DNA of 64,000 nt from a virus: positions 40,449-104,448 of the IMG/VR virus record IMGVR_UViG_3300046474_000239; one strand, given 5' to 3'. How positions within the stretch are numbered: position 1 is the stretch's first letter; the number at the start of each line of letters is the position of its first letter. Below the pieces are notes generated by a model. The model was not told the DNA's origin, made no database searches, and saw only the letters and a program-made list of their open reading frames with translations. The position numbers and the translations under genes were made by a program. Shown here piece after piece: positions 1 through 64,000 of this stretch.

Positions 1-2
1 AG

Positions 3-77
3 CAGGCGCACCTGCATCACATCCTAGGCGTACAGTCGGTCATGCTGATCCGTCGCCACGCACGCACAGCCAAGTAA
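3..77 (+). CDS. 3' end of a gene starting outside the window
   Basis: An open frame enters from the left edge and stops with TAA at 75-77. The visible end is 24 residues, basic and His-rich, closing with RRHARTAK. It sits 10 bp before the next start, which fits the tight + strand gene order here. Too little is visible to assign a family. Confidence 0.5.
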   Translation, partial: QAHLHHILGVQSVMLIRRHARTAK

Positions 78-87
78 GGGGACTGCC

Positions 88-303
88 ATGCAAACCACCA
101 CACGCGACACCATAGCGCTAGCCATGGCAGCCTTTGAACAATCGGGCGGCTCTATTACCCAATGCCCTACAGGGGAACACAGCCCTACCTATGACGCTGC
201 ATTCAAGCGCGCACTAGACCGCGCACAGTATGGATGCGCATGCGGTTGTAAGGGGGATTGGACAGAACACAGCATGCGCCTAGGCGAGCAGGGTATACGC
301 TAA
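88..303 (+). CDS. Small hypothetical protein, 71 aa
   Basis: An ATG follows an AGGGGA ribosome-binding site. The product has a Cys cluster, C-A-C-G-C, near residue 50, which could bind a metal, but no family is recognised. It lies in a run of tiny genes separated by dyad elements and hairpins. Function unknown. Confidence 0.6.
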   Translation: MQTTTRDTIALAMAAFEQSGGSITQCPTGEHSPTYDAAFKRALDRAQYGCACGCKGDWTEHSMRLGEQGIR

Positions 304-307
304 CCGC

Positions 308-323
308 GTGCAATCAATTGCAC
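308..323. promoter_or_regulatory. Dyad site 1 (CA centre)
   Basis: Exact copy of GTGCAAT-CA-ATTGCAC, with 7-bp arms around a 2-bp centre. It lies between two small genes, five bases after a stop codon and just before a terminator-like hairpin. Its first three bases form a GTG that is in frame with the next gene. Confidence 0.85.
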
Positions 324-331
324 CAACTAAC

Positions 332-354
332 GGGCGGGATATGCCGCCCTTCTT
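332..354 (+). terminator. Terminator-like hairpin
   Basis: GGGCGG (332-337) pairs with CCGCCC (344-349) across a 6-base loop and is followed by TTCTT. The short stem and mixed T tract make it a modest rho-independent terminator candidate. It lies between the first dyad and the ATG at 371. Confidence 0.45.
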
Positions 355-370
355 ATATAGGGGCTACATC

Positions 371-592
371 ATGACTATTCATATCGTTAAGCGCAGGGCT
401 ACATGCGGGAAGAGTACTAAGCGCGTACGGGGTAGAGAGTTCGCTAGCATGCGCACACACGCAAACACACAAGTAAGGCGAGTACTCATTGCATACTCCC
501 CTTATGACAAGATGCGGGTATGTCGGGGCGGGGACTACCAGACAAGGTACGCCATATACAGAATGTCGAATAACCAACTAATGCAGTACTAA
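371..592 (+). CDS. Small basic hypothetical protein, 73 aa
   Basis: The ATG at 371 was chosen because TATAGGGGCTACATC supplies a ribosome-binding site. An in-frame GTG at 308 lies inside the first dyad and would add 21 residues across the hairpin. The protein is rich in Arg and Lys with no recognised domain, and might bind nucleic acid. The gene is richer in A+T than most of the window. Confidence 0.5.
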   Translation: MTIHIVKRRATCGKSTKRVRGREFASMRTHANTQVRRVLIAYSPYDKMRVCRGGDYQTRYAIYRMSNNQLMQY

Positions 593-602
593 GGGGTAGA
601 CC

Positions 603-785
603 ATGACCTATGTATTCAGAAGGCTAGACGGGCGGTTAGATTACATATACCGCAAAGGCCTACCATTCAGAGAGCGCACAGCACCATCAGTAGTCCGTCG
701 CCTTACACGCATCACCCGCCGTATGCCTATCCACTACAGAAGCATACGCGAAGCAAAGGCACGCATTGATCAGGCGTGCAATTGA
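603..785 (+). CDS. Small Arg-rich protein, 60 aa
   Basis: An ATG follows AAGGGGTAGACC. The product is strongly basic, with many Arg residues and Tyr. Its last codons, TGC AAT TGA, are the left part of the dyad at 776-791, so the repeat supplies the stop codon. No family recognised. Confidence 0.5.
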   Translation: MTYVFRRLDGRLDYIYRKGLPFRERTAPSVVRRLTRITRRMPIHYRSIREAKARIDQACN

Positions 786-791
786 TTGCAC
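776..791. promoter_or_regulatory. Dyad site 2 (TG centre)
   Basis: Exact GTGCAAT-TG-ATTGCAC. It overlaps the 3' end of the gene ending at 785 and provides its TGA stop. An imperfect hairpin follows at 809-834. Confidence 0.85.
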
Positions 792-808
792 GGACTCACA
801 CGCGAAAC

Positions 809-834
809 GGGCGGATAGAATACCCTATCCACCC
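809..834 (+). terminator. Imperfect hairpin without T tract
   Basis: GGGcGGATAG (809-818) can pair with CTATCCaCCC (825-834) around a 6-base loop, with one C-A mismatch. No T run follows, so termination is uncertain. It sits just after dyad 2, as the hairpin at 332 sits just after dyad 1. Confidence 0.35.
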
Positions 835-847
835 ATAGGCAATACCC

Positions 848-1072
848 ATGCCAGTACACAGAAAAATCCACCATAGAAAGTTTGGTGAAACGACAATACC
901 GTGCGCCGGACATTTTTTATGGGTACGAGTTTTGATTCCATGCTACCTAGATTCTTCGTCTACATTGTTTATCGTGCATCCAGCAATCACTCAGGTCATG
1001 ACAAGAACATGTCAGGTATTTGAGAGAGTCACGAGAGAGACAAATACAAACTCACACCTGGCGTGCAATTGA
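848..1072 (+). CDS. Doubtful small hypothetical protein, 74 aa
   Basis: The open frame starts at an ATG with no clear ribosome-binding site and ends TGC AAT TGA inside dyad 3, as the gene ending at 785 ends in dyad 2. The stretch is A+T-rich compared with its surroundings. Coding status is uncertain. Confidence 0.3.
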   Translation: MPVHRKIHHRKFGETTIPCAGHFLWVRVLIPCYLDSSSTLFIVHPAITQVMTRTCQVFERVTRETNTNSHLACN

Positions 1073-1077
1073 TTGCA
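1064..1077. promoter_or_regulatory. Dyad site 3 (TG centre)
   Basis: Exact 14-bp core TGCAAT-TG-ATTGCA, flanked by G on the left and T on the right, so the outer pair is lost. It lies about 50 bp upstream of a TATAAT box and provides the stop codon of the doubtful frame ending at 1072. Confidence 0.85.
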
Positions 1078-1100
1078 TCAGCGATGTCAAATGTCGGTGG

Positions 1101-1131
1101 TTAAAAATCTTCGGGGTGACCAGGGTATAAT
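1101..1131 (+). promoter_or_regulatory. Candidate promoter before the small-gene run
   Basis: A perfect TATAAT (1126-1131) lies 19 bp after TTAAAA (1101-1106), in an A+T-rich stretch between dyad 3 and the first gene of the cluster. The -35 match is poor. The ATG at 1130 also follows AGGG, so the TATAAT could be partly coincidental. Confidence 0.4.
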
Positions 1132-1183
1132 GAGCGTGCAAGGGCATAACAATGAATGCCCAAAAATCGAAGGGGTGATCGCT

Positions 1184-1387
1184 ATGTTCCAACTAACCTA
1201 CTGGGCGAACGACACTATCGTCTGCAACAAAGATCGCCAGTCAGTATTGCCCGTAGTAGGCGACACCGTTTTCCTGGACGTGCCCTCTCCTGCACACTAT
1301 GTCGTGACGGCGCGCTGCATTGTCTACGCCGGGCTCGTTACACGAGTGGACCTCTTCGTAACCGTCACTCAAAAATCTAGAGGTTGA
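1184..1387 (+). CDS. Small hypothetical protein, 67 aa
   Basis: The ATG at 1184 follows AAGGGGTGATC, close to the full complement of the 16S rRNA tail. An in-frame ATG at 1130 would add 18 residues. The product is hydrophobic and beta-rich in appearance with no recognised family. Its leader carries the CAAAAATC box (1161-1168), and its 3' end encodes the next copy of that box. Confidence 0.5.
   Translation: MFQLTYWANDTIVCNKDRQSVLPVVGDTVFLDVPSPAHYVVTARCIVYAGLVTRVDLFVTVTQKSRG
1358..1377 (+). repeat. 20-bp direct repeat, copy 1 (with CAAAAATC box)
   Basis: The 20 bases at 1358-1377 recur exactly at 1614-1633. Each copy ends with CAAAAATC and lies just before the ribosome-binding site of the next gene. 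This copy lies within the 3' end of the upstream gene. Confidence 0.8.
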
Positions 1388-1392
1388 ACGCT

Positions 1393-1617
1393 ATGAGCAA
1401 CTTGAACAACGCGGGGCCGACGCTCTCCTACAAACAGAAACGTGAAGTCGAACAGCTCGTGCGTGCCAAGGCTGCCGACTACTTGCGCACTATGGAAGTG
1501 CCACCTGTCTACCTGGTCGAGGCTACGAAAGCTCAGCAGGCCCTTGCACACGAGTACGCAATCGAAGTGCGCAACGACATGGCCAACGTCCTGCACATCG
1601 AAGCCACGCACCTGTAA
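1393..1617 (+). CDS. Small helical hypothetical protein, 74 aa
   Basis: The ATG at 1393 follows AGAGGTTGAACGCT. The product is mostly charged helix (residues 12-70) with no family recognised. It is bracketed by the two copies of the 20-bp direct repeat, so this gene plus one repeat looks like a cassette that could be gained or lost by recombination. Confidence 0.55.
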   Translation: MSNLNNAGPTLSYKQKREVEQLVRAKAADYLRTMEVPPVYLVEATKAQQALAHEYAIEVRNDMANVLHIEATHL

Positions 1618-1633
1618 CCGTCACTCAAAAATC
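1614..1633 (+). repeat. 20-bp direct repeat, copy 2
   Basis: Exact match to 1358-1377, again directly before a ribosome-binding site. It includes the TAA stop of the preceding gene. Confidence 0.8.
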
Positions 1634-1655
1634 CAGCGGTTGAATGGAGAATCAA

Positions 1656-1934
1656 ATGGACACAGACAACCCAAGCGTTCGCTACCTGCACTTCATCCTC
1701 CTTGCGCGGAGCCACGGTTTGGAGAAGGACTGGCCTACTCTCATGCTGCGCAATCACGACAAGAGCCCGAAAGACGAGTTCGCTCGGGAGGTGTTCGAGT
1801 CGTTGGTTCTCCTGGGGCACATGACGCGAGAGGAGTTCGGAGTGTCGTTCCATGCAGGAGTTCGCTACTCCGTCACTGAGTCTGGCAAGGAGTTCTTCCT
1901 GGCCCTCGATAGCCAAAAACCTTTAGGAGGCTGA
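1656..1934 (+). CDS. Small winged-helix-like protein, 92 aa
   Basis: The ATG at 1656 has GGAG six bases upstream; an in-frame ATG at 1644 adds four residues. The C-terminal half has a pattern like a winged helix: a helix ending in a hydrophobic leucine run and LGHMT, then a strand YSVTE and GKEFF. The protein encoded at 2209-2445 shows the same pattern (LGYIT, then VDVTQAGKAHYF), so the two look like diverged copies. DNA binding is inferred only. Confidence 0.55.
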   Translation: MDTDNPSVRYLHFILLARSHGLEKDWPTLMLRNHDKSPKDEFAREVFESLVLLGHMTREEFGVSFHAGVRYSVTESGKEFFLALDSQKPLGG

Positions 1935-1935
1935 C

Positions 1936-2181
1936 ATGCACTACCCAGCGATTGGCCCGTTCTTCGGCTACCTCTTTATGTTGTCAGCGTTGCTGTACAT
2001 CGCAAAGACATCCTGGGTGATGTACAAAGGCGACTCCGGGCGGACTGGGCACCTTGCACTGACCTGCATCAGTCTAGGTCTCCTCCTGTTCATGACTGTC
2101 GTACCTACAGTCAGCGTCATGTCTATGCCTTCAACGTATGTTCCCTATCGCGAGTTCAACCCAACTCCAGGAGTATTTTAA
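1936..2181 (+). CDS. Small membrane protein, 81 aa
   Basis: TTTAGGAGGCTGAC precedes the ATG. Two hydrophobic segments, about residues 8-27 and 39-60, suggest a two-pass inner membrane protein. It sits between the two winged-helix-like genes. No family recognised. Confidence 0.6.
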   Translation: MHYPAIGPFFGYLFMLSALLYIAKTSWVMYKGDSGRTGHLALTCISLGLLLFMTVVPTVSVMSMPSTYVPYREFNPTPGVF

Positions 2182-2208
2182 ATGAGCCAAAACCTTTAGG
2201 AGGTTGAA

Positions 2209-2445
2209 ATGACTACAGAGCAACGGCTGCGTGATTGCGCGACCCAAGGAGCCTGGCCTACCTGGCACGTCACGTCTCGCGAGCTGATGGAAAGTGATGC
2301 ACTGCGCCTTGAGATGTTGGACCTTCAACGGCTCGGCTACATCACCTGGCACCAGACCTCTACCATCAACCCCTTGCTCATTGTGGATGTCACACAGGCG
2401 GGTAAGGCCCACTACTTCTCACTCGTACACGGAACACAGCCATGA
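2209..2445 (+). CDS. Small winged-helix-like protein, 78 aa
   Basis: The leader CCTTTAGGAGGTTGAA almost repeats the leader of the gene at 1936. The product resembles the 1656 protein in its C-terminal half. Its TGA overlaps the next ATG as ATGA, implying translational coupling. Function unknown; a small DNA-binding role is possible. Confidence 0.55.
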   Translation: MTTEQRLRDCATQGAWPTWHVTSRELMESDALRLEMLDLQRLGYITWHQTSTINPLLIVDVTQAGKAHYFSLVHGTQP

Positions 2446-2690
2446 ACCAACAAAACCACTTCGTTACCGTCATGCACAACGGCGAGATGATCTATGACAT
2501 CAGCGACGTTGAGCAGGTCCCGTCCATCGGTCACCAACTCGACTTGCGCAACAGCGATTTGCTCAACGCCATGTACACAGTAGTCGGTGTCACTTGGGAT
2601 CTTGCGGCGAGGAGCGTAGAACTTGACGTAGAACTCACCGAGATGTGTACCGACACACCTCCACTACCGTCAACAAACTTCAAGGGGTAA
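2442..2690 (+). CDS. Hypothetical protein, 82 aa
   Basis: Starts within the ATGA overlap with the preceding gene. The product is acidic and beta-rich in appearance (strands near residues 6-20 and 44-65), with no recognised family. Confidence 0.6.
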   Translation: MNQQNHFVTVMHNGEMIYDISDVEQVPSIGHQLDLRNSDLLNAMYTVVGVTWDLAARSVELDVELTEMCTDTPPLPSTNFKG

Positions 2691-2693
2691 ATC

Positions 2694-3005
2694 ATGCCTA
2701 CCCGCATCGTCACACTCTCCCAGTTGGCACTCCTACCCAAGGGCACCTTGGTTTGCCACGTCAACGCAGACAGCGACGGAGTGGCAGAGTTCGACATCCA
2801 GGGGACACTCCAGGTCGGGCCTCCTCACCACCTGACTGGGGTAGACGAGTCGTGGGTAGAACTGACGCCTGCCTTGCCTGACGTGAAGGTCGTGGACGGG
2901 CGGGTAGAGACAGGTTTCCCTCCTACAGACTACTGCCGTAACAGCAACTACCCTCATCGCTTCGTCGCGTACTCAGACATGGACCTCAGAAGGAGTAAGT
3001 CATGA
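2694..3005 (+). CDS. Hypothetical protein, 103 aa
   Basis: Preceded by AAGGGGTAAATC. The protein is acidic, with a C-terminal basic end DLRRSKS. The stop codon overlaps the ATG of the following small membrane protein. No family recognised. Confidence 0.6.
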   Translation: MPTRIVTLSQLALLPKGTLVCHVNADSDGVAEFDIQGTLQVGPPHHLTGVDESWVELTPALPDVKVVDGRVETGFPPTDYCRNSNYPHRFVAYSDMDLRRSKS

Positions 3006-3157
3006 TCGACTACATGCTGTTCTGGTTGGCCTTGTTCATTATCCTGGCTAGCCTGATCGCCTTCGGCTTCATCTGCCTGCTAGCGTTGGGTGCCCTCGTA
3101 ACGTTCAAGGATTGGCTGGCAGATGTCCGTTGCAGGCGCGCAAGGAGAAAGGCATGA
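3002..3157 (+). CDS. Single-pass membrane peptide, 51 aa
   Basis: A short frame linked to both neighbours by ATGA overlaps. Residues 4-36 are almost entirely hydrophobic, followed by a basic tail rich in Arg and Lys, which would keep the C-terminus in the cytoplasm. The AGAAGGAGTAAGTC leader supports expression. Confidence 0.65.
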   Translation: MIDYMLFWLALFIILASLIAFGFICLLALGALVTFKDWLADVRCRRARRKA

Positions 3158-3375
3158 GCATGTTCCACCGCTTGACCAAACTGGCCCGCCTTGTACACTG
3201 CGCGGCCAGCGGGCACCCCGGCTACGTGAAACACCCCGGCTACGACAGGCGCGTCACTGACACCGTGACGTACGAATGCACCATCTGTGGCGAGTGCACG
3301 ACGATGTACGCAGTGGGAGGGGCTCATGACCGTTTCCTTGAAAAGCACAGGTCAAAAATCGAGGGGATGAGATGA
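3154..3375 (+). CDS. Small zinc-ribbon-like protein, 73 aa
   Basis: Starts in an ATGA overlap and ends in an ATGA overlap. Contains Y-E-C-T-I-C-G-E-C (residues about 47-55), a compact Cys cluster typical of a metal site, after a basic helical N-terminus. The next gene encodes a similar protein, so the two are a tandem duplicate pair. Confidence 0.6.
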   Translation: MSMFHRLTKLARLVHCAASGHPGYVKHPGYDRRVTDTVTYECTICGECTTMYAVGGAHDRFLEKHRSKIEGMR

Positions 3376-3674
3376 TAAGCCTGTTCCACATAACTGCCCG
3401 AGTTGTACGGCGCGCTGTCATGCGCATCGGTTGCGTGTTTCGCGGGCACCACTACTACCCGTCGTTCCACCACCGGTACAAGCAGGAAGCCTGGTACTTG
3501 GCCCGTAAGGAAGAGACCTTCACCTATGAGTGTTGCGACTGCGACACACCTTTCGTAGTAAAAGGTAAGGCAGCTCACAAAGAGTTCCTTGCAGCGAAGT
3601 GCCCGAGCTGGGGCGGCCGAGGGTCAGACAGCCAGGGCTACAAATCTGACACCGAAAATTCCGCAGGAGAATGA
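3372..3674 (+). CDS. Small Cys/His-rich protein, 100 aa
   Basis: Diverged tandem copy of the preceding gene: both have a start followed by LFH or MFH, a basic helix, a G-H pair, then Y-E-C-x2-C and a KEF/RFL helix. The start overlaps the previous stop (ATGA), and the leader carries the CAAAAATC box at 3353-3360. A zinc-binding role is inferred from the cysteines. Confidence 0.6.
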   Translation: MISLFHITARVVRRAVMRIGCVFRGHHYYPSFHHRYKQEAWYLARKEETFTYECCDCDTPFVVKGKAAHKEFLAAKCPSWGGRGSDSQGYKSDTENSAGE

Positions 3675-3676
3675 AG

Positions 3677-4186
3677 ATGTATTGCACACCTCATAGCGTC
3701 ATCCATATGCAGGAGCGGGAGAACGGTATCGACTCCGCCGTCCACGATCTGATCATCCTGCACATCCGCAGCTCCCAGGTGATCGAGGGTGGCCCTCTCT
3801 ACGTCGCCACGGACCTCGACGGGCTGAACAGCGTGATGGTCTGCCTGGCTTCTCACCATCGCCCAGGTAAGAACACCCTGTTCAATCGTTGCAGGCCCAC
3901 ACCGTCTGCGGCAGCCATTGAATGGTGCAAGTTCCAGAACGTAGAAGCCGACTTCATCTACCACACGGGCGGATACGTCGACGGCGACAGACCGATCCCT
4001 GAGATCATCCCAAGCGGCGAACGTCGTTCCTGGGTTCCTCAATGGGAGGAGGGTCTCCCAGAGACGCGGAAGGACGTTCTCCTGGAGCTGCTGACCAAGG
4101 GCGAGGCGGTCATCACCCCCAAGTGCACTTGCGGCGAGCGCGACCACTTCGAGCCTCACGGCCCTAACTGCCCCACGCGCAGGTAG
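3677..4186 (+). CDS. Hypothetical protein with C-terminal Cys/His cluster, 169 aa
   Basis: The ATG at 3677 is preferred because AGGAG lies seven bases upstream; an ATG at 3671 is too close. The last 30 residues contain C-T-C-G-E-R-D-H and later H-G-P-N-C, a possible zinc site. The rest is a mixed alpha/beta sequence with no recognised family. Confidence 0.65.
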   Translation: MYCTPHSVIHMQERENGIDSAVHDLIILHIRSSQVIEGGPLYVATDLDGLNSVMVCLASHHRPGKNTLFNRCRPTPSAAAIEWCKFQNVEADFIYHTGGYVDGDRPIPEIIPSGERRSWVPQWEEGLPETRKDVLLELLTKGEAVITPKCTCGERDHFEPHGPNCPTRR

Positions 4187-4267
4187 GCATCGGTGTCGGG
4201 TGCAAACGCGATACAACTTGTAGGACAATGCAAACACCACCTAAGCCAAACAACCAAAAGGATCAAG

Positions 4268-4522
4268 ATGATGAAACGCACCCGACTGAACTACCTGGAC
4301 GAATGGGGCAATGTGGTCGCAGAGCTGTCCCGCGTTCGCAACGTCCCAGCCAAAGGTGACGACGTGATCATCCACACCCTGGAAGAGGAGATCCCTTGCT
4401 CCGCCTCCTACGAGGTCATGCGCCGCACCTGGAACGCTGACGGTAGCGAAGTCGACGTGGTCGTCTCCCGCCAATCCCCTCTCGTTCCTACCTCCACCGC
4501 AGTATCCGAAGGCGAGGAGTAA
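4268..4522 (+). CDS. Hypothetical protein, 84 aa
   Basis: The ATG at 4268 follows AAAAGGATCAAG; a GTG at 4193 in the same frame lacks a ribosome-binding site. The product is a small beta-rich protein with an acidic end (SEGEE). The 80 bp before it hold no clear promoter. Confidence 0.6.
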   Translation: MMKRTRLNYLDEWGNVVAELSRVRNVPAKGDDVIIHTLEEEIPCSASYEVMRRTWNADGSEVDVVVSRQSPLVPTSTAVSEGEE

Positions 4523-4525
4523 GCC

Positions 4526-4744
4526 ATGGCGCGGCTCACCCGGCAGAAAAAGCACCAAATCCGTGGGGTCCTGAACAAGGCGATGGCTGCGAGGATCCGC
4601 ACCACCAACGCCGCTGAAGCGCTCACCAGCAGCCCGGATATGCCCGAGGCTACCGAGGACGAGCTGGCGTACGCCCAGAACTGGGTCAACGTCACCGCAG
4701 CAATGGTCGGCCGCGAGGCCACTGCCGAACCAGAAGGGTCCTGA
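4526..4744 (+). CDS. Hypothetical protein, 72 aa
   Basis: Three bases after the previous stop. Basic N-terminus (MARLTRQKKH) followed by a helical acidic segment. No family recognised. Confidence 0.6.
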   Translation: MARLTRQKKHQIRGVLNKAMAARIRTTNAAEALTSSPDMPEATEDELAYAQNWVNVTAAMVGREATAEPEGS

Positions 4745-4746
4745 AT

Positions 4747-5178
4747 ATGACTGATACCAAATACACCATCGAGCTGAAAGAGATAATCGACCTGGGCATT
4801 TACTCCCGCGCAGAACGCACCATTCACCAGCTACTCAAAGGCCGCATCCTGCTGGTCGTCCGCACCTCCGACGAGTTTGATCACGGGCGGCGGGCGGCTC
4901 CAACATACCAAGCTTTGAGCGCTGAGGTGCTCGGGCAGCCAGGCTTCCTCAGCGATGCTTGGTTCGACACCCGAGACCAGGCTATCGACAACTGGGTACG
5001 CAGCATTCATGGCGTGGGGATGGCCTGGGTGCAGACCAAGACGGTCCAGGACGTACTCAGCCCGGATGCAATCATTCACAGCAAGGCCCTGTTCGTCTAC
5101 GCCCTCCTGCTGGACACCGACCCGGACATGGTGACCAGGCTCCTGGACAACAACGGCTACCGAACGGGTTCACTGTAG
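4747..5178 (+). CDS. Hypothetical protein, 143 aa
   Basis: Starts two bases after the preceding stop. Mixed alpha/beta soluble protein with no recognised domain. It is the last gene before a 60-bp A+T-rich gap (5179-5238) that might hold a weak promoter, although no convincing -35/-10 pair was found. Confidence 0.65.
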   Translation: MTDTKYTIELKEIIDLGIYSRAERTIHQLLKGRILLVVRTSDEFDHGRRAAPTYQALSAEVLGQPGFLSDAWFDTRDQAIDNWVRSIHGVGMAWVQTKTVQDVLSPDAIIHSKALFVYALLLDTDPDMVTRLLDNNGYRTGSL

Positions 5179-5238
5179 CTAGTCAAAGGGATTCGACTTT
5201 AGATACATTCAACTATGAAACTCTAAAGGAACCCTCCC

Positions 5239-5439
5239 ATGTCCACCAACACGTTCGCCCTGGCACTAGAGGCCTTCGCCCTCCTCTCGATGACACTGTG
5301 TTTCCTGCGGTACACGCAAGTGCCGGGAAGCTCGCATTGGACCGTCTGGGACTTCGTCGGCGCGGTCTCTCTTGGCATGGCGATTCTCTGCCTGGCTTTG
5401 CTGGCGCTCACCGTTCTGGCGATGTTCGGGTTCATGTAA
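5239..5439 (+). CDS. Two-pass membrane protein, 66 aa
   Basis: The leader TAAAGGAACCCTCCC precedes the ATG. Hydrophobic segments at about residues 6-24 and 38-65 suggest a membrane hairpin. First of several small membrane proteins in this region. No family recognised. Confidence 0.65.
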   Translation: MSTNTFALALEAFALLSMTLCFLRYTQVPGSSHWTVWDFVGAVSLGMAILCLALLALTVLAMFGFM

Positions 5440-5448
5440 GGAGTCCCC

Positions 5449-6222
5449 ATGGAAGAGTTTTTCAATGCCCGGCCGGGCCTCGCCATTGCCTCAGTATTGT
5501 TCTGGGGCATGGCCATTTTCGTGGTCCTGGGGATGCTCGACGGGCCTGTCCGCAGATGGCGAAGAAGTATGATGTCAAGGTTCTGGGCCTGGAACGACCG
5601 CAAGTACGGACCTAAGGGCGGCTTGACTGTTGATCCGCCACCTCCGGCCAATACAGTCCCGTTGATTAGGCAGCGTCCCAATATGCGGGGTCCGGGCGGC
5701 CAGGCAACCCTCCACCTACAGGATCGCCGAGTCCAAAGGGTGCCCAGGTTCTTGGGCGTCGACATCCCGCGAGGGGTCGTGATGGAGACAAACCCCGGCA
5801 TGCCTAACAGATACGGGCTCAGGTTCCCCAGGGGCTTCTATTTGCCGCGAGAAGACCAGCGCCGTCTACAGACCCGAGCTGGTAACGCCTTCCACTTCGA
5901 GGTCTTCACCGACCAGCGCACCCAGAGCACCTTTATCAACGTCACCGAGCAACTGTCTCTGGAGTTCATGGCCGACTCCCAGGAAGGGCGCGAATACCTG
6001 TCTGAAATCGTTGCCGAGGTGTGCAGCCTGTATGCGGACTGGGCCATCGGCAAGGCAAACGCCCAGGTGGCCGACAAGGTTGAGAAGGCTGAGAAGCCCG
6101 TGGTAGAGCCTTCGCGGAGTGTTCGCATGCGCCAGCGGCGGGCGGCCAGTGTAGAGAGACAGAGTAGTAACAAAAGCGATACAGTTGACCCATCAAAACA
6201 GGAGAAACCTGATGAACAATGA
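5449..6222 (+). CDS. Membrane-anchored hypothetical protein, 257 aa
   Basis: TAAGGAGTCCCC precedes the ATG. One N-terminal membrane segment (about residues 9-29) is followed by a basic stretch, so the main domain should be cytoplasmic. The middle is Pro-rich and then alpha/beta; the C-terminus has a basic peptide SVRMRQRRA and an acidic/Lys tail, like the basic tails in other proteins of this phage. It overlaps the next gene by 11 bp. Confidence 0.65.
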   Translation: MEEFFNARPGLAIASVLFWGMAIFVVLGMLDGPVRRWRRSMMSRFWAWNDRKYGPKGGLTVDPPPPANTVPLIRQRPNMRGPGGQATLHLQDRRVQRVPRFLGVDIPRGVVMETNPGMPNRYGLRFPRGFYLPREDQRRLQTRAGNAFHFEVFTDQRTQSTFINVTEQLSLEFMADSQEGREYLSEIVAEVCSLYADWAIGKANAQVADKVEKAEKPVVEPSRSVRMRQRRAASVERQSSNKSDTVDPSKQEKPDEQ

Positions 6223-6823
6223 CAGCAAACCCTTGTACCTCAGTGACGTGCAATCAATTGCATTGGACGTTTTGCAAGCCCAAGTCGGCGCCTGGTTGCT
6301 ACAGATGTGGGGTCCGCTTTCGGCGGGCGATGTGCCTGAGCGTGTTCAGCGCTTCCAGGAAGAAGCCAATGAGCTGTGCCAGGCCATGGGCCTCACCCGC
6401 AAAGAGGCGCACATGCTGGTCGAATACACCTGGGACCGCCCGGTAGGTGAGCCGCACCAGGAAGTGGGCGGAGCGATGACCACCCTTGCCGCCCTTTGCT
6501 TCGCGTCAGGCCTGGACCTGCAAGCCGCCACGGCAGCAGAGTTCAACCGCTGCAACGGCCCGGCCGTGATGCAACGCATCCGCGAGAAGCAAGCACTCAA
6601 GCCGAAAAGCAGCCCGCTCCCAGGGCCTACCGAGATCGACTGGGCGGCAGAGCGAGAGCTGTTCCACCAGCGCCACCCGATGCCTGAAGGCGTAATCCTA
6701 TACAACAGCCCCAGCCTGCGTAATGCCGCGTACGGCTACGAGCACGTACGCTGTATTTCCGCAGCGATCAGCCACGACAAGCTGTGGTTCGGGTGGCGGT
6801 CCTGCGTGGAAGCTCACCAGTAA
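6212..6823 (+). CDS. MazG-like nucleotide pyrophosphohydrolase, 203 aa
   Basis: The ATG at 6212 has AGGAG seven bases upstream. Residues about 40-115 match the all-alpha NTP pyrophosphatase pattern: RFQEEANEL, then a helix, then E-V-G-G-A-M, TLAAL and GLD. Such enzymes hydrolyse NTPs or dNTPs to monophosphates with Mg bound by Glu/Asp. The C-terminal third is unassigned. Codons 13-17 are formed by a dyad copy (VQSIA). Fits with the dUTPase and dNMP kinase further downstream. Confidence 0.7.
   Translation: MNNDSKPLYLSDVQSIALDVLQAQVGAWLLQMWGPLSAGDVPERVQRFQEEANELCQAMGLTRKEAHMLVEYTWDRPVGEPHQEVGGAMTTLAALCFASGLDLQAATAAEFNRCNGPAVMQRIREKQALKPKSSPLPGPTEIDWAAERELFHQRHPMPEGVILYNSPSLRNAAYGYEHVRCISAAISHDKLWFGWRSCVEAHQ
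6249..6262. promoter_or_regulatory. Dyad site 4 (CA centre)
   Basis: Exact core inside the 5' end of the MazG-like gene, about 40 bp after its start codon, encoding part of VQSIA. Confidence 0.85.
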
Positions 6824-7221
6824 TGCGCTACGTGATCTACAACAAACTCAAGCCTTGGTATTCCTGCGCCGAGGTTTGGACCCGCGACGGAACAATCACC
6901 GCCGCAACCCGCGCTTATGAGTGGGCAGTAGGAAAGGACGTTGGTTACCTGGTTGGGTGGGCCAGCGATAACGGAAGAGTCTGGATTTGCGAAGGCGCGG
7001 AGACTGCGCCGGGGGTGAACCATGAAAGACACAGCACTGCAATCACTGATGGATCAACTAAAGGGAATTTGGGAAGGCAACGAATCGCCTACAACGCTGC
7101 ATGGAAAGGAGTTGCAGCCAGGCGGGTTCCGGGCGGGGGACTTCATCCTGATGGTGAGTACGCCCCAGCCAAGCGAGAGGAGCAAGACCCTCCCGCCCGC
7201 GATCATGATGCACGTAGTTAA
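6823..7221 (+). CDS. Hypothetical protein, 132 aa, overlapping next gene
   Basis: The ATG overlaps the preceding TAA. Residues 1-67 look like a compact Trp-rich alpha/beta protein. From 7022 the frame runs for 200 bp over a second, well-supported gene in another frame, and the overlapping part is basic and low in complexity. The true gene may once have ended near 7020; a single-base indel there would explain the overlap. Confidence 0.5.
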   Translation: MRYVIYNKLKPWYSCAEVWTRDGTITAATRAYEWAVGKDVGYLVGWASDNGRVWICEGAETAPGVNHERHSTAITDGSTKGNLGRQRIAYNAAWKGVAARRVPGGGLHPDGEYAPAKREEQDPPARDHDARS

Positions 7222-7345
7222 GGGGCGCCTGGGCGGTAACGGCCAGTACCTCGTCAGGCCAGACAGACTGATCGACGCCCTGGACAGCATCGCCGGTAAC
7301 CTGCCAAAAGGCTTTACGCGCATCTTCAAGGAGGGCGAGCAATGA
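7022..7345 (+). CDS. Hypothetical protein, 107 aa
   Basis: GGGGGTGAACC precedes the ATG. The product reads as a normal soluble protein with strands near residues 35-55 and a helical C-terminus. It overlaps the previous frame by 200 bp and the next gene by four bases. No family recognised. Confidence 0.6.
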   Translation: MKDTALQSLMDQLKGIWEGNESPTTLHGKELQPGGFRAGDFILMVSTPQPSERSKTLPPAIMMHVVKGRLGGNGQYLVRPDRLIDALDSIAGNLPKGFTRIFKEGEQ

Positions 7346-7611
7346 TGATCTACCTAACTGCCTTCTGGTTAGCCGCCCTGTCGGCTTTCTTCAAGGGCTT
7401 CCAGCACAAGAACGTGCTGCACAGCATGTATTGGTGGGTCGCCGCGACCAGCGCAGCCATCGGGGTAGGTGACGCCTTCATGGTCAAGATGGTGTACGAC
7501 AACCATTGGAGCCTGGGGCTCTGCACAGGGCTAGGAGCGGCCCTGGGGATGGTGGCAGCTATCTACGTCCACGGCAGATTTGTTATGCCGCGTAAGGAAG
7601 TCGTAGGCTAA
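7342..7611 (+). CDS. Membrane protein, 89 aa
   Basis: AAGGAGGGCGAGCA precedes tandem ATGs at 7342 and 7345. Three hydrophobic stretches (about residues 2-20, 30-50, 58-78) suggest a small polytopic membrane protein. No family recognised. Confidence 0.65.
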   Translation: MMIYLTAFWLAALSAFFKGFQHKNVLHSMYWWVAATSAAIGVGDAFMVKMVYDNHWSLGLCTGLGAALGMVAAIYVHGRFVMPRKEVVG

Positions 7612-7625
7612 GTCAAGTCTGTGTC

Positions 7626-7654
7626 TTAGGACAGGATCTAGCCAGGGTTATAAA
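7626..7654 (+). promoter_or_regulatory. Candidate promoter
   Basis: TATAAA (7649-7654) lies 17 bp after TTAGGA (7626-7631) in the 80-bp gap before a gene at 7693. CCAGGG precedes the -10 here as it does before the TATAAT at 1126. The -35 match is weak. Confidence 0.4.
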
Positions 7655-7692
7655 ATGGCCCTGTACAACGGAAAGTCAGAAGAGGTGCAACG

Positions 7693-7911
7693 ATGCCGTA
7701 TCTTCCTGCAATACTTGGATTGATTCTTTTATCCCTTCTTGCAACATGTTCGACGGCCACACTCAACCTACCCTCTATCCAGATCACCACCCGCCAGTGG
7801 GACCATGTTTTCAACGTAGCGCTGGTCTTGGGGCTCCTTGCCCTGGCCGGACTTGCCACTATGTTCTACCTGGACTGCATCGCGACCCCTCGCGTGTACC
7901 GATACCTCTAA
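7693..7911 (+). CDS. Two-pass membrane protein, 72 aa
   Basis: GAAGAGGTGCAACG precedes the ATG. Hydrophobic segments at about residues 3-22 and 42-60. Residue 19 is Cys after LLAT, but the lipobox is poor (no Gly/Ala/Ser at -1). No family recognised. Confidence 0.6.
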   Translation: MPYLPAILGLILLSLLATCSTATLNLPSIQITTRQWDHVFNVALVLGLLALAGLATMFYLDCIATPRVYRYL

Positions 7912-7919
7912 GGAGACTC

Positions 7920-8165
7920 ATGATGTACGCACTAGCCCTACTCCTGCTCAGCGCGGGCGCCGGACTCTTACCGGCCCTGATCTACGTCATCGCTCAGATG
8001 AACCGGATCCGCGCACTGTACGGCGCTCCGCGCCAGGACAACGCCCCGTACTACAAGGCGTCGGAAAAGGCACTTCGCCGCTTCTACGTTATCTGGGTAG
8101 TCGCGACGATCCTGCTACTCCTCTGCCTGCCCAGCTCGGGCGCCTTCCCTGATACCCGCTACTAA
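7920..8165 (+). CDS. Two-pass membrane protein, 81 aa
   Basis: TAAGGAGACTC precedes tandem ATGs at 7920 and 7923. Segments at residues 3-27 and 57-74 are hydrophobic, with a basic cytoplasmic-type loop between. Similar in layout to its neighbours. Confidence 0.6.
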   Translation: MMYALALLLLSAGAGLLPALIYVIAQMNRIRALYGAPRQDNAPYYKASEKALRRFYVIWVVATILLLLCLPSSGAFPDTRY

Positions 8166-8176
8166 GGAGAGCCATC

Positions 8177-8659
8177 ATGGAACTTTTTCAAATCTACGGA
8201 ACCTGGTACTTGGGCATCGTGTTGATTGCTATGTCACTCAGCGCGAGAATCGGCAACGCCGCAGGCACACTGACCAGGCGTGGCAAGGTGCAGATCGCGG
8301 TAGGGTCATTGATCTGGCCGATCATGACCGTGGTCATAGTGGGCACGTTCGTAGTCCACCTCCTGGCATCGGTATTCGCGGGGCGGAGTGCGCCAAAGCC
8401 CAAGAAGATGGCACCGGCAGCAACGAGTGACCTAGACCCCACGAACCTCCTGATTATGCTTGGGGTGACGAACACCAAGGATGGGGAGACCGAACTCCTG
8501 AGCCTGTACAGCGAACTGGAGAAGTCCCTCAGCACACTGCGAACTTACGCCCAGGGGGTGGCCGAGATCCGCCATGGACAGCTTGCCCTTTCGACGATTG
8601 AGGCGATCAACCGGGCGCGGCTTCAGAAGATGGAACAGAGGAAGGAGGCAGCACGTTGA
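8177..8659 (+). CDS. Membrane protein with C-terminal helix, 160 aa
   Basis: AAGGAGAGCCATC precedes the ATG. Two membrane segments (about residues 8-27 and 38-66) are followed by a Lys/Pro linker and a long charged helix (95-160) that could form a coiled coil. Its TGA overlaps a downstream TTG start. Confidence 0.65.
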   Translation: MELFQIYGTWYLGIVLIAMSLSARIGNAAGTLTRRGKVQIAVGSLIWPIMTVVIVGTFVVHLLASVFAGRSAPKPKKMAPAATSDLDPTNLLIMLGVTNTKDGETELLSLYSELEKSLSTLRTYAQGVAEIRHGQLALSTIEAINRARLQKMEQRKEAAR

Positions 8660-8790
8660 AGGTACTGGTTGAGCTTATAGACCTTTCGTTGCGGGTGGCT
8701 GGGATGCTGGCGCTGTGCGCCCTGGCCATACCCGAGAAGAACCAGACGGCACAGACAGTTCACGCACTGGCCGTCACCCTCCTGACCTGA
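8656..8790 (+). CDS. Tiny membrane peptide with TTG start, 44 aa
   Basis: AAGGAGG lies seven bases before a TTG that overlaps the previous stop as TTGA. The product has one hydrophobic segment (about residues 9-26). The stop codon ends exactly where dyad 5 begins. A strong ribosome-binding site supports it despite its size. Confidence 0.55.
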   Translation: MKVLVELIDLSLRVAGMLALCALAIPEKNQTAQTVHALAVTLLT

Positions 8791-8804
8791 TGCAATCAAT
8801 TGCA
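8791..8804. promoter_or_regulatory. Dyad site 5 (CA centre)
   Basis: Exact core placed directly after a TGA stop and 12 bp before the next ATG; it ends at the edge of the ribosome-binding site CACGGAG of the gene at 8816. Confidence 0.85.
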
Positions 8805-8815
8805 CGGAGCGAAAC

Positions 8816-9106
8816 ATGGCTAAGTTAGGGACCAAATACTTCACGCGGGGCAAGGTGATGATAGGTATCGCTGCCGAAGGCATTAACCGCCCGCTGATCC
8901 CCTTCGATCCACGGGTGGACAAGATTGACTACTGCGAACTGACCAAGAAGTGCGAGGGCATCACAGCCGTACAAGCTGAGGGCCTGTTTGCCGACCTGGA
9001 GAAACACTTCATGGGGCAGGTGGCTACCGAGTGGCTCAAGCTGCCGGGCTTCGTGGACCTGGCCGACACCCGCAAGATCCGTGTATTGAACGAGGAAGTG
9101 GCATGA
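8816..9106 (+). CDS. Hypothetical protein, 96 aa
   Basis: The start follows CGGAGCGAAAC directly after dyad 5. Small soluble alpha/beta protein with Cys residues at positions 40 and 46. Coupled by ATGA to the next gene. No family recognised. Confidence 0.6.
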   Translation: MAKLGTKYFTRGKVMIGIAAEGINRPLIPFDPRVDKIDYCELTKKCEGITAVQAEGLFADLEKHFMGQVATEWLKLPGFVDLADTRKIRVLNEEVA

Positions 9107-9276
9107 GACAGTTCCAGCTCCACTACGACGTGGCGATCCTGATTTACACGCTGATCGCCGGGTACTTCATCTTCGCGGATCCGATGATCGACCGAGCCAT
9201 AGCCAAGGGGTTCTTCTTCCTGGCCTTCCCGCTCATCCTGTCGATCTACGTCCGCCCCAAAAAGGAAACCGTGTGA
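9103..9276 (+). CDS. Two-pass membrane peptide, 57 aa
   Basis: Starts in an ATGA overlap; hydrophobic segments at about residues 9-25 and 33-50; ends in a TGATG overlap with the next gene. No family recognised. Confidence 0.6.
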   Translation: MRQFQLHYDVAILIYTLIAGYFIFADPMIDRAIAKGFFFLAFPLILSIYVRPKKETV

Positions 9277-9638
9277 TGCAACTCCCCATCCCCAGAGAGA
9301 TCAGCGTGAGCCTGGACAGCGAGGGCTTCGGTGTTCGCTTCGAGAGCTTAGATGAAATGGCAGTCATCGCCCTTGCCAGCAACTACTCCCGCCGCAGCGG
9401 TCTGCGCCATGTGGGCTCTTGCCGCACCACCACCTGCAACATCACCCCGGAGCCAAGCAACGTCGAGGCAGACCTCGGTGTACCTTCCGCCCACTTCATG
9501 TTTTTGGTATCACATGTAAACCTGGAGTTCGCAGGCAACCGGGAGCCGGAGACCACCACGGTCTACCGCACCCTCACGTTCAAGGCAGGAACCGAGGAGC
9601 CTCAGTGGCTCTATCACTTCACCGTAGAGTTCAAGTAA
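9276..9638 (+). CDS. Hypothetical protein, 120 aa
   Basis: The ATG at 9276 overlaps the preceding stop and has AAGGAAA upstream; a GTG at 9273 is the alternative start. The product is beta-rich with no recognised family. Confidence 0.6.
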   Translation: MQLPIPREISVSLDSEGFGVRFESLDEMAVIALASNYSRRSGLRHVGSCRTTTCNITPEPSNVEADLGVPSAHFMFLVSHVNLEFAGNREPETTTVYRTLTFKAGTEEPQWLYHFTVEFK

Positions 9639-9648
9639 GGAGAACGAC

Positions 9649-9948
9649 ATGACCTGGTACAAATGGATATGGTGGCGTTTCGCGTGGGGCCTGAACTGGG
9701 GCGGCGAATGCAAGGACTGTCATGGCCGCTGGAAGGCGTTCGGCTATCTGAACATTCTGGTAGAAAGGCGTGTGTCGTACCCAGTGGGCGAGCCGAACCT
9801 CTACAAACAGGTCTACCATGAACTCCGCAATCGTGGTTTCAGCCACGATGAATGCGTGGACATCGCCGCCGACGCCCTTGAGGCATACGGCAGTCACCGG
9901 GCGCTGTCTCACAACCAACTCAACGACATAATCGAAGAGGTTTCCTGA
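9649..9948 (+). CDS. Hypothetical protein, 99 aa
   Basis: AAGGAGAACGAC precedes the ATG. Trp-rich N-terminus (six Trp in the first 17 residues) with C-K-D-C, then a helical C-terminal half. Possible metal site or membrane-surface association; no family recognised. Confidence 0.6.
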   Translation: MTWYKWIWWRFAWGLNWGGECKDCHGRWKAFGYLNILVERRVSYPVGEPNLYKQVYHELRNRGFSHDECVDIAADALEAYGSHRALSHNQLNDIIEEVS

Positions 9949-9950
9949 CC

Positions 9951-11147
9951 ATGAAGATCGAGAACGGCTTGTACATGCTCCTGGGGGCTGCCTCGGTGCG
10001 CCTGCATACGGGGGTGTTGGAGAACGGGGACGGCCCGCTCCTGACCTCCTGGCTGGGCACCTGCCGTAAGGATGCGTTCGACGTGGTAGGCAACGAAGAG
10101 TGGCCTAACCAGACGCAACCCGCGATCCAGCTAGGCCTTCACGGAGAGCACGGCATCGTGACCCTCCTGCACTCCCTGGGGTTGCTCGACTCCGCCAAGT
10201 CTACCGGCCACATCTACTACGACAAGGGCCAGTGGGTCGGCTACGACGAAGCAGGGCTGGAGTACTGCCGCGACACCAACTACCTGAAAGTACGGGCGGA
10301 GATCCACGCCTACTGCGAAGTCCTGGATGTGCCGCTCGATGGTCGTATCCCAGCCTCGGGCGAGACCTGGAAGCACTCCAACGGTAACGAGTATGTGATT
10401 GACAAGCTGGCCAACCAGTACAGCGACCGTGCAGAGTACCCGCCCACCGTGGTCTACCAGGGTGCCAACGGCAAAGTCTGGAGCAAGACGCTCCTGAATT
10501 TCCTGCGGAAGATGACCTACGTCAGTAGCCCCGAGCCAGTGGCGTGTGGCCAGTTGTCGATCCCCGGCCTGGACATAGTCGGCGTGCGTAAAGGCAACAC
10601 TTGGCCAGCCAACGAGGCGGAAGACAGCACCCCGCAGGCGGACATCGACCTGGAATACTCGAAAGGGAGCAAGCTCTGCGCCTCCAGCGACCGCATGTGG
10701 TACGGGGCGGTCTTGGTCAATGGCCAGACGATGGAGCACGCGGAAGAGCTGCGGGACATGGTAGTGGAAGGTCTGAAGGTCGTGACCGGCAACACCTGCG
10801 AGGAAGAAGGCTGCCCGCACTACGGCACCCCTCACGCGCACTCGAAGCCGTTGCAGCCGGTAGACCAGGATGGCGAACCATTTGCCCAGGATCAATGGTG
10901 GGTCACGGAGCTGGAGAACGTCCTTTACAGCCAGCCGGTCACCAAGGACCAGGCGCGGGCGTGCCGCGTGGCCCTGAACCTGGTGAAGTCGGTACTGCCT
11001 ATCACCGTGGTCATGCCTCAGATGGATGACGAGGCTAAGCAGAAGTTCATCGAAGCATGGAGCGCAGTTGATCACAGCAGAACCAAACTGATTGGCCTGG
11101 ATCCGCAGGATCACATGTACGACCGCTTCACCAAACAACCAGACTGA
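9951..11147 (+). CDS. DUF1653-like domain protein, 398 aa
   Basis: Residues about 137-185 follow the DUF1653 pattern: a TWKHSNGNEY strand, a VVYQ strand and a W-x-K-x-L-x2-F-L end. DUF1653 is a small domain of unknown function. The N-terminal 130 residues and the C-terminal part, with a Cys/His cluster (C-E-E-E-G-C-P-H-Y then H-A-H) at about 285-300, are unassigned. Likely soluble. Confidence 0.55.
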   Translation: MKIENGLYMLLGAASVRLHTGVLENGDGPLLTSWLGTCRKDAFDVVGNEEWPNQTQPAIQLGLHGEHGIVTLLHSLGLLDSAKSTGHIYYDKGQWVGYDEAGLEYCRDTNYLKVRAEIHAYCEVLDVPLDGRIPASGETWKHSNGNEYVIDKLANQYSDRAEYPPTVVYQGANGKVWSKTLLNFLRKMTYVSSPEPVACGQLSIPGLDIVGVRKGNTWPANEAEDSTPQADIDLEYSKGSKLCASSDRMWYGAVLVNGQTMEHAEELRDMVVEGLKVVTGNTCEEEGCPHYGTPHAHSKPLQPVDQDGEPFAQDQWWVTELENVLYSQPVTKDQARACRVALNLVKSVLPITVVMPQMDDEAKQKFIEAWSAVDHSRTKLIGLDPQDHMYDRFTKQPD

Positions 11148-11160
11148 AAAGGAATCGGCC

Positions 11161-11655
11161 ATGTCAGCCAAAATTAGTCAATGCGGAAGATACCGTTGGG
11201 TGCTGACTCGCCGTGTAACCGGGCGCATCACCTCTCACAAGATCAAGCCAGGCGTTCTGCTCTGGGTGATGCTCAACCCGTCGACCGCAGATGCGGAAGT
11301 GGACGATGCAACCATCCGCAAGATCACAGGGTTCGCCCGCTCCTGGGGCTACCGTGAGTTCGTCGTGGTCAACCTGTATGCGTACCGTGCTACCGACCCT
11401 TCGGAGCTTCGCGATGTGCGGGATCCTGTAGGTGCGGAGAACGACGCCTGGATCTACGCAGCCAGCGTCCGCGCCTCAATGGTCATACTCGGGTGGGGAA
11501 ACGAGGCAGACCCCGCCCGTGCGAAGGCAGTGGTCGATATTCTCACCACCGACAACCCTGTCTTGTACTGCCTGGGTGTCAACAAGAACGGCTCGCCTAA
11601 ACATCCGCTGTACCTGAAGGGAACCAGCGTTCCTGAGATCTGGGAGGCAGCATGA
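11161..11655 (+). CDS. DUF1643 family protein, 164 aa
   Basis: The ATG at 11161 follows AAGGAATCGGCC. The sequence follows the DUF1643 signature throughout: YRWVLTR, VMLNPSTADA, a DDATIRK helix, FARSWGY, VVNLYAYRATDP, and a late GWG and HPLY. Family function is unknown; it is common in phages and mobile elements. Coupled to the next gene by overlap. Confidence 0.85.
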   Translation: MSAKISQCGRYRWVLTRRVTGRITSHKIKPGVLLWVMLNPSTADAEVDDATIRKITGFARSWGYREFVVVNLYAYRATDPSELRDVRDPVGAENDAWIYAASVRASMVILGWGNEADPARAKAVVDILTTDNPVLYCLGVNKNGSPKHPLYLKGTSVPEIWEAA

Positions 11656-11819
11656 ACCTCGTGCTGCTCGACACGCTGTTCGCGCTGGTCAAGATGCTGT
11701 ACTTCCTCAGCGCCTGGGAGGTGGCCACGTCGTCCGTGGCCATGATCAGCAAGCGCCAGTACATCCTGCCTATCCTCGCTCTCTGCGTACTGCTCGTCCT
11801 AGACCGGTACGTCCCATAG
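11652..11819 (+). CDS. Two-pass membrane peptide, 55 aa
   Basis: Starts in an ATGA overlap with GGGAGG upstream. Hydrophobic segments at about residues 2-21 and 37-51. Its TAG is three bases before dyad 6. Confidence 0.6.
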   Translation: MNLVLLDTLFALVKMLYFLSAWEVATSSVAMISKRQYILPILALCVLLVLDRYVP

Positions 11820-11822
11820 CCG

Positions 11823-11836
11823 TGCAATTGATTGCA
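11823..11836. promoter_or_regulatory. Dyad site 6 (TG centre)
   Basis: Exact core, intergenic, 15 bp upstream of the -35 element of the promoter candidate at 11852-11880. The 20 bases from the stop codon through this site match those before dyad 8 at 20360. Confidence 0.85.
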
Positions 11837-11851
11837 CGAGCATCGGTGGTT

Positions 11852-11880
11852 CTGACTTCCTAAAAGCACAGCGGTATACT
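11852..11880 (+). promoter_or_regulatory. Promoter candidate
   Basis: CTGACT (11852-11857) and TATACT (11875-11880) are separated by 17 bp, a plausible sigma-70 pair. Transcription would begin near 11887, about 20 bp before the ATG at 11908. Confidence 0.5.
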
Positions 11881-11907
11881 CCAGGCACCAACCCAGGAGT
11901 AACCGCC

Positions 11908-12420
11908 ATGAACCCAGGAAACGGCTTTGTCCAGATTCGTTACGGCCTCGTAGAGCCGGGCGATAAGATCTACATCCCCACCATCGGCTCCCACGTAGAA
12001 GTGGAACAGGACTCGATTTTCCAGGGTTCCTCGGTTGCCGCCCACAAAGCGGTTTGGCGTGCGTCCCACAGGGTCAACGTCTCCCCCTCCTTTGCCAGCT
12101 CCACGGAGCGCTGCGACCACGTCAGCGAGCTGGACCATTGCGTTCTGCGCCAGGACGGCTACTACGACCTGCACCGCGTCGTGGTTGGCAAGGACAACGA
12201 GTTCGTCTACCTCCGCCCGGTGGCGCAGGCAGGGGCCTCGGGCCGGACCAGCACCACCACCAACAAGGTCTGCCGCCGCACTGGCAAGGCCTGGAAGTGG
12301 GACGAGACGGGCTGGACCGGCATGCCGGGCACCGAGCTGCGGGCGGAGGGAGAGATAGGTTTCCGCGTGAGCGCCCCTACCGCAGACCCAGTACGCAGCT
12401 CCGCGTTTTACGGTGATTAA
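11908..12420 (+). CDS. Hypothetical protein, 170 aa
   Basis: AGGAGTAACCGCC precedes the ATG. Beta-rich soluble protein with a short acidic C-terminus. First gene after the promoter candidate, so it may lead the next transcription unit (11908-20356). No family recognised. Confidence 0.65.
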   Translation: MNPGNGFVQIRYGLVEPGDKIYIPTIGSHVEVEQDSIFQGSSVAAHKAVWRASHRVNVSPSFASSTERCDHVSELDHCVLRQDGYYDLHRVVVGKDNEFVYLRPVAQAGASGRTSTTTNKVCRRTGKAWKWDETGWTGMPGTELRAEGEIGFRVSAPTADPVRSSAFYGD

Positions 12421-12421
12421 G

Positions 12422-13264
12422 ATGACAGAACTTGAGTTTCGTAGGGTCTACGACTTCAGGCTGGCTTACGACCTCCTGATGGGCTTTACAGCCCCGCGTA
12501 TTTCAGGGTTTGGAGACCAAGACACCGCGCCAGACACTGACTCGGTGTTCTACACCCAAGCGAGGGATCGCCTTGTATGGCTCTTACTATCGCCTTACGG
12601 CCTTACGGTAAGAACAAGCCACCTAGCATTGAGAGAGCTTTACGACTTGTACGACGAAGCGTTACTGGCTGAGCTGCTCGTGCTGCGGGACATAGCACGG
12701 GAGGCTGCAAGACTGCGCCGCCAGGAGCGTGAAGAAATCACACCTGGTCGACCCTTCGCCCCGCCCCAGTCGAGCCCGGACTTCCGCAGGGTGGACCAGC
12801 AGCGCCGGGAGGAAAACAGGCAGCTCCGGGCGGAGGTAGCCCGCACCCGCCGAGCCGCAGACCCACCCCAGATCCGCAGAGGTAACGAGCTGCCTACACG
12901 CGGTCAACCCGTACCACCTGTACCCGTCGAGGCGGTAGACGCTGACTACGTCAGCCCGCGCACCAGGGCCGGGCGGATAGCTCGCATTAACAGGCAGATC
13001 AACTCCCTGGAGCAGGAGCACGAGGAGGACTACTTGCTACCTCCAGCAGAGCGCGCTCGCCGGGCGGGCGAGATGGTGGACCGATTGACCGAGTTTGCTC
13101 AGCAGCTCGAAGACCTGGGACACGACAGCAGCAAGATGAGGAAGAAACAGTCCAAGACCAAGAAGGTGACCGAGAGGACCAAACCTGAACCGAAACCAAA
13201 GGTCATCAAACGTCGACTCACTGTCGGCAAGAAACGTCCATCAGTGCCGCCGCACCAAGAGTGA
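12422..13264 (+). CDS. Basic coiled-coil hypothetical protein, 280 aa
   Basis: The ATG at 12422 directly follows the previous stop. A helical N-terminal domain (1-105) is followed by an Arg/Pro-rich linker and a helical segment (185-235). The C-terminus is strongly basic (KKQSKTKK and VIKRRLTVGKKR), resembling the tails of other proteins here and suggesting nucleic-acid binding or a shared partner. Confidence 0.6.
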   Translation: MTELEFRRVYDFRLAYDLLMGFTAPRISGFGDQDTAPDTDSVFYTQARDRLVWLLLSPYGLTVRTSHLALRELYDLYDEALLAELLVLRDIAREAARLRRQEREEITPGRPFAPPQSSPDFRRVDQQRREENRQLRAEVARTRRAADPPQIRRGNELPTRGQPVPPVPVEAVDADYVSPRTRAGRIARINRQINSLEQEHEEDYLLPPAERARRAGEMVDRLTEFAQQLEDLGHDSSKMRKKQSKTKKVTERTKPEPKPKVIKRRLTVGKKRPSVPPHQE

Positions 13265-13305
13265 CCGTGCGGTAAGCTGAACCCATAACCACGAGGAGCA
13301 ACACC

Positions 13306-13656
13306 ATGCCAGTAATGAACAACATCTCCGACGTGCTGACCTTCGTAGGCAGCCAGGACGCCCGCGCCGTGCCGATCAAGTTGCCTATCGGTTTCAACGA
13401 ATGGAGCGAGGCCAGGAAGCAGCTCGAAGAAGACAACGCGGAGTTTTTCACCACCGCCGACCCGGTCCCGGTTGACGCCCAGATTTGCGCGCTGTGGACC
13501 GAGAACGGCAAGCGCGGCTTCATGCTGGTCCAGGAAAACCCAAAGCGCTACATCTGCACCAACTGGCTGAAGAACCTGGTACAGCGCCCGGTAGAAGCCC
13601 CGATCCCTAACCTGATGCGTCACCAGATGCGCCAGGCCTTCAAAGGGAGCAAGTGA
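13306..13656 (+). CDS. Hypothetical protein, 116 aa
   Basis: GAGGAGCAACACC precedes the ATG. Soluble alpha/beta protein with basic C-terminus. The 40-bp gap before it contains GGTAAGCT, similar to a -10-like element at 20429, but no -35 was seen. Its stop overlaps the next start (TGATG). Confidence 0.6.
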   Translation: MPVMNNISDVLTFVGSQDARAVPIKLPIGFNEWSEARKQLEEDNAEFFTTADPVPVDAQICALWTENGKRGFMLVQENPKRYICTNWLKNLVQRPVEAPIPNLMRHQMRQAFKGSK

Positions 13657-14228
13657 TGGATAAGCCAGACAATGCGGTCTTCGAGACCTTGGGTCAGGCC
13701 TTCTCCACGGTGGCCACCTGGTTCATCGACTTCCGCCACCAGCACGTACACGCGGGGCTCAGCCTGGTAAACCAGGGCGATGCCTCGGAAGGACAGCTCG
13801 TGCACTGGGTCTGCGTCGAGCACTCGGACAAGATCCTGTACACCATCGCCCGCATTACGCCGATCAGCATGCCGCCGCTCGACGGGAGGGAGCGCTGGAA
13901 CTGGCGAGTGGAGTTCCGTCAGCCCGGCGAGATCATCTCTCTGGTATTCGATAACTACGCCCGCGCCTGCGGCCGGGAGCGGTACACCCGCAACGAGGCT
14001 ATCCAGGCCTTCGAGGACCACAACCAGGAGTTCCACCCAGGTGCAACGCTTAGTTTCACCGCCTCTGCACCGGGGCGCACAGTGGTACGGCGGAAAGCTG
14101 ACGAAGGGGCATGGCAGGTGGTTTGCGGGGTGATCCTCGACGAAGCCGTCATCCAAGGCCTCAAGATAACCAAGCACCCCCAGCGCGGGATCTTCGAGAA
14201 GGCCTTTGGCATCGACATCATAGGGTGA
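13656..14228 (+). CDS. Hypothetical protein, 190 aa
   Basis: Starts in a TGATG overlap with AAGGGAG upstream. Mixed alpha/beta soluble protein; no recognised domain. Confidence 0.6.
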   Translation: MDKPDNAVFETLGQAFSTVATWFIDFRHQHVHAGLSLVNQGDASEGQLVHWVCVEHSDKILYTIARITPISMPPLDGRERWNWRVEFRQPGEIISLVFDNYARACGRERYTRNEAIQAFEDHNQEFHPGATLSFTASAPGRTVVRRKADEGAWQVVCGVILDEAVIQGLKITKHPQRGIFEKAFGIDIIG

Positions 14229-14231
14229 ACC

Positions 14232-14549
14232 ATGCAAGCGATTAAGCGAGCGTTGCAGCGTCTCAGGCTGGCCCTGGCGCCGGTCAAGCCTGTGAACAAG
14301 GTGGGCAAGCTGGGCCTGTGGGAGCGGGGCGAGGTGATGGACTACGGGGACTGCTTCGTAGCCCACATCACGGTCAATGGCACCCCAGGGGCGGTTATGG
14401 TGCGAGCCCCCACCAAGGCCTCAGCCGCAGCCCGCCGCGACCTGATAGTCCAGACGATGATGCAGGAATCCCGCGAAGAGGCGGCGGTGCAATTGATTGC
14501 ACGAACCTCCGGCGACGAGACCGTAAACCTGGTGAAGTCAAGTCAGTGA
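14232..14549 (+). CDS. Hypothetical protein, 105 aa
   Basis: The N-terminus is basic and amphipathic (residues 1-27); the middle is alpha/beta. Codons near residue 87 are formed by dyad 7 (AVQLIA). No family recognised. Confidence 0.6.
   Translation: MQAIKRALQRLRLALAPVKPVNKVGKLGLWERGEVMDYGDCFVAHITVNGTPGAVMVRAPTKASAAARRDLIVQTMMQESREEAAVQLIARTSGDETVNLVKSSQ
14488..14501. promoter_or_regulatory. Dyad site 7 (TG centre, intragenic)
   Basis: Exact core with matching outer G-C pair, inside the gene at 14232-14549 and read as VQLIA. It lies about 130 bp upstream of the next start (14620). Confidence 0.85.
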
Positions 14550-14619
14550 ACATGGGCGCGCGGGCGTCTATTAGGTAAACTTCTTGGTATGTTCACCACA
14601 ACAATTCAGAGGAAAGACC

Positions 14620-15408
14620 ATGGACCCCAAGGCCCGTCTTGAGAAGAACTTCGCATCTGCCATCGTGGGGATGATGGACCGCAGCTACTTTCCATCCACC
14701 CTGCTTTGGGTAGAAACCAACAACCCTCGCGTGCGCGGCGTCGACCGGGACTGGCAAGTCTTCCTGCATGGCGTGGAGAACGGGGCCAAGGCCTCCCTTG
14801 AGCGGATACAGCCCACGATTGAGCGTGGCGAAGACGCCGTTGTAAAGTGCTTCACGCACCTGGAAAACGCCCTGGCCAAGAGCGATGACCTGAGCGTTGG
14901 CGCCTTGGAGGACTTACTGGCTGCCCGCAACGTGATGACCGAGTACACCCAGTTCGTCTGGAAGGGCTTCTACAACGCGCTGAAGGACTGGGCATCGGGT
15001 GTACTGGGCCTACAGGTTGATCGCCTGGGAGCGAGCGCTGAGACGGAGACTGCCGCCCTGGCTGCGATTCTCATGGGCATACTTCAGCAAGACGCCTACC
15101 ACCCGTTCTTCGGATGGGCGCTGGCCACTTACAAGGATCGCCGCGACATCCACATCTCGGATCTGCGGGAGGTGACGGTCCAGTACTTGCGCACGCCTCC
15201 TACCGATAAGGAGATGTTGGACCTGCTCAACGCCATGAACGTACAGTCGGCGGTAGGCCAGTACCTGAAGTGGGCTCGCCTGGAGTACAAGGAGGTGAAA
15301 CAGAAAGTTATGGAGAAAAGCCATGGCATGACTCTGCCGAGGGCGGAGCTGTCTGAGTGGATCGCGACGGCGCTGTTCAACGAGGGCGAGGATGATGACG
15401 ACGAGTAA
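14620..15408 (+). CDS. Helical hypothetical protein, 262 aa
   Basis: AGAGGAAAGACC precedes the ATG. Almost wholly helical, with an acidic end (GEDDDDE). The 70-bp gap before it includes TTGGTATGTT, a weak extended -10-like sequence. No family recognised. Confidence 0.65.
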   Translation: MDPKARLEKNFASAIVGMMDRSYFPSTLLWVETNNPRVRGVDRDWQVFLHGVENGAKASLERIQPTIERGEDAVVKCFTHLENALAKSDDLSVGALEDLLAARNVMTEYTQFVWKGFYNALKDWASGVLGLQVDRLGASAETETAALAAILMGILQQDAYHPFFGWALATYKDRRDIHISDLREVTVQYLRTPPTDKEMLDLLNAMNVQSAVGQYLKWARLEYKEVKQKVMEKSHGMTLPRAELSEWIATALFNEGEDDDDE

Positions 15409-15661
15409 ACGCGATAACCCTTGCAACGACCTTGACGACACAGTCAAGGAGATCCCCGAGTTCATTGACTTGGCGCGGGAGGTGTTGAAGGGGTGGGAGG
15501 CAGGTAAGACCTTCTTGCTACCCACCGTTGCAAAGGGCCTGCGTGACGCCTACGAGATGGGCCGCAAGGGCAAGCGACCGAAGGTCAAAGCTCGGGAGGA
15601 AGAACCCGAGGAAGAAGAGCAACCGACCCCGGCAGTGCGTCGAGTACGGCGAACCCGGTAA
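15392..15661 (+). CDS. Small protein with acidic linker and basic tail, 89 aa
   Basis: Overlaps the previous gene by 17 bp. Helical N-terminus (about 15-60), then an all-Glu/Pro linker, then the C-terminal peptide RRVRRTR. This layout (domain, acidic linker, basic tail) recurs in several proteins in the window. Confidence 0.65.
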   Translation: MMTTSKRDNPCNDLDDTVKEIPEFIDLAREVLKGWEAGKTFLLPTVAKGLRDAYEMGRKGKRPKVKAREEEPEEEEQPTPAVRRVRRTR

Positions 15662-15681
15662 CCCATTGACAGGAGACACCC

Positions 15682-16101
15682 ATGAGCAATGAGCAAGAGT
15701 ATTCCCAGGTCCTGGCAGCGTTCGCGCCAGCAGACCGCCATGTACACGGATCGGGCGCCCTCCTGGATGCAGTATGCCGCTACATGGATACCGGCCTCCC
15801 CGACGTGGCCTACGCCCTGGCCAAGTCCGGCTCGTCCATCATGCAGCACGACGACGCCTTCGACTTCGAGAACAAGGACTGGACGGACATCTACCTGGAA
15901 GCCTTCCGCCGCGCCTTCTTCGACAAGGAGACCGCCCCGGACTTCGGTTGCGAGCACATCGCCAACAACCCGTCGATGCTGAAGATGGTCTCGGTCGAGC
16001 TGATCACCGAAGCGCTGTCGATCAAGGCTGTCGACGTGATGGACCCGAACGACCTTCCGGCAAACGTCTGCCTCTTCCCCGCCGTACGCACCAGACAGTG
16101 A
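15682..16101 (+). CDS. Hypothetical protein, 139 aa
   Basis: AGGAGACACCC precedes the ATG. Acidic helical protein; no recognised family. Seven bases from the next start. Confidence 0.6.
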   Translation: MSNEQEYSQVLAAFAPADRHVHGSGALLDAVCRYMDTGLPDVAYALAKSGSSIMQHDDAFDFENKDWTDIYLEAFRRAFFDKETAPDFGCEHIANNPSMLKMVSVELITEALSIKAVDVMDPNDLPANVCLFPAVRTRQ

Positions 16102-16108
16102 GGTCACC

Positions 16109-17158
16109 ATGGGCGTCCTGAATCCAACCCGCACGAGACTTTCGCCGCACTTCCTCCTGTCGGACATGATGGGCTGCAACTCGGTCTACGCCGAGGGATA
16201 CCCCAACGTGTTCAACAAGCAAGCCGGGTTCGACGAGCGCCTGGCAAACGGTAAAGCGCTGTGCGAGAACGCCCTGGAGCCTATCCTGGCGCTGATCGGA
16301 CCCATCTCAATTTCCTACGGGTTCATCTCGCCCTCGCTGTCCGACAAGATCGTCAAGTACCAGGACCCGCGCAAGCCAAGCCATCATCGGTGGGACTTGG
16401 GTGCAGCCGTAGACATCTGCCCGCATGCCTGGGTGCAGCTTCTGACCCCGGACGCCAACGTGGGCGGAGACTCACCAATCAGCTTCGCGCTGAACCACCT
16501 CCAGGACCTACAACTGAGCCGACTGATTACCTACAGCGAATCGCCCTACATCTGCATCGCCGTGAGCGACGAAGAAGTGCGCACCGGCAAGCCGCGTATG
16601 GCCTGGTACGAAAACCGGTACACCGGCAAGTCTGGGGTGAAGCCCGACTACCGCAAGTACCCGAACCAGGGAGCCCGCGACCGTGCGCTTGCCAGGCTCC
16701 TGGAAGACGGTATGGACTTCGACTGGGTAGGCAAGGGCTTCCCCACGTACCACGGCGGCGGGCGGAAGCAGATGCACCACATTCGCACCTCGAAGTACAC
16801 CATGATGACCGACTGGCTGTACGACGAAGAGTGGGTCACCGAAGGAGTGAAGAACGTCCCCAGCGTGCTTGACCCTGCGGTATTGGAGGCCTTCAGCCTG
16901 GCCGGTGAGGTCTATGACAAGCTGATCGAGATCACAGGTTTGCCGCGCTTCAGCATCGTCTCCGGTTACACTTCTCCGCGTAGCGCCGGATGGATCCCCA
17001 ACCACGACTGGCGCGGCGACACCATTGAGTTCGAGCTGGTCCCACCCGAGTACAAGAAGCCGGAGGAGATTATCCTGTCGGTACTGTTCGGGGGCTGGCC
17101 GAAAGACACCTACATCAAGGCGGTAGATGACCGCCTACTGATCACCATCGAGCGATAG
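16109..17158 (+). CDS. Protein with two M15 peptidase-like halves, 349 aa
   Basis: The first half follows the peptidase M15 (D-Ala-D-Ala carboxypeptidase-like) pattern: HFLLSDM, a gap, YGFISPS, then S-H-H-R-W-D-L-G-A-A-V-D-I, matching SxHxxGxAxD. Where active enzymes have the third zinc ligand (FIHVD-like), this protein reads YICIAVSD, without the His. A second, shorter half repeats the idea: VSGYTSPR, then N-H-D-W-R-G-D-T-I-E-F. Probably a degenerate fold used for binding; it lies far from the lysis genes. Catalytic activity is doubtful. Confidence 0.55.
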   Translation: MGVLNPTRTRLSPHFLLSDMMGCNSVYAEGYPNVFNKQAGFDERLANGKALCENALEPILALIGPISISYGFISPSLSDKIVKYQDPRKPSHHRWDLGAAVDICPHAWVQLLTPDANVGGDSPISFALNHLQDLQLSRLITYSESPYICIAVSDEEVRTGKPRMAWYENRYTGKSGVKPDYRKYPNQGARDRALARLLEDGMDFDWVGKGFPTYHGGGRKQMHHIRTSKYTMMTDWLYDEEWVTEGVKNVPSVLDPAVLEAFSLAGEVYDKLIEITGLPRFSIVSGYTSPRSAGWIPNHDWRGDTIEFELVPPEYKKPEEIILSVLFGGWPKDTYIKAVDDRLLITIER

Positions 17159-17160
17159 CC

Positions 17161-18036
17161 ATGGTCAATTTACGTGAAGCACGCAGGCTCCTGGCAGGCA
17201 CCAAGAAGCCAGAGAAACCTGTAGAAGAAACCAAGGCCGAGATCAAGACAGCGGTCGCGGTGGCCGGTGCAGGAGTCTCCGTACTGAACTCCATGGTGCA
17301 GGCACGGATGAGTGAGCAGCTCATGGCCAACATAGACGACTGGGTACTCAACGGCGGCCAGAACGACACACCGCGCAACGTGAACCTACAGGACTGGAAC
17401 CAGCTCTTGAGTGAGCCCTCGCTGATAGCGCAACTGCAACAGATTGAGGTCACATCACTCTCCAACCCGCCGATCATTCAGCAGCTAGCGAACCGTGTGA
17501 TGGGGTTCGACCCCGCGCAGCCGGGCAGCGAGCGGACGGTAGTACGGGTACACACCACCAACACGCTGGCGCGGGCGATGGAGTCGGCTAGGTCGACCCT
17601 GACGGAGACCGCCGTAGAGGTGCAGGTCAGGCACATAGGCAGGATCAACGGGTTGCTGGACCAGTTCAATACCAAGTCCGAGCAGGCGCTACGCAGGGAA
17701 GGGATCACCAACGGCGGGGCGGGCGTACGCCCAAGGGACATGGTGCCCGGTAACAACGACCTGAGCAGCTTCTTCAGGCGCGAGGGTGGCCCGGACCACG
17801 TCGAGTCGATCCAGGCCGTTGTCTACTGGGGCTACGGAGACAGGCGTATCTGCATCATGGAGTGCACGATGGACGTGTATAACCCCCATCGAGGGACTGA
17901 TACGAACCAGGCGCTACTGGCCTTCAAGGTTCGCGATACTCAGAACTTCGGCATACAGCCCTTTCGCGGGTCGGCCAACTACAACGAGACGGTAGGATTC
18001 TTCATCTACCAGGCCCAGCAGGGAGGGCGCCTATGA
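17161..18036 (+). CDS. Hypothetical protein, 291 aa
   Basis: Starts two bases after the preceding stop. Basic N-terminus (REARRLLAGTKK), a small hydrophobic Ala/Val stretch (residues 31-45), a helical middle and a beta-rich C-terminal half. No P-loop, so not a terminase ATPase. Coupled to the next gene by ATGA. Confidence 0.6.
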   Translation: MVNLREARRLLAGTKKPEKPVEETKAEIKTAVAVAGAGVSVLNSMVQARMSEQLMANIDDWVLNGGQNDTPRNVNLQDWNQLLSEPSLIAQLQQIEVTSLSNPPIIQQLANRVMGFDPAQPGSERTVVRVHTTNTLARAMESARSTLTETAVEVQVRHIGRINGLLDQFNTKSEQALRREGITNGGAGVRPRDMVPGNNDLSSFFRREGGPDHVESIQAVVYWGYGDRRICIMECTMDVYNPHRGTDTNQALLAFKVRDTQNFGIQPFRGSANYNETVGFFIYQAQQGGRL

Positions 18037-18398
18037 TCAACCAGGAGCGCAAGAAGTTCGCACTCGCCCAGGCACGGAAGCCAAGCGATACCGGTGCAGC
18101 AAGGACTTTGGCCAGAACGGTTTTAGTTCATGCACCGAACGAGACTGGGTACTGCTATATTGCATTCAGCGAGGAGTTCCTCGCGTTCGTAGCGAGGGAG
18201 CTACCTCGGGGCCTGGCCCCATTTGATCCGGCGTTTATCCGGGTGAGTCACCTCGGCGACCTCTGGCAAGTCGAGGCGGTGTATGTACAAGACGGCACCA
18301 GCGAGATCCTTTGGCGCACGCCAGAGATCCCGAAGTGGGTGGGAAAACTGAGGAAGGAGAAGGTCGATGGCAGTGATACGGAGGCAACGAACGACTGA
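18033..18398 (+). CDS. Hypothetical protein, 121 aa
   Basis: Starts in the ATGA overlap and itself overlaps the next gene by 32 bp. Basic N-terminal helix followed by a beta-rich domain; no family recognised. Confidence 0.6.
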   Translation: MINQERKKFALAQARKPSDTGAARTLARTVLVHAPNETGYCYIAFSEEFLAFVARELPRGLAPFDPAFIRVSHLGDLWQVEAVYVQDGTSEILWRTPEIPKWVGKLRKEKVDGSDTEATND

Positions 18399-18804
18399 CT
18401 GGGACAAGACCCCAGCGGAACCGGTCAGGATCGTGGAGCCCGAGCGCCGGGCGGCGGTAGAGGATGAAGATGACGAGGAGGGAGGCGACCGCAGCTCCCG
18501 CGCCGCGTCAGGCCGAGTCGACTATCAGGCAGTATGCGAACGCTTCACAGCCGGTGTGACGAACCGGAAGACAGCCATCCGTGCAATGTGCGTCACCTGC
18601 ATGGGCGGCATGGTCTACGAGGTCGCCAAGTGCACCTCGAACACTTGCCCTCTGTTCGAGTACCGGATGGGTGAGAACCCGAACGACGCTCGCACCATTG
18701 CGGCGAAACTGAAACGCGAGGCCGAGGCAGCCGCCAAAGCCACACCAAAGGCAGCGTCCAAACCGCCAGCGGCGGGACGGACAACACGACGTACAAGAGG
18801 ATAA
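18367..18804 (+). CDS. Cys4 zinc-finger protein with basic ends, 145 aa
   Basis: The central part (about residues 58-100) reads AIRAMCVTCMGG, KCTSNTCPLFEYRMG: a C-x2-C plus C-x5-C arrangement common in small phage zinc proteins of unknown role. It is flanked by an acidic region and an Ala/Pro/Lys-rich segment, with basic peptides at both ends (VIRRQRT and TTRRTRG). Overlaps the previous gene by 32 bp. AAGGAG lies upstream of the ATG. Confidence 0.7.
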   Translation: MAVIRRQRTTDWDKTPAEPVRIVEPERRAAVEDEDDEEGGDRSSRAASGRVDYQAVCERFTAGVTNRKTAIRAMCVTCMGGMVYEVAKCTSNTCPLFEYRMGENPNDARTIAAKLKREAEAAAKATPKAASKPPAAGRTTRRTRG

Positions 18805-18808
18805 GGAA

Positions 18809-19474
18809 ATGGCACAAATTGTGGCGCTCCACTCACTGCCGAGAGCAGGAAAGGACACCTTGGCTGGGCTGCTGGTCGAGAAGTACGACTACACCCGCGT
18901 GGCGTTCGCGACGGCCCTTTACCGGGAGGTGAGTGAAGCCTTTGACGCGAGCGTTGAGCTACTTCAGTCGCATGATTGGAAGACCCGCCCCCAGAAGTCA
19001 CTTGCGTTGCTGAATTGCTCAGACCGCGACTTCGTCCGGGTGGCTCTAAGCCACGGCGTAGCCATCGGGGAGCCTCTCACCTCCCGCCAGGTACTTCAGT
19101 TCTGGGGCACGGAGTATCGCCGCCGCCAGGACAAGGAATACTGGATAGACCAGTTCGACGAGGAGCTGACTCGGCTGTACGAAGAAGGCAGACGCCTTTT
19201 CGTCGTGTCGGACACTCGCGCCTACAACGACGAGAGTGGGCAGCCGCTGTACAACGAAGCCGAGTACATCCTCCAGCGCTGCATCGAGCTGGGTGTCGGC
19301 TACGCCATGGTGGAGATCCTTCGGGAGGGGGTGGTACACACCGGCCACACCAGCGACGACCGCTTCCCGGACGACTTCATCACCAACACCGTACACAACA
19401 ACGGCGACCCTGTGGACATGCTGCCGCAGATCGCTCCCTTCATCGCAGGCACACCTGAGTACAACCCGGAGTAA
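18809..19474 (+). CDS. Deoxynucleoside monophosphate kinase, 221 aa
   Basis: The N-terminal P-loop LHSLPRAGKDTLAG resembles the GxPxSGKDT loop of T4/T5-type dNMP kinases, which phosphorylate dNMPs to dNDPs using ATP. Residues 120-155 contain a DTR and acidic patch typical of the NMP-binding region. Length fits the family. It directly precedes the dUTPase, forming a nucleotide-supply pair. Exact substrate range cannot be read from sequence. Confidence 0.75.
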   Translation: MAQIVALHSLPRAGKDTLAGLLVEKYDYTRVAFATALYREVSEAFDASVELLQSHDWKTRPQKSLALLNCSDRDFVRVALSHGVAIGEPLTSRQVLQFWGTEYRRRQDKEYWIDQFDEELTRLYEEGRRLFVVSDTRAYNDESGQPLYNEAEYILQRCIELGVGYAMVEILREGVVHTGHTSDDRFPDDFITNTVHNNGDPVDMLPQIAPFIAGTPEYNPE

Positions 19475-19480
19475 GAGCAC

Positions 19481-20356
19481 ATGAATATCCACTCGAAGAC
19501 CTTCTTCACTGGCGACACCCTGGAGCGCCTCGCGGGTGTATCGCGGATGATGGTGGAATTGCAGAATAAGCAAAACGTGATCGTGAACCCGCAGTGGCAC
19601 ACCGCAGGGTATCCGTTCATGCGGGCGGCCTGGACCGAAGCCAGCGAGGCAATGGGTCACACCACCTGGGAATGGTGGAAGAACCTGGACAACAACTACC
19701 ACGATGCGTTCCGTGAGGAGAAGGACATCGCAGAGTTCCACATGGAGCTGGTCGACGCCCTGCACTTCCTGATCAGTGACCACCTGCAAAGCTACATGCA
19801 CAGTGACCCGGTTCACCCCTTTGCCTTGAACAACGCCGCGCAAAGCCTGATGACCATGCTGGACAGAGGCTACGAGAAGCACGTCGATGATTCCTGGGTC
19901 GAGCGCTTCGCCCCGATGGACGAAACGCCATCCAAACTGGGCACCCCGGAGCAGACTCTGCGCCGCACTGAGGCACTCATCTCGGCTTGCCTGGATACCG
20001 ACACCCGGAGTGCCTTCGAGCTGCTGGTCGAGGTGGCAGAACACACCGAGCTGGGTCTGGTTGGCTTGATCGGGCGGTACTTCGCCAAGGCCACCTTGAA
20101 CCAGCACCGCTGGGCCAACGGCTACAAGGAAAAGACCTATATCAAGAACTGGGGTGACGGTAAGGAAGACAATACTTACCTGAACGAAATCGTCATCAAC
20201 CAGCTCGAAGGCTTGTCGCTGGAGGACCTGCTCGAAGCGTTGAACCTCGGCGTTTGGCAAGCAGAGCTGGCGGAAGAATTAAACGACCTGTATGACAACG
20301 TGAAACGGACTGGCCACGCCCACCACCGGGCGGTTATGGTGCGATCCCCGTCCTAG
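19481..20356 (+). CDS. Dimeric dUTPase-like pyrophosphatase, 291 aa
   Basis: Residues 45-105 match the all-alpha dimeric dUTPase pattern: AAWTEASEAMGH, WWKN, then E-F-H-M-E-L-V-D-A-L-H-F. The Glu/Asp residues would bind Mg and dUTP. The enzyme removes dUTP and supplies dUMP. The rest is helical. The stop is followed directly by dyad 8 and a strong terminator, marking the end of this operon. Confidence 0.75.
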   Translation: MNIHSKTFFTGDTLERLAGVSRMMVELQNKQNVIVNPQWHTAGYPFMRAAWTEASEAMGHTTWEWWKNLDNNYHDAFREEKDIAEFHMELVDALHFLISDHLQSYMHSDPVHPFALNNAAQSLMTMLDRGYEKHVDDSWVERFAPMDETPSKLGTPEQTLRRTEALISACLDTDTRSAFELLVEVAEHTELGLVGLIGRYFAKATLNQHRWANGYKEKTYIKNWGDGKEDNTYLNEIVINQLEGLSLEDLLEALNLGVWQAELAEELNDLYDNVKRTGHAHHRAVMVRSPS

Positions 20357-20359
20357 CCG

Positions 20360-20373
20360 TGCAATTGATTGCA
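20360..20373. promoter_or_regulatory. Dyad site 8 (TG centre)
   Basis: Exact core between the dUTPase stop and a terminator at 20377, shortly upstream of the structural-gene promoter candidate. Confidence 0.85.
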
Positions 20374-20376
20374 CCA

Positions 20377-20403
20377 GACCCCGCCTAACCAGCGGGGTTT
20401 TTC
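20377..20403 (+). terminator. Rho-independent terminator
   Basis: ACCCCGC (20378-20384) pairs with GCGGGGT (20392-20398), loop of 7, then TTTTTC. It closes the operon ending with the dUTPase gene. Confidence 0.85.
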
Positions 20404-20404
20404 T

Positions 20405-20434
20405 TTGCCTGAAGATAAGTTTGTGTTGTAAGCT
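20405..20434 (+). promoter_or_regulatory. Candidate promoter of the head operon
   Basis: TTGCCT (20405-20410) and TAAGCT (20429-20434) are 18 bp apart. Matches are moderate, but the position directly after a terminator and before the nuclease/portal genes makes a promoter likely here. Confidence 0.4.
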
Positions 20435-20462
20435 CGCGCCAGTTCGGTATGGGAGATGCAAG

Positions 20463-20822
20463 ATGAACGAGAACGAAGAAAGGACGCTCAAAGCAGAGGT
20501 CGTCCAGGTGTTCTCGGCAGATGATTTGATCGTTTTGGTGGACCTCGGCGTAGAGAACCTTTTCAAGAAACAGCGGGTTCGATTGCACGGAGTAGATGCC
20601 CCAAACGCGGTCAGGTCTGGACCCGAGACCACCGCTGGAAAATTACGCTCTTATGTCAAGTCGCTGTGCAAGGGCAAGACGCTGAGGTTGGAGATCAAAA
20701 GTCGCGGGGTCAGTAGCTGGGTGGTAGTTGCCTGGGTGATCAACGATGACGGTCTTGAAAAGAATCTGAACGAGGACCTGATGGCTCAGGGCTTCGCCTA
20801 CAAACGGGAGAACAGCGCATGA
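20463..20822 (+). CDS. Staphylococcal-nuclease-like protein, 119 aa
   Basis: The ATG at 20463 follows GGGAG. The sequence matches an SNase/OB-fold core: RVRLHGVDAPNAVR, AGKLRSYV, LCKGKTLRLE, and LNEDLMAQGFAY. Active SNases have a Glu after the DAP motif and Arg residues in DKYGR; here DAPN and SRGVSS replace them, so nuclease activity is uncertain. It overlaps the portal gene by four bases, where a terminase gene is often found. Confidence 0.65.
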   Translation: MNENEERTLKAEVVQVFSADDLIVLVDLGVENLFKKQRVRLHGVDAPNAVRSGPETTAGKLRSYVKSLCKGKTLRLEIKSRGVSSWVVVAWVINDDGLEKNLNEDLMAQGFAYKRENSA

Positions 20823-22429
20823 GCACCCTCAGTTCCACTCGACGCATCACCCGGTCCCGTTTGCGCGGCAGCCCGGAGGTAGAGGCCAGGTCCACTATCA
20901 TCCAGGTTCAGCGGGCGGAGTCCGACACCTCCCAACAACTTGAGTACATCGACGAGTTCGCTCTGGCCTATGGCTCGGGTGACTTCATCCTCCCACCTCC
21001 CTATGCCATCCACCGCCTGTTCGAGGTAATCGAGAACTCGAACGCATTGCGTCCGTGCATTGACGCCTACGTGACCAACGTGGTCCGCCCAGGCTGGGAG
21101 ATCGCACCGATCCGCCGCGATGCAAAGATCAACGAAGGTGAGAAGGCCGAGACCCAGTCCTTTCTGGAGAACGCCAACGCCGAAGAAGATCTGCCGACCG
21201 TTATGGCCAAGGTGATCCGCGACCGCGAGTCGGTAGGCTTCGGCTTCCTGGAAGTGATCCGCGACGTGTCCAGCGAGCTGTCCCTCCTGCGCCACGCACC
21301 AGCGATCATCACCCGGCTGTGCCCGAAGCATAAGACTGAGGTCCTGGTCGAATACACCATCCCTCGTGGTCGCCGTGTCAGCACCGTGAAAGAGTTACGC
21401 AAGTTCCGCCGCTTCCAGCAGCGCGTTATGGGTGCGGTCGTGTACTTCAAAGAGTTCGGTGACCCTCGCGACATGAACCGGAAGACTGGCCTGTTCCCGG
21501 AAGACGCGGGCTATGAGCCAGGCAACAGTGCCACCGAGATCATCCACTTCAAGCTGCCGTCGAATGAACCCTACGGCGTGCCTCGGTGGATCAACCAGTT
21601 GCCTTCGATCATTGGCAGCCGGGAGTCGGAAGAAGTGAACATGCGCTACTTCCAGGACAACACCGTGCCACCGATGATGCTGACGGTCGCGGGCGGCAAG
21701 CTGACGAACCAGTCCTACAAAGAGCTGACCAACATGCTCTCCAAAGGCGACGTAGGTAAGAACCGCCAGAACCGCATCATGTTGGTGGAAGCAGTAGGCG
21801 TCAGCGACAGCATGGACGGCAACGGCACCCCGGTGCAGCTCAAAGTCGAGAAGCTGACCGACTCCCGCCAAAGCGATGCACTGTTCAAAGAGTACGACCA
21901 AGCCAACATGGCCAAAGTTCGGTCGGCCTGGCGTCTTGGTTCCGTCCTGGTCGGCATGGGCGCCGACGCTAACTATGCGAACTCCCAAGTGGCTGTAGCA
22001 CTCGCGGAGTCCCAAGTATTCGGCCCTGACCGGTCGGAGCTGGACGAGATCCTGAACAAGAAGGTCTTCATCGGTGCCAACGGCATGAAGATGAAGTCTG
22101 TCCGCATCGTCAGCCGCGTACCCGCGATCACCTCGCCGGAGACCACCATCAAGGCGTTGACCGCGCTGAACGTGATGGGCGCCGTGACCCCACGCACCGC
22201 AGTAGAGTCGGCGAACACCTTCCTGCAAGCCGAGCTGCCTGAGTACCCACAACCGGGCGAAGCAGGCTACCAAGAGTGGATGGACCAACCTCTCCAGTTG
22301 ACTACCGGGGCGGCCAAGACCCACGACGAACAGGCTGCCAAGGACCAGGAAGCGAAGGACCTCGAAGCCAGTGGCGACACGAGCCTCAAGCAGCCTGAAC
22401 ATGGCAAGGAAGGGGAGATTCTCAAATGA
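20819..22429 (+). CDS. Portal protein, 536 aa
   Basis: Forms the dodecameric ring at the head vertex through which DNA enters and leaves. It fits the PBSX-type portal family: an N-terminal helical part (LFEVIENSNALRPCIDAYV), then YGVPRWINQLPSIIGS and a YFQDNTVPPMMLTVAGG segment typical of the clip/stem. The first 20 residues carry the basic peptide TRRITRSRLRG. Coupled by ATGA to the protease-like gene. Confidence 0.85.
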   Translation: MSTLSSTRRITRSRLRGSPEVEARSTIIQVQRAESDTSQQLEYIDEFALAYGSGDFILPPPYAIHRLFEVIENSNALRPCIDAYVTNVVRPGWEIAPIRRDAKINEGEKAETQSFLENANAEEDLPTVMAKVIRDRESVGFGFLEVIRDVSSELSLLRHAPAIITRLCPKHKTEVLVEYTIPRGRRVSTVKELRKFRRFQQRVMGAVVYFKEFGDPRDMNRKTGLFPEDAGYEPGNSATEIIHFKLPSNEPYGVPRWINQLPSIIGSRESEEVNMRYFQDNTVPPMMLTVAGGKLTNQSYKELTNMLSKGDVGKNRQNRIMLVEAVGVSDSMDGNGTPVQLKVEKLTDSRQSDALFKEYDQANMAKVRSAWRLGSVLVGMGADANYANSQVAVALAESQVFGPDRSELDEILNKKVFIGANGMKMKSVRIVSRVPAITSPETTIKALTALNVMGAVTPRTAVESANTFLQAELPEYPQPGEAGYQEWMDQPLQLTTGAAKTHDEQAAKDQEAKDLEASGDTSLKQPEHGKEGEILK

Positions 22430-23031
22430 CCGCCCAAGTCCGCATCGTCCAGCGAGATGATCGGCAGTTCGAGCAGGTAGTATTGGCCGAGCTGCTGGTC
22501 CCCTACGTGCCGAACTCCTACGGTGATGTCTACACCCCGGAGGCCATCAAGGAGTTCTGCTACACCTTCAGCCAGAAAGGCTTTGGCCTGGACGTTGACC
22601 ACGACGGGGTGGACGTTGACGGTAAGCAGTACATCTTGGTCGAGAGCTTCATCGCCCGCTCCGGGGACCCAGACTTCATCGAAGGGTCCTGGGTTGTGGG
22701 AGCGAAGATCCTGGACGCAGCCCTGTGGCAGCGCATCCTGGACGGCGAGATCAACGGGTTCTCCTTCGAGGCCAGCGTGTTCATGATCCCGGTTAACCTG
22801 GAGTACGACACCGATACATGGATCGTCTCCGGGCTGACCGAACCTGATCCTTTTGATGGACATACACACACATATACGGTAGTTCTAGGACCCTTGAACG
22901 GAGTAATCTCTGGTGGTACAGGGGTAACGGACGGGCACTCGCACTCGATCACGGGCGCCACGGTGACCGGAGAAGCTGCCGGACACACTCACCGCTACCA
23001 AGTAATTGAGGACGAGGACGATGAGATCTAA
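22426..23031 (+). CDS. XkdF-like prohead protease, 201 aa
   Basis: Matches the XkdF family from PBSX-like heads: LLVPYVPNSYGDVYTPEAIKEF, DVDHDG, VESFIAR, WVVGAKI, W-x2-I-L-x-G-E-I-N-G-F-S. Family members are thought to be serine proteases of the prohead. The last 60 residues are His-rich (HTHTY, HSHS, HTHRY), a known XkdF feature that could bind metal. Ends with acidic EDEDDEI and overlaps the next gene. Confidence 0.75.
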   Translation: MTAQVRIVQRDDRQFEQVVLAELLVPYVPNSYGDVYTPEAIKEFCYTFSQKGFGLDVDHDGVDVDGKQYILVESFIARSGDPDFIEGSWVVGAKILDAALWQRILDGEINGFSFEASVFMIPVNLEYDTDTWIVSGLTEPDPFDGHTHTYTVVLGPLNGVISGGTGVTDGHSHSITGATVTGEAAGHTHRYQVIEDEDDEI

Positions 23032-24454
23032 ACGAATCAAGCGGAGCGCCACGGTGGAAGGAAACCTCGTCACCGTCGATGACCCAGCGTTCATTACCCT
23101 GGTGAAGAAACCAGCCAACCAAAGAGCTTTCGGGATTCTCCGATCCGCCCAAGAGGACGACAACGTGAGCAAACCAGCATCCAAGCGCGTACCGCGCACC
23201 CGGCGTAGCGAAGGCGCCGACAACCTCGTCCGCATCAGCCTCCCCGGTTCCCTGGATGAAGCTGGCGTGGCTGAGACTCTGGCCTCCTACGGCCTGGCCA
23301 ACTTCACCGTTACCCGCAGCGAGGATGACACCTCCTGGGTAGCCCAGAACCCAGGTGCAATCAATTGCACCGACGTGACCACGGTCAACCTGGCTGACGG
23401 CATCGTGGCGCAGATCAAGCGCACCGAAGAGACCGAACCAACCGAAGGTAAGACCAAGCTGACCGTCGTGACTCTGGAATTCGATGCAGGTTCCTTCCCT
23501 GACGCAGCCTCCTGCGCAGAATGGTGCCAGCGGAATTCTGTTGACTTCGATGAAAAAGCTCTGAACAATCCGTCTGGCAATCTTGTGTTGCAGCGGGCGG
23601 AGGTCCCTGAAGGCGAAGAAGTTCGCTTGATGGAGTTGGAAGGCGGTGTCACGGCGACGATCATTCGTTCGCAAGTTGGCGACATCCCGGACGGCTTCAT
23701 CGCAGTGATCAACGAGTATGCGTACGGTGGTTGGGGTTGGGGCCAACTGGACTTCAACGCGGCGATGGCAGATGAGTCAGTAACAGAAGCGCTGAACGAC
23801 GGGATGTGGATGCTGTCCGATTTGTTCCGCCAAATCCTGTTCTATAGCGAACTGCCGGTCGATGTGAAGAAGGACTTGGTAACCCGCGCCTGCGGTCAGT
23901 TTGCTGAATACGCGAACGGGCTGCTGGACTCCCTCCCACGCCAGCTACTGGTATCTGTTGCATCAATCCAGCGAAAAGAGAAGGAGCACGAAATGACTAC
24001 CGCAGCGAAGAAAGACGAAAAGCCGCTGGATGTGCAGCGCAGCGAACCAGTCGCCGCCCCTGCCCCTGGCACTCCTGAGTTCATCACCGCCGTCGCCGAA
24101 ACTGTTGCTACCGTTCTCGCCCAGCGCGAAGAAGCGGCCAAGAAAGCCGACGACGACCGCATCAAGCGCGAAGAAGACGAAGCAGCCGACAAGCTGAAAG
24201 GCGAAGAAGCTGTCATCGCCCGCCGCGCCGAGATCACCGAAGCGGTGACCCTGGCTACTGCTCCACTGATGGAAAAGATCACCAAGCTGGAAGGCACCAC
24301 CATCCTGCGCGGTGAAGGTGGCGAGCAACTCCCTGTTAAGCAGGAAGTGAAGCGCGGCACTGGCGACCTGTTCAAAGGCGTGTTTGGCACGGTCACCCGT
24401 ACCGAGCGTGCTGCTGACCCTGAAGATGGTGCCGAGACTGGCGCTGACCAATAA
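23021..24454 (+). CDS. Capsid assembly protein with C-terminal scaffold, 477 aa
   Basis: The ATG at 23021 overlaps the previous gene by 11 bp. The N-terminus resembles the end of XkdF-type proteins (ITLVKKPANQRAF), followed by basic KRVPRTRR. The middle has beta-rich repeats of about 70 residues with EGEEV and VTATI strands. The last 150 residues are an Ala/Glu/Lys-rich coiled coil typical of scaffolding proteins. An internal ribosome-binding site would express that part alone. It lies just before the major capsid gene. Confidence 0.65.
   Translation: MRSKRIKRSATVEGNLVTVDDPAFITLVKKPANQRAFGILRSAQEDDNVSKPASKRVPRTRRSEGADNLVRISLPGSLDEAGVAETLASYGLANFTVTRSEDDTSWVAQNPGAINCTDVTTVNLADGIVAQIKRTEETEPTEGKTKLTVVTLEFDAGSFPDAASCAEWCQRNSVDFDEKALNNPSGNLVLQRAEVPEGEEVRLMELEGGVTATIIRSQVGDIPDGFIAVINEYAYGGWGWGQLDFNAAMADESVTEALNDGMWMLSDLFRQILFYSELPVDVKKDLVTRACGQFAEYANGLLDSLPRQLLVSVASIQRKEKEHEMTTAAKKDEKPLDVQRSEPVAAPAPGTPEFITAVAETVATVLAQREEAAKKADDDRIKREEDEAADKLKGEEAVIARRAEITEAVTLATAPLMEKITKLEGTTILRGEGGEQLPVKQEVKRGTGDLFKGVFGTVTRTERAADPEDGAETGADQ
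23356..23369. promoter_or_regulatory. Dyad site 9 (CA centre, intragenic)
   Basis: Exact core with outer G-C pair, about 335 bp into the capsid assembly gene, read as GAINCT, a different frame from the QSIA copies. Confidence 0.85.
23993..24454 (+). CDS. Nested scaffold protein from internal start, 153 aa
   Basis: AAGGAG (23981-23986) stands six bases before an in-frame ATG (codon 325 of the larger protein). Translation here would give only the charged coiled-coil C-terminus, which has scaffold-like composition. Lambda Nu3, nested in gene C, is the known parallel. Separate expression is inferred from the strong ribosome-binding site. Confidence 0.6.
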   Translation: MTTAAKKDEKPLDVQRSEPVAAPAPGTPEFITAVAETVATVLAQREEAAKKADDDRIKREEDEAADKLKGEEAVIARRAEITEAVTLATAPLMEKITKLEGTTILRGEGGEQLPVKQEVKRGTGDLFKGVFGTVTRTERAADPEDGAETGADQ

Positions 24455-24501
24455 CCCGGCGCGAGCCACGTAACCAAATCCATGGATTCTAGGAGTCGAA
24501 A

Positions 24502-25527
24502 ATGACCACCTCCGCAAGCAATATCATTACTCGCGCCGACATCGCCCTGGCAGACTTCGCAGCCAACGGCGGCCTCCTGTTGCCCGAGCAAGCAAACCAG
24601 TTCATCGACTTCATCTACGATGAGCCGACCATCCTGAAACAGTCGCGCTTCATCCGCATGACTGGCCCTCAGAAGAAAATCAACCGCATGGGCTTCGGCT
24701 CTCGCATCCTGCGCGCTGCTCGCCAAACTGGCGGCGACCTGGACGCGGGTGGTAACGACCGCTACGTTCGCGCTGCGGATCGTGCCAAGCCGACCACCAG
24801 CCAGATCCAACTGAGCACCTCCGAAGTGATCGCGGAAGTTCGCATCCCTTACGAAGTGCTGGAAGACAACATCGAAGGCGAAAGCTTCGAAGCCCACGTT
24901 CTCCGCGCCATCGCTACCCGCGTAGCAATCGACCTGGAAGAACTGGCACTGTGGGGCGACACTGCGTCGGGTGATGCTTACCTGGCTCTGCAAAACGGCT
25001 GGATGAAGCGTGCCTCGGTACACGTTCTGGACAACCTGAACGCTGGCTTCACCCACGACACCGCCGCCGCCGCGCTGTTGCTGATGCCTCCGAAGTACCT
25101 GCGTAACCTGCCGCAAATGAAGGGCTTCGTTTCGCTGGCCAACCGCATCCGCTACGCTCAGTACCTGTCGGCTCGTGGCACTGCCCTGGGTGACGCTGCA
25201 CTGACCGGTAACGTACCGCTTCACGCGGCTGGTCTGGTCATCGAAGGCGCTGGCATGTTGGACGTACACGGCACCGGTAACCAGGGTCTGGTCACCATGC
25301 CTCAGAACTTGCTGTTCGGCATCCAGCGCGAAATCAGCATCGAGACCGACAAAGACATCCGCAGCCGCGAATACGTCATCGTCGTAACCGCTCGTGTTGC
25401 GCTGCAAGTCGACGACACCGACGCACTGGTCCGCCTGGATAACCTGGGTAACGCTGCTGATCGTTCGCTGCCGGTTCGTATCACCAACACCATCGCCGAT
25501 CCGGTCAACACCAACGAAGTGCCTTAA
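24502..25527 (+). CDS. Major capsid protein, 341 aa
   Basis: Follows the scaffold gene and is followed by a terminator, as expected for the most abundant virion protein. It resembles HK97-fold capsid proteins of the PBSX/P2-like group: an N-terminal arm, an ELALWGD helix after a long spine helix (HVLRAIATRVAIDLEE), and a YVIVVTARVALQV strand at the end. Codon use is strongly biased to preferred codons, consistent with high expression. AGGAGTCGAAA precedes the ATG. Confidence 0.85.
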   Translation: MTTSASNIITRADIALADFAANGGLLLPEQANQFIDFIYDEPTILKQSRFIRMTGPQKKINRMGFGSRILRAARQTGGDLDAGGNDRYVRAADRAKPTTSQIQLSTSEVIAEVRIPYEVLEDNIEGESFEAHVLRAIATRVAIDLEELALWGDTASGDAYLALQNGWMKRASVHVLDNLNAGFTHDTAAAALLLMPPKYLRNLPQMKGFVSLANRIRYAQYLSARGTALGDAALTGNVPLHAAGLVIEGAGMLDVHGTGNQGLVTMPQNLLFGIQREISIETDKDIRSREYVIVVTARVALQVDDTDALVRLDNLGNAADRSLPVRITNTIADPVNTNEVP

Positions 25528-25550
25528 TCGGCCTTCTTGGATCGACAAAG

Positions 25551-25573
25551 AAGGGGCCTCACGGCCCCTTTTT
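25551..25573 (+). terminator. Rho-independent terminator after major capsid gene
   Basis: GGGGCC (25553-25558) pairs with GGCCCC (25563-25568) with a TCAC loop, then TTTTT. Downstream genes may be made by read-through or another promoter. Confidence 0.85.
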
Positions 25574-25607
25574 CACTAGGAATGGAATAACCCCGAGGTA
25601 ACTACCC

Positions 25608-26192
25608 ATGAGCACTTTCCTCAAGTCTGTTCAGATCGAGAACATCTCTCTCCCCTCCCTTTTCGCTAACCCCGTCCGCAAGGGCGAGATCGTCGAAGTC
25701 CGCAGTGACGACGTGGCGACCACTCTGCTCACCCGCAGTCATTGGGAAGCAAAAGAAGAGGGCGGCGTGCCGGTAGAGTTGTTCCACTGGGAAAAGTCCA
25801 CTGCCAAAGAGTATAAGGCCCAGGAAGACGCCAAGGCCGAAGCGGTAGCAGGCCAGAGGCCGAACGTACGCACTGAGCCGGTGAAAGATGACACCAACGA
25901 ACAATCGAACGAACCCGAAGGCACCCACCCTCCGAAGGCAGCCGCTGCCGAGCAGGACGAGGAGCACGAGGAAGAAGAGGAAGATCCAGTCGATCCTCCT
26001 GCGGGCGGCGAGTCCGGTGACATTCGTATGACCGACCTGTCGGAAGACGGCGCTGGCAAGAACACCGAGACCACTGCACCGAAAGCCCCTGCTACACCAA
26101 AGGCGCCAAAGGCGGTCACCAAGCCAGCCGCAGCAAAAGCCCCGGCTAAGGCCCCTGCACGGCGAGCAGCACCGGTACAGCGCAAGAAGTGA
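25608..26192 (+). CDS. Low-complexity head protein with basic tail, 194 aa
   Basis: The N-terminal 45 residues form a small domain (VRKGEIVEVRSDDVATTLLTR) that resembles that of the gene at 28717. It is followed by a long acidic EEHEEEEED linker and an Ala/Pro/Lys tail ending RRAAPVQRKK. Possibly a head accessory or decoration protein given its place after the major capsid gene. Function unproven. Confidence 0.6.
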   Translation: MSTFLKSVQIENISLPSLFANPVRKGEIVEVRSDDVATTLLTRSHWEAKEEGGVPVELFHWEKSTAKEYKAQEDAKAEAVAGQRPNVRTEPVKDDTNEQSNEPEGTHPPKAAAAEQDEEHEEEEEDPVDPPAGGESGDIRMTDLSEDGAGKNTETTAPKAPATPKAPKAVTKPAAAKAPAKAPARRAAPVQRKK

Positions 26193-26212
26193 TCTAACTG
26201 CCTGGAGGCTCT

Positions 26213-26848
26213 ATGTACATTCTCAATAACACCGAACTTACAAAGGGCACCTCGGCTGGTTCTAGTAACGCCTGCGGCGCGGGTACACCGGAACAGTTCG
26301 AGGACCTCCAGCGCACCATCCGTACCCGTGTGGAAGAAGCTCTCGGCATTGAAACCCTTGACCGGGTGGATTGCCGGGACACTTTCCAGATAACGGGCTG
26401 TGGCGCACAGGAATGCTTGCTGCGCACTACAAACGCATTCCTTACCATCGACACACCTGTGTTTCTCGACAGCGCGGGGGAAGTTCTGGAAATCACCCCT
26501 TCGCTAGTGGATCGGAAGTATGGCGTGATCACCGTAACGCTTGACCCTGGCACGTACACCGTCACGTACACCAGCGGGTTCCTCGCGGAGCCGGGATCGA
26601 ACGTCTACAAGTTTTTGCCGGACTGGGTGAAATCAATTGCACTGGCCACCGTGATCATGTGGCGGCGGTCGACCAACCTGGCGGCCACTGACAAGAACTC
26701 CTCGCACCAGGACTTGAACGCCTCGATTGTCCGGGAGCTGAATGCCCGGATCTTCAACCGCTACGACAGGCCTCGCTTCATGCACGAGTTCCCTGTGAAG
26801 TCGGAGCACCGGGCGGCTGGCACTACCGGAGACTGGAACGAATGGTAG
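26213..26848 (+). CDS. Head-tail adaptor candidate, 211 aa
   Basis: CTGGAGGCTCT precedes the ATG. Placed between capsid and tail-completion genes, where the gp6-like adaptor normally lies. The N-terminal half is beta-rich, and residues 138-195 form helices (VKSIALATVIMWRR). Assigned mainly by gene order. Overlaps the next gene by 7 bp. Confidence 0.55.
   Translation: MYILNNTELTKGTSAGSSNACGAGTPEQFEDLQRTIRTRVEEALGIETLDRVDCRDTFQITGCGAQECLLRTTNAFLTIDTPVFLDSAGEVLEITPSLVDRKYGVITVTLDPGTYTVTYTSGFLAEPGSNVYKFLPDWVKSIALATVIMWRRSTNLAATDKNSSHQDLNASIVRELNARIFNRYDRPRFMHEFPVKSEHRAAGTTGDWNEW
26628..26641. promoter_or_regulatory. Dyad variant, one mismatch (CA centre)
   Basis: TGAAATCAATTGCA differs from the core at the third base. 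It lies inside the adaptor gene and is read as VKSIA. May be a weakened site or chance. Confidence 0.5.
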
Positions 26849-27327
26849 ATGACACGAAGTTCGTAAAGGGCGCGGCAAAACTGGGGCGAAGGATCGCCTC
26901 CATCCGTAGAGCCCTGAACCTCCCCGCCCTCACTGACGAGATCGGGGATTTGTTGTTAAAGCGGGTGCGGTCACGTTTCAGAGCCATGGTCGACCCAGAC
27001 GGAACACCCTGGGTAGATCTAGCCCCGGCAACCCTCCGACGCAAAGCCCAACTGGGGTACGGCGGGGAGCAGAAGCTGGTACGTAAGGGCTCCATGCGGG
27101 ACGCTATTCAAGTTATCAAGGGTGGGCTCGGGTCTACCTTCTTCAACACAGGGGCGGGGCTGCGGATCGGTATTCAAGATCCTGAGATAGCCGAGTACGC
27201 CAGGGTACAAAACAAGGGGCAACCTGGCCGGATCCCGGCGCGGCGGTTCTTGGGTATAGGCAGGCTGGATGTACGAGCCGTCGACTCCCTGCTGCGAAGG
27301 AAAGCCCAGCAACTGGAGAACGTGTAA
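26842..27327 (+). CDS. Tail completion / virion morphogenesis protein, 161 aa
   Basis: Fits the phage virion morphogenesis family (P2 gpS/Mu gpG-like): FRAMVDPDGTPWVDLAPAT, KLVRKGSMRDAI, and a C-terminal IPARRFLGIG. Such proteins help join head and tail. The stop overlaps the next ATG (TAATG). Confidence 0.75.
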   Translation: MVDDTKFVKGAAKLGRRIASIRRALNLPALTDEIGDLLLKRVRSRFRAMVDPDGTPWVDLAPATLRRKAQLGYGGEQKLVRKGSMRDAIQVIKGGLGSTFFNTGAGLRIGIQDPEIAEYARVQNKGQPGRIPARRFLGIGRLDVRAVDSLLRRKAQQLENV

Positions 27328-27854
27328 TGGCTACCCAACTGCAAGACCGGCAAGACCTGCTGACCGTCCTGGAGAACGACCTGATCAACAAGGTCAAAGA
27401 AGCGGTCTGCAACGAGCAAATAGACGGGACCGTGCATGGCTGCTTCAGCCTGGACGACCTGGAGAAGAAGACAGGGGACTCCCTGTGCGGCGGTATCGCG
27501 TTCGGGATCGGCTACCAGGGTTGTGCACCAATCACCCCGGACAAGGCACAGTTAAACCCCCCGCAAGGCAACGCCGTGCAGATGGGCAACTTCATGTTTA
27601 TGGTTTTGGTTGCAGCCCCTGTGGACGCTTTTTGTTCACAAAGGCTGACAGCGACAACTCTTTTGACTATTCTGCGCCAAGGTATCCTCGGCAAACCGGT
27701 AGTAGCCGACAGAGTTTCGGGGCGGAATGAAGTTCAGCGGACCTGGACCTTTGTGCAGGAGAAGCCCGAACTGAGTGAATCGACAGAAACAATGCTGTAC
27801 TATACGCAGGTCTGGAGACTTGTGTTACCAATGAAAGGCAACTTTGCATCGTAG
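27327..27854 (+). CDS. Tail terminator candidate, 175 aa
   Basis: Lies between the morphogenesis gene and the tail tube gene, the usual place of the tail terminator. Alpha/beta sequence with a final beta strand set (VWRLVLPMKG). Four Cys residues are unusual. Assigned by gene order; sequence similarity is weak. Confidence 0.55.
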   Translation: MATQLQDRQDLLTVLENDLINKVKEAVCNEQIDGTVHGCFSLDDLEKKTGDSLCGGIAFGIGYQGCAPITPDKAQLNPPQGNAVQMGNFMFMVLVAAPVDAFCSQRLTATTLLTILRQGILGKPVVADRVSGRNEVQRTWTFVQEKPELSESTETMLYYTQVWRLVLPMKGNFAS

Positions 27855-27864
27855 GAGAATCGCT

Positions 27865-28653
27865 ATGAGCGTCAATCGAGTTATCCCGCAGTCGCACTAC
27901 TACTCGGGTCAAGGTCGCCTGATCATTGGTGAACGCGATCCACTCACCGGTAAGTCCATCAGTCTGCGCCAGATCGGTAACTGCACCGCGCTGGAAGTGA
28001 CTGTGCAGACCACCAAGACCGACCACAAAGAGTCTCAGTCCGGCGAACGCGCCATCGACCTGACTCTGGTTACCGAGAAATCGGCAACCTTCAACGTGAC
28101 CTGTGAATCCATCAGCCTGGAAAACCTGGTGATGGGTCTCTGGGGTTCGATCACCACCGGCCTCGCGGCTACCGTGGTTGACGAATCGCACGAAATCGCC
28201 AAGGGCGGCTTCATCGCGCTGGACGCCCAGAACGTGTCGGCGGTAGTTGTTGAAACCGACGAGACCACTCCGGTCACGCTGGTACTCAACACCGACTACA
28301 CCCTGGACCCAGACTTCGGCACCATCCAGTTCACCCAGTCCGTGACCGTCCCTACTGGCGGCAAGGTCAACGTGAGCTACACCGGTGCTGCGGGCAACAA
28401 GACTCTGCAAGGCCTCACCGAGGTTATGCCTCCTGAGCGGTTCGTGCGCTTCGAAGGTATCAACACCGTCGACGGCGACCTGGTTCTGGTAGAGATCCCG
28501 CGTGCGTCGTTCGAGCCGCTGCAAAACCTGCCGTTGATCAACGAAGAGCTGGCCAGTTTCCAAATGACCGGCACCATCCTCCGCGACAACACCATCACCG
28601 ATGCAACCCTGTCGAAGTACTTCCGGCAGACCTACCTCACCCCTGCCGCGTAA
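27865..28653 (+). CDS. Major tail tube protein, 262 aa
   Basis: The ATG at 27865 follows TAGGAGAATCGCT. Beta-rich throughout with an N-terminal GRLIIGERD strand and an Ig-like part around residues 115-180 (VTLVLNTDYTLDPDFGTI). Position before the chaperones and tape measure, preferred codons and a terminator directly after it support a highly expressed tube protein. Confidence 0.75.
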   Translation: MSVNRVIPQSHYYSGQGRLIIGERDPLTGKSISLRQIGNCTALEVTVQTTKTDHKESQSGERAIDLTLVTEKSATFNVTCESISLENLVMGLWGSITTGLAATVVDESHEIAKGGFIALDAQNVSAVVVETDETTPVTLVLNTDYTLDPDFGTIQFTQSVTVPTGGKVNVSYTGAAGNKTLQGLTEVMPPERFVRFEGINTVDGDLVLVEIPRASFEPLQNLPLINEELASFQMTGTILRDNTITDATLSKYFRQTYLTPAA

Positions 28654-28672
28654 CGCGGGCCTGGGTTGGACT

Positions 28673-28700
28673 AAAAAGGGGCCACTTCGGTCCCTTTTTC
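28673..28700 (+). terminator. Rho-independent terminator after tail tube gene
   Basis: AAAAAGGG (28673-28680) pairs with CCCTTTTT (28692-28699), extended by G-T and two C-G pairs around an ACTTC loop. The T run doubles as the terminator tail. Confidence 0.8.
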
Positions 28701-28716
28701 TTTGGAGGAAAAGAAA

Positions 28717-29073
28717 ATGCAATCAATTGCACCGACGATCAAACTCGAACTCCTGGCCGACGACATCAGTATCAAAGGCGTCAGGAAGAACCCAGGCGAT
28801 GTAGTAGAGGTCTCGCGAAGCGCAGCCAAGTCTTTGTTGGCCGCAAAGAAGGCGGTCATCTGGACCACCGAGCGGGCAGCCAAAAGCGCAGCAACGGCAC
28901 CAGAAGCGGGAGGTGAGGCAGAGGCCGAGCCAGACCACGAGCACCAAGAACCTCTGGACGAGGCGGGCGGTGCCGATTACAGTGCCGAAGTACCCGCAGT
29001 TCAAGAACCTGTCGAGGCGGAGAGTGTGGCTCCGGCAGGACGAGCAGCCAAACGCATCCAACGGACCAAATAG
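28717..29073 (+). CDS. Small tail-region protein with acidic linker and basic tail, 118 aa
   Basis: GGAGG lies upstream of the ATG at 28717, which is the first base set of dyad 11, so the protein begins MQSIA. Residues 8-55 resemble the N-domain of the 25608 protein (RKNPGDVVEVSRSAAKSLL). An acidic/Ala/Pro linker leads to the tail KRIQRTK. Role unknown. Confidence 0.6.
   Translation: MQSIAPTIKLELLADDISIKGVRKNPGDVVEVSRSAAKSLLAAKKAVIWTTERAAKSAATAPEAGGEAEAEPDHEHQEPLDEAGGADYSAEVPAVQEPVEAESVAPAGRAAKRIQRTK
28718..28731. promoter_or_regulatory. Dyad site 11 (CA centre, contains start codon)
   Basis: Exact core overlapping the ATG of the gene at 28717, directly after its Shine-Dalgarno. A bound protein or an RNA stem here could block ribosome access. 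Confidence 0.85.
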
Positions 29074-29085
29074 TAGGGGTGGATC

Positions 29086-29646
29086 ATGACCGACACACAA
29101 GCAGAGATGAGTCCAGAAATGGCTCAAGAGTTGAACGTAACCGCAACCTTGATCAACGCGGTGCACGAACTCTTCGGCGATGACCGGGCGGACTGCCCGA
29201 TACCCTCCCTGGGCAATCGGATGGTGAAGTTCAAGGCAGCTAAGTTCAAGCACCTGGAAGAGATCAGCGAATTAGTCTTCTCCATGATCGCCGGATTCAG
29301 CGGCAGCGAACTGAACAAGATCGTCTCTACCGTGTCGGCTGAGCAGGAAGCCAAGATTGCAGCGGGCGACAGCCCCTACGCCCTGGACACCTCTCGACTG
29401 GTTCGCGATGCGGCAGGCCCGGACGGGGCGGTCTACATGAAGCTTATGTCCGGGTGCCTGCGCACCTTGCCGAAACTGGCGCCTATGTTTACCGACCTGA
29501 CCGCTGAAGAGTTTGGCGAGCTGGACGCAGACGAAGCGATGATCGTGGCGTTCGGGATCTTCCAGCGAAACTACGCTTTTTTTACCCAACGCTTGCTCCC
29601 CGTAATAGCCGCCTTTATCGCCCAGCAAAAACGCCGGACGAAGTAA
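29086..29646 (+). CDS. Tail assembly chaperone G-like, 186 aa
   Basis: Helical protein located directly before the tape measure, where phage tail chaperones G and GT are found. It has a run of seven T at codons 164-166 (GCT TTT TTT). A -1 shift there enters an open frame that runs to 30002. Unshifted translation ends at 29646 with QQKRRTK. Chaperones coat the tape measure during tail assembly. Confidence 0.75.
   Translation: MTDTQAEMSPEMAQELNVTATLINAVHELFGDDRADCPIPSLGNRMVKFKAAKFKHLEEISELVFSMIAGFSGSELNKIVSTVSAEQEAKIAAGDSPYALDTSRLVRDAAGPDGAVYMKLMSGCLRTLPKLAPMFTDLTAEEFGELDADEAMIVAFGIFQRNYAFFTQRLLPVIAAFIAQQKRRTK
29577..29583 (+). other. Programmed -1 frameshift site
   Basis: T-TTT-TTT at 29577-29583 is in the exact X-XXY-YYZ register for -1 slippage in frame 1, and the -1 frame is open from here to the TGA at 30002. 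Use of such slips for tail chaperones is well established in siphoviruses. Confidence 0.75.
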
Positions 29647-30002
29647 GAGACGACAAGCGCAAGCAGGCCAAAGCTGAATCGGAAAAGCGCAAGGGGAAAG
29701 TGAAAGGAAAGCCCGAGCGCTACCGAGGCATAGGGCCACGATGGGTTGAATACGCAGTGACTAAGCTTACAAAGAACGGTCACCTGTTCCGTGAGATACC
29801 AGACTACAGCCTCCAGCAGGTAACGATGCTCCTGGATGGGATTGAGAAGGACGAGGCTGCAACGCGGTCGGCAACCCTCATGGACCTGGGTGTAACTATC
29901 TCAGGAGTCTTGGGCGGATCAACAGCCTTTGCCGAGCACCTCGAAGAAATTGACGACAGCCGATTCGAGGTGATTGATCATGGCGAACGAAAGCAACATT
30001 GA
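29583..30002 (+). CDS. T part of the G-T tail chaperone (-1 frame)
   Basis: Read only after the -1 shift at 29583, giving a fusion of about 305 residues. The T part begins with a basic Lys/Arg linker and then a helical domain (WVEYAVTKLTKNGHLFREIPDYS). An ATG at 29700 lacks a good ribosome-binding site, supporting expression by frameshift. Overlaps the tape measure start by 23 bp. Confidence 0.7.
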   Translation, partial: YPTLAPRNSRLYRPAKTPDEVRDDKRKQAKAESEKRKGKVKGKPERYRGIGPRWVEYAVTKLTKNGHLFREIPDYSLQQVTMLLDGIEKDEAATRSATLMDLGVTISGVLGGSTAFAEHLEEIDDSRFEVIDHGERKQH

Positions 30003-33000
30003 CGTAAATGTCCGGGCCACGGACGGGCTAACGCCCCAACTGGCCCAGATGGAATCCAAGCTGATTCGCTTTGTGGGCGCCGTCTCTTCGGCATTTACCG
30101 CCCTCAAGGTGGTCGGCTTTCCTGTTACTGCCGTACGCCAGTTTGAAGCGCAGATGGCGGCGGTCCAGAAGACCACCAACTTCACCGACACCCAGATCCG
30201 TAACCTGGGTGATTCGCTTGTCGACCTTTCCCGCAAGATCAACGTCTCTGCCGTAGACCTGGCCAAGATCGCTTCGGCGGCAGGGCAACAGGGCTTGGGC
30301 AAAGAGGGTGTGGAGGGTATTCGCCAGTTCACTGAGTCCGTCTCCCGGATGGCCTCGGTACTGGACCTGACAGCCGAACAAGCGGGCGCCTCGGTCGGTA
30401 AGATCGCATCTATCTTCAAGGTGAGCCTCCGGGACATCGAAGGGGTGTCGTCCGCATTCAACCAGGTATCCAACAACTCCACCGCGACGGGCGAACAGCT
30501 CCTGGACGTAGTGAAGCGGATCGGTAACGCAGCGGGCTCGATCAACCTCCAGCAGTCCATCGGCCTCGCCGCTACCGGCCTTGACCTCGGTCAGTCGCCT
30601 GAAGTCGTGGGCACCTCCTACGCCAAGATCTTTTCGGAGATGTTCAGCCAGGCTGACAAGTTCGCGAAGCTCCTGGGTATGACGGTGAAGGACTACGTCG
30701 CTGACCTGTCTAAGGATGGTATCGGGACCTACAAGAAGTACCTGGCCGCCCTGCGCACCCTGAAGCCCGATCAGCAACAGAAAGCCATCAAGACCATGTC
30801 GGGCGGTGGTCGTATCGGCGTGCTCGTAACCAAAGGCATCCAGGACACCGACAACGCAGTACTGGACAAGAACCTGCGTAACGCCGAGGAAGGTCGTGCG
30901 TCTGGTACGTCCGCGATCAAAGAACAGTTGACCGTACTCAAGACCCTGGACGCGCAGATCGCTGAGCTGGGTAACAGCTTCCAGGCACTGGGCATCAAAT
31001 CTGGTGAAGTCTTCGGCCCACGACTGACCGGCTACATCGGCCAACTAAAGGTTGCCCTGGCGGACCCTGCGATCATCCACTTTGCTGAGGATGTAGGTAA
31101 GACGTTCCTGGACCTGTTCAACTCCATCGCGAAGGGTGTGAAGTACGTCGCCAGCCTGAACATCAACTGGGAGAACTTTGTCACCGTGGCCAAGGTGATC
31201 CTGGAGCTGAAGCTGGCCCAGTGGATCATGTCGTCCCTTAGCACCCTGCCACTCCTCGGCACGGCAATGACCAAGCTTGGCCTTGACGCCGTGAGAGCGG
31301 GCGAGCAGCAAGTAGCTGGGTCGGCCGCAGCTAACACCGCCATCCAGAACCAGGTAGCCCGGATCAAGGAACTCCTCGCAGCGCGCACCGCCTATGGTGA
31401 AGCCAACGCCAAACTGACTGCCGCAGAGATTGCCCAGTCGAAGGCCCTGGAGAACCAGAAGAAAGCTGAAGCGGCGAACCTGGTTGCGGCTAACGCACTC
31501 AAGCTGAACACAGGGCTCGCCCGTACGAATATCGCGGGCGCGAGCGCCGGTATCACTGCGGCGAAGTCCGGGGTGGCGAGTGCTGAGGCAAGTGCCCTTG
31601 CGGCCAACGCAGCAGCACGCGATCAGTTGAATAACAAGATCGCAGCCGCTGAAGTACGGCACCAGGCCCGCCTTGCACAGATCGTTGCTGAGGGTGAGGC
31701 TGCTCGGGCGGAGGCTCGTGCTGCGGGTAGCAAACTAGGCGTGGCTGCAATCAACGGCGCCGTAGCTGAGATGACTGCGGCGGAGGTCACGTTCCAGACC
31801 CGGTCCCTGGCTTCGCTGAACGCCTACCACACCAAACGCATCGCGGCCATTGAAGCATCGGGAGCGGCGGAGGTAGTTGCACGTAAGGTCGCCCTCATGG
31901 CCTCCCTTACCCAGTTCGACACAGTAGCGAAAGGCACAGGCTTCGGCGTACTGACCGTAGGTGCCCAGAAGGCTGCTATCGCCCTGGCCAACGCGGACCG
32001 AGAAGTAGTGCGTACCACGGCTGCGTTGACTCTGGCCCAGCGGGCGGCGGCTGTAGCAGCAACCGGCTTCACTGCCCTGGGTACTGCGGTCAAGCTGATC
32101 GGCAACGCCTTCGGACTGTTCATCAGCATTGCTGGTAAAGCATTCTTCTGGATCACGATCATCTACACCGCGCTCGATGCGTTCGGCCTACTCGATAACG
32201 TGAACGGCACGTTGCAGAAGATGACCGACTGGCTGGGTCTGACCTCGGAAGCACAGCGCAAGAACGCTGAGGCTGCCAAGCAGGCTACCGACGAGCAAGA
32301 GAAGTACAACAAGAAGCTGAACGAAAGTATCGAGGTGATGCAGAAGTTCATCGACAAACGTACTGGCCTGTTTGCTGGGGGCTCACTGGAAACGCTGAAG
32401 CTGAACCTGGGCAGCGCTGACGCCAACACCGCAGACGGTGCCCGTGACCAGCTCAAGACGATGGTGGCCGGTGCGTACGCTGACCTGGAGAAAGCAGGCA
32501 AGACGCAAAGCGCGCTGCCTGGCCTGGCCGAGAACACCAAAGCCGAGCTGGACAAGACTGAGGCGGCTATCGCTGCGGGTAACAAACGCATTGAAGAACT
32601 GCGAGCACAGCAGGCCGGTAACGCGGGTTCCCGCTTCGGTGGCGTGGTGCAGGCTGGCCAGATTTCCCAGACCCAGACCCAGGTGGCGGCGCTTGAGACC
32701 TTGGCTATCCGCCTGCGCGGTCAACTGATAAACATCGGCCCAGAAGCGGCTAAGGCAACGGACGGGGCGGTACAGACCACCACCAAGAACCTGGAGACCC
32801 TGAAGGCCTACGTCACTGATGCGTTCTCGCCGCAGTCGGCCGAGGCCTACACGAAGTTCGTGCCGTCGTACCTGACTGCCATCGACAACGTGAAGGCTGC
32901 AACCGAGGAGGCGCAGAAAGCGGCGGAGACCTATACCAACTCCCGTGGCACAGCATCCGAGGCAGCGAACAAAGAGATCGCATCGGCGGCTATCGCTTCC

Positions 33001-35160
33001 CTGGATGCAGCCAACCGCGTGAAGGACCAGGTAGAGAAGGACCTGAACCTCTACATCAATCAGCTCAAGGCATCGGGTGGTTTGAGTGAGGCCGTGGTCG
33101 GCTCCCTGGATCGTCTGCCGGATTGGTTGCGCTCGTCTGAACCACAACTGCGCGGCATCCTACGGATCATCCAGGAGATCGCGGGTACGGCTCCTGCTAC
33201 CGCCCCGAACTTCCGTACGCCAGGCAAGAACGCCACAGGCAAAGGCTTCGGCAACTTCACCGGTAACCTGGCGGGTATTTCTGCGCCTGACGTATCCGGC
33301 GATGGTGATGCACCGAAGACCGATACCGGTGGCGAAGCCCGTGCGCTGTCCAAGGCCCGCGTCGACTTGATCCGGGCGGGTCTGCAAGCGGAGGCCAACC
33401 TATCCAAGCAGCACATCACCGAGCAGCAGGCTGCCCTGGAGAACGCCAACAAGCTGCAACTCAAGTCGATCCGTGATTACTTCGCGCAGCGTCTGACGCT
33501 GAACCAGGCGAACAACGACATCGAGCAGAAGTTGAAGCGCGATGAAATTGCTGCCCTGGGTAAAGAGCAGGGTGAGGCCGACAAAGAGTCGTCGCGTGTC
33601 CGCATCCAAGGCCAGATCGTTAAGGCCCAGGGTGAACTTGACCTACTGGTACAGCAGCGCCGTGCCCTGACCGACACGAACAACCGGGACCAGGCAGACG
33701 CTGTCCGCGAGTTCAGCGACAAGGTGCACAACCAGCAATCCGAACTGGTGGACTTTTTTGGCGCAACGACGGACACCGAAGCGTTCCAGACTGCACTCCA
33801 GTCGGGTGAGGACGCCTACCGCGACTTCATCCAGAAATTGAAGTCTGAGTCGGCTGATAACCCCGCGCTGCTGAAGATCATTGATCAGGTAGAGCTGAAG
33901 AAGCAGTTCGACGCTGTCGACGCAGCGCTGGGCCATATTCAACGTGTGGCGGCCATCTCGCAGACCCAGTTCGACCAGGTTAGCCAGAACGTAGCCAACA
34001 TGCTGGAGAACGGTCAGATCACCCAGATTCAGGCATCCGGCATGTACGCGGAGATCCGCACGCAAGTCGTGGCCGTGAAGGAGGCGGAGCTGGCCCGCAG
34101 CGAGGCGCAACTTGCACAGCTCTACGACGCTAACAAAACGCTGGAAGAGCAGAGCATTAAGTACAAGGAATTGGCCCTGACCATCTCGGGCTCGAAGATC
34201 ACCATTGACCAGTTGAAGGTGCAAGCCAACGACACGGCCAAGGAGATCAACACCGGCTTGAAGGGCTCACTATCCGGCCTGTTCACCGACCTGTCTTCGG
34301 GCGAGGGTGTACAGAACGCGCTGGATAACTTCGCGCTCAACGTTGTGAACTCGATTGCTAAGGTGGCAGCAGACGGTCTGTCTGAAACCATCATGGGTGC
34401 AATGGGCGGCATGGCGGGCGGTGTCGGCGGCTTCTTCTCCAGCCTGTTTGGTGGTGGCGGCGAAGGGCTAGACACCAAGGGCACCGAGCTGAACCCTATG
34501 GTCGTGAAGCAGGCCACGCTTGACCCGTTAGGTAATGTTAAGGACGCGCTGAGTCCTGAAGACGGCATCATCTCCAAAGGACTGGACGCAGTGACGGGTG
34601 GAGTCAAGAGCCTCGGCGGCACCCTGATGGGCGGCCTGGACTCGGTTACCAGCGGGGTCGGGGGATTCTTCACCGATGGCATCAACGGCTTGATGAGCTT
34701 TATCAGCCCGCTCTTCAGTGCACTGATCGCAGCAGTCTTCGCGGCACCACAAGCGGCAGCGGCAACGGAGGGGGTATCGAAAGGCTTCGGGGCAGCAGCA
34801 GCAGCAGTACTGGCGCACAGTGGCGGTATCGCAGGGCACTTGACCATGAGCCGTAACGGTATGGGTGGTCTGGGTAACGCGACCTACTACCACACGGGCG
34901 GCGAGGTAGGTCTCAAGCCTGACGAGGTGTCTGCCGTACTGCGCAAAGGTGAGGAGGTCATCACCGCAGACGATCCACGTCACCGAAACAACCTGGGCAA
35001 AGGCAACAAGGAAACCGGCGATGCCGGGCGCAGCGTCCGGGTTGTACCAGTGCTTGACCCGTCGTCGATCCACGAGGCCATCTCCAGCTCCCAGGGAGAA
35101 GATGTTATCGTCGCGGTCATGAAGCGTAAGGCAAGTGTTCTTCGGCAAATTCTGAAATAA
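29980..35160 (+). CDS. Tape measure protein, 1726 aa
   Basis: The ATG at 29980 follows GAGGTGATTGATC. Residues about 45-260 match the TP901-type tape measure core (FEAQMAAVQKTTNF, LSRKINVSAVDLAKIASAAGQ, AFNQVSNNS). Long Ala/Gln/Glu-rich helices follow, with hydrophobic segments near 705-735 and 1580-1600. The end contains a GG-rich part and HSGGIAGHL. At roughly 0.15 nm per residue it predicts a tail near 260 nm (a rule of thumb). Confidence 0.9.
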   Translation: MANESNIDVNVRATDGLTPQLAQMESKLIRFVGAVSSAFTALKVVGFPVTAVRQFEAQMAAVQKTTNFTDTQIRNLGDSLVDLSRKINVSAVDLAKIASAAGQQGLGKEGVEGIRQFTESVSRMASVLDLTAEQAGASVGKIASIFKVSLRDIEGVSSAFNQVSNNSTATGEQLLDVVKRIGNAAGSINLQQSIGLAATGLDLGQSPEVVGTSYAKIFSEMFSQADKFAKLLGMTVKDYVADLSKDGIGTYKKYLAALRTLKPDQQQKAIKTMSGGGRIGVLVTKGIQDTDNAVLDKNLRNAEEGRASGTSAIKEQLTVLKTLDAQIAELGNSFQALGIKSGEVFGPRLTGYIGQLKVALADPAIIHFAEDVGKTFLDLFNSIAKGVKYVASLNINWENFVTVAKVILELKLAQWIMSSLSTLPLLGTAMTKLGLDAVRAGEQQVAGSAAANTAIQNQVARIKELLAARTAYGEANAKLTAAEIAQSKALENQKKAEAANLVAANALKLNTGLARTNIAGASAGITAAKSGVASAEASALAANAAARDQLNNKIAAAEVRHQARLAQIVAEGEAARAEARAAGSKLGVAAINGAVAEMTAAEVTFQTRSLASLNAYHTKRIAAIEASGAAEVVARKVALMASLTQFDTVAKGTGFGVLTVGAQKAAIALANADREVVRTTAALTLAQRAAAVAATGFTALGTAVKLIGNAFGLFISIAGKAFFWITIIYTALDAFGLLDNVNGTLQKMTDWLGLTSEAQRKNAEAAKQATDEQEKYNKKLNESIEVMQKFIDKRTGLFAGGSLETLKLNLGSADANTADGARDQLKTMVAGAYADLEKAGKTQSALPGLAENTKAELDKTEAAIAAGNKRIEELRAQQAGNAGSRFGGVVQAGQISQTQTQVAALETLAIRLRGQLINIGPEAAKATDGAVQTTTKNLETLKAYVTDAFSPQSAEAYTKFVPSYLTAIDNVKAATEEAQKAAETYTNSRGTASEAANKEIASAAIASLDAANRVKDQVEKDLNLYINQLKASGGLSEAVVGSLDRLPDWLRSSEPQLRGILRIIQEIAGTAPATAPNFRTPGKNATGKGFGNFTGNLAGISAPDVSGDGDAPKTDTGGEARALSKARVDLIRAGLQAEANLSKQHITEQQAALENANKLQLKSIRDYFAQRLTLNQANNDIEQKLKRDEIAALGKEQGEADKESSRVRIQGQIVKAQGELDLLVQQRRALTDTNNRDQADAVREFSDKVHNQQSELVDFFGATTDTEAFQTALQSGEDAYRDFIQKLKSESADNPALLKIIDQVELKKQFDAVDAALGHIQRVAAISQTQFDQVSQNVANMLENGQITQIQASGMYAEIRTQVVAVKEAELARSEAQLAQLYDANKTLEEQSIKYKELALTISGSKITIDQLKVQANDTAKEINTGLKGSLSGLFTDLSSGEGVQNALDNFALNVVNSIAKVAADGLSETIMGAMGGMAGGVGGFFSSLFGGGGEGLDTKGTELNPMVVKQATLDPLGNVKDALSPEDGIISKGLDAVTGGVKSLGGTLMGGLDSVTSGVGGFFTDGINGLMSFISPLFSALIAAVFAAPQAAAATEGVSKGFGAAAAAVLAHSGGIAGHLTMSRNGMGGLGNATYYHTGGEVGLKPDEVSAVLRKGEEVITADDPRHRNNLGKGNKETGDAGRSVRVVPVLDPSSIHEAISSSQGEDVIVAVMKRKASVLRQILK

Positions 35161-35171
35161 GGGGAAGCATC

Positions 35172-37691
35172 ATGACCATCAAGCTTTGGCCGTTCCGCCC
35201 AGACTGGGAAGGCGGCGTTCTGGAGAGACTGGAATGGCTGACGGATGTCATGGCAAGCACAAAGGGGGCGGAGCAACGCCGCCCCCAGCGGCTCACGCCA
35301 CGCAAGACCTTGGAGGTGACCTTCCTGCCGCACGGTCGCGGGCGGTCTGTCTTCGACCTCTACGTCATGCAGAAGGGCAATGACGATTGGTACATCCCAC
35401 TCTGGTATGACGTGGGTGTCCTTCGACAGCCTGTCGCGATAGACGCCGGGGTGGTCATGACCGACGTAACCTTCCGCGAGTTCACGTTAAACGGCCTGGC
35501 GGTCATCCGCACGGCGCCGTCTGCCGACGACGAAAGCACGACGTTCACTTACGAGATCGTGAAGGTCCTGGGGCGCAGCTCAGGCAGTCTTCTGGTACAG
35601 CGTGCCCAGGAAGGTACGACAGCGCGAGTCTGGGGAAAGGGGTCTGAGATCTACCCGCTCCGCAAGGCAAGATTCACGGACCAACCGAAGGCCGACATCG
35701 TGGCCGCGTCGGTACACTCCACGCAGATGTCTTTTACGATCACCGAGCCGAACGAGTGGCAAGGCGTAAGCCAAACCGCAGGGTACGGGGCGGCGTATAG
35801 CCAGAGCTGGGCGATGAGCGCTGACGTGTCACCCCTTACGCCGATGGCCAACCTGGGGCGTGTACGGGCGCCAGAAAACCTACCTCTGTTTGAGGGGTTC
35901 CGCGTACTCACCATCAAGCCGGACTACGCACAAGACATGTCCATCGCCTACGACCGGGTGCTGAACGAGCTGGATAACGGCAACGGCATTCCAAGGTCCT
36001 CGGATACCCTGGGCTTCGCCGTGCCTACCCAGCGACACACCTGGTTCATCCAAGGCCGAGAAGACGCCGCCAACCTCCGCACGCTGTTGTACTGGCTGCG
36101 CGGCAAGGTGCGTCCGTTGTGGGTGCCTACGTTCAACGACGACGTGCAATTGATTGCACCGGCCGCCTCGGGTGCGATGTATGTGGACATTCAGGACATT
36201 GGCTTCGTCGAGCTGGGCGGAGGCATTGGTCGTCAGGTACTGGCGATCAACCTCAACGACAACTCCTGGATCTTCCGCAGGGTAGTAAGCGCGGTGGTCG
36301 GGGCTGGCTTCGAGCGACTTGAATTGTCGGAGGCCCTGCCGCAGGCGCTGAACCTGGAGGACATTTATAAGATCAGCTTCATGGCGGTAAACCGACTGGC
36401 GCAGGACACCGTAGAGATCAACCACGTCACGGACCTCGAAGGTCTGACCAAGGTAGTGACCACGTTCCGAGCTTCGCCCGACTTGCGCCAGTATCTGCCG
36501 TGGACCGCCAAGATCCCGTCCGCGCCTGCATCCTGCCCTAAGACGTGCGAAGGCATGACGCGGGTGGACGACTTCATGAACTTCGGTCTCCCCAACTTCT
36601 CGTGGTCCGCAGAAGCCTGCCTGACGACGGCCAAGGGTGCGTACATGCGCTACAAGCTGGCGTACTCGCAGACCTTCGTCTCCTGGTACGACACGGAGAT
36701 CACGGACAACGCCCTCTACCTGGCGGCGGACTTGGCGAACCGGGACTACTGGACGGCGCATGCCGGGTGGGTCTACGACCAAACAGCGGACAGTGCCTTT
36801 TACGAAGCGCAGAAAGTGTTGTACTGGTCCCATACCAGAGTGGAGGGGCAGCAGTGGATCTCCGATAACTTGCCGCTTGGCGTTGCCGTGTACGCGGCCA
36901 GTCTCAGCGATGCTGCCTTCCAGGAGTACTACGTGAAGCAGCGGGCGCAGAAGGACTTCGAGGTCTACACCCACGACACCGAGTTGCTCATGGCCTGCCA
37001 CCCTCGCCGCTGGCTGCCTATGGCCAAGATGGAGACAGTGCCCGCCACCTGCGAAGGCGGCATGCTGGGGACCTTCTGTATGCAGTCCATGTGGTCGGTA
37101 GAGGAAGGGAGGACCTACCCCAACCAAACGCGAGGGGCGGCCACGCTGTATACAGCCGGGGTGGTCGAGAGACTCCAGGGAGTAGACCCAGGCACCTGGC
37201 CTACATCGTTAGCCTCGCAGCAAGGTATCTATTACCGCATGGTGGGCGCACCGCTCAGCACTAACGGGGTGTACCGCAACTGCGGGTGCATACCTCTACA
37301 GTTCGAGGAGAACCACCAGCGCCTGTCTGCCCCTACAAGTGGTATTGAGGACCCGACCTGGGTGCAGTGGTTTCACTACTCCCAGATAGCGCTGCTTACT
37401 CCAGACGCTTGGCCGACCGAGATCCGGGTGCTAGTGTACGACTCTCTTTCCAGTGTTCTTTTGCGCACCATGGACATCACCATCGAGAACTTCGAGGTGA
37501 CCGCCAAGGCGGACGAGTACCACGCCCTGTCTGGGGATGATGATTACACCGCAAACCTCGTCGTCTTCCGGGAGATGTACAACCGAGAAGCGGATGGACA
37601 GACCACCTTCCACCCAGACCCGTGGGATGGTGCCTGGAACCTGGTTCCGGTGGCGGTCGACGGGATCAAAGTAGAAATTTACGCACGATAG
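35172..37691 (+). CDS. Distal tail / minor tail protein, 839 aa
   Basis: First gene after the tape measure. The N-terminal 330 residues include a beta-rich region with HTWFIQGREDAANLRTLLYWLRGKVRPLWVP, typical of large minor tail proteins of DUF2163-type tail tips. The second half has many Trp and Cys residues, possibly a binding domain. Dyad 12 lies inside (DVQLIAP). Confidence 0.6.
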   Translation: MTIKLWPFRPDWEGGVLERLEWLTDVMASTKGAEQRRPQRLTPRKTLEVTFLPHGRGRSVFDLYVMQKGNDDWYIPLWYDVGVLRQPVAIDAGVVMTDVTFREFTLNGLAVIRTAPSADDESTTFTYEIVKVLGRSSGSLLVQRAQEGTTARVWGKGSEIYPLRKARFTDQPKADIVAASVHSTQMSFTITEPNEWQGVSQTAGYGAAYSQSWAMSADVSPLTPMANLGRVRAPENLPLFEGFRVLTIKPDYAQDMSIAYDRVLNELDNGNGIPRSSDTLGFAVPTQRHTWFIQGREDAANLRTLLYWLRGKVRPLWVPTFNDDVQLIAPAASGAMYVDIQDIGFVELGGGIGRQVLAINLNDNSWIFRRVVSAVVGAGFERLELSEALPQALNLEDIYKISFMAVNRLAQDTVEINHVTDLEGLTKVVTTFRASPDLRQYLPWTAKIPSAPASCPKTCEGMTRVDDFMNFGLPNFSWSAEACLTTAKGAYMRYKLAYSQTFVSWYDTEITDNALYLAADLANRDYWTAHAGWVYDQTADSAFYEAQKVLYWSHTRVEGQQWISDNLPLGVAVYAASLSDAAFQEYYVKQRAQKDFEVYTHDTELLMACHPRRWLPMAKMETVPATCEGGMLGTFCMQSMWSVEEGRTYPNQTRGAATLYTAGVVERLQGVDPGTWPTSLASQQGIYYRMVGAPLSTNGVYRNCGCIPLQFEENHQRLSAPTSGIEDPTWVQWFHYSQIALLTPDAWPTEIRVLVYDSLSSVLLRTMDITIENFEVTAKADEYHALSGDDDYTANLVVFREMYNREADGQTTFHPDPWDGAWNLVPVAVDGIKVEIYAR
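36145..36158. promoter_or_regulatory. Dyad site 12 (TG centre, intragenic)
   Basis: Exact core with outer G-C pair within the distal tail gene, read as VQLIA. No nearby start codon or promoter, so a role in simple transcription initiation is unlikely at this copy. Confidence 0.85.
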
Positions 37692-37702
37692 GAGCGGTAG
37701 CT

Positions 37703-38530
37703 ATGCCTTTACCTTCCAGCTACGCCGAGATGACAAACTACGAGGGGCGGCCGGTACAGCTCTTCGACTTCAACCGTGGCTCCATCCATTGGCGGTATGC
37801 GCGGGCGGACCAGGACATCACCTTCAACGGCGACCTGTACGTAGCCCTGCCCGGCATCAGCGAAACAGGGGTGCAGCAAAACTCTGGCGCCAGCGACAAC
37901 GACCTGTCCATCACCGTACCCAGTGACTCGGACATCGCGCAGCTCTACGTGACGAACACGCCTAGTGACCGGATGTACATCACTATCTGGGTTTTCGATG
38001 TAGACAGTGCGGATCGCGGTCGTCTGTACTGGAAGGGCTCCGTGGCAGGTAGATCCGCAGGCGACAACGGTGCAGCGAGGCTGAACTGCCAGGACCTGGC
38101 TGTAGGCTTCTCCCGCTCCGGTCTTCGGCTGTCCTGGGAGCGGGGCTGCCCGCACACGCTGTACGACGAACAGTGCCGAGTAGACCGTACGCTGTACGCG
38201 GTGCACGACACGCTACTGGCCACAGGCGTGGTCCTTCAGGCCGCAGCGCTGGACGCCTTCACGGATGGCTGGTTCGCGGGCGGGTACTGCGAATGGGAGA
38301 TCGCCACTGGGGTTTTCCAGCGCCGAGGTATCGAGAGCCACACAGGCTCCCAGGTTACCGTGGTAGGCAGTACGGGCGGGCTGAACGTCGGAGATCCTGT
38401 AACCTTCTACCCAGGCTGTGCCCATACCAAAACCACTTGTAATTCCAAGTTCGGCAACCATCTGAACTTCGGGGGGTTCGAGTACATGAGAGGTACATCG
38501 CCTTTCGACGGCACGCCCGTGTTTAACTGA
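37703..38530 (+). CDS. DUF2163 / BR0599-type tail protein, 275 aa
   Basis: The ATG at 37703 follows AGGAGCGGTAGCT. The C-terminus matches the conserved end of phage BR0599 family proteins: FYPGCAHTKTTCNSKFGNHLNFGGFEYM, SPFDGTPVF. The Cys residues are conserved in this family. Part of the tail tip. Confidence 0.8.
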   Translation: MPLPSSYAEMTNYEGRPVQLFDFNRGSIHWRYARADQDITFNGDLYVALPGISETGVQQNSGASDNDLSITVPSDSDIAQLYVTNTPSDRMYITIWVFDVDSADRGRLYWKGSVAGRSAGDNGAARLNCQDLAVGFSRSGLRLSWERGCPHTLYDEQCRVDRTLYAVHDTLLATGVVLQAAALDAFTDGWFAGGYCEWEIATGVFQRRGIESHTGSQVTVVGSTGGLNVGDPVTFYPGCAHTKTTCNSKFGNHLNFGGFEYMRGTSPFDGTPVFN

Positions 38531-38540
38531 GGAACCTATC

Positions 38541-38777
38541 ATGCAAATCCTTTACTACGTCGCGGTGCTCGTCATCAGCTACTTCGTCGGCCAGGCCATG
38601 GCGACCAAGCCAAAGAAACCGAAGCCTGCTGCGATTGAGGACTTTGAGTTTCCGCAGTACGACGAAGGCACTCCGCAGTGCGTGTTCTGGGGAGATTGCT
38701 GGACCGAAGACTGGATGGTTCTGGACTACGGCAACTACCGCACCAAGAAGGTCAAATCGAAGAGTGGTAAAAAGTGA
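38541..38777 (+). CDS. Small tail-tip associated protein, 78 aa
   Basis: N-terminal hydrophobic stretch (residues 3-19) then a Lys/Pro-rich part and a C-terminal basic end. Small genes like this commonly lie between DUF2163-type and hub genes; role unknown. The stop precedes a GTG-started gene. Confidence 0.6.
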   Translation: MQILYYVAVLVISYFVGQAMATKPKKPKPAAIEDFEFPQYDEGTPQCVFWGDCWTEDWMVLDYGNYRTKKVKSKSGKK

Positions 38778-38786
38778 GGTGATGAA

Positions 38787-38999
38787 GTGGACGATCACTC
38801 TGATGTACTGGTCGAGATACGCCACATACGTGGCCTTTTTTGTTCCAGGGGTGCCCGACAACTCGCAGCCCACCTAGGGTTCGACTGGTTCCACTTCCTA
38901 CAGCACGGCGTTACCGCAGACAAACTAATAGCCACTGGGGATGCACTGGCCATCCAATTGGCCCAGGTAGCCATCAAGGAGAAACAAAATGGGCGGTAG
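38787..38999 (+). CDS. Conserved small tail-module protein, 70 aa
   Basis: GTG start with GAGGT six bases upstream. Sequence CSRGARQLAAHLGFDWFHFL, HGVTADKLIATGDALA resembles small proteins found between DUF2163-type and hub genes in many phages and prophages. Function unknown. Overlaps the hub gene by 11 bp. Confidence 0.65.
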   Translation: MDDHSDVLVEIRHIRGLFCSRGARQLAAHLGFDWFHFLQHGVTADKLIATGDALAIQLAQVAIKEKQNGR

Positions 39000-41355
39000 T
39001 AAAAGTACAACCATAGGCTTCCGATACTACTTCACCATGGTGATGGGTCTGGGCCGTGGCCCGATTAATGAGCTGGTAGAGATCCGCGTAGGTGGCAAGC
39101 TTGCGTGGTACGGCAGCGCGGCAACGTCCGGCAACTACGGAATCGACGCAGGTAACCTGTTCAACGGCGACAAGGGCGAGGGCGGCATTGAGGGCTCGTT
39201 CGACCTCTGCATGGGGGAGAAGACCCAGGGGCAGAACGCTCGCGTCGTGGGCATGCGCGGGTCTCTGGTATCCGCCATGCGCGGCGTGTGCGTCATGGTG
39301 TACGACGGACTCATCTGCTCGATGAACCCTTACCCCAAAGAGTGGAAGATGCGCGTACGCCGGACCACAGCCGGGTGGGACCAAGACCCTTGGTATCCAG
39401 AGCGGGCGGCCATTTACTTCCTGGACAACGTGACCGCCCTGGATGCGCCCACGGTCGACGTTGGGTTCATCGGTGACCCTGCTGACTACACACCGGCCGA
39501 GTGGCAGTTGCTCTATTACGCCAAACTCGCAGAGCTGCAAGCTGACGCCCAGTTGGGCCGCCGCCTGGTTTGCTCGATGAACCCCGCGCACATGCTTATG
39601 GAGATCGCCACAAACCGGGAGTGGGGTCGTGGCATGCCGATGGATCAGATAGACCTGAACCTGTACAAGGTCGCGGCGGACAATCTGTACTGCGAGGGCT
39701 TCGGCATGTGCCTGCGCTGGAACCGGCAGAGCAGCCTGGACGACCTGGTCGCAGAGATCATCAGCACCATCGGTGGCATGCAGTACGTTAGCCGCACCAC
39801 TGGGCTCCTCACGCTGCGCCTGCTCCGCAACGACTACGTCATAGAAGACCTGCCCGTGTTTGCCCGCGACGGCCGAGGCATCCTGAGTATCGAATCCGAA
39901 GAGTCGTCTGGGTCTGAAGCCGGGTTCAACGAAGTAGTGGTCAAGTACCGCTCCGCGCTGAACGGGGACGTGGCGTCTGTCCGCTACCAGAACCTGGGCA
40001 GCATCATGTCGGACGGCGGGGTGAACTCCACCACCACCGAGTACCTAGGCATCGCAGACCGTAACATCGCTGTCCGGGTGGCTGCGCGAGACGTGAAGTC
40101 CAACACGGGGGATCTGCGGAGACTGAAGCTGACCCTAGACCGTCGTGGCTACCCGCTGGAGCCAGGTGTGCCGTTCATCATCTCGGACCCAGAGAGCGGT
40201 ATCGAGTCGATGATCATGCGGTCCGTTACCATCACCAACGAGGACTTCGTCAGCGGCACCATCACGCTGTCCTGCCTGACTGATGTATTCGGCCTGCCGG
40301 ACACCGCGTACGTGGGCGAGGAAGCTGCGCCGCCTGACTTACCGAGTGCAGCCCCTGCGCTGCCCGTGGACCAGCGGCTGCTCGAAGTACCGTACCGCTC
40401 TCTCTACCAGAACACCGACAAGGCCAACTTCGACCTGCTCACCGATGACGTGGCGTTCCTCGGGGCGGCGGCTGTGCGTCCTAACTTCAACAACCCGAAC
40501 TATGACCTGATCTACAAGTCGCACTCAGCGACTGAGTACCTGCCAGAAGATGACGTACCAGGAGAATGGTGCGCGTCGGTCTTGTTGCCTCGCACCCTGT
40601 CACCGCTGGACGACCTGATCACCTTCACCACAGTAGACCTGAGTGCGGTGACCGTAGGGCTGATGGCGCTGATCGACGACGAAGAGGTCCAGGTGACAGC
40701 GATGGACACGGTAGCCAAGACCCTGACGATTGCCAGGGGTTGTCTAGACACCGTACCGACCGAGCACGCACGCCTGACCCGCGTGTGGTTCTACGAGACT
40801 GGCGAGACGTTCTCAACCAAAGAGTTCACGCTGGGCGAGCAGGTGGACGGCAAGGTCCTGTCCAACGCCGCAGCAGGGGTACTCAATCCAACCCTGGCCC
40901 AGGAGATGACATTGACCATGGTTGGGCGGTTCGGCAGGCCGTACCCTCCAGGCAAAGTGCAGATAGAAGGGGAGGACATTTTCCTCGTGCAATCAATTGC
41001 ATCGGGAGACACACTGACTTGGGCGCGGAGGAACAGGATCACCCAGGCTGACGTAGTGCAGGACTTCCACGTAGCCGACATCACGCCCGAGGCAGGCCAG
41101 ACCACTACCGTCCGCACCTACCGCCAGGACACCAACGCGCTCTTGGAGGAGTACACCGGGATCACAGGCACAAGCCAGGTGCTGACTCCAGGCTACGTCG
41201 GGGTCATTCGCGTGGAGGTCTCCTCCGTGCGGGGCGGCCTGGAGAGCCACCAGAAGTATGCAGTAGTGCTTGGCAGCGACACCCCTTACATGACTACCGT
41301 GACCGGCGAGTTCATGACCACCGTATCCGGCTACTACCTGACTGAAGGAGCATAA
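38989..41355 (+). CDS. Tail tip hub / host attachment protein, 788 aa
   Basis: AAGGAGAAACAAA precedes the ATG. The size, position and content fit the phage tail hub family in DUF2163-type tails: an N-terminal beta domain (GPINELVEIRVGGK), a central region (NYCEGFG-like FGMCLRWNRQ, SIESEESSGSE), and C-terminal beta domains. The dyad at 40988 lies in the C-terminal third. Confidence 0.7.
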   Translation: MGGSKSTTIGFRYYFTMVMGLGRGPINELVEIRVGGKLAWYGSAATSGNYGIDAGNLFNGDKGEGGIEGSFDLCMGEKTQGQNARVVGMRGSLVSAMRGVCVMVYDGLICSMNPYPKEWKMRVRRTTAGWDQDPWYPERAAIYFLDNVTALDAPTVDVGFIGDPADYTPAEWQLLYYAKLAELQADAQLGRRLVCSMNPAHMLMEIATNREWGRGMPMDQIDLNLYKVAADNLYCEGFGMCLRWNRQSSLDDLVAEIISTIGGMQYVSRTTGLLTLRLLRNDYVIEDLPVFARDGRGILSIESEESSGSEAGFNEVVVKYRSALNGDVASVRYQNLGSIMSDGGVNSTTTEYLGIADRNIAVRVAARDVKSNTGDLRRLKLTLDRRGYPLEPGVPFIISDPESGIESMIMRSVTITNEDFVSGTITLSCLTDVFGLPDTAYVGEEAAPPDLPSAAPALPVDQRLLEVPYRSLYQNTDKANFDLLTDDVAFLGAAAVRPNFNNPNYDLIYKSHSATEYLPEDDVPGEWCASVLLPRTLSPLDDLITFTTVDLSAVTVGLMALIDDEEVQVTAMDTVAKTLTIARGCLDTVPTEHARLTRVWFYETGETFSTKEFTLGEQVDGKVLSNAAAGVLNPTLAQEMTLTMVGRFGRPYPPGKVQIEGEDIFLVQSIASGDTLTWARRNRITQADVVQDFHVADITPEAGQTTTVRTYRQDTNALLEEYTGITGTSQVLTPGYVGVIRVEVSSVRGGLESHQKYAVVLGSDTPYMTTVTGEFMTTVSGYYLTEGA
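40988..41001. promoter_or_regulatory. Dyad site 13 (CA centre, intragenic)
   Basis: Exact core within the hub gene, read as VQSIA; about 370 bp upstream of the first fibre gene. Confidence 0.85.
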
Positions 41356-41357
41356 AC

Positions 41358-41837
41358 ATGACGAACACAACTCTCCCGGCGCTGCTTGTCAGCGACCCGG
41401 CACCGTTGAACCTCCAGGACACCGACATAGTCTGGGTATGCCAGGGCGGGGTGGACGTAGCCATGACCGGTTTGCAGATCAAGACCGGCGTGTTGGCTGG
41501 CCGACCTGTAGACATCTACGGGGAGATGCAGGGCACGCCCGACTATGACAAGCGGTGGAACTACGTGTTCACCCGAGGGTGCACTCTACCTGCCTCGCTC
41601 ACCGGCTCCAGGGCGGGGGTTCAGTACCAGCCCACCGGTACGGTCTCCTACAAGATCTACAAAAACGCAACGCAGATCGGGACCATGAACTTCACAGCGG
41701 GCAGCATCGCCGTCAGCTTCACCTTTGCGTCTGCCGTGACGTTCGCAGCGGGTGACCTGTTACGGGTGGAAGCGCTCGCAACACCTGACGCAACACTCAA
41801 GGGTCTGTACTTCACCTTCGTGGGTGCGTTGACCTAA
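41358..41837 (+). CDS. Tail fibre-like protein with shared beta domain, 159 aa
   Basis: Starts two bases after the hub stop... an ATG with GAAGGAGC upstream. Residues 76-155 (LPASLTGSRAGVQ through LKGLYFTFVG) resemble residues 146-230 of the next protein, so the two share a duplicated C-terminal beta domain. Probably a receptor-binding or fibre component. An 74-bp gap after it has a weak hairpin only. Confidence 0.6.
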   Translation: MTNTTLPALLVSDPAPLNLQDTDIVWVCQGGVDVAMTGLQIKTGVLAGRPVDIYGEMQGTPDYDKRWNYVFTRGCTLPASLTGSRAGVQYQPTGTVSYKIYKNATQIGTMNFTAGSIAVSFTFASAVTFAAGDLLRVEALATPDATLKGLYFTFVGALT

Positions 41838-41911
41838 TCGCCCGTGGCACGGAGGCTGCCCCGTGGTAACCTCCGACCATTACACGGCTAGAACAGATAT
41901 AGGAGAGGGTG

Positions 41912-42616
41912 ATGAGTATCAGACGATTGAGTAACGCGGGGCTGCGCTTCGGCTGGATCCCGTACGAGGACAACTGGGCGTCCACAGGCGTTGACGCAAA
42001 CTGGCAGTGGATGGACGCCCTCGCCGGGCGGGTAGTCCTCGACGTGGTCACCACCCTGCCTACCACCGGCTTGTCCGCAGGCAACTTGTACCTGATGGCC
42101 GCAGACGCAGGCTCCCAGCCGAACAAGCTGGCGTTGTACACCGTCCTGATCGCCGCTGATGGTGCGGAGACGTTTGCGTGGGACTTCCTGGCCCCTGCCA
42201 ACAACTTCAGCATCTTCGTCGCCACCAAGAAAGCGCCGTACAAGTTCAACGGCACCACCTGGGCGGCGGACTCGCCTGCTGCAATCAGCTTCTACGCGGG
42301 TGGGGTTCTGACGGACTCCCAGCTCATAGCCGTACTGCTGCCGACCGTTCTGCTAGATCTGCCAGCGGGGCTCACAGGATCGCGTGCGACTGCCCAGACA
42401 GCTCCTACAGCGACCACGGTTATCTCCGTCCGTAAGAACGGTAGCGAAGTGGCAACTATCACCTTCTCGGCAGGCGTAACCGTGGGCACCCTGGCGGCTG
42501 CTTCAGCCATCGCGCTGATCACCTCAGACGAGTTGTCCTTCGTAGGCCCGGCCACCGCTGATGCCACCTTCGCAGGCCTGGCGGTATCACTTCTCGGCTT
42601 GAGGAAATCCGCATGA
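41912..42616 (+). CDS. DUF2793-like fibre protein, 234 aa
   Basis: GGAGAGGGTG precedes the ATG at 41912. Residues 1-100 follow the DUF2793 pattern (FGWIPYEDNWASTGVDANWQWMDALAG, then TGLSAGNLYL). The C-terminal domain is the copy shared with the preceding gene (LPAGLTGSRATAQ). Probably part of the adhesion apparatus. Confidence 0.65.
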   Translation: MSIRRLSNAGLRFGWIPYEDNWASTGVDANWQWMDALAGRVVLDVVTTLPTTGLSAGNLYLMAADAGSQPNKLALYTVLIAADGAETFAWDFLAPANNFSIFVATKKAPYKFNGTTWAADSPAAISFYAGGVLTDSQLIAVLLPTVLLDLPAGLTGSRATAQTAPTATTVISVRKNGSEVATITFSAGVTVGTLAAASAIALITSDELSFVGPATADATFAGLAVSLLGLRKSA

Positions 42617-45075
42617 CTACCTACTACATCGACCCCGAGGGCGGTAACGACGCGAACAATGGGCTGTCGTTTGCGAACCGCTGGAGGACGTTCAAGAACA
42701 CCAACGCTATCACCGTGGGGCAGAACGACGAGTTCCGCCTTATGTCCAGTCGCGCCAAGCAAAACCTGGGCAACGCCGCGTGGGTAGACAACCAGGACTG
42801 GGTGACCCTGTCGTCCCCGCCATTCGCGGTACTGACTGACGGCACCACCCTGATGACCGGCACGACTAACGTGACCATCTCGGGCGACTTCAACGCCTCG
42901 CCGGTTGTCTCGACGCAGTGCAACTTGATCCGCTGCACCACCTCCGGCAAGTCAGGCAAGATCGCGTACCTGGCCCTGGGCAGCACGATGAACTTGTCCG
43001 CGTACACGCACCTCAGCCTAGCCCTGCGTTCGGACTCGGACACCTACCCCAGCGTCCTGAGTGACATCACGCTGAACCTCTGCTCCGACTCGACTGGCGA
43101 TGTCGTGGTGCTTGCCTTGCCGCTGGCAGCCACGTACCGCAGTTCGGCGCTGACTCAACTGCTCACCAACGGCGGGGCGGCACTGCCTACCGGGATCAAC
43201 TCCATCTCGCTGACTCTGACCGTGGCAACCCCAGGCACCAACCGGGCTATTTTCTTTGTAGGCCTGATTGCCTGCCAGGGTCCCGACCACGCCAGCCACA
43301 TCTCCCACGCATCCCTCCTGTCCAAACAGACTTCAGGGGCACCTGAGTGGATGGCCATTCGCAGCTTCCAGACTGGCGGCAAAGTGTTCATGGGTGGCAG
43401 GGCCAGTACGACCGGTGAGCGCACCTGGCGCGGTACGTCCGAGACCGTGAACACCTGGGCGCGTCTGCCTACTCGCGTCAACTTCTCCGCCACCAACGAA
43501 CCTGTCTTCGACACGATCAAGGACGGGGTGAAGATCCGGGGCGGATGGAACCGGACTGACATGTCGACACAGGACGACCTCACCTGGGTCAGCGGTGAGT
43601 TCCGGTCCATCTCGGGTACGGCCAACTCGAACGGCTTCTGCAACGTGCTGAACGTGACCGACACCCGCACCACGGCAGCAGAGTTCAACAAGATCGGCCT
43701 GTGCCACTACTTCTATCAGCCGACCAACTTCTCGACGATGACGATGAAGATCGCGCTGGAGGGTATGGCCCACTGCAAACGCGGCATGCCAGTTCCGTAC
43801 GGCGACTCGCAGAGTGACTTCGGTGATGTGACCTTCTGCCCTACAGGGATGGTCGACGCTACCCCAGTCGTGGCCCAGGGTGACTTTGCCCTGATCAAGG
43901 CGCGGAAGATCATGGGCTGCCAGTTCCCCTACTTCCCGTCTACAGGTCTGTCCAATCGCCGGATCGTGGCCGACTACATCGAGAACGCCGAGGGCGGGAT
44001 TCAGAAGTCCTCCGGCGTGACCAAGGTCAGCAACGTGACATTCCGGTATAACTACCAGGACCTCGTGGTAACCGGCGATGCGTGCGTGTGGTTGACTCAC
44101 CCGACCTTCCCGCTCAGCGGCGGCTTCCCTTCTATCGGCCTCTTCGTCGACGTGACGAGCGCGGAAGTCAGGATGGATTGCGTCAACGGTAACGCCTGGG
44201 ATAACCGGGTACAGGGTGCTCGCAGCTCGCGGGTTGTGGAGGATACTTTCCGCACGGCTGGCAAGCGGTCTGTACTTCTTGAGCGTTCGCACACCTCGAC
44301 AGGCAAACGCCTCGTGGATCGCGTAGCACTGGTCCCTGTCCGGGGTGGGGAGGCAGTCAAGGTCAGTGGGTACGTGCAGACCTCTCTTGGTTCGGTAGGT
44401 GACAAGGCATCCTTGTCGATCCTGGAAGGCAGCTTCCCTGGCATCGCCTACACCAAGGCCGAGGGGCAGCGCCTACCTGGCTACTGGTCGAAGGTAGTCC
44501 TGGAGGTAACCCCTGCGGTAGACGGACTGCTGCCCATTCACTTTGAGGGCGAGGGCAGCGGCACCTATCCGTGGTACGTCACGGAGGTCGGGGTCGACAC
44601 AACGGGGGTTCCTGCGGACCCTGCACCTACCATGACCTTGGTGGACTCGATGACCTTCGTAGGGGTCGATGACCTGTACTGGGACTCGGACCCATCCGTA
44701 ACGGCAGGCGACACGTTCGCGCAAGCGGTAAGCGATGACTGGGGCGGCTATATGCCCACCTGGCCAAGCGGCTCGATGACACCGGGCGGCGGTCTCATGC
44801 GCGGCGTTACCTGGACCAACTACGGGTCGCCCGGCACGCTGACTAACGTGAGCCTGGAAGTTCTCACGACCGGACTGACTGACCTGGAGAAGCAAGGCTG
44901 CCGTGTGGTCGTCAAGAGCGCGGGCGGCACCGTACTGCTCGACTACCATGACGCCCCTGGCACCATCGGCACTCTCCCTGACGACACCAAGTACGTGCAG
45001 TTCAGCATGTACATGTCCGGCCTGGAGATGATCGCGGGTACGACCTACACCGTCGAGTTCTACCGACTGATCTAA
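42613..45075 (+). CDS. Tail spike / fibre, beta-helix-like, 820 aa
   Basis: Begins YYIDPEGGNDANNGLSFANRW, the usual opening of right-handed beta-helix spikes and polysaccharide-acting proteins. The middle has repeated short strands and turns; the C-terminal 250 residues look like carbohydrate-binding beta sandwiches. Likely binds or cuts a surface glycan. Coupled to the previous gene by ATGA. Confidence 0.7.
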   Translation: MTTYYIDPEGGNDANNGLSFANRWRTFKNTNAITVGQNDEFRLMSSRAKQNLGNAAWVDNQDWVTLSSPPFAVLTDGTTLMTGTTNVTISGDFNASPVVSTQCNLIRCTTSGKSGKIAYLALGSTMNLSAYTHLSLALRSDSDTYPSVLSDITLNLCSDSTGDVVVLALPLAATYRSSALTQLLTNGGAALPTGINSISLTLTVATPGTNRAIFFVGLIACQGPDHASHISHASLLSKQTSGAPEWMAIRSFQTGGKVFMGGRASTTGERTWRGTSETVNTWARLPTRVNFSATNEPVFDTIKDGVKIRGGWNRTDMSTQDDLTWVSGEFRSISGTANSNGFCNVLNVTDTRTTAAEFNKIGLCHYFYQPTNFSTMTMKIALEGMAHCKRGMPVPYGDSQSDFGDVTFCPTGMVDATPVVAQGDFALIKARKIMGCQFPYFPSTGLSNRRIVADYIENAEGGIQKSSGVTKVSNVTFRYNYQDLVVTGDACVWLTHPTFPLSGGFPSIGLFVDVTSAEVRMDCVNGNAWDNRVQGARSSRVVEDTFRTAGKRSVLLERSHTSTGKRLVDRVALVPVRGGEAVKVSGYVQTSLGSVGDKASLSILEGSFPGIAYTKAEGQRLPGYWSKVVLEVTPAVDGLLPIHFEGEGSGTYPWYVTEVGVDTTGVPADPAPTMTLVDSMTFVGVDDLYWDSDPSVTAGDTFAQAVSDDWGGYMPTWPSGSMTPGGGLMRGVTWTNYGSPGTLTNVSLEVLTTGLTDLEKQGCRVVVKSAGGTVLLDYHDAPGTIGTLPDDTKYVQFSMYMSGLEMIAGTTYTVEFYRLI

Positions 45076-45085
45076 GGAGATCGCC

Positions 45086-45289
45086 ATGCCAGTTGATCCA
45101 GTGAACGACTTTGGCGAGATGGACTTCGGTCACCAAGGGGACGTATTCGATCCGCGCACGTCTACCACGGTGAACGATCCATTTACCGACTACGGCTTCC
45201 AAGGGGACTCGTATGCAGTAGTCTCCCCAGAGGAACCACCAGCGCCGGGCGGCGGGGGTGGAGTGGTTATCTTCATGCTATCTATCTAA
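45086..45289 (+). CDS. Small fibre-module protein, 67 aa
   Basis: AAGGAGATCGCC precedes the ATG. Two similar halves: DFGEMDFGHQGD and DYGFQGDSY, then a Pro/Gly stretch and a hydrophobic end VVIFMLSI. Last gene before a strong terminator. Role unknown. Confidence 0.6.
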   Translation: MPVDPVNDFGEMDFGHQGDVFDPRTSTTVNDPFTDYGFQGDSYAVVSPEEPPAPGGGGGVVIFMLSI

Positions 45290-45309
45290 CCCTCTTCGGA
45301 GGGTTTTTT
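45289..45309 (+). terminator. Rho-independent terminator ending the tail operon
   Basis: ACCCTC-TTCG-GAGGGT (45289-45304) with a stable UUCG loop followed by TTTTTT. Confidence 0.9.
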
Positions 45310-45332
45310 AATGGCCACTATTTACAACTGTG

Positions 45333-45361
45333 TTGCCACTATGTAGGACCGCTGATACGCT
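45333..45361 (+). promoter_or_regulatory. Candidate promoter of the lysis operon
   Basis: TTGCCA (45333-45338, 5 of 6 matches) and TACGCT (45356-45361, 3 of 6) are 17 bp apart, just after a terminator. Transcription from about 45368 would place dyad 14 at roughly +13 to +26. Confidence 0.4.
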
Positions 45362-45379
45362 CAGCCTCAATTAGCGGAA

Positions 45380-45393
45380 TGCAATTGATTGCA
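45380..45393. promoter_or_regulatory. Dyad site 14 (TG centre)
   Basis: Exact core in the 130-bp gap between the tail terminator and the first lysis gene, shortly after the candidate promoter. Position resembles dyad 16. Confidence 0.85.
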
Positions 45394-45420
45394 CGAAGAC
45401 AACTTGAGGGGGATACCGTG

Positions 45421-46020
45421 ATGATGATGAACAAAATTTGGGCGGCTTGCATGGCGTTCATCCTGGCAAACATCTGCATTCTGTTCTACGTCTACGGATC
45501 CGCCACCTCGGGTGAAGAGAAGGTAGCAGCGCAGCAGATCGCACGACTCATCTCGACGTATGCCGAGCCCGAGTCCAACCCGACGTTCCTGGTTCGGGCG
45601 GAGGATCGCTGCCGGTTCTATGGTCCGTCCTACTGCCAGATTGCTTCCGCACAGCGAGCCAATGCCCTGTCCCTATTCACCAGTCCAATCGTGTTGACCG
45701 TCAAGCCTACAACTGAGGTCTTCTATAACGACTACCTGGCTGCTCGTGCCCGCCTGATCAAAGCCACTGACGACTACGCCACCCTCCTGGACGGCAAGCC
45801 TGAGACTCGTGCCTACATCGTCGCCAGCTCTTCGTTCGAGAAGGAAGCCGGGATGCTGATCGGCACCATCGTCTCCAACCTCTACGCACTCCAGGACTCC
45901 ACTCTTAAGGAGGCTGATCACACAGGTAGCTGGGTGTTCGCCTTGGGGTATCTCTGCAACTTCGTTCTGTTCGCACTTGTCGTGTACGCACGAAGGCTGA
46001 ATAACCAAAAAAGGGGATAA
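45421..46020 (+). CDS. Membrane protein of lysis region, 199 aa
   Basis: TTGAGGGGGATACC precedes three ATGs at 45421-45427. Membrane segments at about residues 6-26 and 172-193 flank a periplasm-sized helical domain with two Cys residues (C62 and C70 region). Arrangement before the holin candidate suggests a lysis accessory, perhaps an antiholin-like regulator, but no family match. Confidence 0.55.
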   Translation: MMMNKIWAACMAFILANICILFYVYGSATSGEEKVAAQQIARLISTYAEPESNPTFLVRAEDRCRFYGPSYCQIASAQRANALSLFTSPIVLTVKPTTEVFYNDYLAARARLIKATDDYATLLDGKPETRAYIVASSSFEKEAGMLIGTIVSNLYALQDSTLKEADHTGSWVFALGYLCNFVLFALVVYARRLNNQKRG

Positions 46021-46024
46021 GGCC

Positions 46025-46360
46025 ATGACCGCAACGGCTGACGTTTTAAGCCTCCCCGTGTCGACGTACGCTTGGGTCATCGGGGTGGCGGTTGTAGGCG
46101 GTCTGGTTGGCGTTATGAACAAAGCTGTCACGTACACAGTCAAAGACTTCGTCAAGGCAGGATTGACTAGCGGTTTTACCGGGTTCTTGGCGTTCTGCGC
46201 CTGCTTTGAGGCCGGAGCAAGTATGGGGTGGACTCTGTTCGCTGTAGGCGTTGCTGGACTGATGGGCAAACGAGCCTGGGACGACATGGAAAACATTCTT
46301 AGAATGCGCGCCGGGATCCCTCCCAAGGCGCCAGACAATGGATCGAGCGAGGCACAATGA
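46025..46360 (+). CDS. Holin candidate, 111 aa
   Basis: Three hydrophobic segments (about residues 14-32, 46-63, 68-83) and a charged C-terminal tail fit a class I, superfamily III (LydA-like) holin, including the FVKAGLTSGFTGFLAF helix and GVAGLMGKRAWDD. Holins make holes in the inner membrane to release endolysin. Placed before the endolysin and spanins. Coupled by ATGA to the next gene. Confidence 0.65.
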   Translation: MTATADVLSLPVSTYAWVIGVAVVGGLVGVMNKAVTYTVKDFVKAGLTSGFTGFLAFCACFEAGASMGWTLFAVGVAGLMGKRAWDDMENILRMRAGIPPKAPDNGSSEAQ

Positions 46361-46839
46361 TGAACAAGGTCAAAGCATATTGCGATGCAGGGTGGAGTGC
46401 TTTGAGCATGGCCGTGACGGTTGGCCTGCTTTGCGCACTTGCCTACTGGACGGTCCTCCAGCGGCCTGTACTCACCTTTACCACTGAGGGGCTGAAGACG
46501 ACATACACAGTCACCCCTGGATCGGTGGCTTACCTTGAGAACCCCGTCTACCCACCAGATACCACCTTGCGTTTGCAGATTAGCGGCGAGCTGCGCAGGG
46601 TGGACGGCATGGGCGGTGGATACAGACTGGCATCTGTCGACAGCCGGGACGGCTTCAGGCCCGGCAAAGACGAACAGCGCCTGTCCTATGTCCGCCCTGG
46701 CTACCCCGTCTACAGCGTGTTCATTCCCTCGTATGTCACAACGGGGACATACACCTACCGCGCCACAGCGACCTACCGACTGAATCTATTCCGAACGACG
46801 ACGCTGAGTCTTCCTGACTTAACGGTGATCGTGGAGTAA
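46357..46839 (+). CDS. Membrane-anchored lysis-region protein, 160 aa
   Basis: One N-terminal membrane segment (about residues 14-34), then a beta-rich domain probably in the periplasm. No catalytic motif seen. Lies between holin and endolysin genes; function unknown. Confidence 0.55.
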   Translation: MMNKVKAYCDAGWSALSMAVTVGLLCALAYWTVLQRPVLTFTTEGLKTTYTVTPGSVAYLENPVYPPDTTLRLQISGELRRVDGMGGGYRLASVDSRDGFRPGKDEQRLSYVRPGYPVYSVFIPSYVTTGTYTYRATATYRLNLFRTTTLSLPDLTVIVE

Positions 46840-46843
46840 CCCG

Positions 46844-46864
46844 AGCCCGCATAACGCGGGCTTT
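46844..46864 (+). terminator. Weak terminator
   Basis: AGCCCGC (46844-46850) pairs with GCGGGCT (46856-46862), but only TTT follows. The tail of the hairpin runs directly into dyad 15. Confidence 0.5.
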
Positions 46865-46877
46865 GCAATTGATTGCA
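46864..46877. promoter_or_regulatory. Dyad site 15 (TG centre)
   Basis: Exact core immediately after the hairpin and 13 bp before the endolysin start codon; it ends just before the ribosome-binding site AGGAG. Confidence 0.85.
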
Positions 46878-46890
46878 CTAGGAGAATGAG

Positions 46891-47565
46891 ATGTGCCAGT
46901 TATCCGTAGCAAATCTGCTGAAGGTAGCGCCCGGCGCCAGCAAGGCGCCTAACATCAACGCACTTGTATCCGCGATCAACGCCTCCGCAGCCCGCTACGG
47001 ATTCAACCAGTCACCTCGTCGAATGTGTTACTTCTTGGCCCAGACAGCGAAGGAGACCCAGGAGTTCACCAAGCTGGTAGAGAACCTCTTCTACACCGAC
47101 CCTGCCCGCGTGGCGCAGATCTTCAAGTCAGGCTTTGACCTGGATAAGGACAGCGTCGTCGACCCGGAGGAGATCGAGTTCGCCAAGGCCTACATCCGCA
47201 ACCCCGAGAAGCTGGCCAACCGTGCGTACGCCAACCGCTTCGGCAACGGCGACGAAGCCTCGGGTGACGGGTGGAAGTTCATCGGCTCTGGCCTGATCCA
47301 CACCACCTTCCGTGATAACTACCTCAAGGCCTCCCTGGCAATCTACGGCGATGATCGTCTGGTCAAGAACCCAGGCCTCCTGCGTGACACCACCACCTAC
47401 GAAGCGGGCGCCCTGGCAGCCGGTCAGTTCTGGGTGGACAACCACCTCAACGAGCTGGCAGATGCCGACGCCTTCACTCAGGTGACCAAGCGCGTCAACG
47501 GGTCGACCGTTACCGTGCCCGAGCGCCTGGTCTACCTCAAACGTGCAAACAGTCTGATCATGTAG
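46891..47565 (+). CDS. GH19-type endolysin with EF-hand-like loop, 224 aa
   Basis: Muralytic enzyme of the glycoside hydrolase 19 group: FLAQTAKETQEF (Glu55 as catalytic candidate), ENLFYTD, ANRAYANRFGNGD, SGDGWKFIGSGLIHTTFRDNY. No signal peptide, so release needs the holin. Residues 83-94 read D-L-D-K-D-S-V-V-D-P-E-E, an EF-hand-type calcium loop where related enzymes have a shorter loop. AGGAGAATGAG precedes the ATG. Confidence 0.85.
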   Translation: MCQLSVANLLKVAPGASKAPNINALVSAINASAARYGFNQSPRRMCYFLAQTAKETQEFTKLVENLFYTDPARVAQIFKSGFDLDKDSVVDPEEIEFAKAYIRNPEKLANRAYANRFGNGDEASGDGWKFIGSGLIHTTFRDNYLKASLAIYGDDRLVKNPGLLRDTTTYEAGALAAGQFWVDNHLNELADADAFTQVTKRVNGSTVTVPERLVYLKRANSLIM

Positions 47566-47575
47566 GGAGAGCGTC

Positions 47576-47989
47576 ATGTTCAACGGAAAGCTGAGGCTGG
47601 AAGCGTACGTGCCGGACGAGTGGGTGGTCCTGGCGCTCTTCGCATTCATTGCAATGCTGCCCAACCCCAAGATCGTGGTCCCCCGTGGGTTCATCACGGA
47701 CCTGGCCTCGATCCCTCGCTTGCTGCGCTGGCTGTTCGATGTCAACGGCGTGTCGAGGCAGGCGGCGGTACTGCATGACTACCTGTACTCGACACAGCCC
47801 CTCAGCCGGGCGGATGCAGATGCACTCTTCCTGGAGGCATTGAAGTCTCTGGGAGCGTCGAAGTGGGAGTGCTTCGGTCTGTACTACGGCGTGCGGATCG
47901 GTGGATGGTGGGCCTGGCACAAACACCAGAGCGATACCTTCAGCGACAACTTCGTTTCGGAATCCTACTGGGCCGACGAGGCCGCTTGA
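47576..47989 (+). CDS. DUF1353 family protein, 137 aa
   Basis: Matches DUF1353: VPRGFITDLASIPRLLRW, then AAVLHDYLYS and R-A-D-A-D-x-L-F-L-E-A-L, and VRIGGWWAWHKH. Common near lysis genes in phages; function unknown. AGGGAGAGCGTC precedes the ATG. Confidence 0.8.
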   Translation: MFNGKLRLEAYVPDEWVVLALFAFIAMLPNPKIVVPRGFITDLASIPRLLRWLFDVNGVSRQAAVLHDYLYSTQPLSRADADALFLEALKSLGASKWECFGLYYGVRIGGWWAWHKHQSDTFSDNFVSESYWADEAA

Positions 47990-47997
47990 GGTGCACT

Positions 47998-48369
47998 ATG
48001 TTCACGGGAGTATTCGACAGCATCAAGATGTACGCCCTCTGCGCGGGGATCGGGCTGCTCGGGGCGGTCTGCACCTACGGTGCCTGGAAGTGGCAGGGCT
48101 CGAACATCGCCGACGCGGTGGCGGCAGCCGAGAAGGTCAAGGACGAACAGATCCGCGTTGAGCGGACCTACACCAAGAAGTGGCGGGACCGGGCGGAGGC
48201 ACTGAGCCAGCCCGCCAACGCAGCGAAGACCCAGGCAGCCGTAGTGCACTCGACCGCAACCCAGGCAATAAAGGCGGAGCGTGCTGGAACTGACAAGGCC
48301 TTCTATGAGCAAGTCATTCCAGCGAAAGGGGTTGAACAATGGGACGCCGCACGATCACTTATGCGTTAG
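47998..48369 (+). CDS. i-spanin (Rz-like), 123 aa
   Basis: The ATG at 47998 follows GAGGTGCACT. One N-terminal membrane segment (about residues 9-28) and a long charged helical periplasmic part (40-110) fit an Rz-type inner membrane spanin. The lipoprotein partner starts inside its 3' end in another frame, the classic Rz/Rz1 layout. Confidence 0.8.
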   Translation: MFTGVFDSIKMYALCAGIGLLGAVCTYGAWKWQGSNIADAVAAAEKVKDEQIRVERTYTKKWRDRAEALSQPANAAKTQAAVVHSTATQAIKAERAGTDKAFYEQVIPAKGVEQWDAARSLMR

Positions 48370-48650
48370 CAGTATTCGCCCTCCCAATGGTCGGATGCAC
48401 CACTAAGCCGGTGCCCGCACCCAACGAGTACGAGGTCGCGATCAAGAGCCTGGACAAGGCATGGCTGGTCGAATGTCGGGGGCTAGGTGACCGGCCCGAT
48501 GGACAGGTAGGCAGCCTGCTCCAGGACTTCACCGACCTCAGTGCAGTTGCAGCGCCTTGCCGGGCGGATCACAATGCCTTGGTCAAATACCTGGCCCCTC
48601 TCATGAAGAAGGCCGCAGCCGAGGACACATCCAATGACGTACCAGATTAA
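48339..48650 (+). CDS. o-spanin (Rz1-like) lipoprotein, 103 aa
   Basis: Signal peptide with lipobox LPMVGC; lipid would attach to Cys20. Pro-containing N-terminal mature part (TTKPVPAP) as in Rz1 proteins, though 103 residues is long for the class. Overlaps the i-spanin gene by 31 bp. Together the pair would fuse inner and outer membranes, so the host is Gram-negative. Confidence 0.8.
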   Translation: MGRRTITYALAVFALPMVGCTTKPVPAPNEYEVAIKSLDKAWLVECRGLGDRPDGQVGSLLQDFTDLSAVAAPCRADHNALVKYLAPLMKKAAAEDTSNDVPD

Positions 48651-48894
48651 AGCCGTAGTCGTGAAGGGTGGGGAGACCTCTACGATCCAGGTAGCGGAGC
48701 GTCACCTCTCTCCACGCGAGATCATCCAGATCATGGAGCAGAAGAAGCTGGACTTGGGTTACGACTACGTCATGGACATCTACATGATGCAAGGATGGGT
48801 GGCCCAGCCAGGCTGGACAGGCACCGCCGAGGTGGACGCAGTAGCAGTAATGAAGGCGCTACAAACCGACCTGCCCGGATTAGTCCGCCGCTAA
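48634..48894 (+). CDS. Hypothetical protein, 86 aa
   Basis: Overlaps the o-spanin gene by 17 bp. Beta-strand N-terminus and helices; no membrane segment. Last gene before a strong terminator. No family recognised. Confidence 0.6.
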   Translation: MTYQIKAVVVKGGETSTIQVAERHLSPREIIQIMEQKKLDLGYDYVMDIYMMQGWVAQPGWTGTAEVDAVAVMKALQTDLPGLVRR

Positions 48895-48908
48895 CCGGCC
48901 AAACAGAG

Positions 48909-48931
48909 ACCCGCTTCGGCGGGTTTTCTTT
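48909..48931 (+). terminator. Rho-independent terminator after lysis genes
   Basis: ACCCGC-TTCG-GCGGGT (48909-48924) with UUCG loop followed by TTTCTTTT. Confidence 0.9.
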
Positions 48932-48943
48932 TGTCCAGTGTTT

Positions 48944-48971
48944 TTGATTAATCTTACAATTTTGATATTAT
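48944..48971 (+). promoter_or_regulatory. Strong promoter of the AAA+ operon
   Basis: TTGATT (48944-48949) and TATTAT (48966-48971) are 16 bp apart in the most A+T-rich stretch of this region. Expected start near 48978. Dyad 16 follows at about +8 to +21, where a bound protein would block elongation or clearance. Confidence 0.7.
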
Positions 48972-48984
48972 AGGGATGTCGTCG

Positions 48985-48998
48985 TGCAATTGATTGCA
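48985..48998. promoter_or_regulatory. Dyad site 16 (TG centre, operator position)
   Basis: Exact core with outer G-C pair, in the early transcribed region of the strong promoter and 60 bp before the AAA+ start codon. The best-placed copy for an operator role. Confidence 0.9.
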
Positions 48999-49057
48999 CC
49001 GACCTGGTCTTTAAAGACTGAGCCTTTCCGGCTCCAACCAAGCTCAAGGAAAACAAC

Positions 49058-50755
49058 ATGACCACACCAGCAGTCTCCACCCTCGGCACGTCCGAGCAGC
49101 AACTAATGGACAGCGTGTACAAGCTCTCGGATGCCGGGGGTTCGATTATCCAGATCCGTTCGCGGGAGGTTCCGCGTACCTTGACGACCCTGCGCAAATC
49201 CATCCTGGCGGACGACACCAACGTCTACAAGGAATGGGACCAGATCAACGGGTGGCGCAACATCTTCAGTCTGGAGAACTTCAGCGAGCACATCACGCCT
49301 GGCGACAGTCAGTTGGACTATGACACCGCAGTCCTGGCGCCGATGAACGATATGCGCAACGCGACCAGCGCGGTAAATGCGGACAGCGACAAGATGCACT
49401 ACTTCATCTATGTCGACTTCCACACCTTCATCGAAGGCAACCCACGGATCATTGCCGCGATGCAGCAGTACGCCGCAGTCCTGCCCGCTCGTAACGTCTG
49501 CATCATCCTGCTCACGCCGGAGGTCAACTTGAGCGACCTGCCACTGGGCACCGTCCTGTCCGTCGACGCACCTACCCCTACGGCTGAAGAGCTGGAAGGT
49601 TGCTTGCGCCGCCTGGTAGAAGCCAGCTCCGATGCCTGGCCCGAAGAGCTGGACATCAAGGACGCCGACTATCACCTGATCAGCCACCTCGGCCTGGGCA
49701 TGACACGCTACGAGTTCGAGACGTATGCATCCATCGCCATCGTCGAAGCGGGGCACAAGAAAGACCCAATGCTGACCGCCGAAGACCTGGTTCACGGCAT
49801 CAGCGTGGGTAAGACCGAGGTCGTGAAACAGTCCGACATCCTGGAGCTGTTCCACACCGAGGACATGAGCGAAGTGGGCGGCATGCAGCGCTTGAAGGAC
49901 TGGATCAACAACCGGGCGGACGCCTTCAGCGACGAGGCCCAAGAGTTCGGCGTGGAAGCACCGAAGGGTATTGCTATCGTCGGCGTGCCAGGCACCGGTA
50001 AGTCCCTCGTAGCCAAGGCCATCGCCAGCGCCCTGAACGCCCCACTCCTGCGCCTCGACTTCGGCCGGGTCTTCAGCAAGTTCATCGGCGACTCCGAAAG
50101 CCGTATGCGCTCCGCCTTGAAGATGGTTGAGTCCATGGGCCACCTGGTTCTGTTCGCGGACGAGATCGACAAGGGTCTGGGCGGTATTGGCCAGGGCGGC
50201 GGCGACAGCGGCACCAGCTCCCGCGTACTGGGTGCGTTCCTCACCTGGATGCAGGAGAACAAGTCCAAGGTCTTCGTTATCGTGACCGCCAACCGTATCG
50301 ACGGCCTGCCGCCTGAGCTGTTCCGCAAGGGCCGCCTGGACCAAGTCTTCTCGGTAGGCCTGCCGTCACCGGCCGAGCGCGTCGAAGTCCTGGAAGTGCA
50401 CTTGCGCAAACGCGGGCGGGACATCAATGACTTCACCGACAAGGAAGTCAATGCGTTCAAGGCCGCCAGCGAAGGCCGGGTGCCCGCAGAGATCGAAGCA
50501 TCTGTAAAGGATGGCCTGGTCTCCGCGTTCAACGATGACGATGCACAGGACCTGGAGATGCACCACATCATCGACGCGCTCGAAGAGTCGGTGCCTATGT
50601 CCAAGTCTCACGCTACCGCCATCAATGCCATGGTCGAATGGGCTCGCGACAATGCCACGCCCGTCAACTACGAAGACGTGCCGGTAGTACCAAAGTCCGC
50701 TGGCCCAGGCGGGGAACCAGTACGCCGCAGCGTAGTACGTCCACGCCGAGTCTGA
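49058..50755 (+). CDS. AAA+ ATPase, Ycf46-like, 565 aa
   Basis: Residues 1-260 form an N-terminal domain like that of Ycf46-type ATPases. The AAA core has Walker A GVPGTGKS (309-316), Walker B LVLFADEID (363-371), sensor-1 TAN and an RKGRLDQVF arginine-finger region. The C-terminus ends in VVRPRRV. Leads an operon with DUF1257 and DUF2997 genes; in bacteria and plastids the same families occur together, but their task is unknown. Preceded by CAAGGAAAACAAC. Confidence 0.85.
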   Translation: MTTPAVSTLGTSEQQLMDSVYKLSDAGGSIIQIRSREVPRTLTTLRKSILADDTNVYKEWDQINGWRNIFSLENFSEHITPGDSQLDYDTAVLAPMNDMRNATSAVNADSDKMHYFIYVDFHTFIEGNPRIIAAMQQYAAVLPARNVCIILLTPEVNLSDLPLGTVLSVDAPTPTAEELEGCLRRLVEASSDAWPEELDIKDADYHLISHLGLGMTRYEFETYASIAIVEAGHKKDPMLTAEDLVHGISVGKTEVVKQSDILELFHTEDMSEVGGMQRLKDWINNRADAFSDEAQEFGVEAPKGIAIVGVPGTGKSLVAKAIASALNAPLLRLDFGRVFSKFIGDSESRMRSALKMVESMGHLVLFADEIDKGLGGIGQGGGDSGTSSRVLGAFLTWMQENKSKVFVIVTANRIDGLPPELFRKGRLDQVFSVGLPSPAERVEVLEVHLRKRGRDINDFTDKEVNAFKAASEGRVPAEIEASVKDGLVSAFNDDDAQDLEMHHIIDALEESVPMSKSHATAINAMVEWARDNATPVNYEDVPVVPKSAGPGGEPVRRSVVRPRRV

Positions 50756-50765
50756 GGAGAGCGCC

Positions 50766-51386
50766 ATGAGCGACGGCACACAACGGGTCAGCCTGACCTA
50801 CGGGAAAGTCAACCTGAAGAACTCCAGCCTTACGCTGGCCAGCCTTCGGATTACGGCCCCGTTCAAACGTGAATCGGCTGCTAACACCGGCCGAGCCGAA
50901 CAATACTCGAAGGAGTACATCCAGAGCACCCGCTACCGTGACATCGGCGGCGGCTTCACCAGGCAGCGCGTGATTCACCCTTCGGGGACATTGCTGAGCG
51001 TGCAGGCGACGAAGACCAAGAACGGCGTTCTCAACGCAGAAGCGGTGATCCTGCTCCGGCTGCGCACAGGGGCGGACATGCTCTCGATCAACATCAAGCT
51101 GCCAACCAGCCCAGACAGCCTCCTGGGGGATACCCTCCAGGCGTTTGTCGGGGAGGCAGACATCATTAGCTGGGAAGAGCTGCGGATCCTGGGCATCGAC
51201 TGCCCGAAGTCCTACCAGAACCGCTACGGTAACGAAGACGAGATAGACGAGCTGCTGGAGGTCAACGTGGTCCGCAGGGGCAACATCAGCAAACCACAGC
51301 TCGTAGCCGTCTCCACGTCGGAAGGCACCGTGGTCCGGGCGGTGGGTACTGAGGCGGTTCGCCGCGTCAAGATAAGGAGGCACTGA
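50766..51386 (+). CDS. Hypothetical protein of AAA+ operon, 206 aa
   Basis: GAGGAGAGCGCC precedes the ATG, 10 bp after the ATPase stop. Beta-rich soluble protein ending RRVKIRRH, one of the shared basic tails. No family recognised; possible ATPase partner by context. Confidence 0.65.
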   Translation: MSDGTQRVSLTYGKVNLKNSSLTLASLRITAPFKRESAANTGRAEQYSKEYIQSTRYRDIGGGFTRQRVIHPSGTLLSVQATKTKNGVLNAEAVILLRLRTGADMLSINIKLPTSPDSLLGDTLQAFVGEADIISWEELRILGIDCPKSYQNRYGNEDEIDELLEVNVVRRGNISKPQLVAVSTSEGTVVRAVGTEAVRRVKIRRH

Positions 51387-51387
51387 C

Positions 51388-52371
51388 ATGTCGAACGACG
51401 ACGACGACGAGATAAGGGGTACTGCGGACTTTCCTACGCTGAGTGCCCAGGTGGCCCAGGCGCTGCTCGACGACCCGCCGCCGCCAAACCCTGCGCTTAT
51501 GCGTCTGCTATCCACTGAGCGGAGCGGTAGACAACCAGACCCGCCGAACTACCAGTCAATGCCGGACCCCGGACAGTCACCCTTCGATAGAGCGTTCGTG
51601 GAAGTGCGTAGGGCGACGGAGAACATTGCGCTGGGGTTAGCTGGCGTAGGGCGGGCCACCTACGCTCAGCGTATCAACGAGATGGCCCGCAGGGTGGACC
51701 CACGGCTGAACGAGTTCCGCATGACTCTGCCGGGCGGGGTCATCCAGTCAGTTCAGATGGAGCGGGTGGTAGCCCAGGCTAGGTACGACTACCACCATGT
51801 AGAACACACCATGGTGAGCCTGGGCAACCCGTTCAACGGGTCGATGGGCCAGGAGATCTTCAACCGGATACAAGTCGCCACGGGAGGAAACAGGGAGCTG
51901 CTCCAGTTAATGCCCGCTATCCTAAACCAGTTCCAGGGCGCACAAGGTTCCACCGCTCGCGACCAGATGGTACTGGCGACCTGCATAATGCTCCTGGTCG
52001 AGGATGACGCTTGGCACGACTCCGGGATGAACAACGTCACCGGGTACGAGTTCCAGGTGGATCGAGACATCAGGACCATGGAGCACCACCTCGTCATGCA
52101 CGGGCGGAGGGCGGTCGACACTGCCCAGCAGCTCATGAATGCGAGTGGCCCGGCACGCAATGCGGCCAGCACCTACACCGAGTCACTGCGGCCGTCGCGT
52201 CCAACGGAGAAGAAAGCCCCAGAGTTGCCTAAAGCGCCAACCGGCCGCAGGCTGCGACTGGGTAAGGCAGTAAGCAACGTAGAACCAGGGGATGTCAGTG
52301 TCCCTACACAACCCTCGTCCGATGGGCGAGAATCGACTCGTAAGGTAAATCTCCGCAAGCGGCGGACCTAA
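51388..52371 (+). CDS. Hypothetical protein of AAA+ operon, 327 aa
   Basis: AAGGAGGCACTGAC precedes the ATG. Acidic start (NDDDDE), Pro-rich linker, a helical core (residues 70-240) and a C-terminal linker ending RKVNLRKRRT. The core resembles no family I know. Position suggests a substrate or adaptor of the ATPase. Confidence 0.65.
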   Translation: MSNDDDDEIRGTADFPTLSAQVAQALLDDPPPPNPALMRLLSTERSGRQPDPPNYQSMPDPGQSPFDRAFVEVRRATENIALGLAGVGRATYAQRINEMARRVDPRLNEFRMTLPGGVIQSVQMERVVAQARYDYHHVEHTMVSLGNPFNGSMGQEIFNRIQVATGGNRELLQLMPAILNQFQGAQGSTARDQMVLATCIMLLVEDDAWHDSGMNNVTGYEFQVDRDIRTMEHHLVMHGRRAVDTAQQLMNASGPARNAASTYTESLRPSRPTEKKAPELPKAPTGRRLRLGKAVSNVEPGDVSVPTQPSSDGRESTRKVNLRKRRT

Positions 52372-52378
52372 ATCAAAG

Positions 52379-52392
52379 TGCAATCAATTGCA
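52379..52392. promoter_or_regulatory. Dyad site 17 (CA centre)
   Basis: Exact core between two genes of the AAA+ operon, ending two bases before the GGGAGGA ribosome-binding site of the DUF1257 gene. A GTG at its left edge is in frame with that gene. Confidence 0.85.
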
Positions 52393-52404
52393 CGGGAGGA
52401 AGAT

Positions 52405-52848
52405 GTGTCTCACACCAGCGCAGTCAAAGCCATCGCAATCAGCTCCATTGAGTCCCTGCAAGCTGCGATCACCGAGCTGAACAGCATGGGCGTAAAGTGC
52501 AGCCTGATCGCCAACGCCAAACCTCGTGCCTACTTCCAGAACCAGGAAGGCATGGGTCAAGCCGACTTCGTAATCAAGCTGGATGACAGCCGTTACGACG
52601 TAGGCCTGTACAAGACTCCCTCGGGCGGTTACGAGGCTCGCACCGACTGGTTCGGCCAGGACGTGGAGAAGATCCTCGGCACCAAGAACTACAACAAGGG
52701 CAACCAGGAGCAGGCCAAGCTGGGCAAGTTGTTCCAGATGTATGGCGTGCACGCGGCGATGAACGAAGCCCGCCGCAAGGGGCTCCAGGCTACCCGCCAG
52801 AAAGGCGCGGACGGCAAGGAACAAGTGATAATTACGGGCTACCGCTAA
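52405..52848 (+). CDS. DUF1257 (Ycf35-like) protein, 147 aa
   Basis: The GTG at 52405 is chosen because GGGAGGA stands just upstream; the protein then begins M-S-H-T, as DUF1257 proteins usually do (MSH). Pattern SSIESLQAAITELNSMG, YDVGLYKTPSGGYEARTDWFG and a helical C-terminus fit the family. DUF1257/Ycf35 is found beside Ycf46-like ATPases and DUF2997, as here. Role unknown. Confidence 0.75.
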   Translation: MSHTSAVKAIAISSIESLQAAITELNSMGVKCSLIANAKPRAYFQNQEGMGQADFVIKLDDSRYDVGLYKTPSGGYEARTDWFGQDVEKILGTKNYNKGNQEQAKLGKLFQMYGVHAAMNEARRKGLQATRQKGADGKEQVIITGYR

Positions 52849-52891
52849 CAGTCGGTAGAAACTCCCCACCCACAACCAGTAGGACACCATC

Positions 52892-53092
52892 ATGCAGAAG
52901 CGAGTAGTTGTCACCGTGGACCCGGACGGGACCACCTCCATCGACGCCCAGAACTTCAAGGGCAAAGGCTGCCAAGATGCGACCGAGCAAGTTGCCCTGG
53001 CCTTGGGCGGCGTAACCCGCGATAAGTCGGATGACCGTAAAAAGCCCGATTACTTCGCGACCAACCCCGGCACCAACACCCTGAAGGGCTAA
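52892..53092 (+). CDS. DUF2997 family protein, 66 aa
   Basis: VVVTVDPDGTTSIDAQNFKGKGCQDATEQVALALG matches DUF2997 (strand, pDG, strand, GF-x-G-x2-C, helix). Small partner of the DUF1257 protein and the AAA+ ATPase in the same operon. The conserved Cys may be functional. Confidence 0.75.
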   Translation: MQKRVVVTVDPDGTTSIDAQNFKGKGCQDATEQVALALGGVTRDKSDDRKKPDYFATNPGTNTLKG

Positions 53093-53120
53093 GGCCATGA
53101 AGGACGAGAAGGAGATGGAC

Positions 53121-53492
53121 ATGGGAATGCTATCGAACAACCTCGACAAACCGCAGGATGCTTTGGTGATCACGTTCGATGAATTCGGCGCGGCCGAGTC
53201 ATTGCACATTGATCAATTCGACCTGGGGTTCCTGGGGAGCAAGAAGATCACGCGAGCTACGGACATCCTGTTTGACGAGGCTTCGCAGTCCTGGACCATC
53301 TACCTTCTCACTGAAGGTAAAGACCCAACCTTGCCCTGGAAGGGGTGCAAGGGTCTGCCGACCTACGAGGTCGCACGGTCTGTCGAAGTGGCCTGGCTGA
53401 ACCTCTGCCGAGTCAACGACGCGGACCCGAAGAGCGATACAGGGCATGTGTATTTGAACCAAGCTCGGAAGGTTAACGGTCTCGCAATTTGA
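53121..53492 (+). CDS. Hypothetical protein, 123 aa
   Basis: The ATG at 53121 has GAAGGAG six bases upstream; in-frame ATGs at 53097 and 53115 are alternatives. Alpha/beta protein with no recognised family. Last gene of the AAA+ operon before a terminator. Confidence 0.6.
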   Translation: MGMLSNNLDKPQDALVITFDEFGAAESLHIDQFDLGFLGSKKITRATDILFDEASQSWTIYLLTEGKDPTLPWKGCKGLPTYEVARSVEVAWLNLCRVNDADPKSDTGHVYLNQARKVNGLAI

Positions 53493-53508
53493 CACTTTCC
53501 CACCTTAT

Positions 53509-53530
53509 GCCCTCCTCGGAGGGCTTTTTA
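53509..53530 (+). terminator. Rho-independent terminator of AAA+ operon
   Basis: GCCCTC-CTCG-GAGGGC (53509-53524) followed by TTTTTA. Confidence 0.9.
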
Positions 53531-53545
53531 TTAACTGGAGTACAT

Positions 53546-53584
53546 CTTACCAAAATTGACCCACCCCGGTCAAAAAGGTAAGAT
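53546..53584 (+). promoter_or_regulatory. Promoter with nested operator dyad
   Basis: TTGACC (53556-53561) and TAAGAT (53579-53584) are 17 bp apart. Two inverted pairs overlie them: CTTACC (53546-53551) with GGTAAG (53577-53582), and TTGACC (53556-53561) with GGTCAA (53568-53573). The arrangement looks like a repressor operator covering both -35 and -10. It drives the winged-helix gene at 53614, suggesting self-control. Confidence 0.75.
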
Positions 53585-53613
53585 AGACTCACCAACGAGA
53601 GGAGGTACAAGCA

Positions 53614-53961
53614 ATGCAGACGTTCAGCGAAGTAGAAGCGGGCAAGGCCCTCACCAGGCTCGCCCAGCGCAAGCTGCGAGACACCACCATCAAGCCGACA
53701 GCGGTATGCCTGTTCGCCTGGCTGGCAGCCGAAGCGGCCCGCGAAAACATCAACCCGGTGCAAACCACCATCAGTGACATGTTCTTCGGATTCACCGCTC
53801 GCGGCGACGGCGAGGAAGTAGAGATCTGCCGGGTGGGTATGTCGATCAACACAATCAAGGCCTGCCTGGAGAACCTGGAAGATACGGGCTTCATTGCCAC
53901 CGACCGTATCGCCAGCACTCGTGGACAGAAGATCAATGTAGAGATCGTCATCGGGGCGTAA
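53614..53961 (+). CDS. Winged-helix regulator, 115 aa
   Basis: GAGGAGGTACAAGCA precedes the ATG. Residues 20-110 fit a winged helix: TAVCLFAWLAAEAA, TTISDMF, then MSINTIKACLENLEDTGFIA as recognition helix region and a RGQKINVEIV wing. First gene after the nested operator, so a likely autoregulator or initiator accessory. Confidence 0.7.
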   Translation: MQTFSEVEAGKALTRLAQRKLRDTTIKPTAVCLFAWLAAEAARENINPVQTTISDMFFGFTARGDGEEVEICRVGMSINTIKACLENLEDTGFIATDRIASTRGQKINVEIVIGA

Positions 53962-53964
53962 GCC

Positions 53965-54495
53965 ATGAAAATAGTGCAACAGCCTTTGGTCCCACGGGAG
54001 GAGTTTGCGGAGGCCTACCGAAAGCTGAAGCTATGGTGGGGTATGCGCCATATCGAGGAAGAGGCGTACATCCTGGGAGTGCACCTGCTAGCCAAGATGG
54101 TTCGCCAGGACAGCAAGGAAATATCGGCCACCTGGGCAGAGTTCCAGAACGAGGTAGTCGTTCGCGGTGATGAGGTGGTAGCTGGACCACTGCATGGGGT
54201 GGAGTTCCTCTTTCTCGGGGCGGTGCAGCAACTACACACCACCGTGGGGATATTCAGCCACATCAGCCAGGAAGGCATGGAGCGAAGCCTGTTAGAAGCC
54301 AGAGAGCACAACTTCATCAGCCAGCACTTCACCAAGTCGCCGGGCCAGGAAGAAGACCTGCTAGGGCCACACACCCCTATGCTGTTCGTCTTGGTGCCTT
54401 GGGCGGGGTACGACCCAGACAAGACCTGGAGCACCTACGCAGACGGGGGGCATGTACGCAAACTGCCCGCGTGGATCAACAAAACAAAAGGGTGA
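53965..54495 (+). CDS. Hypothetical protein, 176 aa
   Basis: Three bases after the regulator stop. Helical N-terminal half, then beta-rich part with several Trp residues. No recognised family; part of the replication operon by position. Confidence 0.6.
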   Translation: MKIVQQPLVPREEFAEAYRKLKLWWGMRHIEEEAYILGVHLLAKMVRQDSKEISATWAEFQNEVVVRGDEVVAGPLHGVEFLFLGAVQQLHTTVGIFSHISQEGMERSLLEAREHNFISQHFTKSPGQEEDLLGPHTPMLFVLVPWAGYDPDKTWSTYADGGHVRKLPAWINKTKG

Positions 54496-54499
54496 TTCC

Positions 54500-55849
54500 A
54501 TGCAACACACTCACGCGCACGTCGCGTTGAGCGCACTACGGCAAAGCCTGACCCAGAAGGACGACCTCTACTTTGTTGCATGGGTAAAAGTGAACTCCGT
54601 TTTAGGGAAGTTTTGGCCAGAGCGGTTCAGCGCAAGTGAGTATCTTGTTCTACTTTTCATAGTGAGCAGGACACTGATGTTCAGGAAGAAGGCGGAAGTA
54701 ATAACCAAAAAACACTTCGCAGAGGGTGTAACGTCCAGCAGAAGTGTCACCTGTTCTGGGTGTGGGGTAGGAGAAACAGCGCTGAAGAAGGCCTTAAAGA
54801 GGTTGTGCGATGAAGATTTCCTTCACGTTCACAGCTTTAAGGAGGGTAATACAGAGACCGTACCAAGGATTTACGAGCTGAATTTCGTCAAAATCCTAGA
54901 CGGATACGACACGGACGAGGTGCACAACATGCTCAAACGAGGAAAATCCGCCGTACAAAACGACGCCAAAGAGGACGAAGATGACCCGTTTTTAGGGGGG
55001 TTACATGTAAGGGGGGAGGGGGGTCGCAATCGTGGGTACATAACAGAGGTATTACATACCTCTAATAAAGCATTAATAACTAATAAGTCCGCCGAGGCGG
55101 AGACGGGAGGAGAAGCAGTACTACGGGTGGGTAAACGTAGACGTACAGATGCAACTGATTGCACGGACAAACCCAAGCCTATCTCTGGTAATGCCAGGGA
55201 GCGGTTGGCACAGATGCAGGCTATGGCCGCAGGTAACCGGGCGAAGCGTCTTCACTCTGTTCGTGGGCTACCCGAGCGTCGATGGGACATCAAGGACCTA
55301 CAAGCGCTACTCGACGAAGCACGTACTCAGTGTGGCCTATCAGTACCGCGTGTGATGGCTACCGCGAAAGGCGCGGGCGTTCTGTTCAAGCGGATGAAAG
55401 CCGCAGAGATCAACGACTCCCTGGAGTTCTTCACCTGGGCCTTCACGCACTGGTCCACCGTGGCGAACGCCAACCGCCGCAGCAAGGCACGGCAGCTCAA
55501 GGATACGAAGACGGTGAACAGCGAGATGTCGCTTATCCCCAACTTCGCAGAACTGGCCTACCGCTTCCCTTACATCCTGGCCTTCTTCAACGACCGTAAG
55601 TTCGCTGAGGTGCAGGAAGAGGAGAAAGTCGAACGCCGGGTGCGGGCGGATGATCGCCGACACGAGGAGCAGCAGGTGGCTATCGAGCGCCGTCGCCAGC
55701 TAACCCGTGAAGAGGACCTTCGCAAACGCGATGCAGAGCAAGAACAACAAACGCGGTTCGTAGAACGCCGCCGCCGACCGCGCCCCGTGGTCGATGACGA
55801 CGAAGAAGATCCGGTCCCACAATTCCGCGAAAGAGAATGGAGAGGTTGA
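54500..55849 (+). CDS. Replication initiator, O-like, 449 aa
   Basis: The ATG at 54500 follows GGGTGATTCC. Residues 1-150 look like a winged-helix initiator domain (FSASEYLVLLFIVSRTLMFRKK, TALKKALKRLCDEDFLHVH), lower in GC than the rest. A disordered linker follows, then helical C-terminal domain (245-370) and an Arg/Glu-rich tail with RRRRPRP. Layout matches lambda O, with the origin inside the gene. Lies just upstream of DnaB-like helicase. Confidence 0.65.
   Translation: MQHTHAHVALSALRQSLTQKDDLYFVAWVKVNSVLGKFWPERFSASEYLVLLFIVSRTLMFRKKAEVITKKHFAEGVTSSRSVTCSGCGVGETALKKALKRLCDEDFLHVHSFKEGNTETVPRIYELNFVKILDGYDTDEVHNMLKRGKSAVQNDAKEDEDDPFLGGLHVRGEGGRNRGYITEVLHTSNKALITNKSAEAETGGEAVLRVGKRRRTDATDCTDKPKPISGNARERLAQMQAMAAGNRAKRLHSVRGLPERRWDIKDLQALLDEARTQCGLSVPRVMATAKGAGVLFKRMKAAEINDSLEFFTWAFTHWSTVANANRRSKARQLKDTKTVNSEMSLIPNFAELAYRFPYILAFFNDRKFAEVQEEEKVERRVRADDRRHEEQQVAIERRRQLTREEDLRKRDAEQEQQTRFVERRRRPRPVVDDDEEDPVPQFREREWRG
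54995..55090. other. Candidate replication origin
   Basis: Three six-G runs (54995-55000, 55011-55016, 55018-55023) surround the palindrome TTACATGTAA (55001-55010); then a perfect dyad AGAGGTAT-TAC-ATACCTCT (55045-55063) and a TAATAA-rich stretch to 55087. The segment encodes only a disordered linker of the initiator. This fits an origin with binding dyads and an unwinding element. Confidence 0.5.
55150..55163. promoter_or_regulatory. Dyad variant, one mismatch (TG centre)
   Basis: TGCAACTGATTGCA differs from the core at the sixth base. It lies about 60 bp after the origin-like segment inside the initiator gene (DATDCTD). Confidence 0.5.
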
Positions 55850-55850
55850 T

Positions 55851-56408
55851 ATGAGTGCGACCACCGACAAATTCATGAAGGCAGGCATCCCACGTTCATG
55901 CTGGGGCATCAGCGCGGAGGGCACCGGGAGGGGCTCGATTAACACCTGGGCGCTGGGCATGAAGGAGCGGGCGGAGCAGAAGGGTGCGTTACTCAGCGCC
56001 TACGTGCACATGGGCGGCGAAGACCGTAAGGACCGGGCGCGTCATGTCCTCGGTATCGAGCACGTCGAACTACTCGCTCGCCAGGCTTGCGTCAATGGCC
56101 AATCGGTGAAGTTGGTCCCGTTCTACAAACTGGTACACAATCTGGATCACCCAGCACCCCAGGACGAAGCGGAAGACTATTCCCCGCTTGTATTAGTCCT
56201 GGCCGTGCCGTACGTCCCAACCCCCGACCAGGCTGCCTGCTCAGTCCACCAGTACGTGACAATCATTGATCACCTGCTTGAGCACATCTACGATGGGGGC
56301 GCCCTGATCATTGGGGGCAATCAAACGATCAGCAAACATCTCAAGAGCGGTTACCCCGCCGCCCTTGAGCGCATGCTCGTCGAGAACGCAGAACTGTTCG
56401 AGGTGTAA
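55851..56408 (+). CDS. Possible helicase loader, 185 aa
   Basis: The ATG at 55851 follows GAGAGGTTGAT. Lies between initiator and helicase genes, where a loader is usual. Contains a hydrophobic strand SPLVLVLAVPYVP followed by helices and ALIIGGN, recalling the core of AAA+ loaders, but no Walker A is seen. Assignment rests mostly on position. Confidence 0.5.
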   Translation: MSATTDKFMKAGIPRSCWGISAEGTGRGSINTWALGMKERAEQKGALLSAYVHMGGEDRKDRARHVLGIEHVELLARQACVNGQSVKLVPFYKLVHNLDHPAPQDEAEDYSPLVLVLAVPYVPTPDQAACSVHQYVTIIDHLLEHIYDGGALIIGGNQTISKHLKSGYPAALERMLVENAELFEV

Positions 56409-56411
56409 CGG

Positions 56412-57686
56412 ATGAGCACTGGACTTAAATTCCTGTCGGCTGCCATGGCCAACGGTGCCGGGAACGCGATCTTGCGTCTCGACGCCAACCTGCTCCACGA
56501 AGAGCAGGAGATCATGGCCTACGAGTTCATCAGGAACTTCTATCGGGATTACCGAGAATGCCCGACTGCCTCGGCGGTCCAGGAGCAGACAGGCATTCGA
56601 CTACCTCGGGCGGACGGACCGCTGAAGTTCCATGAGGACAGCCTTCACGAACGGTACGAGTTCGAGATCATGCGGGAGAGCTACCAGTCTCTCCGCGAGA
56701 TGGTCAAGGACGGCAGACCGCGCCCGATGCAGGAGGTGATGGAAAACACGATCCGTCGCATCCGTCGCACGCACCGAGGTCCTGGCCTGATCAACATCGG
56801 CGATGCGATGGAGCTGTCCATCGACCGTCTGCAAAACATGCAGATGCAGGGCGGTATGTCCGGGGTCCCGACTCCGTGGCGCACCCTGAACATCATCACC
56901 TCGGGCTACCAGAACGGCGACCTGATCACCTGGGTGGGGCGGACCTCCCTGGGTAAAACGATGATGCTCCTGCACCAAGCGGAGTACGCTTACGATGCCG
57001 GGTACTCGGTCCTGTTCGTAACAACCGAGATGGCTGCCGAGGCAATCGCTCGACGCTGGATGGCGATGAAGTGGGGCTTCGATCCAGAGGCCCTGAAGAA
57101 CGCCCAGGTGTCGACCTACACGCTGCGCAAGATGCGAGCCCTCAATGCTGAGTTGCTCGGGCGGGAACGCTTCCGCCTACTGCCTGCCGGGATGAACTCT
57201 GACCTGTCAATCGTTGAAGCAGCAATCGACGAGATGCAGCCGGACATCCTGTTCCTCGACGGTGTGTACCTGATGAAGCCCAGCGGCAAGCAAGTACACC
57301 GCAGCAAGACCGAACAGGTCTCGGCAGTGTTCGACGAACTGAAGCAACGCAACATCGACGCCAACATCCCCTTCGTCGTGAACACGCAGTTCAGTCGACA
57401 AGCGGGTAAGGGCGGCAAGGACGGCAGCCTGGAATCCATCGGTCTGTCTGACACAATCGGTCAACACAGTTCCATCGTCATCGCGGTCAAGCCTGGCCCA
57501 ACCGACGATTGGAAGCGCTCCAGGGAACTGGACTTGCTCAAGGGTCGAGAAGGTGAAGAGGGTAAGGTCTACGTGAACTATTTGTTCAAGCCTACCAACC
57601 TCACTGAGATGACCGCAGCAGAGCTGGCAGCGGTACAGGAAGACTCCGGCCCGTCGATTGGGGCGGATGGCGAGATTTACAACTGA
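56412..57686 (+). CDS. DnaB-type replicative helicase, 424 aa
   Basis: Residues 150-400 carry the RecA-type core: TPWRTLNIITSGYQNGDLITWVG, Walker A GRTSLGKT (176-183), VTTEMAAE, Walker B DILFLDGVYLM, and VVNTQFSR. N-terminal helical domain is short. Unwinds DNA at the phage fork. Part of the replication operon with the DNA polymerase and primase. Confidence 0.85.
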   Translation: MSTGLKFLSAAMANGAGNAILRLDANLLHEEQEIMAYEFIRNFYRDYRECPTASAVQEQTGIRLPRADGPLKFHEDSLHERYEFEIMRESYQSLREMVKDGRPRPMQEVMENTIRRIRRTHRGPGLINIGDAMELSIDRLQNMQMQGGMSGVPTPWRTLNIITSGYQNGDLITWVGRTSLGKTMMLLHQAEYAYDAGYSVLFVTTEMAAEAIARRWMAMKWGFDPEALKNAQVSTYTLRKMRALNAELLGRERFRLLPAGMNSDLSIVEAAIDEMQPDILFLDGVYLMKPSGKQVHRSKTEQVSAVFDELKQRNIDANIPFVVNTQFSRQAGKGGKDGSLESIGLSDTIGQHSSIVIAVKPGPTDDWKRSRELDLLKGREGEEGKVYVNYLFKPTNLTEMTAAELAAVQEDSGPSIGADGEIYN

Positions 57687-57696
57687 GGACGAACCC

Positions 57697-60588
57697 ATGC
57701 CATGCGACACAACGTTGTGCCAAGGCTGCCCCATCGAAGGACTTCATAGGCCGGTAGAACCGACCGGCTTCGAGGACGCACCCTACCTGATCGTCACGGA
57801 CACCCCGAGCAAGGCCGGTGCCAAGGAAGGGCGGTTGATCCCTCCTGCATCGAACCTGATGCTGTTCAAGAATCTGGACAAGGAGGGCTTTGACCCCGAC
57901 GACTTCCAGGTGCACCCGTTGTGCCTCTGCGCCTATGACCAGAACCTGTACAAGAACACCGAGAAGAAGAAAATCCACAAGCACTGCCGTGCTCACCTGG
58001 AAGACTTCATCGACGAGGTTCGGCCGCGTGCGATCCTGCCCCTGGGTGCCGAAGCCGCGAGCCAGGTATTCAACAAGTCCACTAAGATCACGCAGGTGCG
58101 CGGTCTGGGTCACATGTCCGAAGAGTTCGGCGTACCCATCTTCCCGCTGATGTCCCCAGGCCTCGCTGTGATGTACGCGCAGAACGAACCGGTACTCGCC
58201 GCTGACTGCCGATCCTTCGGCCGCTTGGCAGATGCGAACTTCGACGTGGACGCTGCGGATGACTTCGTGACCGGTGAATACATAGAGATCGACGACCTAC
58301 AATTCCTGATCGACATGAAGCCAGAGCTGGTCTCATTCGACACCGAGACCACAGGTCTGCGTTGGTATCAGCGCGGGGTCAACGTGCGGACCTACGTCGA
58401 GTCTAAGCACAAGGGCAAGCCATGGTTCCAACCGCGCTTCCAGATCCTCACCATGCAGTTCACCGTGGAATCCGGTAAGGCGTATGTCCTGGTCTGGGAC
58501 CACCCAGAACGCCCGATACCCGAGGACCGTAAGCCTCGCCTACGCAACCAACTCCGCAAGCTGCTCTGCAACCCAGAAACGCTGGTAATCGGTCAGGGGC
58601 TCAAGTTCGATAACGTAGGCCTTTGGATGTCCGAAGGGATCCGCTTCGAGATCGGCGGCGACACCGCAATGCTGTGCGCTATCCACGACGAAAACCTGCC
58701 AGAGAAGAACCTCGACATCCTGACCAAGCTCCACGTCCCAGAGATGGCCGGGTACGCCGACCGGTTCAACACGACAGTGGACAAGTCGCGGATGTGGGAA
58801 GTGCCGATCAAGACGATGATCCCGTACGGCGGTGGCGACACCGACGCGGCGTTCCGCGTGTACGAGAAACTCGAAGACCTGGTAGCGGCGGATGCCAAGA
58901 ACTGGAACCACTACTGCGAGGTATCCATCCCAGGGCTGAACGCGATGGCTGGCCTGGAGACGCGAGGCATGTACGTCGACCTGGACCACGCCCTGCCAGA
59001 GTTCCAGACCTTCCTGGAAGCGGAGGTACTCAAGCAGCGGGACGCATTGCTGGCCCAGGTGCACCGCGACATCAAGCTGAAACATATCGAGCTGAAGAAG
59101 GGCAACGTCGAAGAGGCGCTCAAGCTGTCGCGCCAGGACTTCCTCAAGGACATCCTGTTCTACCATCCGAAGGGTTTCCGTCTGAAGCCAAAGGTCTTCA
59201 CCAAGACTACCGAGAAGCTGCCCGACCACATGAAGGAACCTTCATGCAGCTCGAAGGACCACCTGCCGTACTTCTTCGAAGACTGCCCGTTCACTTTCGA
59301 GCTGGCTGAGTACGTGAAGGACGCCACCCTGCTCAACAACAACGTGGTCAACTTCCAAGAAAAGTTCGTGGTCGACGGCATGGTTCGCCCGACGTACTTC
59401 CTGGACAAGGCGGTCACCCGGCGCACCAGCTCGAAAGACCCGAACGGCCAGAACTTCCCGAAGCGCGGCAAGAAAGCAAAGATGTACCAGAAGAGCTTTG
59501 TTGCTCCCGAGGGCTGGGTCGTCATCCAGTGCGACTTATCGCAGGCTGAGTTGCGCATCGCCGGGGACATGGCGAACGACCAAGAGATCATCAGGATCTA
59601 CAACGCCAACGGCGACATCCACATCACCACCGCTTGCCTGGCACTCAACGTCACTGAAGCGCAGTTCAAGTTACTGCCTGAGAAGGAGCGGAAGGACTGG
59701 CGTCAGAAGGCCAAGGCGATCAACTTCGGATTCATCTACGGCATGTCCTGGCGGAAATTTATGGTCTACGCCAAAACTCAATATGGCGTGGAGTTCACCG
59801 AGAAAGAAGCCAAGGCGATCCGTACCAACTACTTCAAAAAGTACAAGGGCCTGGCACGCTGGCACGAAGTCGTCAAAGCGTACGTCGCACAGCACGGCCA
59901 GATTCGCTCCTACAGCGGCCTGCTGCGCCACCTGCCACAGGTCAACAGCGAGGAGGAGTACATCCAGGCGGAAGCCATGCGCCAAGGCATCAACAGCCCG
60001 GTGCAAGAGTTCGGCTCAACCCTGGGCGTGATCAGCCTCGGGCGGATGAACGAAGAGATCGACCCCGAGTACATGCGCGTCTTCGGCTTCATCCACGATG
60101 CGATCTACGCCTACGTCCGGGAGGAGCATGTCGACTGGGGTCTCAAGGTTCTGAAGAGCTACATGCAGGGCAACGACCTGGAGAAACTTTTCGGCCGTAA
60201 AATGAAAGTGCCGATCATCGCTGACGCGGCCTTCGGCTGGAACCAGGGTGAGCTGTTCGAGCTGGGTGACTTCGGCGGGTTCAGCCTGACCGAACCGTAC
60301 GACTTCACGCAGATCAAAGACAAGGACGGCAAGCAGTTGGTAAACCTGCCCCGGCAGACCACTCCGCCTAACCGTGGACGCCTGCGGGGCTCGCCCTACA
60401 CCCTGGCTACAGACCTCGAAGATGAGACCGTGCAGCACATTGCCAGGCTTCGTCGGACAGGGGTGGGAGTTGCCAGTCGGCCAGGGGGCCGGACCACTAG
60501 CGCCAAGCGGATTGTCAGGCCTCCGCGTGTCGAGGAAGAGGCGCCATCGCCGACCCCAAGGCTCAGGCGCACTAGGGCTTCGGTGTAG
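57697..60588 (+). CDS. UDG-like / exonuclease / family A DNA polymerase, 963 aa
   Basis: The ATG at 57697 follows AGGACGAACCC. Residues 1-180 resemble a UDG-superfamily domain with a Cys cluster (C3, C8, C11), but GEAPG is replaced by TDTPS. A 3'-5' exonuclease follows (D215-T-E217). The polymerase has motif A CDLSQAELR (D613), motif B RQKAKAINFGFIYG (669-682) and motif C FIHDAIY (D801; Ala802 replaces the usual Glu). The C-terminus carries two basic peptides, KRIVRPPR and RLRRTR. Confidence 0.85.
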   Translation: MPCDTTLCQGCPIEGLHRPVEPTGFEDAPYLIVTDTPSKAGAKEGRLIPPASNLMLFKNLDKEGFDPDDFQVHPLCLCAYDQNLYKNTEKKKIHKHCRAHLEDFIDEVRPRAILPLGAEAASQVFNKSTKITQVRGLGHMSEEFGVPIFPLMSPGLAVMYAQNEPVLAADCRSFGRLADANFDVDAADDFVTGEYIEIDDLQFLIDMKPELVSFDTETTGLRWYQRGVNVRTYVESKHKGKPWFQPRFQILTMQFTVESGKAYVLVWDHPERPIPEDRKPRLRNQLRKLLCNPETLVIGQGLKFDNVGLWMSEGIRFEIGGDTAMLCAIHDENLPEKNLDILTKLHVPEMAGYADRFNTTVDKSRMWEVPIKTMIPYGGGDTDAAFRVYEKLEDLVAADAKNWNHYCEVSIPGLNAMAGLETRGMYVDLDHALPEFQTFLEAEVLKQRDALLAQVHRDIKLKHIELKKGNVEEALKLSRQDFLKDILFYHPKGFRLKPKVFTKTTEKLPDHMKEPSCSSKDHLPYFFEDCPFTFELAEYVKDATLLNNNVVNFQEKFVVDGMVRPTYFLDKAVTRRTSSKDPNGQNFPKRGKKAKMYQKSFVAPEGWVVIQCDLSQAELRIAGDMANDQEIIRIYNANGDIHITTACLALNVTEAQFKLLPEKERKDWRQKAKAINFGFIYGMSWRKFMVYAKTQYGVEFTEKEAKAIRTNYFKKYKGLARWHEVVKAYVAQHGQIRSYSGLLRHLPQVNSEEEYIQAEAMRQGINSPVQEFGSTLGVISLGRMNEEIDPEYMRVFGFIHDAIYAYVREEHVDWGLKVLKSYMQGNDLEKLFGRKMKVPIIADAAFGWNQGELFELGDFGGFSLTEPYDFTQIKDKDGKQLVNLPRQTTPPNRGRLRGSPYTLATDLEDETVQHIARLRRTGVGVASRPGGRTTSAKRIVRPPRVEEEAPSPTPRLRRTRASV

Positions 60589-60595
60589 CTAGGAG

Positions 60596-60618
60596 GGGGC
60601 GGGAACGCCCCTTAAACT
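60596..60618 (+). terminator. Weak terminator after polymerase gene
   Basis: GGGGCG (60596-60601) pairs with CGCCCC (60606-60611), GGAA loop, followed by TTAAACTT, which is only partly T-rich. Confidence 0.45.
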
Positions 60619-60645
60619 TCAGGAATCAACACAAGGAATTTCATC

Positions 60646-61107
60646 ATGTCCGAACGCATAATCCGCCGTACCAGAGCCGTTGCTCGCGGGGTCCTCCGTC
60701 AAGAGAACACCCACATCAAAGACATCGACGAGCGCATGCAATCAATTGCACGGAAGCGTCAGGAGATGCTCGCGGCGGCTCAAGAGATCAGTGAGCTGGA
60801 GAAGGAAGTCGAGGAGCTGATGAAGGCTGGCAAGCTCGAAGAGCACCAGTACCTGGACCTCCTGGCCCACTACGTCGAGACCAAGACCAACGCCAGCACC
60901 TTCGTCGATCCGAAAGTCCTGTACGCCAAGCTGAAAAACAAGGACGACTTCTTCAGTGTGGTCAAGGTCCAGGTCGGTGAGCTGAAGAACGTCATGACCG
61001 AGAAGGAGATCGAGCAGGTCGGCAAGGTCACCCCTGGCAAGGTCACCGGCAAGAAGTTCGAGATCATCGTCCCCAAAGACAAGGCAGGGCGCGGGAGGGG
61101 TAAATGA
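60646..61107 (+). CDS. Coiled-coil protein with basic N-terminal peptide, 153 aa
   Basis: AAGGAATTTCATC precedes the ATG. Begins SERIIRRTRAVARG, one of the shared basic peptides; residues 25-70 form a coiled coil; a basic, Gly-rich C-terminus follows. Dyad 19 encodes MQSIA at residue 31. Lies between polymerase and primase genes; role unknown. Confidence 0.65.
   Translation: MSERIIRRTRAVARGVLRQENTHIKDIDERMQSIARKRQEMLAAAQEISELEKEVEELMKAGKLEEHQYLDLLAHYVETKTNASTFVDPKVLYAKLKNKDDFFSVVKVQVGELKNVMTEKEIEQVGKVTPGKVTGKKFEIIVPKDKAGRGRGK
60737..60750. promoter_or_regulatory. Dyad site 19 (CA centre, intragenic)
   Basis: Exact core inside the coiled-coil gene, 90 bp after its start. Read as MQSIA. Confidence 0.85.
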
Positions 61108-61685
61108 GCAAGCGCATAGACGACAACGCGGTAGAGCACTTCGCTATCGCGCTGAAGCAGAAGATGGATGCGTCTCGCAAGAAAGGGCGGAACGGCTGGC
61201 ATGATCCAGGCCTCTGCCCTGCGTCGTTCCTGGCGGACCAGTTCATCGGCCACATCTATAAGGGCAACGCCGGGACCTTCGAGGACCTCGCAATCTTCTG
61301 CATGATGCTCCACCAGCGCGGCGAAGATCCGAAGGTCTTGGTCGAAGCGGCCCAGCGCAAGCAAGCGATACTCCTGCGGGGCCTGGAGGACGTGGTCTAC
61401 AACAAGACCCGCCTGGACGAAGCCGAGGAGCTACTCCAGGACGCGCTCAACAACTGCTCCCGCGAGAACCGCCACTCGATCAAGGACTTTTTCGAGAAGT
61501 ACAAGATCGAGATCCGGCCCGAGGAAGAGCCGGACTGCAAGGAGGAGGGCGCGGAAGCCTTCAGCAGCGGAGCCAACCTCAAGGCCAACCCGTACAAGGA
61601 AGGCTGTGACTGGCACGAGCTTTGGATCGCCGGGTGGAAAGAGGCTCAGACCGCTTTCGTGGCCTACGTGGACGCTAAGGAGTAG
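61104..61685 (+). CDS. Ead-like protein with RMF-like end, 193 aa
   Basis: Residues 8-80 follow a pattern common in small phage proteins (FAIALKQKMDASRKKGRNGWHDP, FLADQFIGHIYKGNAGTFEDLAIFCMML). The last 40 (GAEAFSSGANLKANPYKEGCDWHELWIAGWKEA) fit the ribosome modulation factor/CrpP-like domain: G-x-NPY and W-x2-GW. The link of the two parts is unusual. Coupled to the previous gene by ATGA. Confidence 0.6.
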   Translation: MSKRIDDNAVEHFAIALKQKMDASRKKGRNGWHDPGLCPASFLADQFIGHIYKGNAGTFEDLAIFCMMLHQRGEDPKVLVEAAQRKQAILLRGLEDVVYNKTRLDEAEELLQDALNNCSRENRHSIKDFFEKYKIEIRPEEEPDCKEEGAEAFSSGANLKANPYKEGCDWHELWIAGWKEAQTAFVAYVDAKE

Positions 61686-61688
61686 TAG

Positions 61689-62687
61689 ATGGACCGGGAG
61701 CAAATCAAGGAAGTCTGCCGCGAAGTATTCGGGCGGAACCACGACATGAAAGATCTGGGCAACTGGGTAGGTATGAAGTGCGTCCTCGCTCCCTGGACCC
61801 ATGCGAAGGGACACGACACCTCGCCCTCGGCCGGTGTGTCCGTCATCCCAGACGGAACCAGCATCTACAACTGTTTCACCTGCGGATCCCCCAAGCCGTT
61901 CCACCGCATGCTGGCTGACTATGCCGACTACAGCGGCGAAGACCTGGACGACCTGATCGAAGAGCTGGAAGAGGGTGAGTTCCTAGGTCCACTCAACGTG
62001 CCCGGCTACGACAAGATCCTTTCCGAGCGAGCCACCGACGAAGGCATACCGATGCCGATCCAGGAAGGCCTGTACATGGGTCTGTTCGAGTCGGCGGAGG
62101 GCCACCCCTACCTGCGGGAGCGGGGCATCTCACGAGCCATCACACGAGCCCTGGAGCTGCGCTTCGACCCATCCGATAGCGAGGGCGAACCACGTATCCT
62201 TTTCCCGGTACGCGGCCCGGACGGTCTCTTGTATGGCTTCAGCGGGCGGGCGATATACGAGGACGCGAGACTCAAGGTCCGCGACTACCACGGCCTGGTT
62301 AAGTCGGCCATGCTCCTGGGGAGTCACCTGGTACAGCCGAGCGATGACGTGTTAGTCGTAGAGGGCCTGTTCGACTACGCCAACGCCCATCAGTGTGGCT
62401 ATGCAGGCTGCGCGGTAATGCACTCTACTATGACAGACATCCAGGCGAGCATAGTCCGCAACCTCGGGCGCCCCACCTACCTGTTCTACGACAACGACGA
62501 CGCAGGGTTCAAAGGCGTAGTCCATGCCCGGAACAAGCTGGTAGGCCACGTACCCACGTTCGAGGTCACGTATCCCCGGATCAAGATTGAAGACGACTCC
62601 GAGCGCGGTTGGCATTGGCTGAAGGACCCAGGGGAGATGATCCCCGAAGACTTCGAGAGAATGCTCAAGGACGCGGAGCTTTTTTGA
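61689..62687 (+). CDS. DnaG-like primase with TOPRIM domain, 332 aa
   Basis: AAGGAGTAGTAG precedes the ATG. N-terminal zinc site (C31, H38 or H42, C62, C65) with DTSPSAGV and YNCFTCG, then a TOPRIM domain: VLVVEGLFDYANA and LFYDNDDAG. Makes RNA primers for the phage polymerase. Shorter than bacterial DnaG; no helicase part. The 3' end contains the next promoter. Confidence 0.8.
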   Translation: MDREQIKEVCREVFGRNHDMKDLGNWVGMKCVLAPWTHAKGHDTSPSAGVSVIPDGTSIYNCFTCGSPKPFHRMLADYADYSGEDLDDLIEELEEGEFLGPLNVPGYDKILSERATDEGIPMPIQEGLYMGLFESAEGHPYLRERGISRAITRALELRFDPSDSEGEPRILFPVRGPDGLLYGFSGRAIYEDARLKVRDYHGLVKSAMLLGSHLVQPSDDVLVVEGLFDYANAHQCGYAGCAVMHSTMTDIQASIVRNLGRPTYLFYDNDDAGFKGVVHARNKLVGHVPTFEVTYPRIKIEDDSERGWHWLKDPGEMIPEDFERMLKDAELF

Positions 62688-62712
62688 CAGGTAAGGGGCT
62701 CGTCCCTAGTAT
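62684..62712 (+). promoter_or_regulatory. Strong promoter at end of primase gene
   Basis: Perfect TTGACA (62684-62689), 17-bp spacer, TAGTAT (62707-62712). Expected start near 62719, four bases before the ATG at 62723. Confidence 0.7.
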
Positions 62713-62722
62713 CGGTACTTAC

Positions 62723-63109
62723 ATGACGACTCGTCATATTGCGAACCCAGACCTGCTGCTAGCCCACCTGAGACCTTTGCTCCAGGGAACGGCTGTAAAG
62801 CTCGTCGTAGAAATCAAACGCACCTACGGCAAGAAAGAACGCCTAGTGCAAAAAGGATTACTTATCGCTCCTGGAAGTGCCTACGGGCTAGTTGACCGGG
62901 CGGTAGTAGTCTCACTCCTTGGGAGTGGGAGTTGCGTCATCTTCCCGATGGCGAACACAAGCAAGGGTCAGTTGGTTAGAGCCGGGTTATCTCCCCAGCT
63001 AGCCATGGCTCTAATTGATCGACTGCAAATCCTCTACGGAGATTCACAAAATGGCACCACGCACTCGTACACCAAGCGCCGGTACAGGTCGAGACCGCGA
63101 CAGCGGTAA
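62723..63109 (+). CDS. Hypothetical protein, 128 aa, near-leaderless
   Basis: The ATG at 62723 lies about four bases after the expected start of transcription and has no ribosome-binding site. A TTG at 62684 in the same frame overlaps the primase stop (TTGA) and has GGAG upstream, giving 141 residues; both starts may be used. Helical/alpha-beta protein with a basic C-terminus that overlaps the next gene by 59 bp. Confidence 0.55.
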   Translation: MTTRHIANPDLLLAHLRPLLQGTAVKLVVEIKRTYGKKERLVQKGLLIAPGSAYGLVDRAVVVSLLGSGSCVIFPMANTSKGQLVRAGLSPQLAMALIDRLQILYGDSQNGTTHSYTKRRYRSRPRQR

Positions 63110-64000
63110 GTCGGCTGCCCCCCGTGCGGCCTATCGCGGGGGCGCTGGCCTTCGCCAGATGGAAGAAGAAGCCAAACGCCAGGACGCGGCCAAAGAGGCA
63201 CGCAAGGCTAAAGGCTTTGAACCCTTCCGCTTTTGGACGCCAGTCACCGAGACCCGACAGCTCGTCATCATCGACGATGCGCCGGACTTCTTCCGCTATG
63301 AACACGCCCTGAAGGACAAGCGCAGCGGGCGCTATGACAACTTCCTTCCCTGCGTCAACGAAGACGCCAACTGCCCGGTCTGCTCGATCAGCGAGAAGCC
63401 TGCGTACTTCGCTATGTACCTCACCGTCATCGACCTGACCCCGTACGAAAACAAGGACGGCGACGAAGTCCCTTGGTCGAAGAAAATGCTCGTGGTCAAG
63501 CCTGCCCAGCAGAAGAAGATCGCCCGCCTCTACGAGAAGCACGGCACTCTGCGCGGTATGATCCTGGACATGACTCGCGACGGTGACAAAGACGCGGCCA
63601 TCGGCAACGACATCGAGTTCGTTGACTTCATGACAGAGAAAGAACTCGACGACTTCTACGACACCTACAAGGACAAGGAAGGTAAGAAGGTCGAGATCAT
63701 TGGTAGCGAAGTCTTCGACTACGACAAGATCTACCCAGAGATGACCGAGAAGCAGCTCGCCACCGTGGCAGGCGTTTCCGACACCTCGACGGGTCGCCGT
63801 GACGACGATGACAGAGCCATCGGTCGTACCCGTGGCCGCACCAGCAGCCGTGACGAAGAAGAGCCTCCAGCTCGCGGACGTTCGGCACCTCGCCGTGGCT
63901 CCCGCGACGAAGAAGAACCGGAAGCCGATGCCCCTACTCGCGGTGCCCGCCGTGGCCGCCGTGAAGAGCCAGAGGACGAGCCGGAGCCAGCACCTCGCCG
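63051..64000 (+). CDS. ssDNA-binding protein, 3' end outside window
   Basis: GGAG lies nine bases upstream of the ATG. The protein begins with a basic linker, then shows a gp32-like phage SSB core: FRFWTPVTETRQLVIIDD, FLPCVNEDANCPVC zinc site, AYFAMYLTVIDLTPY, KKMLVVKPAQQKKIARLYEKHG. The C-terminus is a repeating Arg/Glu-rich low-complexity tail that runs past 64000. Coats ssDNA at the fork. Confidence 0.75.
   Translation, partial: MAPRTRTPSAGTGRDRDSGKSAAPRAAYRGGAGLRQMEEEAKRQDAAKEARKAKGFEPFRFWTPVTETRQLVIIDDAPDFFRYEHALKDKRSGRYDNFLPCVNEDANCPVCSISEKPAYFAMYLTVIDLTPYENKDGDEVPWSKKMLVVKPAQQKKIARLYEKHGTLRGMILDMTRDGDKDAAIGNDIEFVDFMTEKELDDFYDTYKDKEGKKVEIIGSEVFDYDKIYPEMTEKQLATVAGVSDTSTGRRDDDDRAIGRTRGRTSSRDEEEPPARGRSAPRRGSRDEEEPEADAPTRGARRGRREEPEDEPEPAPR

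Follow-up and report, generated by a model that had tools for sequence, protein, structure and literature searches.

Ycf46 (slr0374), a protein of cyanobacteria and red-algal plastids, pairs a degenerate N-terminal AAA domain with an active C-terminal one. In cyanobacteria, the genes for DUF1257 and DUF2997 lie side by side (PMC4284462), and in red-algal plastids, the presence of ycf34, ycf35, ycf46, and pbsA has been linked to habitat (PMC5940233). As to function, loss of ycf46 lowers EcaB activity, at least as the work of Jiang 2015 is cited in PMC7496141. Ycf46, Ycf35 (a DUF1257 protein), and DUF2997 are conserved across red-algal plastids, IncC plasmids, and phages. DUF1257 and DUF2997 are seldom named in the literature that we searched, and our literature searches on DUF3150, on a samunavirus with the AAA gene, and on PaMx31 with the AAA gene found nothing.

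Here, we consider one phage operon that carries all three genes and ask what their neighbors might say about them: how does a motor of this kind choose the proteins on which it acts? We report that the AAA protein and a neighboring partner tend to share a C-terminal end, R-x-Φ-[DEKRN]-Φ, a feature that is new here. A tail common to the motor and its partners is the first testable clue to the partner choice of the machine.

Results

The operon lies within a stretch of 64,000 nucleotides (the window), taken from a 104-kb record whose source is a large siphophage, probably of the phage-plasmid type. It adjoins replication genes, with those for an O-like initiator and DnaB coming after it. The genes below were called with a simple longest-ORF caller.

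48906-48927, + strand: terminator-like hairpin before the operon, separating it from the lysis genes
48944-48971, + strand: promoter-like site TTGATT-16-TATTAT with TG before the -10, a consensus match only
48984-48999, no strand: dyad GTGCAATTGATTGCAC, just 3' of the promoter-like site and before the AAA gene
49058-50755, + strand: AAA+ ATPase, 565 aa; putative degenerate AAA-like N-terminal domain, active-looking C-terminal AAA domain, basic tail
50766-51386, + strand: gene B, 206 aa; predicted all-beta fold and disordered tail; conserved in the phage module
51388-52371, + strand: gene C, 327 aa; a variable slot, not core
52378-52393, no strand: second copy of the dyad GTGCAATTGATTGCAC, between gene C and DUF1257
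52405-52848, + strand: DUF1257 (Ycf35-like), 147 aa; GTG start, SD GGAGGAA
52892-53092, + strand: DUF2997, 66 aa; conserved G-x-x-C
53097-53492, + strand: gene F (phrog_38408), at most 131 aa, start perhaps at 53121; core of the phage module
53509-53524, + strand: terminator-like hairpin at the operon end

The original prediction gave this operon a promoter, operator, and terminator of its own. A promoter-like site is indeed there (the region holds 4 sites of such consensus vs. 1.6 expected), as are the terminator-like hairpins, but the dyad is spread over the genome, with 18 sites in the window (vs. 0.4 chance matches expected) and 30 perfect copies over all 104 kb of the record, and we have rejected it as an operon-specific operator. 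A reversed-pattern control gave zero sites. The dyad at the junction of gene C and DUF1257 keeps its position in the nearest relative, L013; a DUF1257 start at 52378 would fall within it, and the likely start is the GTG at 52405, which gives a protein of 147 aa beginning VSHTSAVK.

Profile searches bore out the predicted identities of the AAA+, DUF1257, and DUF2997 proteins above curated cut-offs. The AAA protein matches PF00004 (3.1e-28) and, over its full length, phrog_8638 (8e-158), and it has the marks of a classical AAA ATPase: a Walker A motif (GVPGTGKS), a Walker B motif (DE368-369), and a conserved arginine-finger segment (RKGRLD). Aligned with the C-terminal AAA module in hhalign, its N-terminal part gives a probability of 64% (E 6e-5) over the sensor-1/lid region, and we have moderate confidence that a degenerate AAA-like domain precedes a single active one, as in the Ycf46 family. 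Both this layout and the gene neighbors point to placement in that family. DUF1257 scores 26.1 bits with PF06868 (gathering cut-off 22.2) and, in the phage relatives, has MSHT, YDVG, and a C-terminal helix-strand in common; DUF2997 scores 34.5 bits with PF11211 (cut-off 24.1), and its G and C are invariant across phages, plasmids, and bacteria. An actinophage-type protein with MPCDT..HSHDGG.TWH was considered as a homologue of DUF2997 or DUF1257, which hhalign did not support (5.9% and 0.7%, respectively). Foldseek searches of the PDB with the high-confidence models of gene B and DUF1257 gave no match at E<=0.001; with both queries, the top hits stayed below a TM of 0.4, and we drew nothing from them.

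The same genes keep company elsewhere. The recurrent order AAA–B–DUF1257–DUF2997–F is found in 33 loci, about 30 of them distinct, from phages and phage-like contigs. Beyond these, plasmids of several kinds (IncC, Bacillus, Paenibacillus, Rhodococcus, and cyanobacterial [Nostoc]) and bacterial chromosomes from many phyla carry the AAA/DUF1257/DUF2997 triad. That a gene set of this kind would recur was anticipated; its membership was only partly so. AAA, 50766 (B), DUF1257, and DUF2997 belong to the conserved five, and the fifth is 53097 (F) rather than the proposed 51388 (C), for which no homologue was detectable in the relatives examined, nor any homology to the genes that occupy the same slot there. 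We conclude that the module exists and is widespread: a Ycf46-like AAA+ motor, probably for protein handling, with small DUF1257 and DUF2997 proteins.

The basic tails that had been noted on the AAA protein and the products of 50766 and 51388 are present in the sequence. That of B (VRRVKIRRH, encoded at 51357-51383) fits R-x-hydrophobic-[DEKRN]-hydrophobic, with R199 nearly invariant in a stretch of pLDDT about 55; that of C (TRKVNLRKRRT) fits as well, with a second copy, RRLRL, further in. The AAA tail of the window, ending RRSVVRPRRV, is basic, yet does not match the motif. The basic form of the matching tail is found in only 3 of the 551 ORFs of the whole 104-kb record, 2 of them B and C.

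Across phage loci, the pattern [RK].Φ[DEKRN]Φ.{0,3}$ ends 26 of 81 AAA proteins and the products of 22 of 75 next genes vs. a background of 8 in 541 (1/75 distant genes, 7/466 reverse-strand ORFs; Fisher about 1e-18 for AAA and 1e-15 for the next gene), with no match in roughly two thirds of the AAAs from phages. In a Corndog-type phage of M. smegmatis, the AAA tail is RVLDL and the partner ends in YALDFEEVV. The fairer bacterial test is to apply this phage pattern unchanged: in 80 bacterial loci, it ends 26/30 HHH proteins, 30/74 AAAs, and 14/546 others. A stricter pattern, R.[ILVM][DE][FLIVWM]$, finds 28/30 HHH partners, 28/74 AAAs (21/22 in loci with an HHH partner), and 2/583 other genes (Fisher about 1e-43 for HHH and 5e-27 for AAA), counts that are descriptive because the pattern was picked after the bacterial tails had been viewed. 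WD40- and Hsp70-type bacterial systems have tails without Arg (e.g., FDIEI and PLQLE). Enrichment of the motif on both the AAA protein and its partner, in phages and in bacteria, lends weight to the original suspicion that these tails are important.

The partners themselves (beta-sandwich B, helical B', HHH proteins, and gene C) show no detectable mutual homology, and the idea that B is a homologue of the actinophage-type B' (phrog_11021) found no support (hhalign 0.07%). In B and the HHH proteins, the tail is placed after a folded domain. Tail charge correlates between AAA and B (rho 0.48, n=29, uncorrected for phylogeny), and N-domain charge correlates inversely with tail charge (-0.41 for AAA and -0.52 for B, again with n=29 and uncorrected for phylogeny).

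Discussion

Protein remodeling, one of the two roles originally proposed, is what a classical AAA+ ATPase most naturally suggests; the other, host take-over, is unsupported because the triad is found also in bacterial chromosomes and, as ycf46/ycf35, in red-algal plastids. Our best reading, to which we give a probability of about 50%, is a tag-directed AAA+ remodeling machine that would recruit its partners by a flexible C-terminal tail. One transcription unit would supply the Ycf46-like ATPase, presumably a hexamer, together with DUF1257, DUF2997, and F as accessories. The short tag R-x-Φ-[DEKRN]-Φ would dock the partners (B in all of these phages and the variable C in some), and the ATPase of such systems often bears the same tag. 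ATP-driven threading or pulling might then remodel or deliver the tagged partner or its complex. The receptor for the tag would most likely lie within the machine itself, perhaps in the N-domain of the ATPase. The AAA tails that fail to match, that of the window included, and the Arg-less tails of WD40- and Hsp70-type systems speak against this reading.

Might the tails instead be docks? AAA Mpa and non-AAA Bpa have a common C-terminal GQYL, which docks on the 20S proteasome, and these tails, like HbYX, are a precedent; here too, the tail is found both on the motor and on partners that are not related to it. If both tails bound one third body, B would be a co-chaperone or alternative cap and therefore not cargo. 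We regard this as possible but distinctly less probable: we identified no conserved third component that would be the dock, and the net charge of DUF1257 goes up with that of the B tail rather than complementing it.

Two further explanations seem unlikely to us. The tail could be a degron, marking partners for unfolding and possibly for degradation with a host peptidase, so that the operon would clear its own or host-associated proteins; typical degrons are C-terminal tags, and the fold is that of a classical AAA unfoldase, but the AAA protein bears the tail itself, and we saw neither a peptidase domain nor a conserved protease neighbor. It is similarly doubtful that the tails are merely basic ends that bind nucleic acid or membrane without a common receptor. 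They are arginine rich in this phage, where RR stretches likewise end the DNA polymerase of the window and certain of its proteins from the structural region; actinophage-type and bacterial ends such as RALDL, GGRTLDF, and ERNIDL, however, are not basic, and yet they place R-x-Φ-D-Φ at the terminus. Least probable is sliding-clamp recruitment, in which the tail would be a divergent (QL[SD]LF-like) motif for binding the beta clamp and would link the module to DNA replication, for although certain actinophage-type tails (QLDLI, RQLDF, and ALDLF) resemble such a motif and the initiator and DnaB genes follow the operon, Arg replaces the defining Gln in nearly all tails, and the basic RRVKIRR versions do not fit.

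We return, then, to the tag-directed machine and to its broader form, for which we see an even chance: Ycf46-type ATPases with DUF1257/DUF2997 accessories would recognize a C-terminal R-x-Φ-[D/E/K]-Φ tag attached independently to unrelated partners in phages, plasmids, and bacteria, a system previously undescribed. If true, exchanging the partner and keeping the tag would retarget the same machine. A common tail also makes an uncharacterized function approachable by peptide binding, with partners predictable from sequence alone.

How does this compare with what is known? The AAA domain is related to that of IetAS and SGI1 SgiAT (PADLOC IetA 7.6e-19; NCBIfam IteA 2.4e-13), with the IetA match restricted to the C-terminal AAA domain. 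Profile searches found no protease domain, such as that of a subtilisin-like serine protease, among the operon proteins, and an IetAS-type anti-phage or toxin-antitoxin reading is rejected because the operon has no protease partner. In Mpa/Bpa and HbYX, too, one short C-terminal motif is common to an AAA ring and a partner that is not related to it, but the motif differs and there is no proteasome here; the analogy is mechanistic only. The plasmid and chromosomal loci hold the same triad, mostly with an extra protein nearby: in IncC, the AAA protein and a nearby protein of 377-394 aa bear similar tails, and bacterial and some plasmid loci add PflA-like radical SAM (a neighbor in 37/80 bacterial loci), HHH_3, WD40, or Hsp70 proteins, whereas the Fer4_12 radical SAM domain (PF13353) has no match anywhere in the phage record. 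Finally, in contrast to the Ycf46/Ycf35 systems with which we began, and whose AAA layout it appears to share, the phage gathers all three genes into one operon and adds B, C, and F to them, a compact form of the machine that is tractable in the laboratory.

The operon and its genes

The window covers the final 64 kb of a virus record of 104,448 bases. The transcription unit at 49058-53492, with lysis genes on its upstream side and replication genes on the other, is set between two terminator-like hairpins.

Features of the transcription unit (genes by start)
48906-48927, terminator-like hairpin
48944-48971, promoter-like site
49058, AAA+ ATPase (AAA), 565 aa; Pfam AAA 3.1e-28; full-length match to phrog_8638, 8e-158
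50766, gene B, 206 aa
51388, gene C, 327 aa
52405, DUF1257 protein, 147 aa counted from this GTG; Pfam 26.1 bits, cut-off 22.2
52892, DUF2997 protein, 66 aa; Pfam 34.5 bits, cut-off 24.1
53097, gene F, at most 131 aa
53509-53524, terminator-like hairpin

These Pfam scores uphold the AAA, DUF1257 and DUF2997 calls of the original prediction. For DUF1257 the likely start is GTG 52405, with its GGAGGAA, rather than 52378, which sits within a dyad. The ATPase keeps its catalytic signatures (GVPGTGKS, DE368-369, TAN410-412, RKGRLD); Walker A is absent from its N-terminal 250 residues, and the N-terminal profile aligns to the sensor-1/lid half of its own family's AAA domain (hhalign 64% probability, E 6e-5). 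Judged by sequence, the layout is Ycf46-type: a part lacking Walker A that resembles AAA, then the AAA domain.

AlphaFold2 models built on family alignments give gene B an all-beta fold (pLDDT 91.8) and a low-confidence tail (about 55) containing the nearly invariant R199, and make DUF1257 alpha/beta (pLDDT 92.0; sequence taken from 52402, one residue early). Neither model found a PDB entry at E<=0.001; B's structure matches were gp27 of phage SM1 and one uncultured phage protein.

A recurring module in phages, plasmids and bacteria

With profiles drawn from the window, Pseudomonas SM1, Rhizobium RHph_I4 and L338C, Aeromonas HJ05, Agrobacterium JP1 and Rhodobacter RcKickapoo, we found AAA, B, DUF1257, DUF2997 and F together in 26 of 80 IMG/VR loci, or 33 loci (~30 distinct) once the named phages and the window are included. 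A five-gene set had been proposed, and one does recur, with a different membership: F, recurring with the other four, is core, and gene C, which had been counted in, occupies a slot whose content varies. What lies between B and DUF1257 was compared for the window, SM1 and two further loci (L013, L018), and these genes have no detectable mutual homology. In actinophage-type loci (L041, L059, L067-L071, L082, L083, L090, L004), a phrog_11784 family (113-137 aa, MPCDT...HSHDGG.TWH) regularly lies downstream of AAA.

The triad of AAA, DUF1257 and DUF2997 is also found on plasmids of Ca. Manganitrophus (with DUF3150), of P. polymyxa and Rhodococcus (with a PF13353 radical SAM protein), and of Bacillus, P. 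rhizovicinus, Nostoc and Pseudanabaena (plus Hsp70/GrpE). The IncC backbone carries it too, with a DUF1257 member identifiable by alignment only; plasmid NZ_AP026526 (19360-23126, locus L102) also has an additional gene whose tail resembles that of AAA. AAA matches are present in hundreds of the collection's conjugative plasmids. A bacterial genome scan returned 80 loci, spread over many phyla and including some from archaea; within ~7 kb of AAA, DUF2997 is present in 43, DUF1257 in 24 and both in 21. A 182-aa family that takes DUF1257's place in many of them is probably homologous to it (hhalign 81%, E 1.2e-5). A PflA-like radical SAM protein recurs nearby in 37 loci, HHH proteins in 22, WD40 proteins in 16 and Hsp70 in 13, and a second bacterial architecture (L105-L124, L180) combines AAA, WD40 proteins, Hsp70, DUF1257, DUF2997 and radical SAM.

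Pieces of this have been seen before. In cyanobacteria DUF1257 and DUF2997 are neighbours, together with the ferredoxin fed7 (PMC4284462); ycf46 belongs to a stress operon, and EcaB activity falls when it is lost, according to work cited in PMC7496141; and in red-algal plastids habitat is linked with the presence of ycf34, ycf35, ycf46 and pbsA (PMC5940233). Our literature search found no description of the triad as one system, nor of its tails.

A dispersed dyad

The dyad GTGCAATTGATTGCAC had been taken for the operon's own operator, a claim its abundance overturns: 18 sites in the window (0.4 expected), 30 perfect ones in the record and 0 in a reversed control.

Window sites of the dyad
308, 776, 1063, 6248, 8790, 11822, 14487, 20359, 23355
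26627, 28717, 36144, 40987, 45379, 46863, 48984, 52378, 60736

Several copies fall within genes. The dispersed sites read as stoperator- or parS-like. The nearest relative, the record behind L013, has 27 at <=1 mismatch, and two dyads there occupy matching places of its version of the operon; Stenotrophomonas phage DLP_5, which forms a phagemid (PMC5834331, PMC7326821), has 12, including one that lies ahead of its AAA gene. Two neighbouring ParB_N-match proteins, one above the curated cut-off, lie outside the window (G000:C1:7998-8255 and 8703-8963; L188, L189), and DLP3 and DLP5 likewise encode two (PMC7326821). By that analogy a phage-plasmid lifestyle is likely, and the dyad is probably a global repressor site or a partition site.

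A shared C-terminal tail

The ATPase and its partners often end alike, in a short motif that we call a "tag." The pattern [RK].Φ[DEKRN]Φ.{0,3}$ (Φ, hydrophobic) was composed after the phage tails had been seen, so its phage counts are descriptive and not a test: it fits 26/81 ATPases and 22/75 of the partners encoded directly downstream, compared with 1/75 for distant genes and 7/466 for ORFs on the reverse strand (Fisher about 1e-18 and 1e-15). The bacterial loci were retrieved once this pattern was fixed, and there, unchanged, it marks 30/74 AAA, 26/30 HHH and 14/546 other genes. A tighter form, R.[ILVM][DE][FLIVWM]$, picked after viewing the bacterial tails, fits 28/30 HHH and 28/74 AAA (21/22 where HHH is present, 7/52 otherwise), with 0/134 in other operon families and 2/583 elsewhere (Fisher 1e-43, 5e-27 and 1.5e-11).

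Tail pairs (AAA / partner)
L090: ..VRALDL / ..ARALEL
L029: ..GRVVDL / ..GRVLDI
IncC: ..GRKLAIED / ..GKRKIILD
Corndog-type: ..VRVLDL / ..YALDFEEVV

Residues preceding the tail are variable in the HHH set, and no homology is detectable among the partners B, B' (the helical partner of actinophage-type loci) and the various C genes. At one locus (L139, 240-5282), seven of seven clustered HHH_3-family genes end in ER-x-[ILV]-D-[LFI]; they adjoin radical SAM and AAA, and most have a predicted N-terminal membrane helix.

Of the record's 551 ORFs, only 3 carry the tail's basic form in their last 20 residues: B, C and, as the sole tail-like ORF outside the operon, window 8816-9106, a 96-aa gene preceded by a dyad (8790), whose product ends TRKIRVLNEEVA and has a homologue in L013's record (58% identity). 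The tag cannot be universal, because the window's own ATPase has a basic tail that misses the motif, and other tails (FDIEI, PLQLE) are found in bacterial systems of the WD40/Hsp70 type.

A machine that may recruit by tag

What would such a tag be for? The best reading, we suggest, is an AAA+ remodelling machine whose partners would be recruited by a flexible C-terminal tag. Across 29 phages, in values that ignore phylogeny, tail charge in AAA correlates with tail charge in B (rho 0.48, p 0.008), and both run opposite to the ATPase N-domain in charge (-0.41, -0.52), which points to the N-domain as a possible receptor for the tag. A less probable arrangement, to which we give perhaps one chance in four, is that AAA and partner might instead both dock on one common body, much as the proteasome serves Mpa and Bpa.
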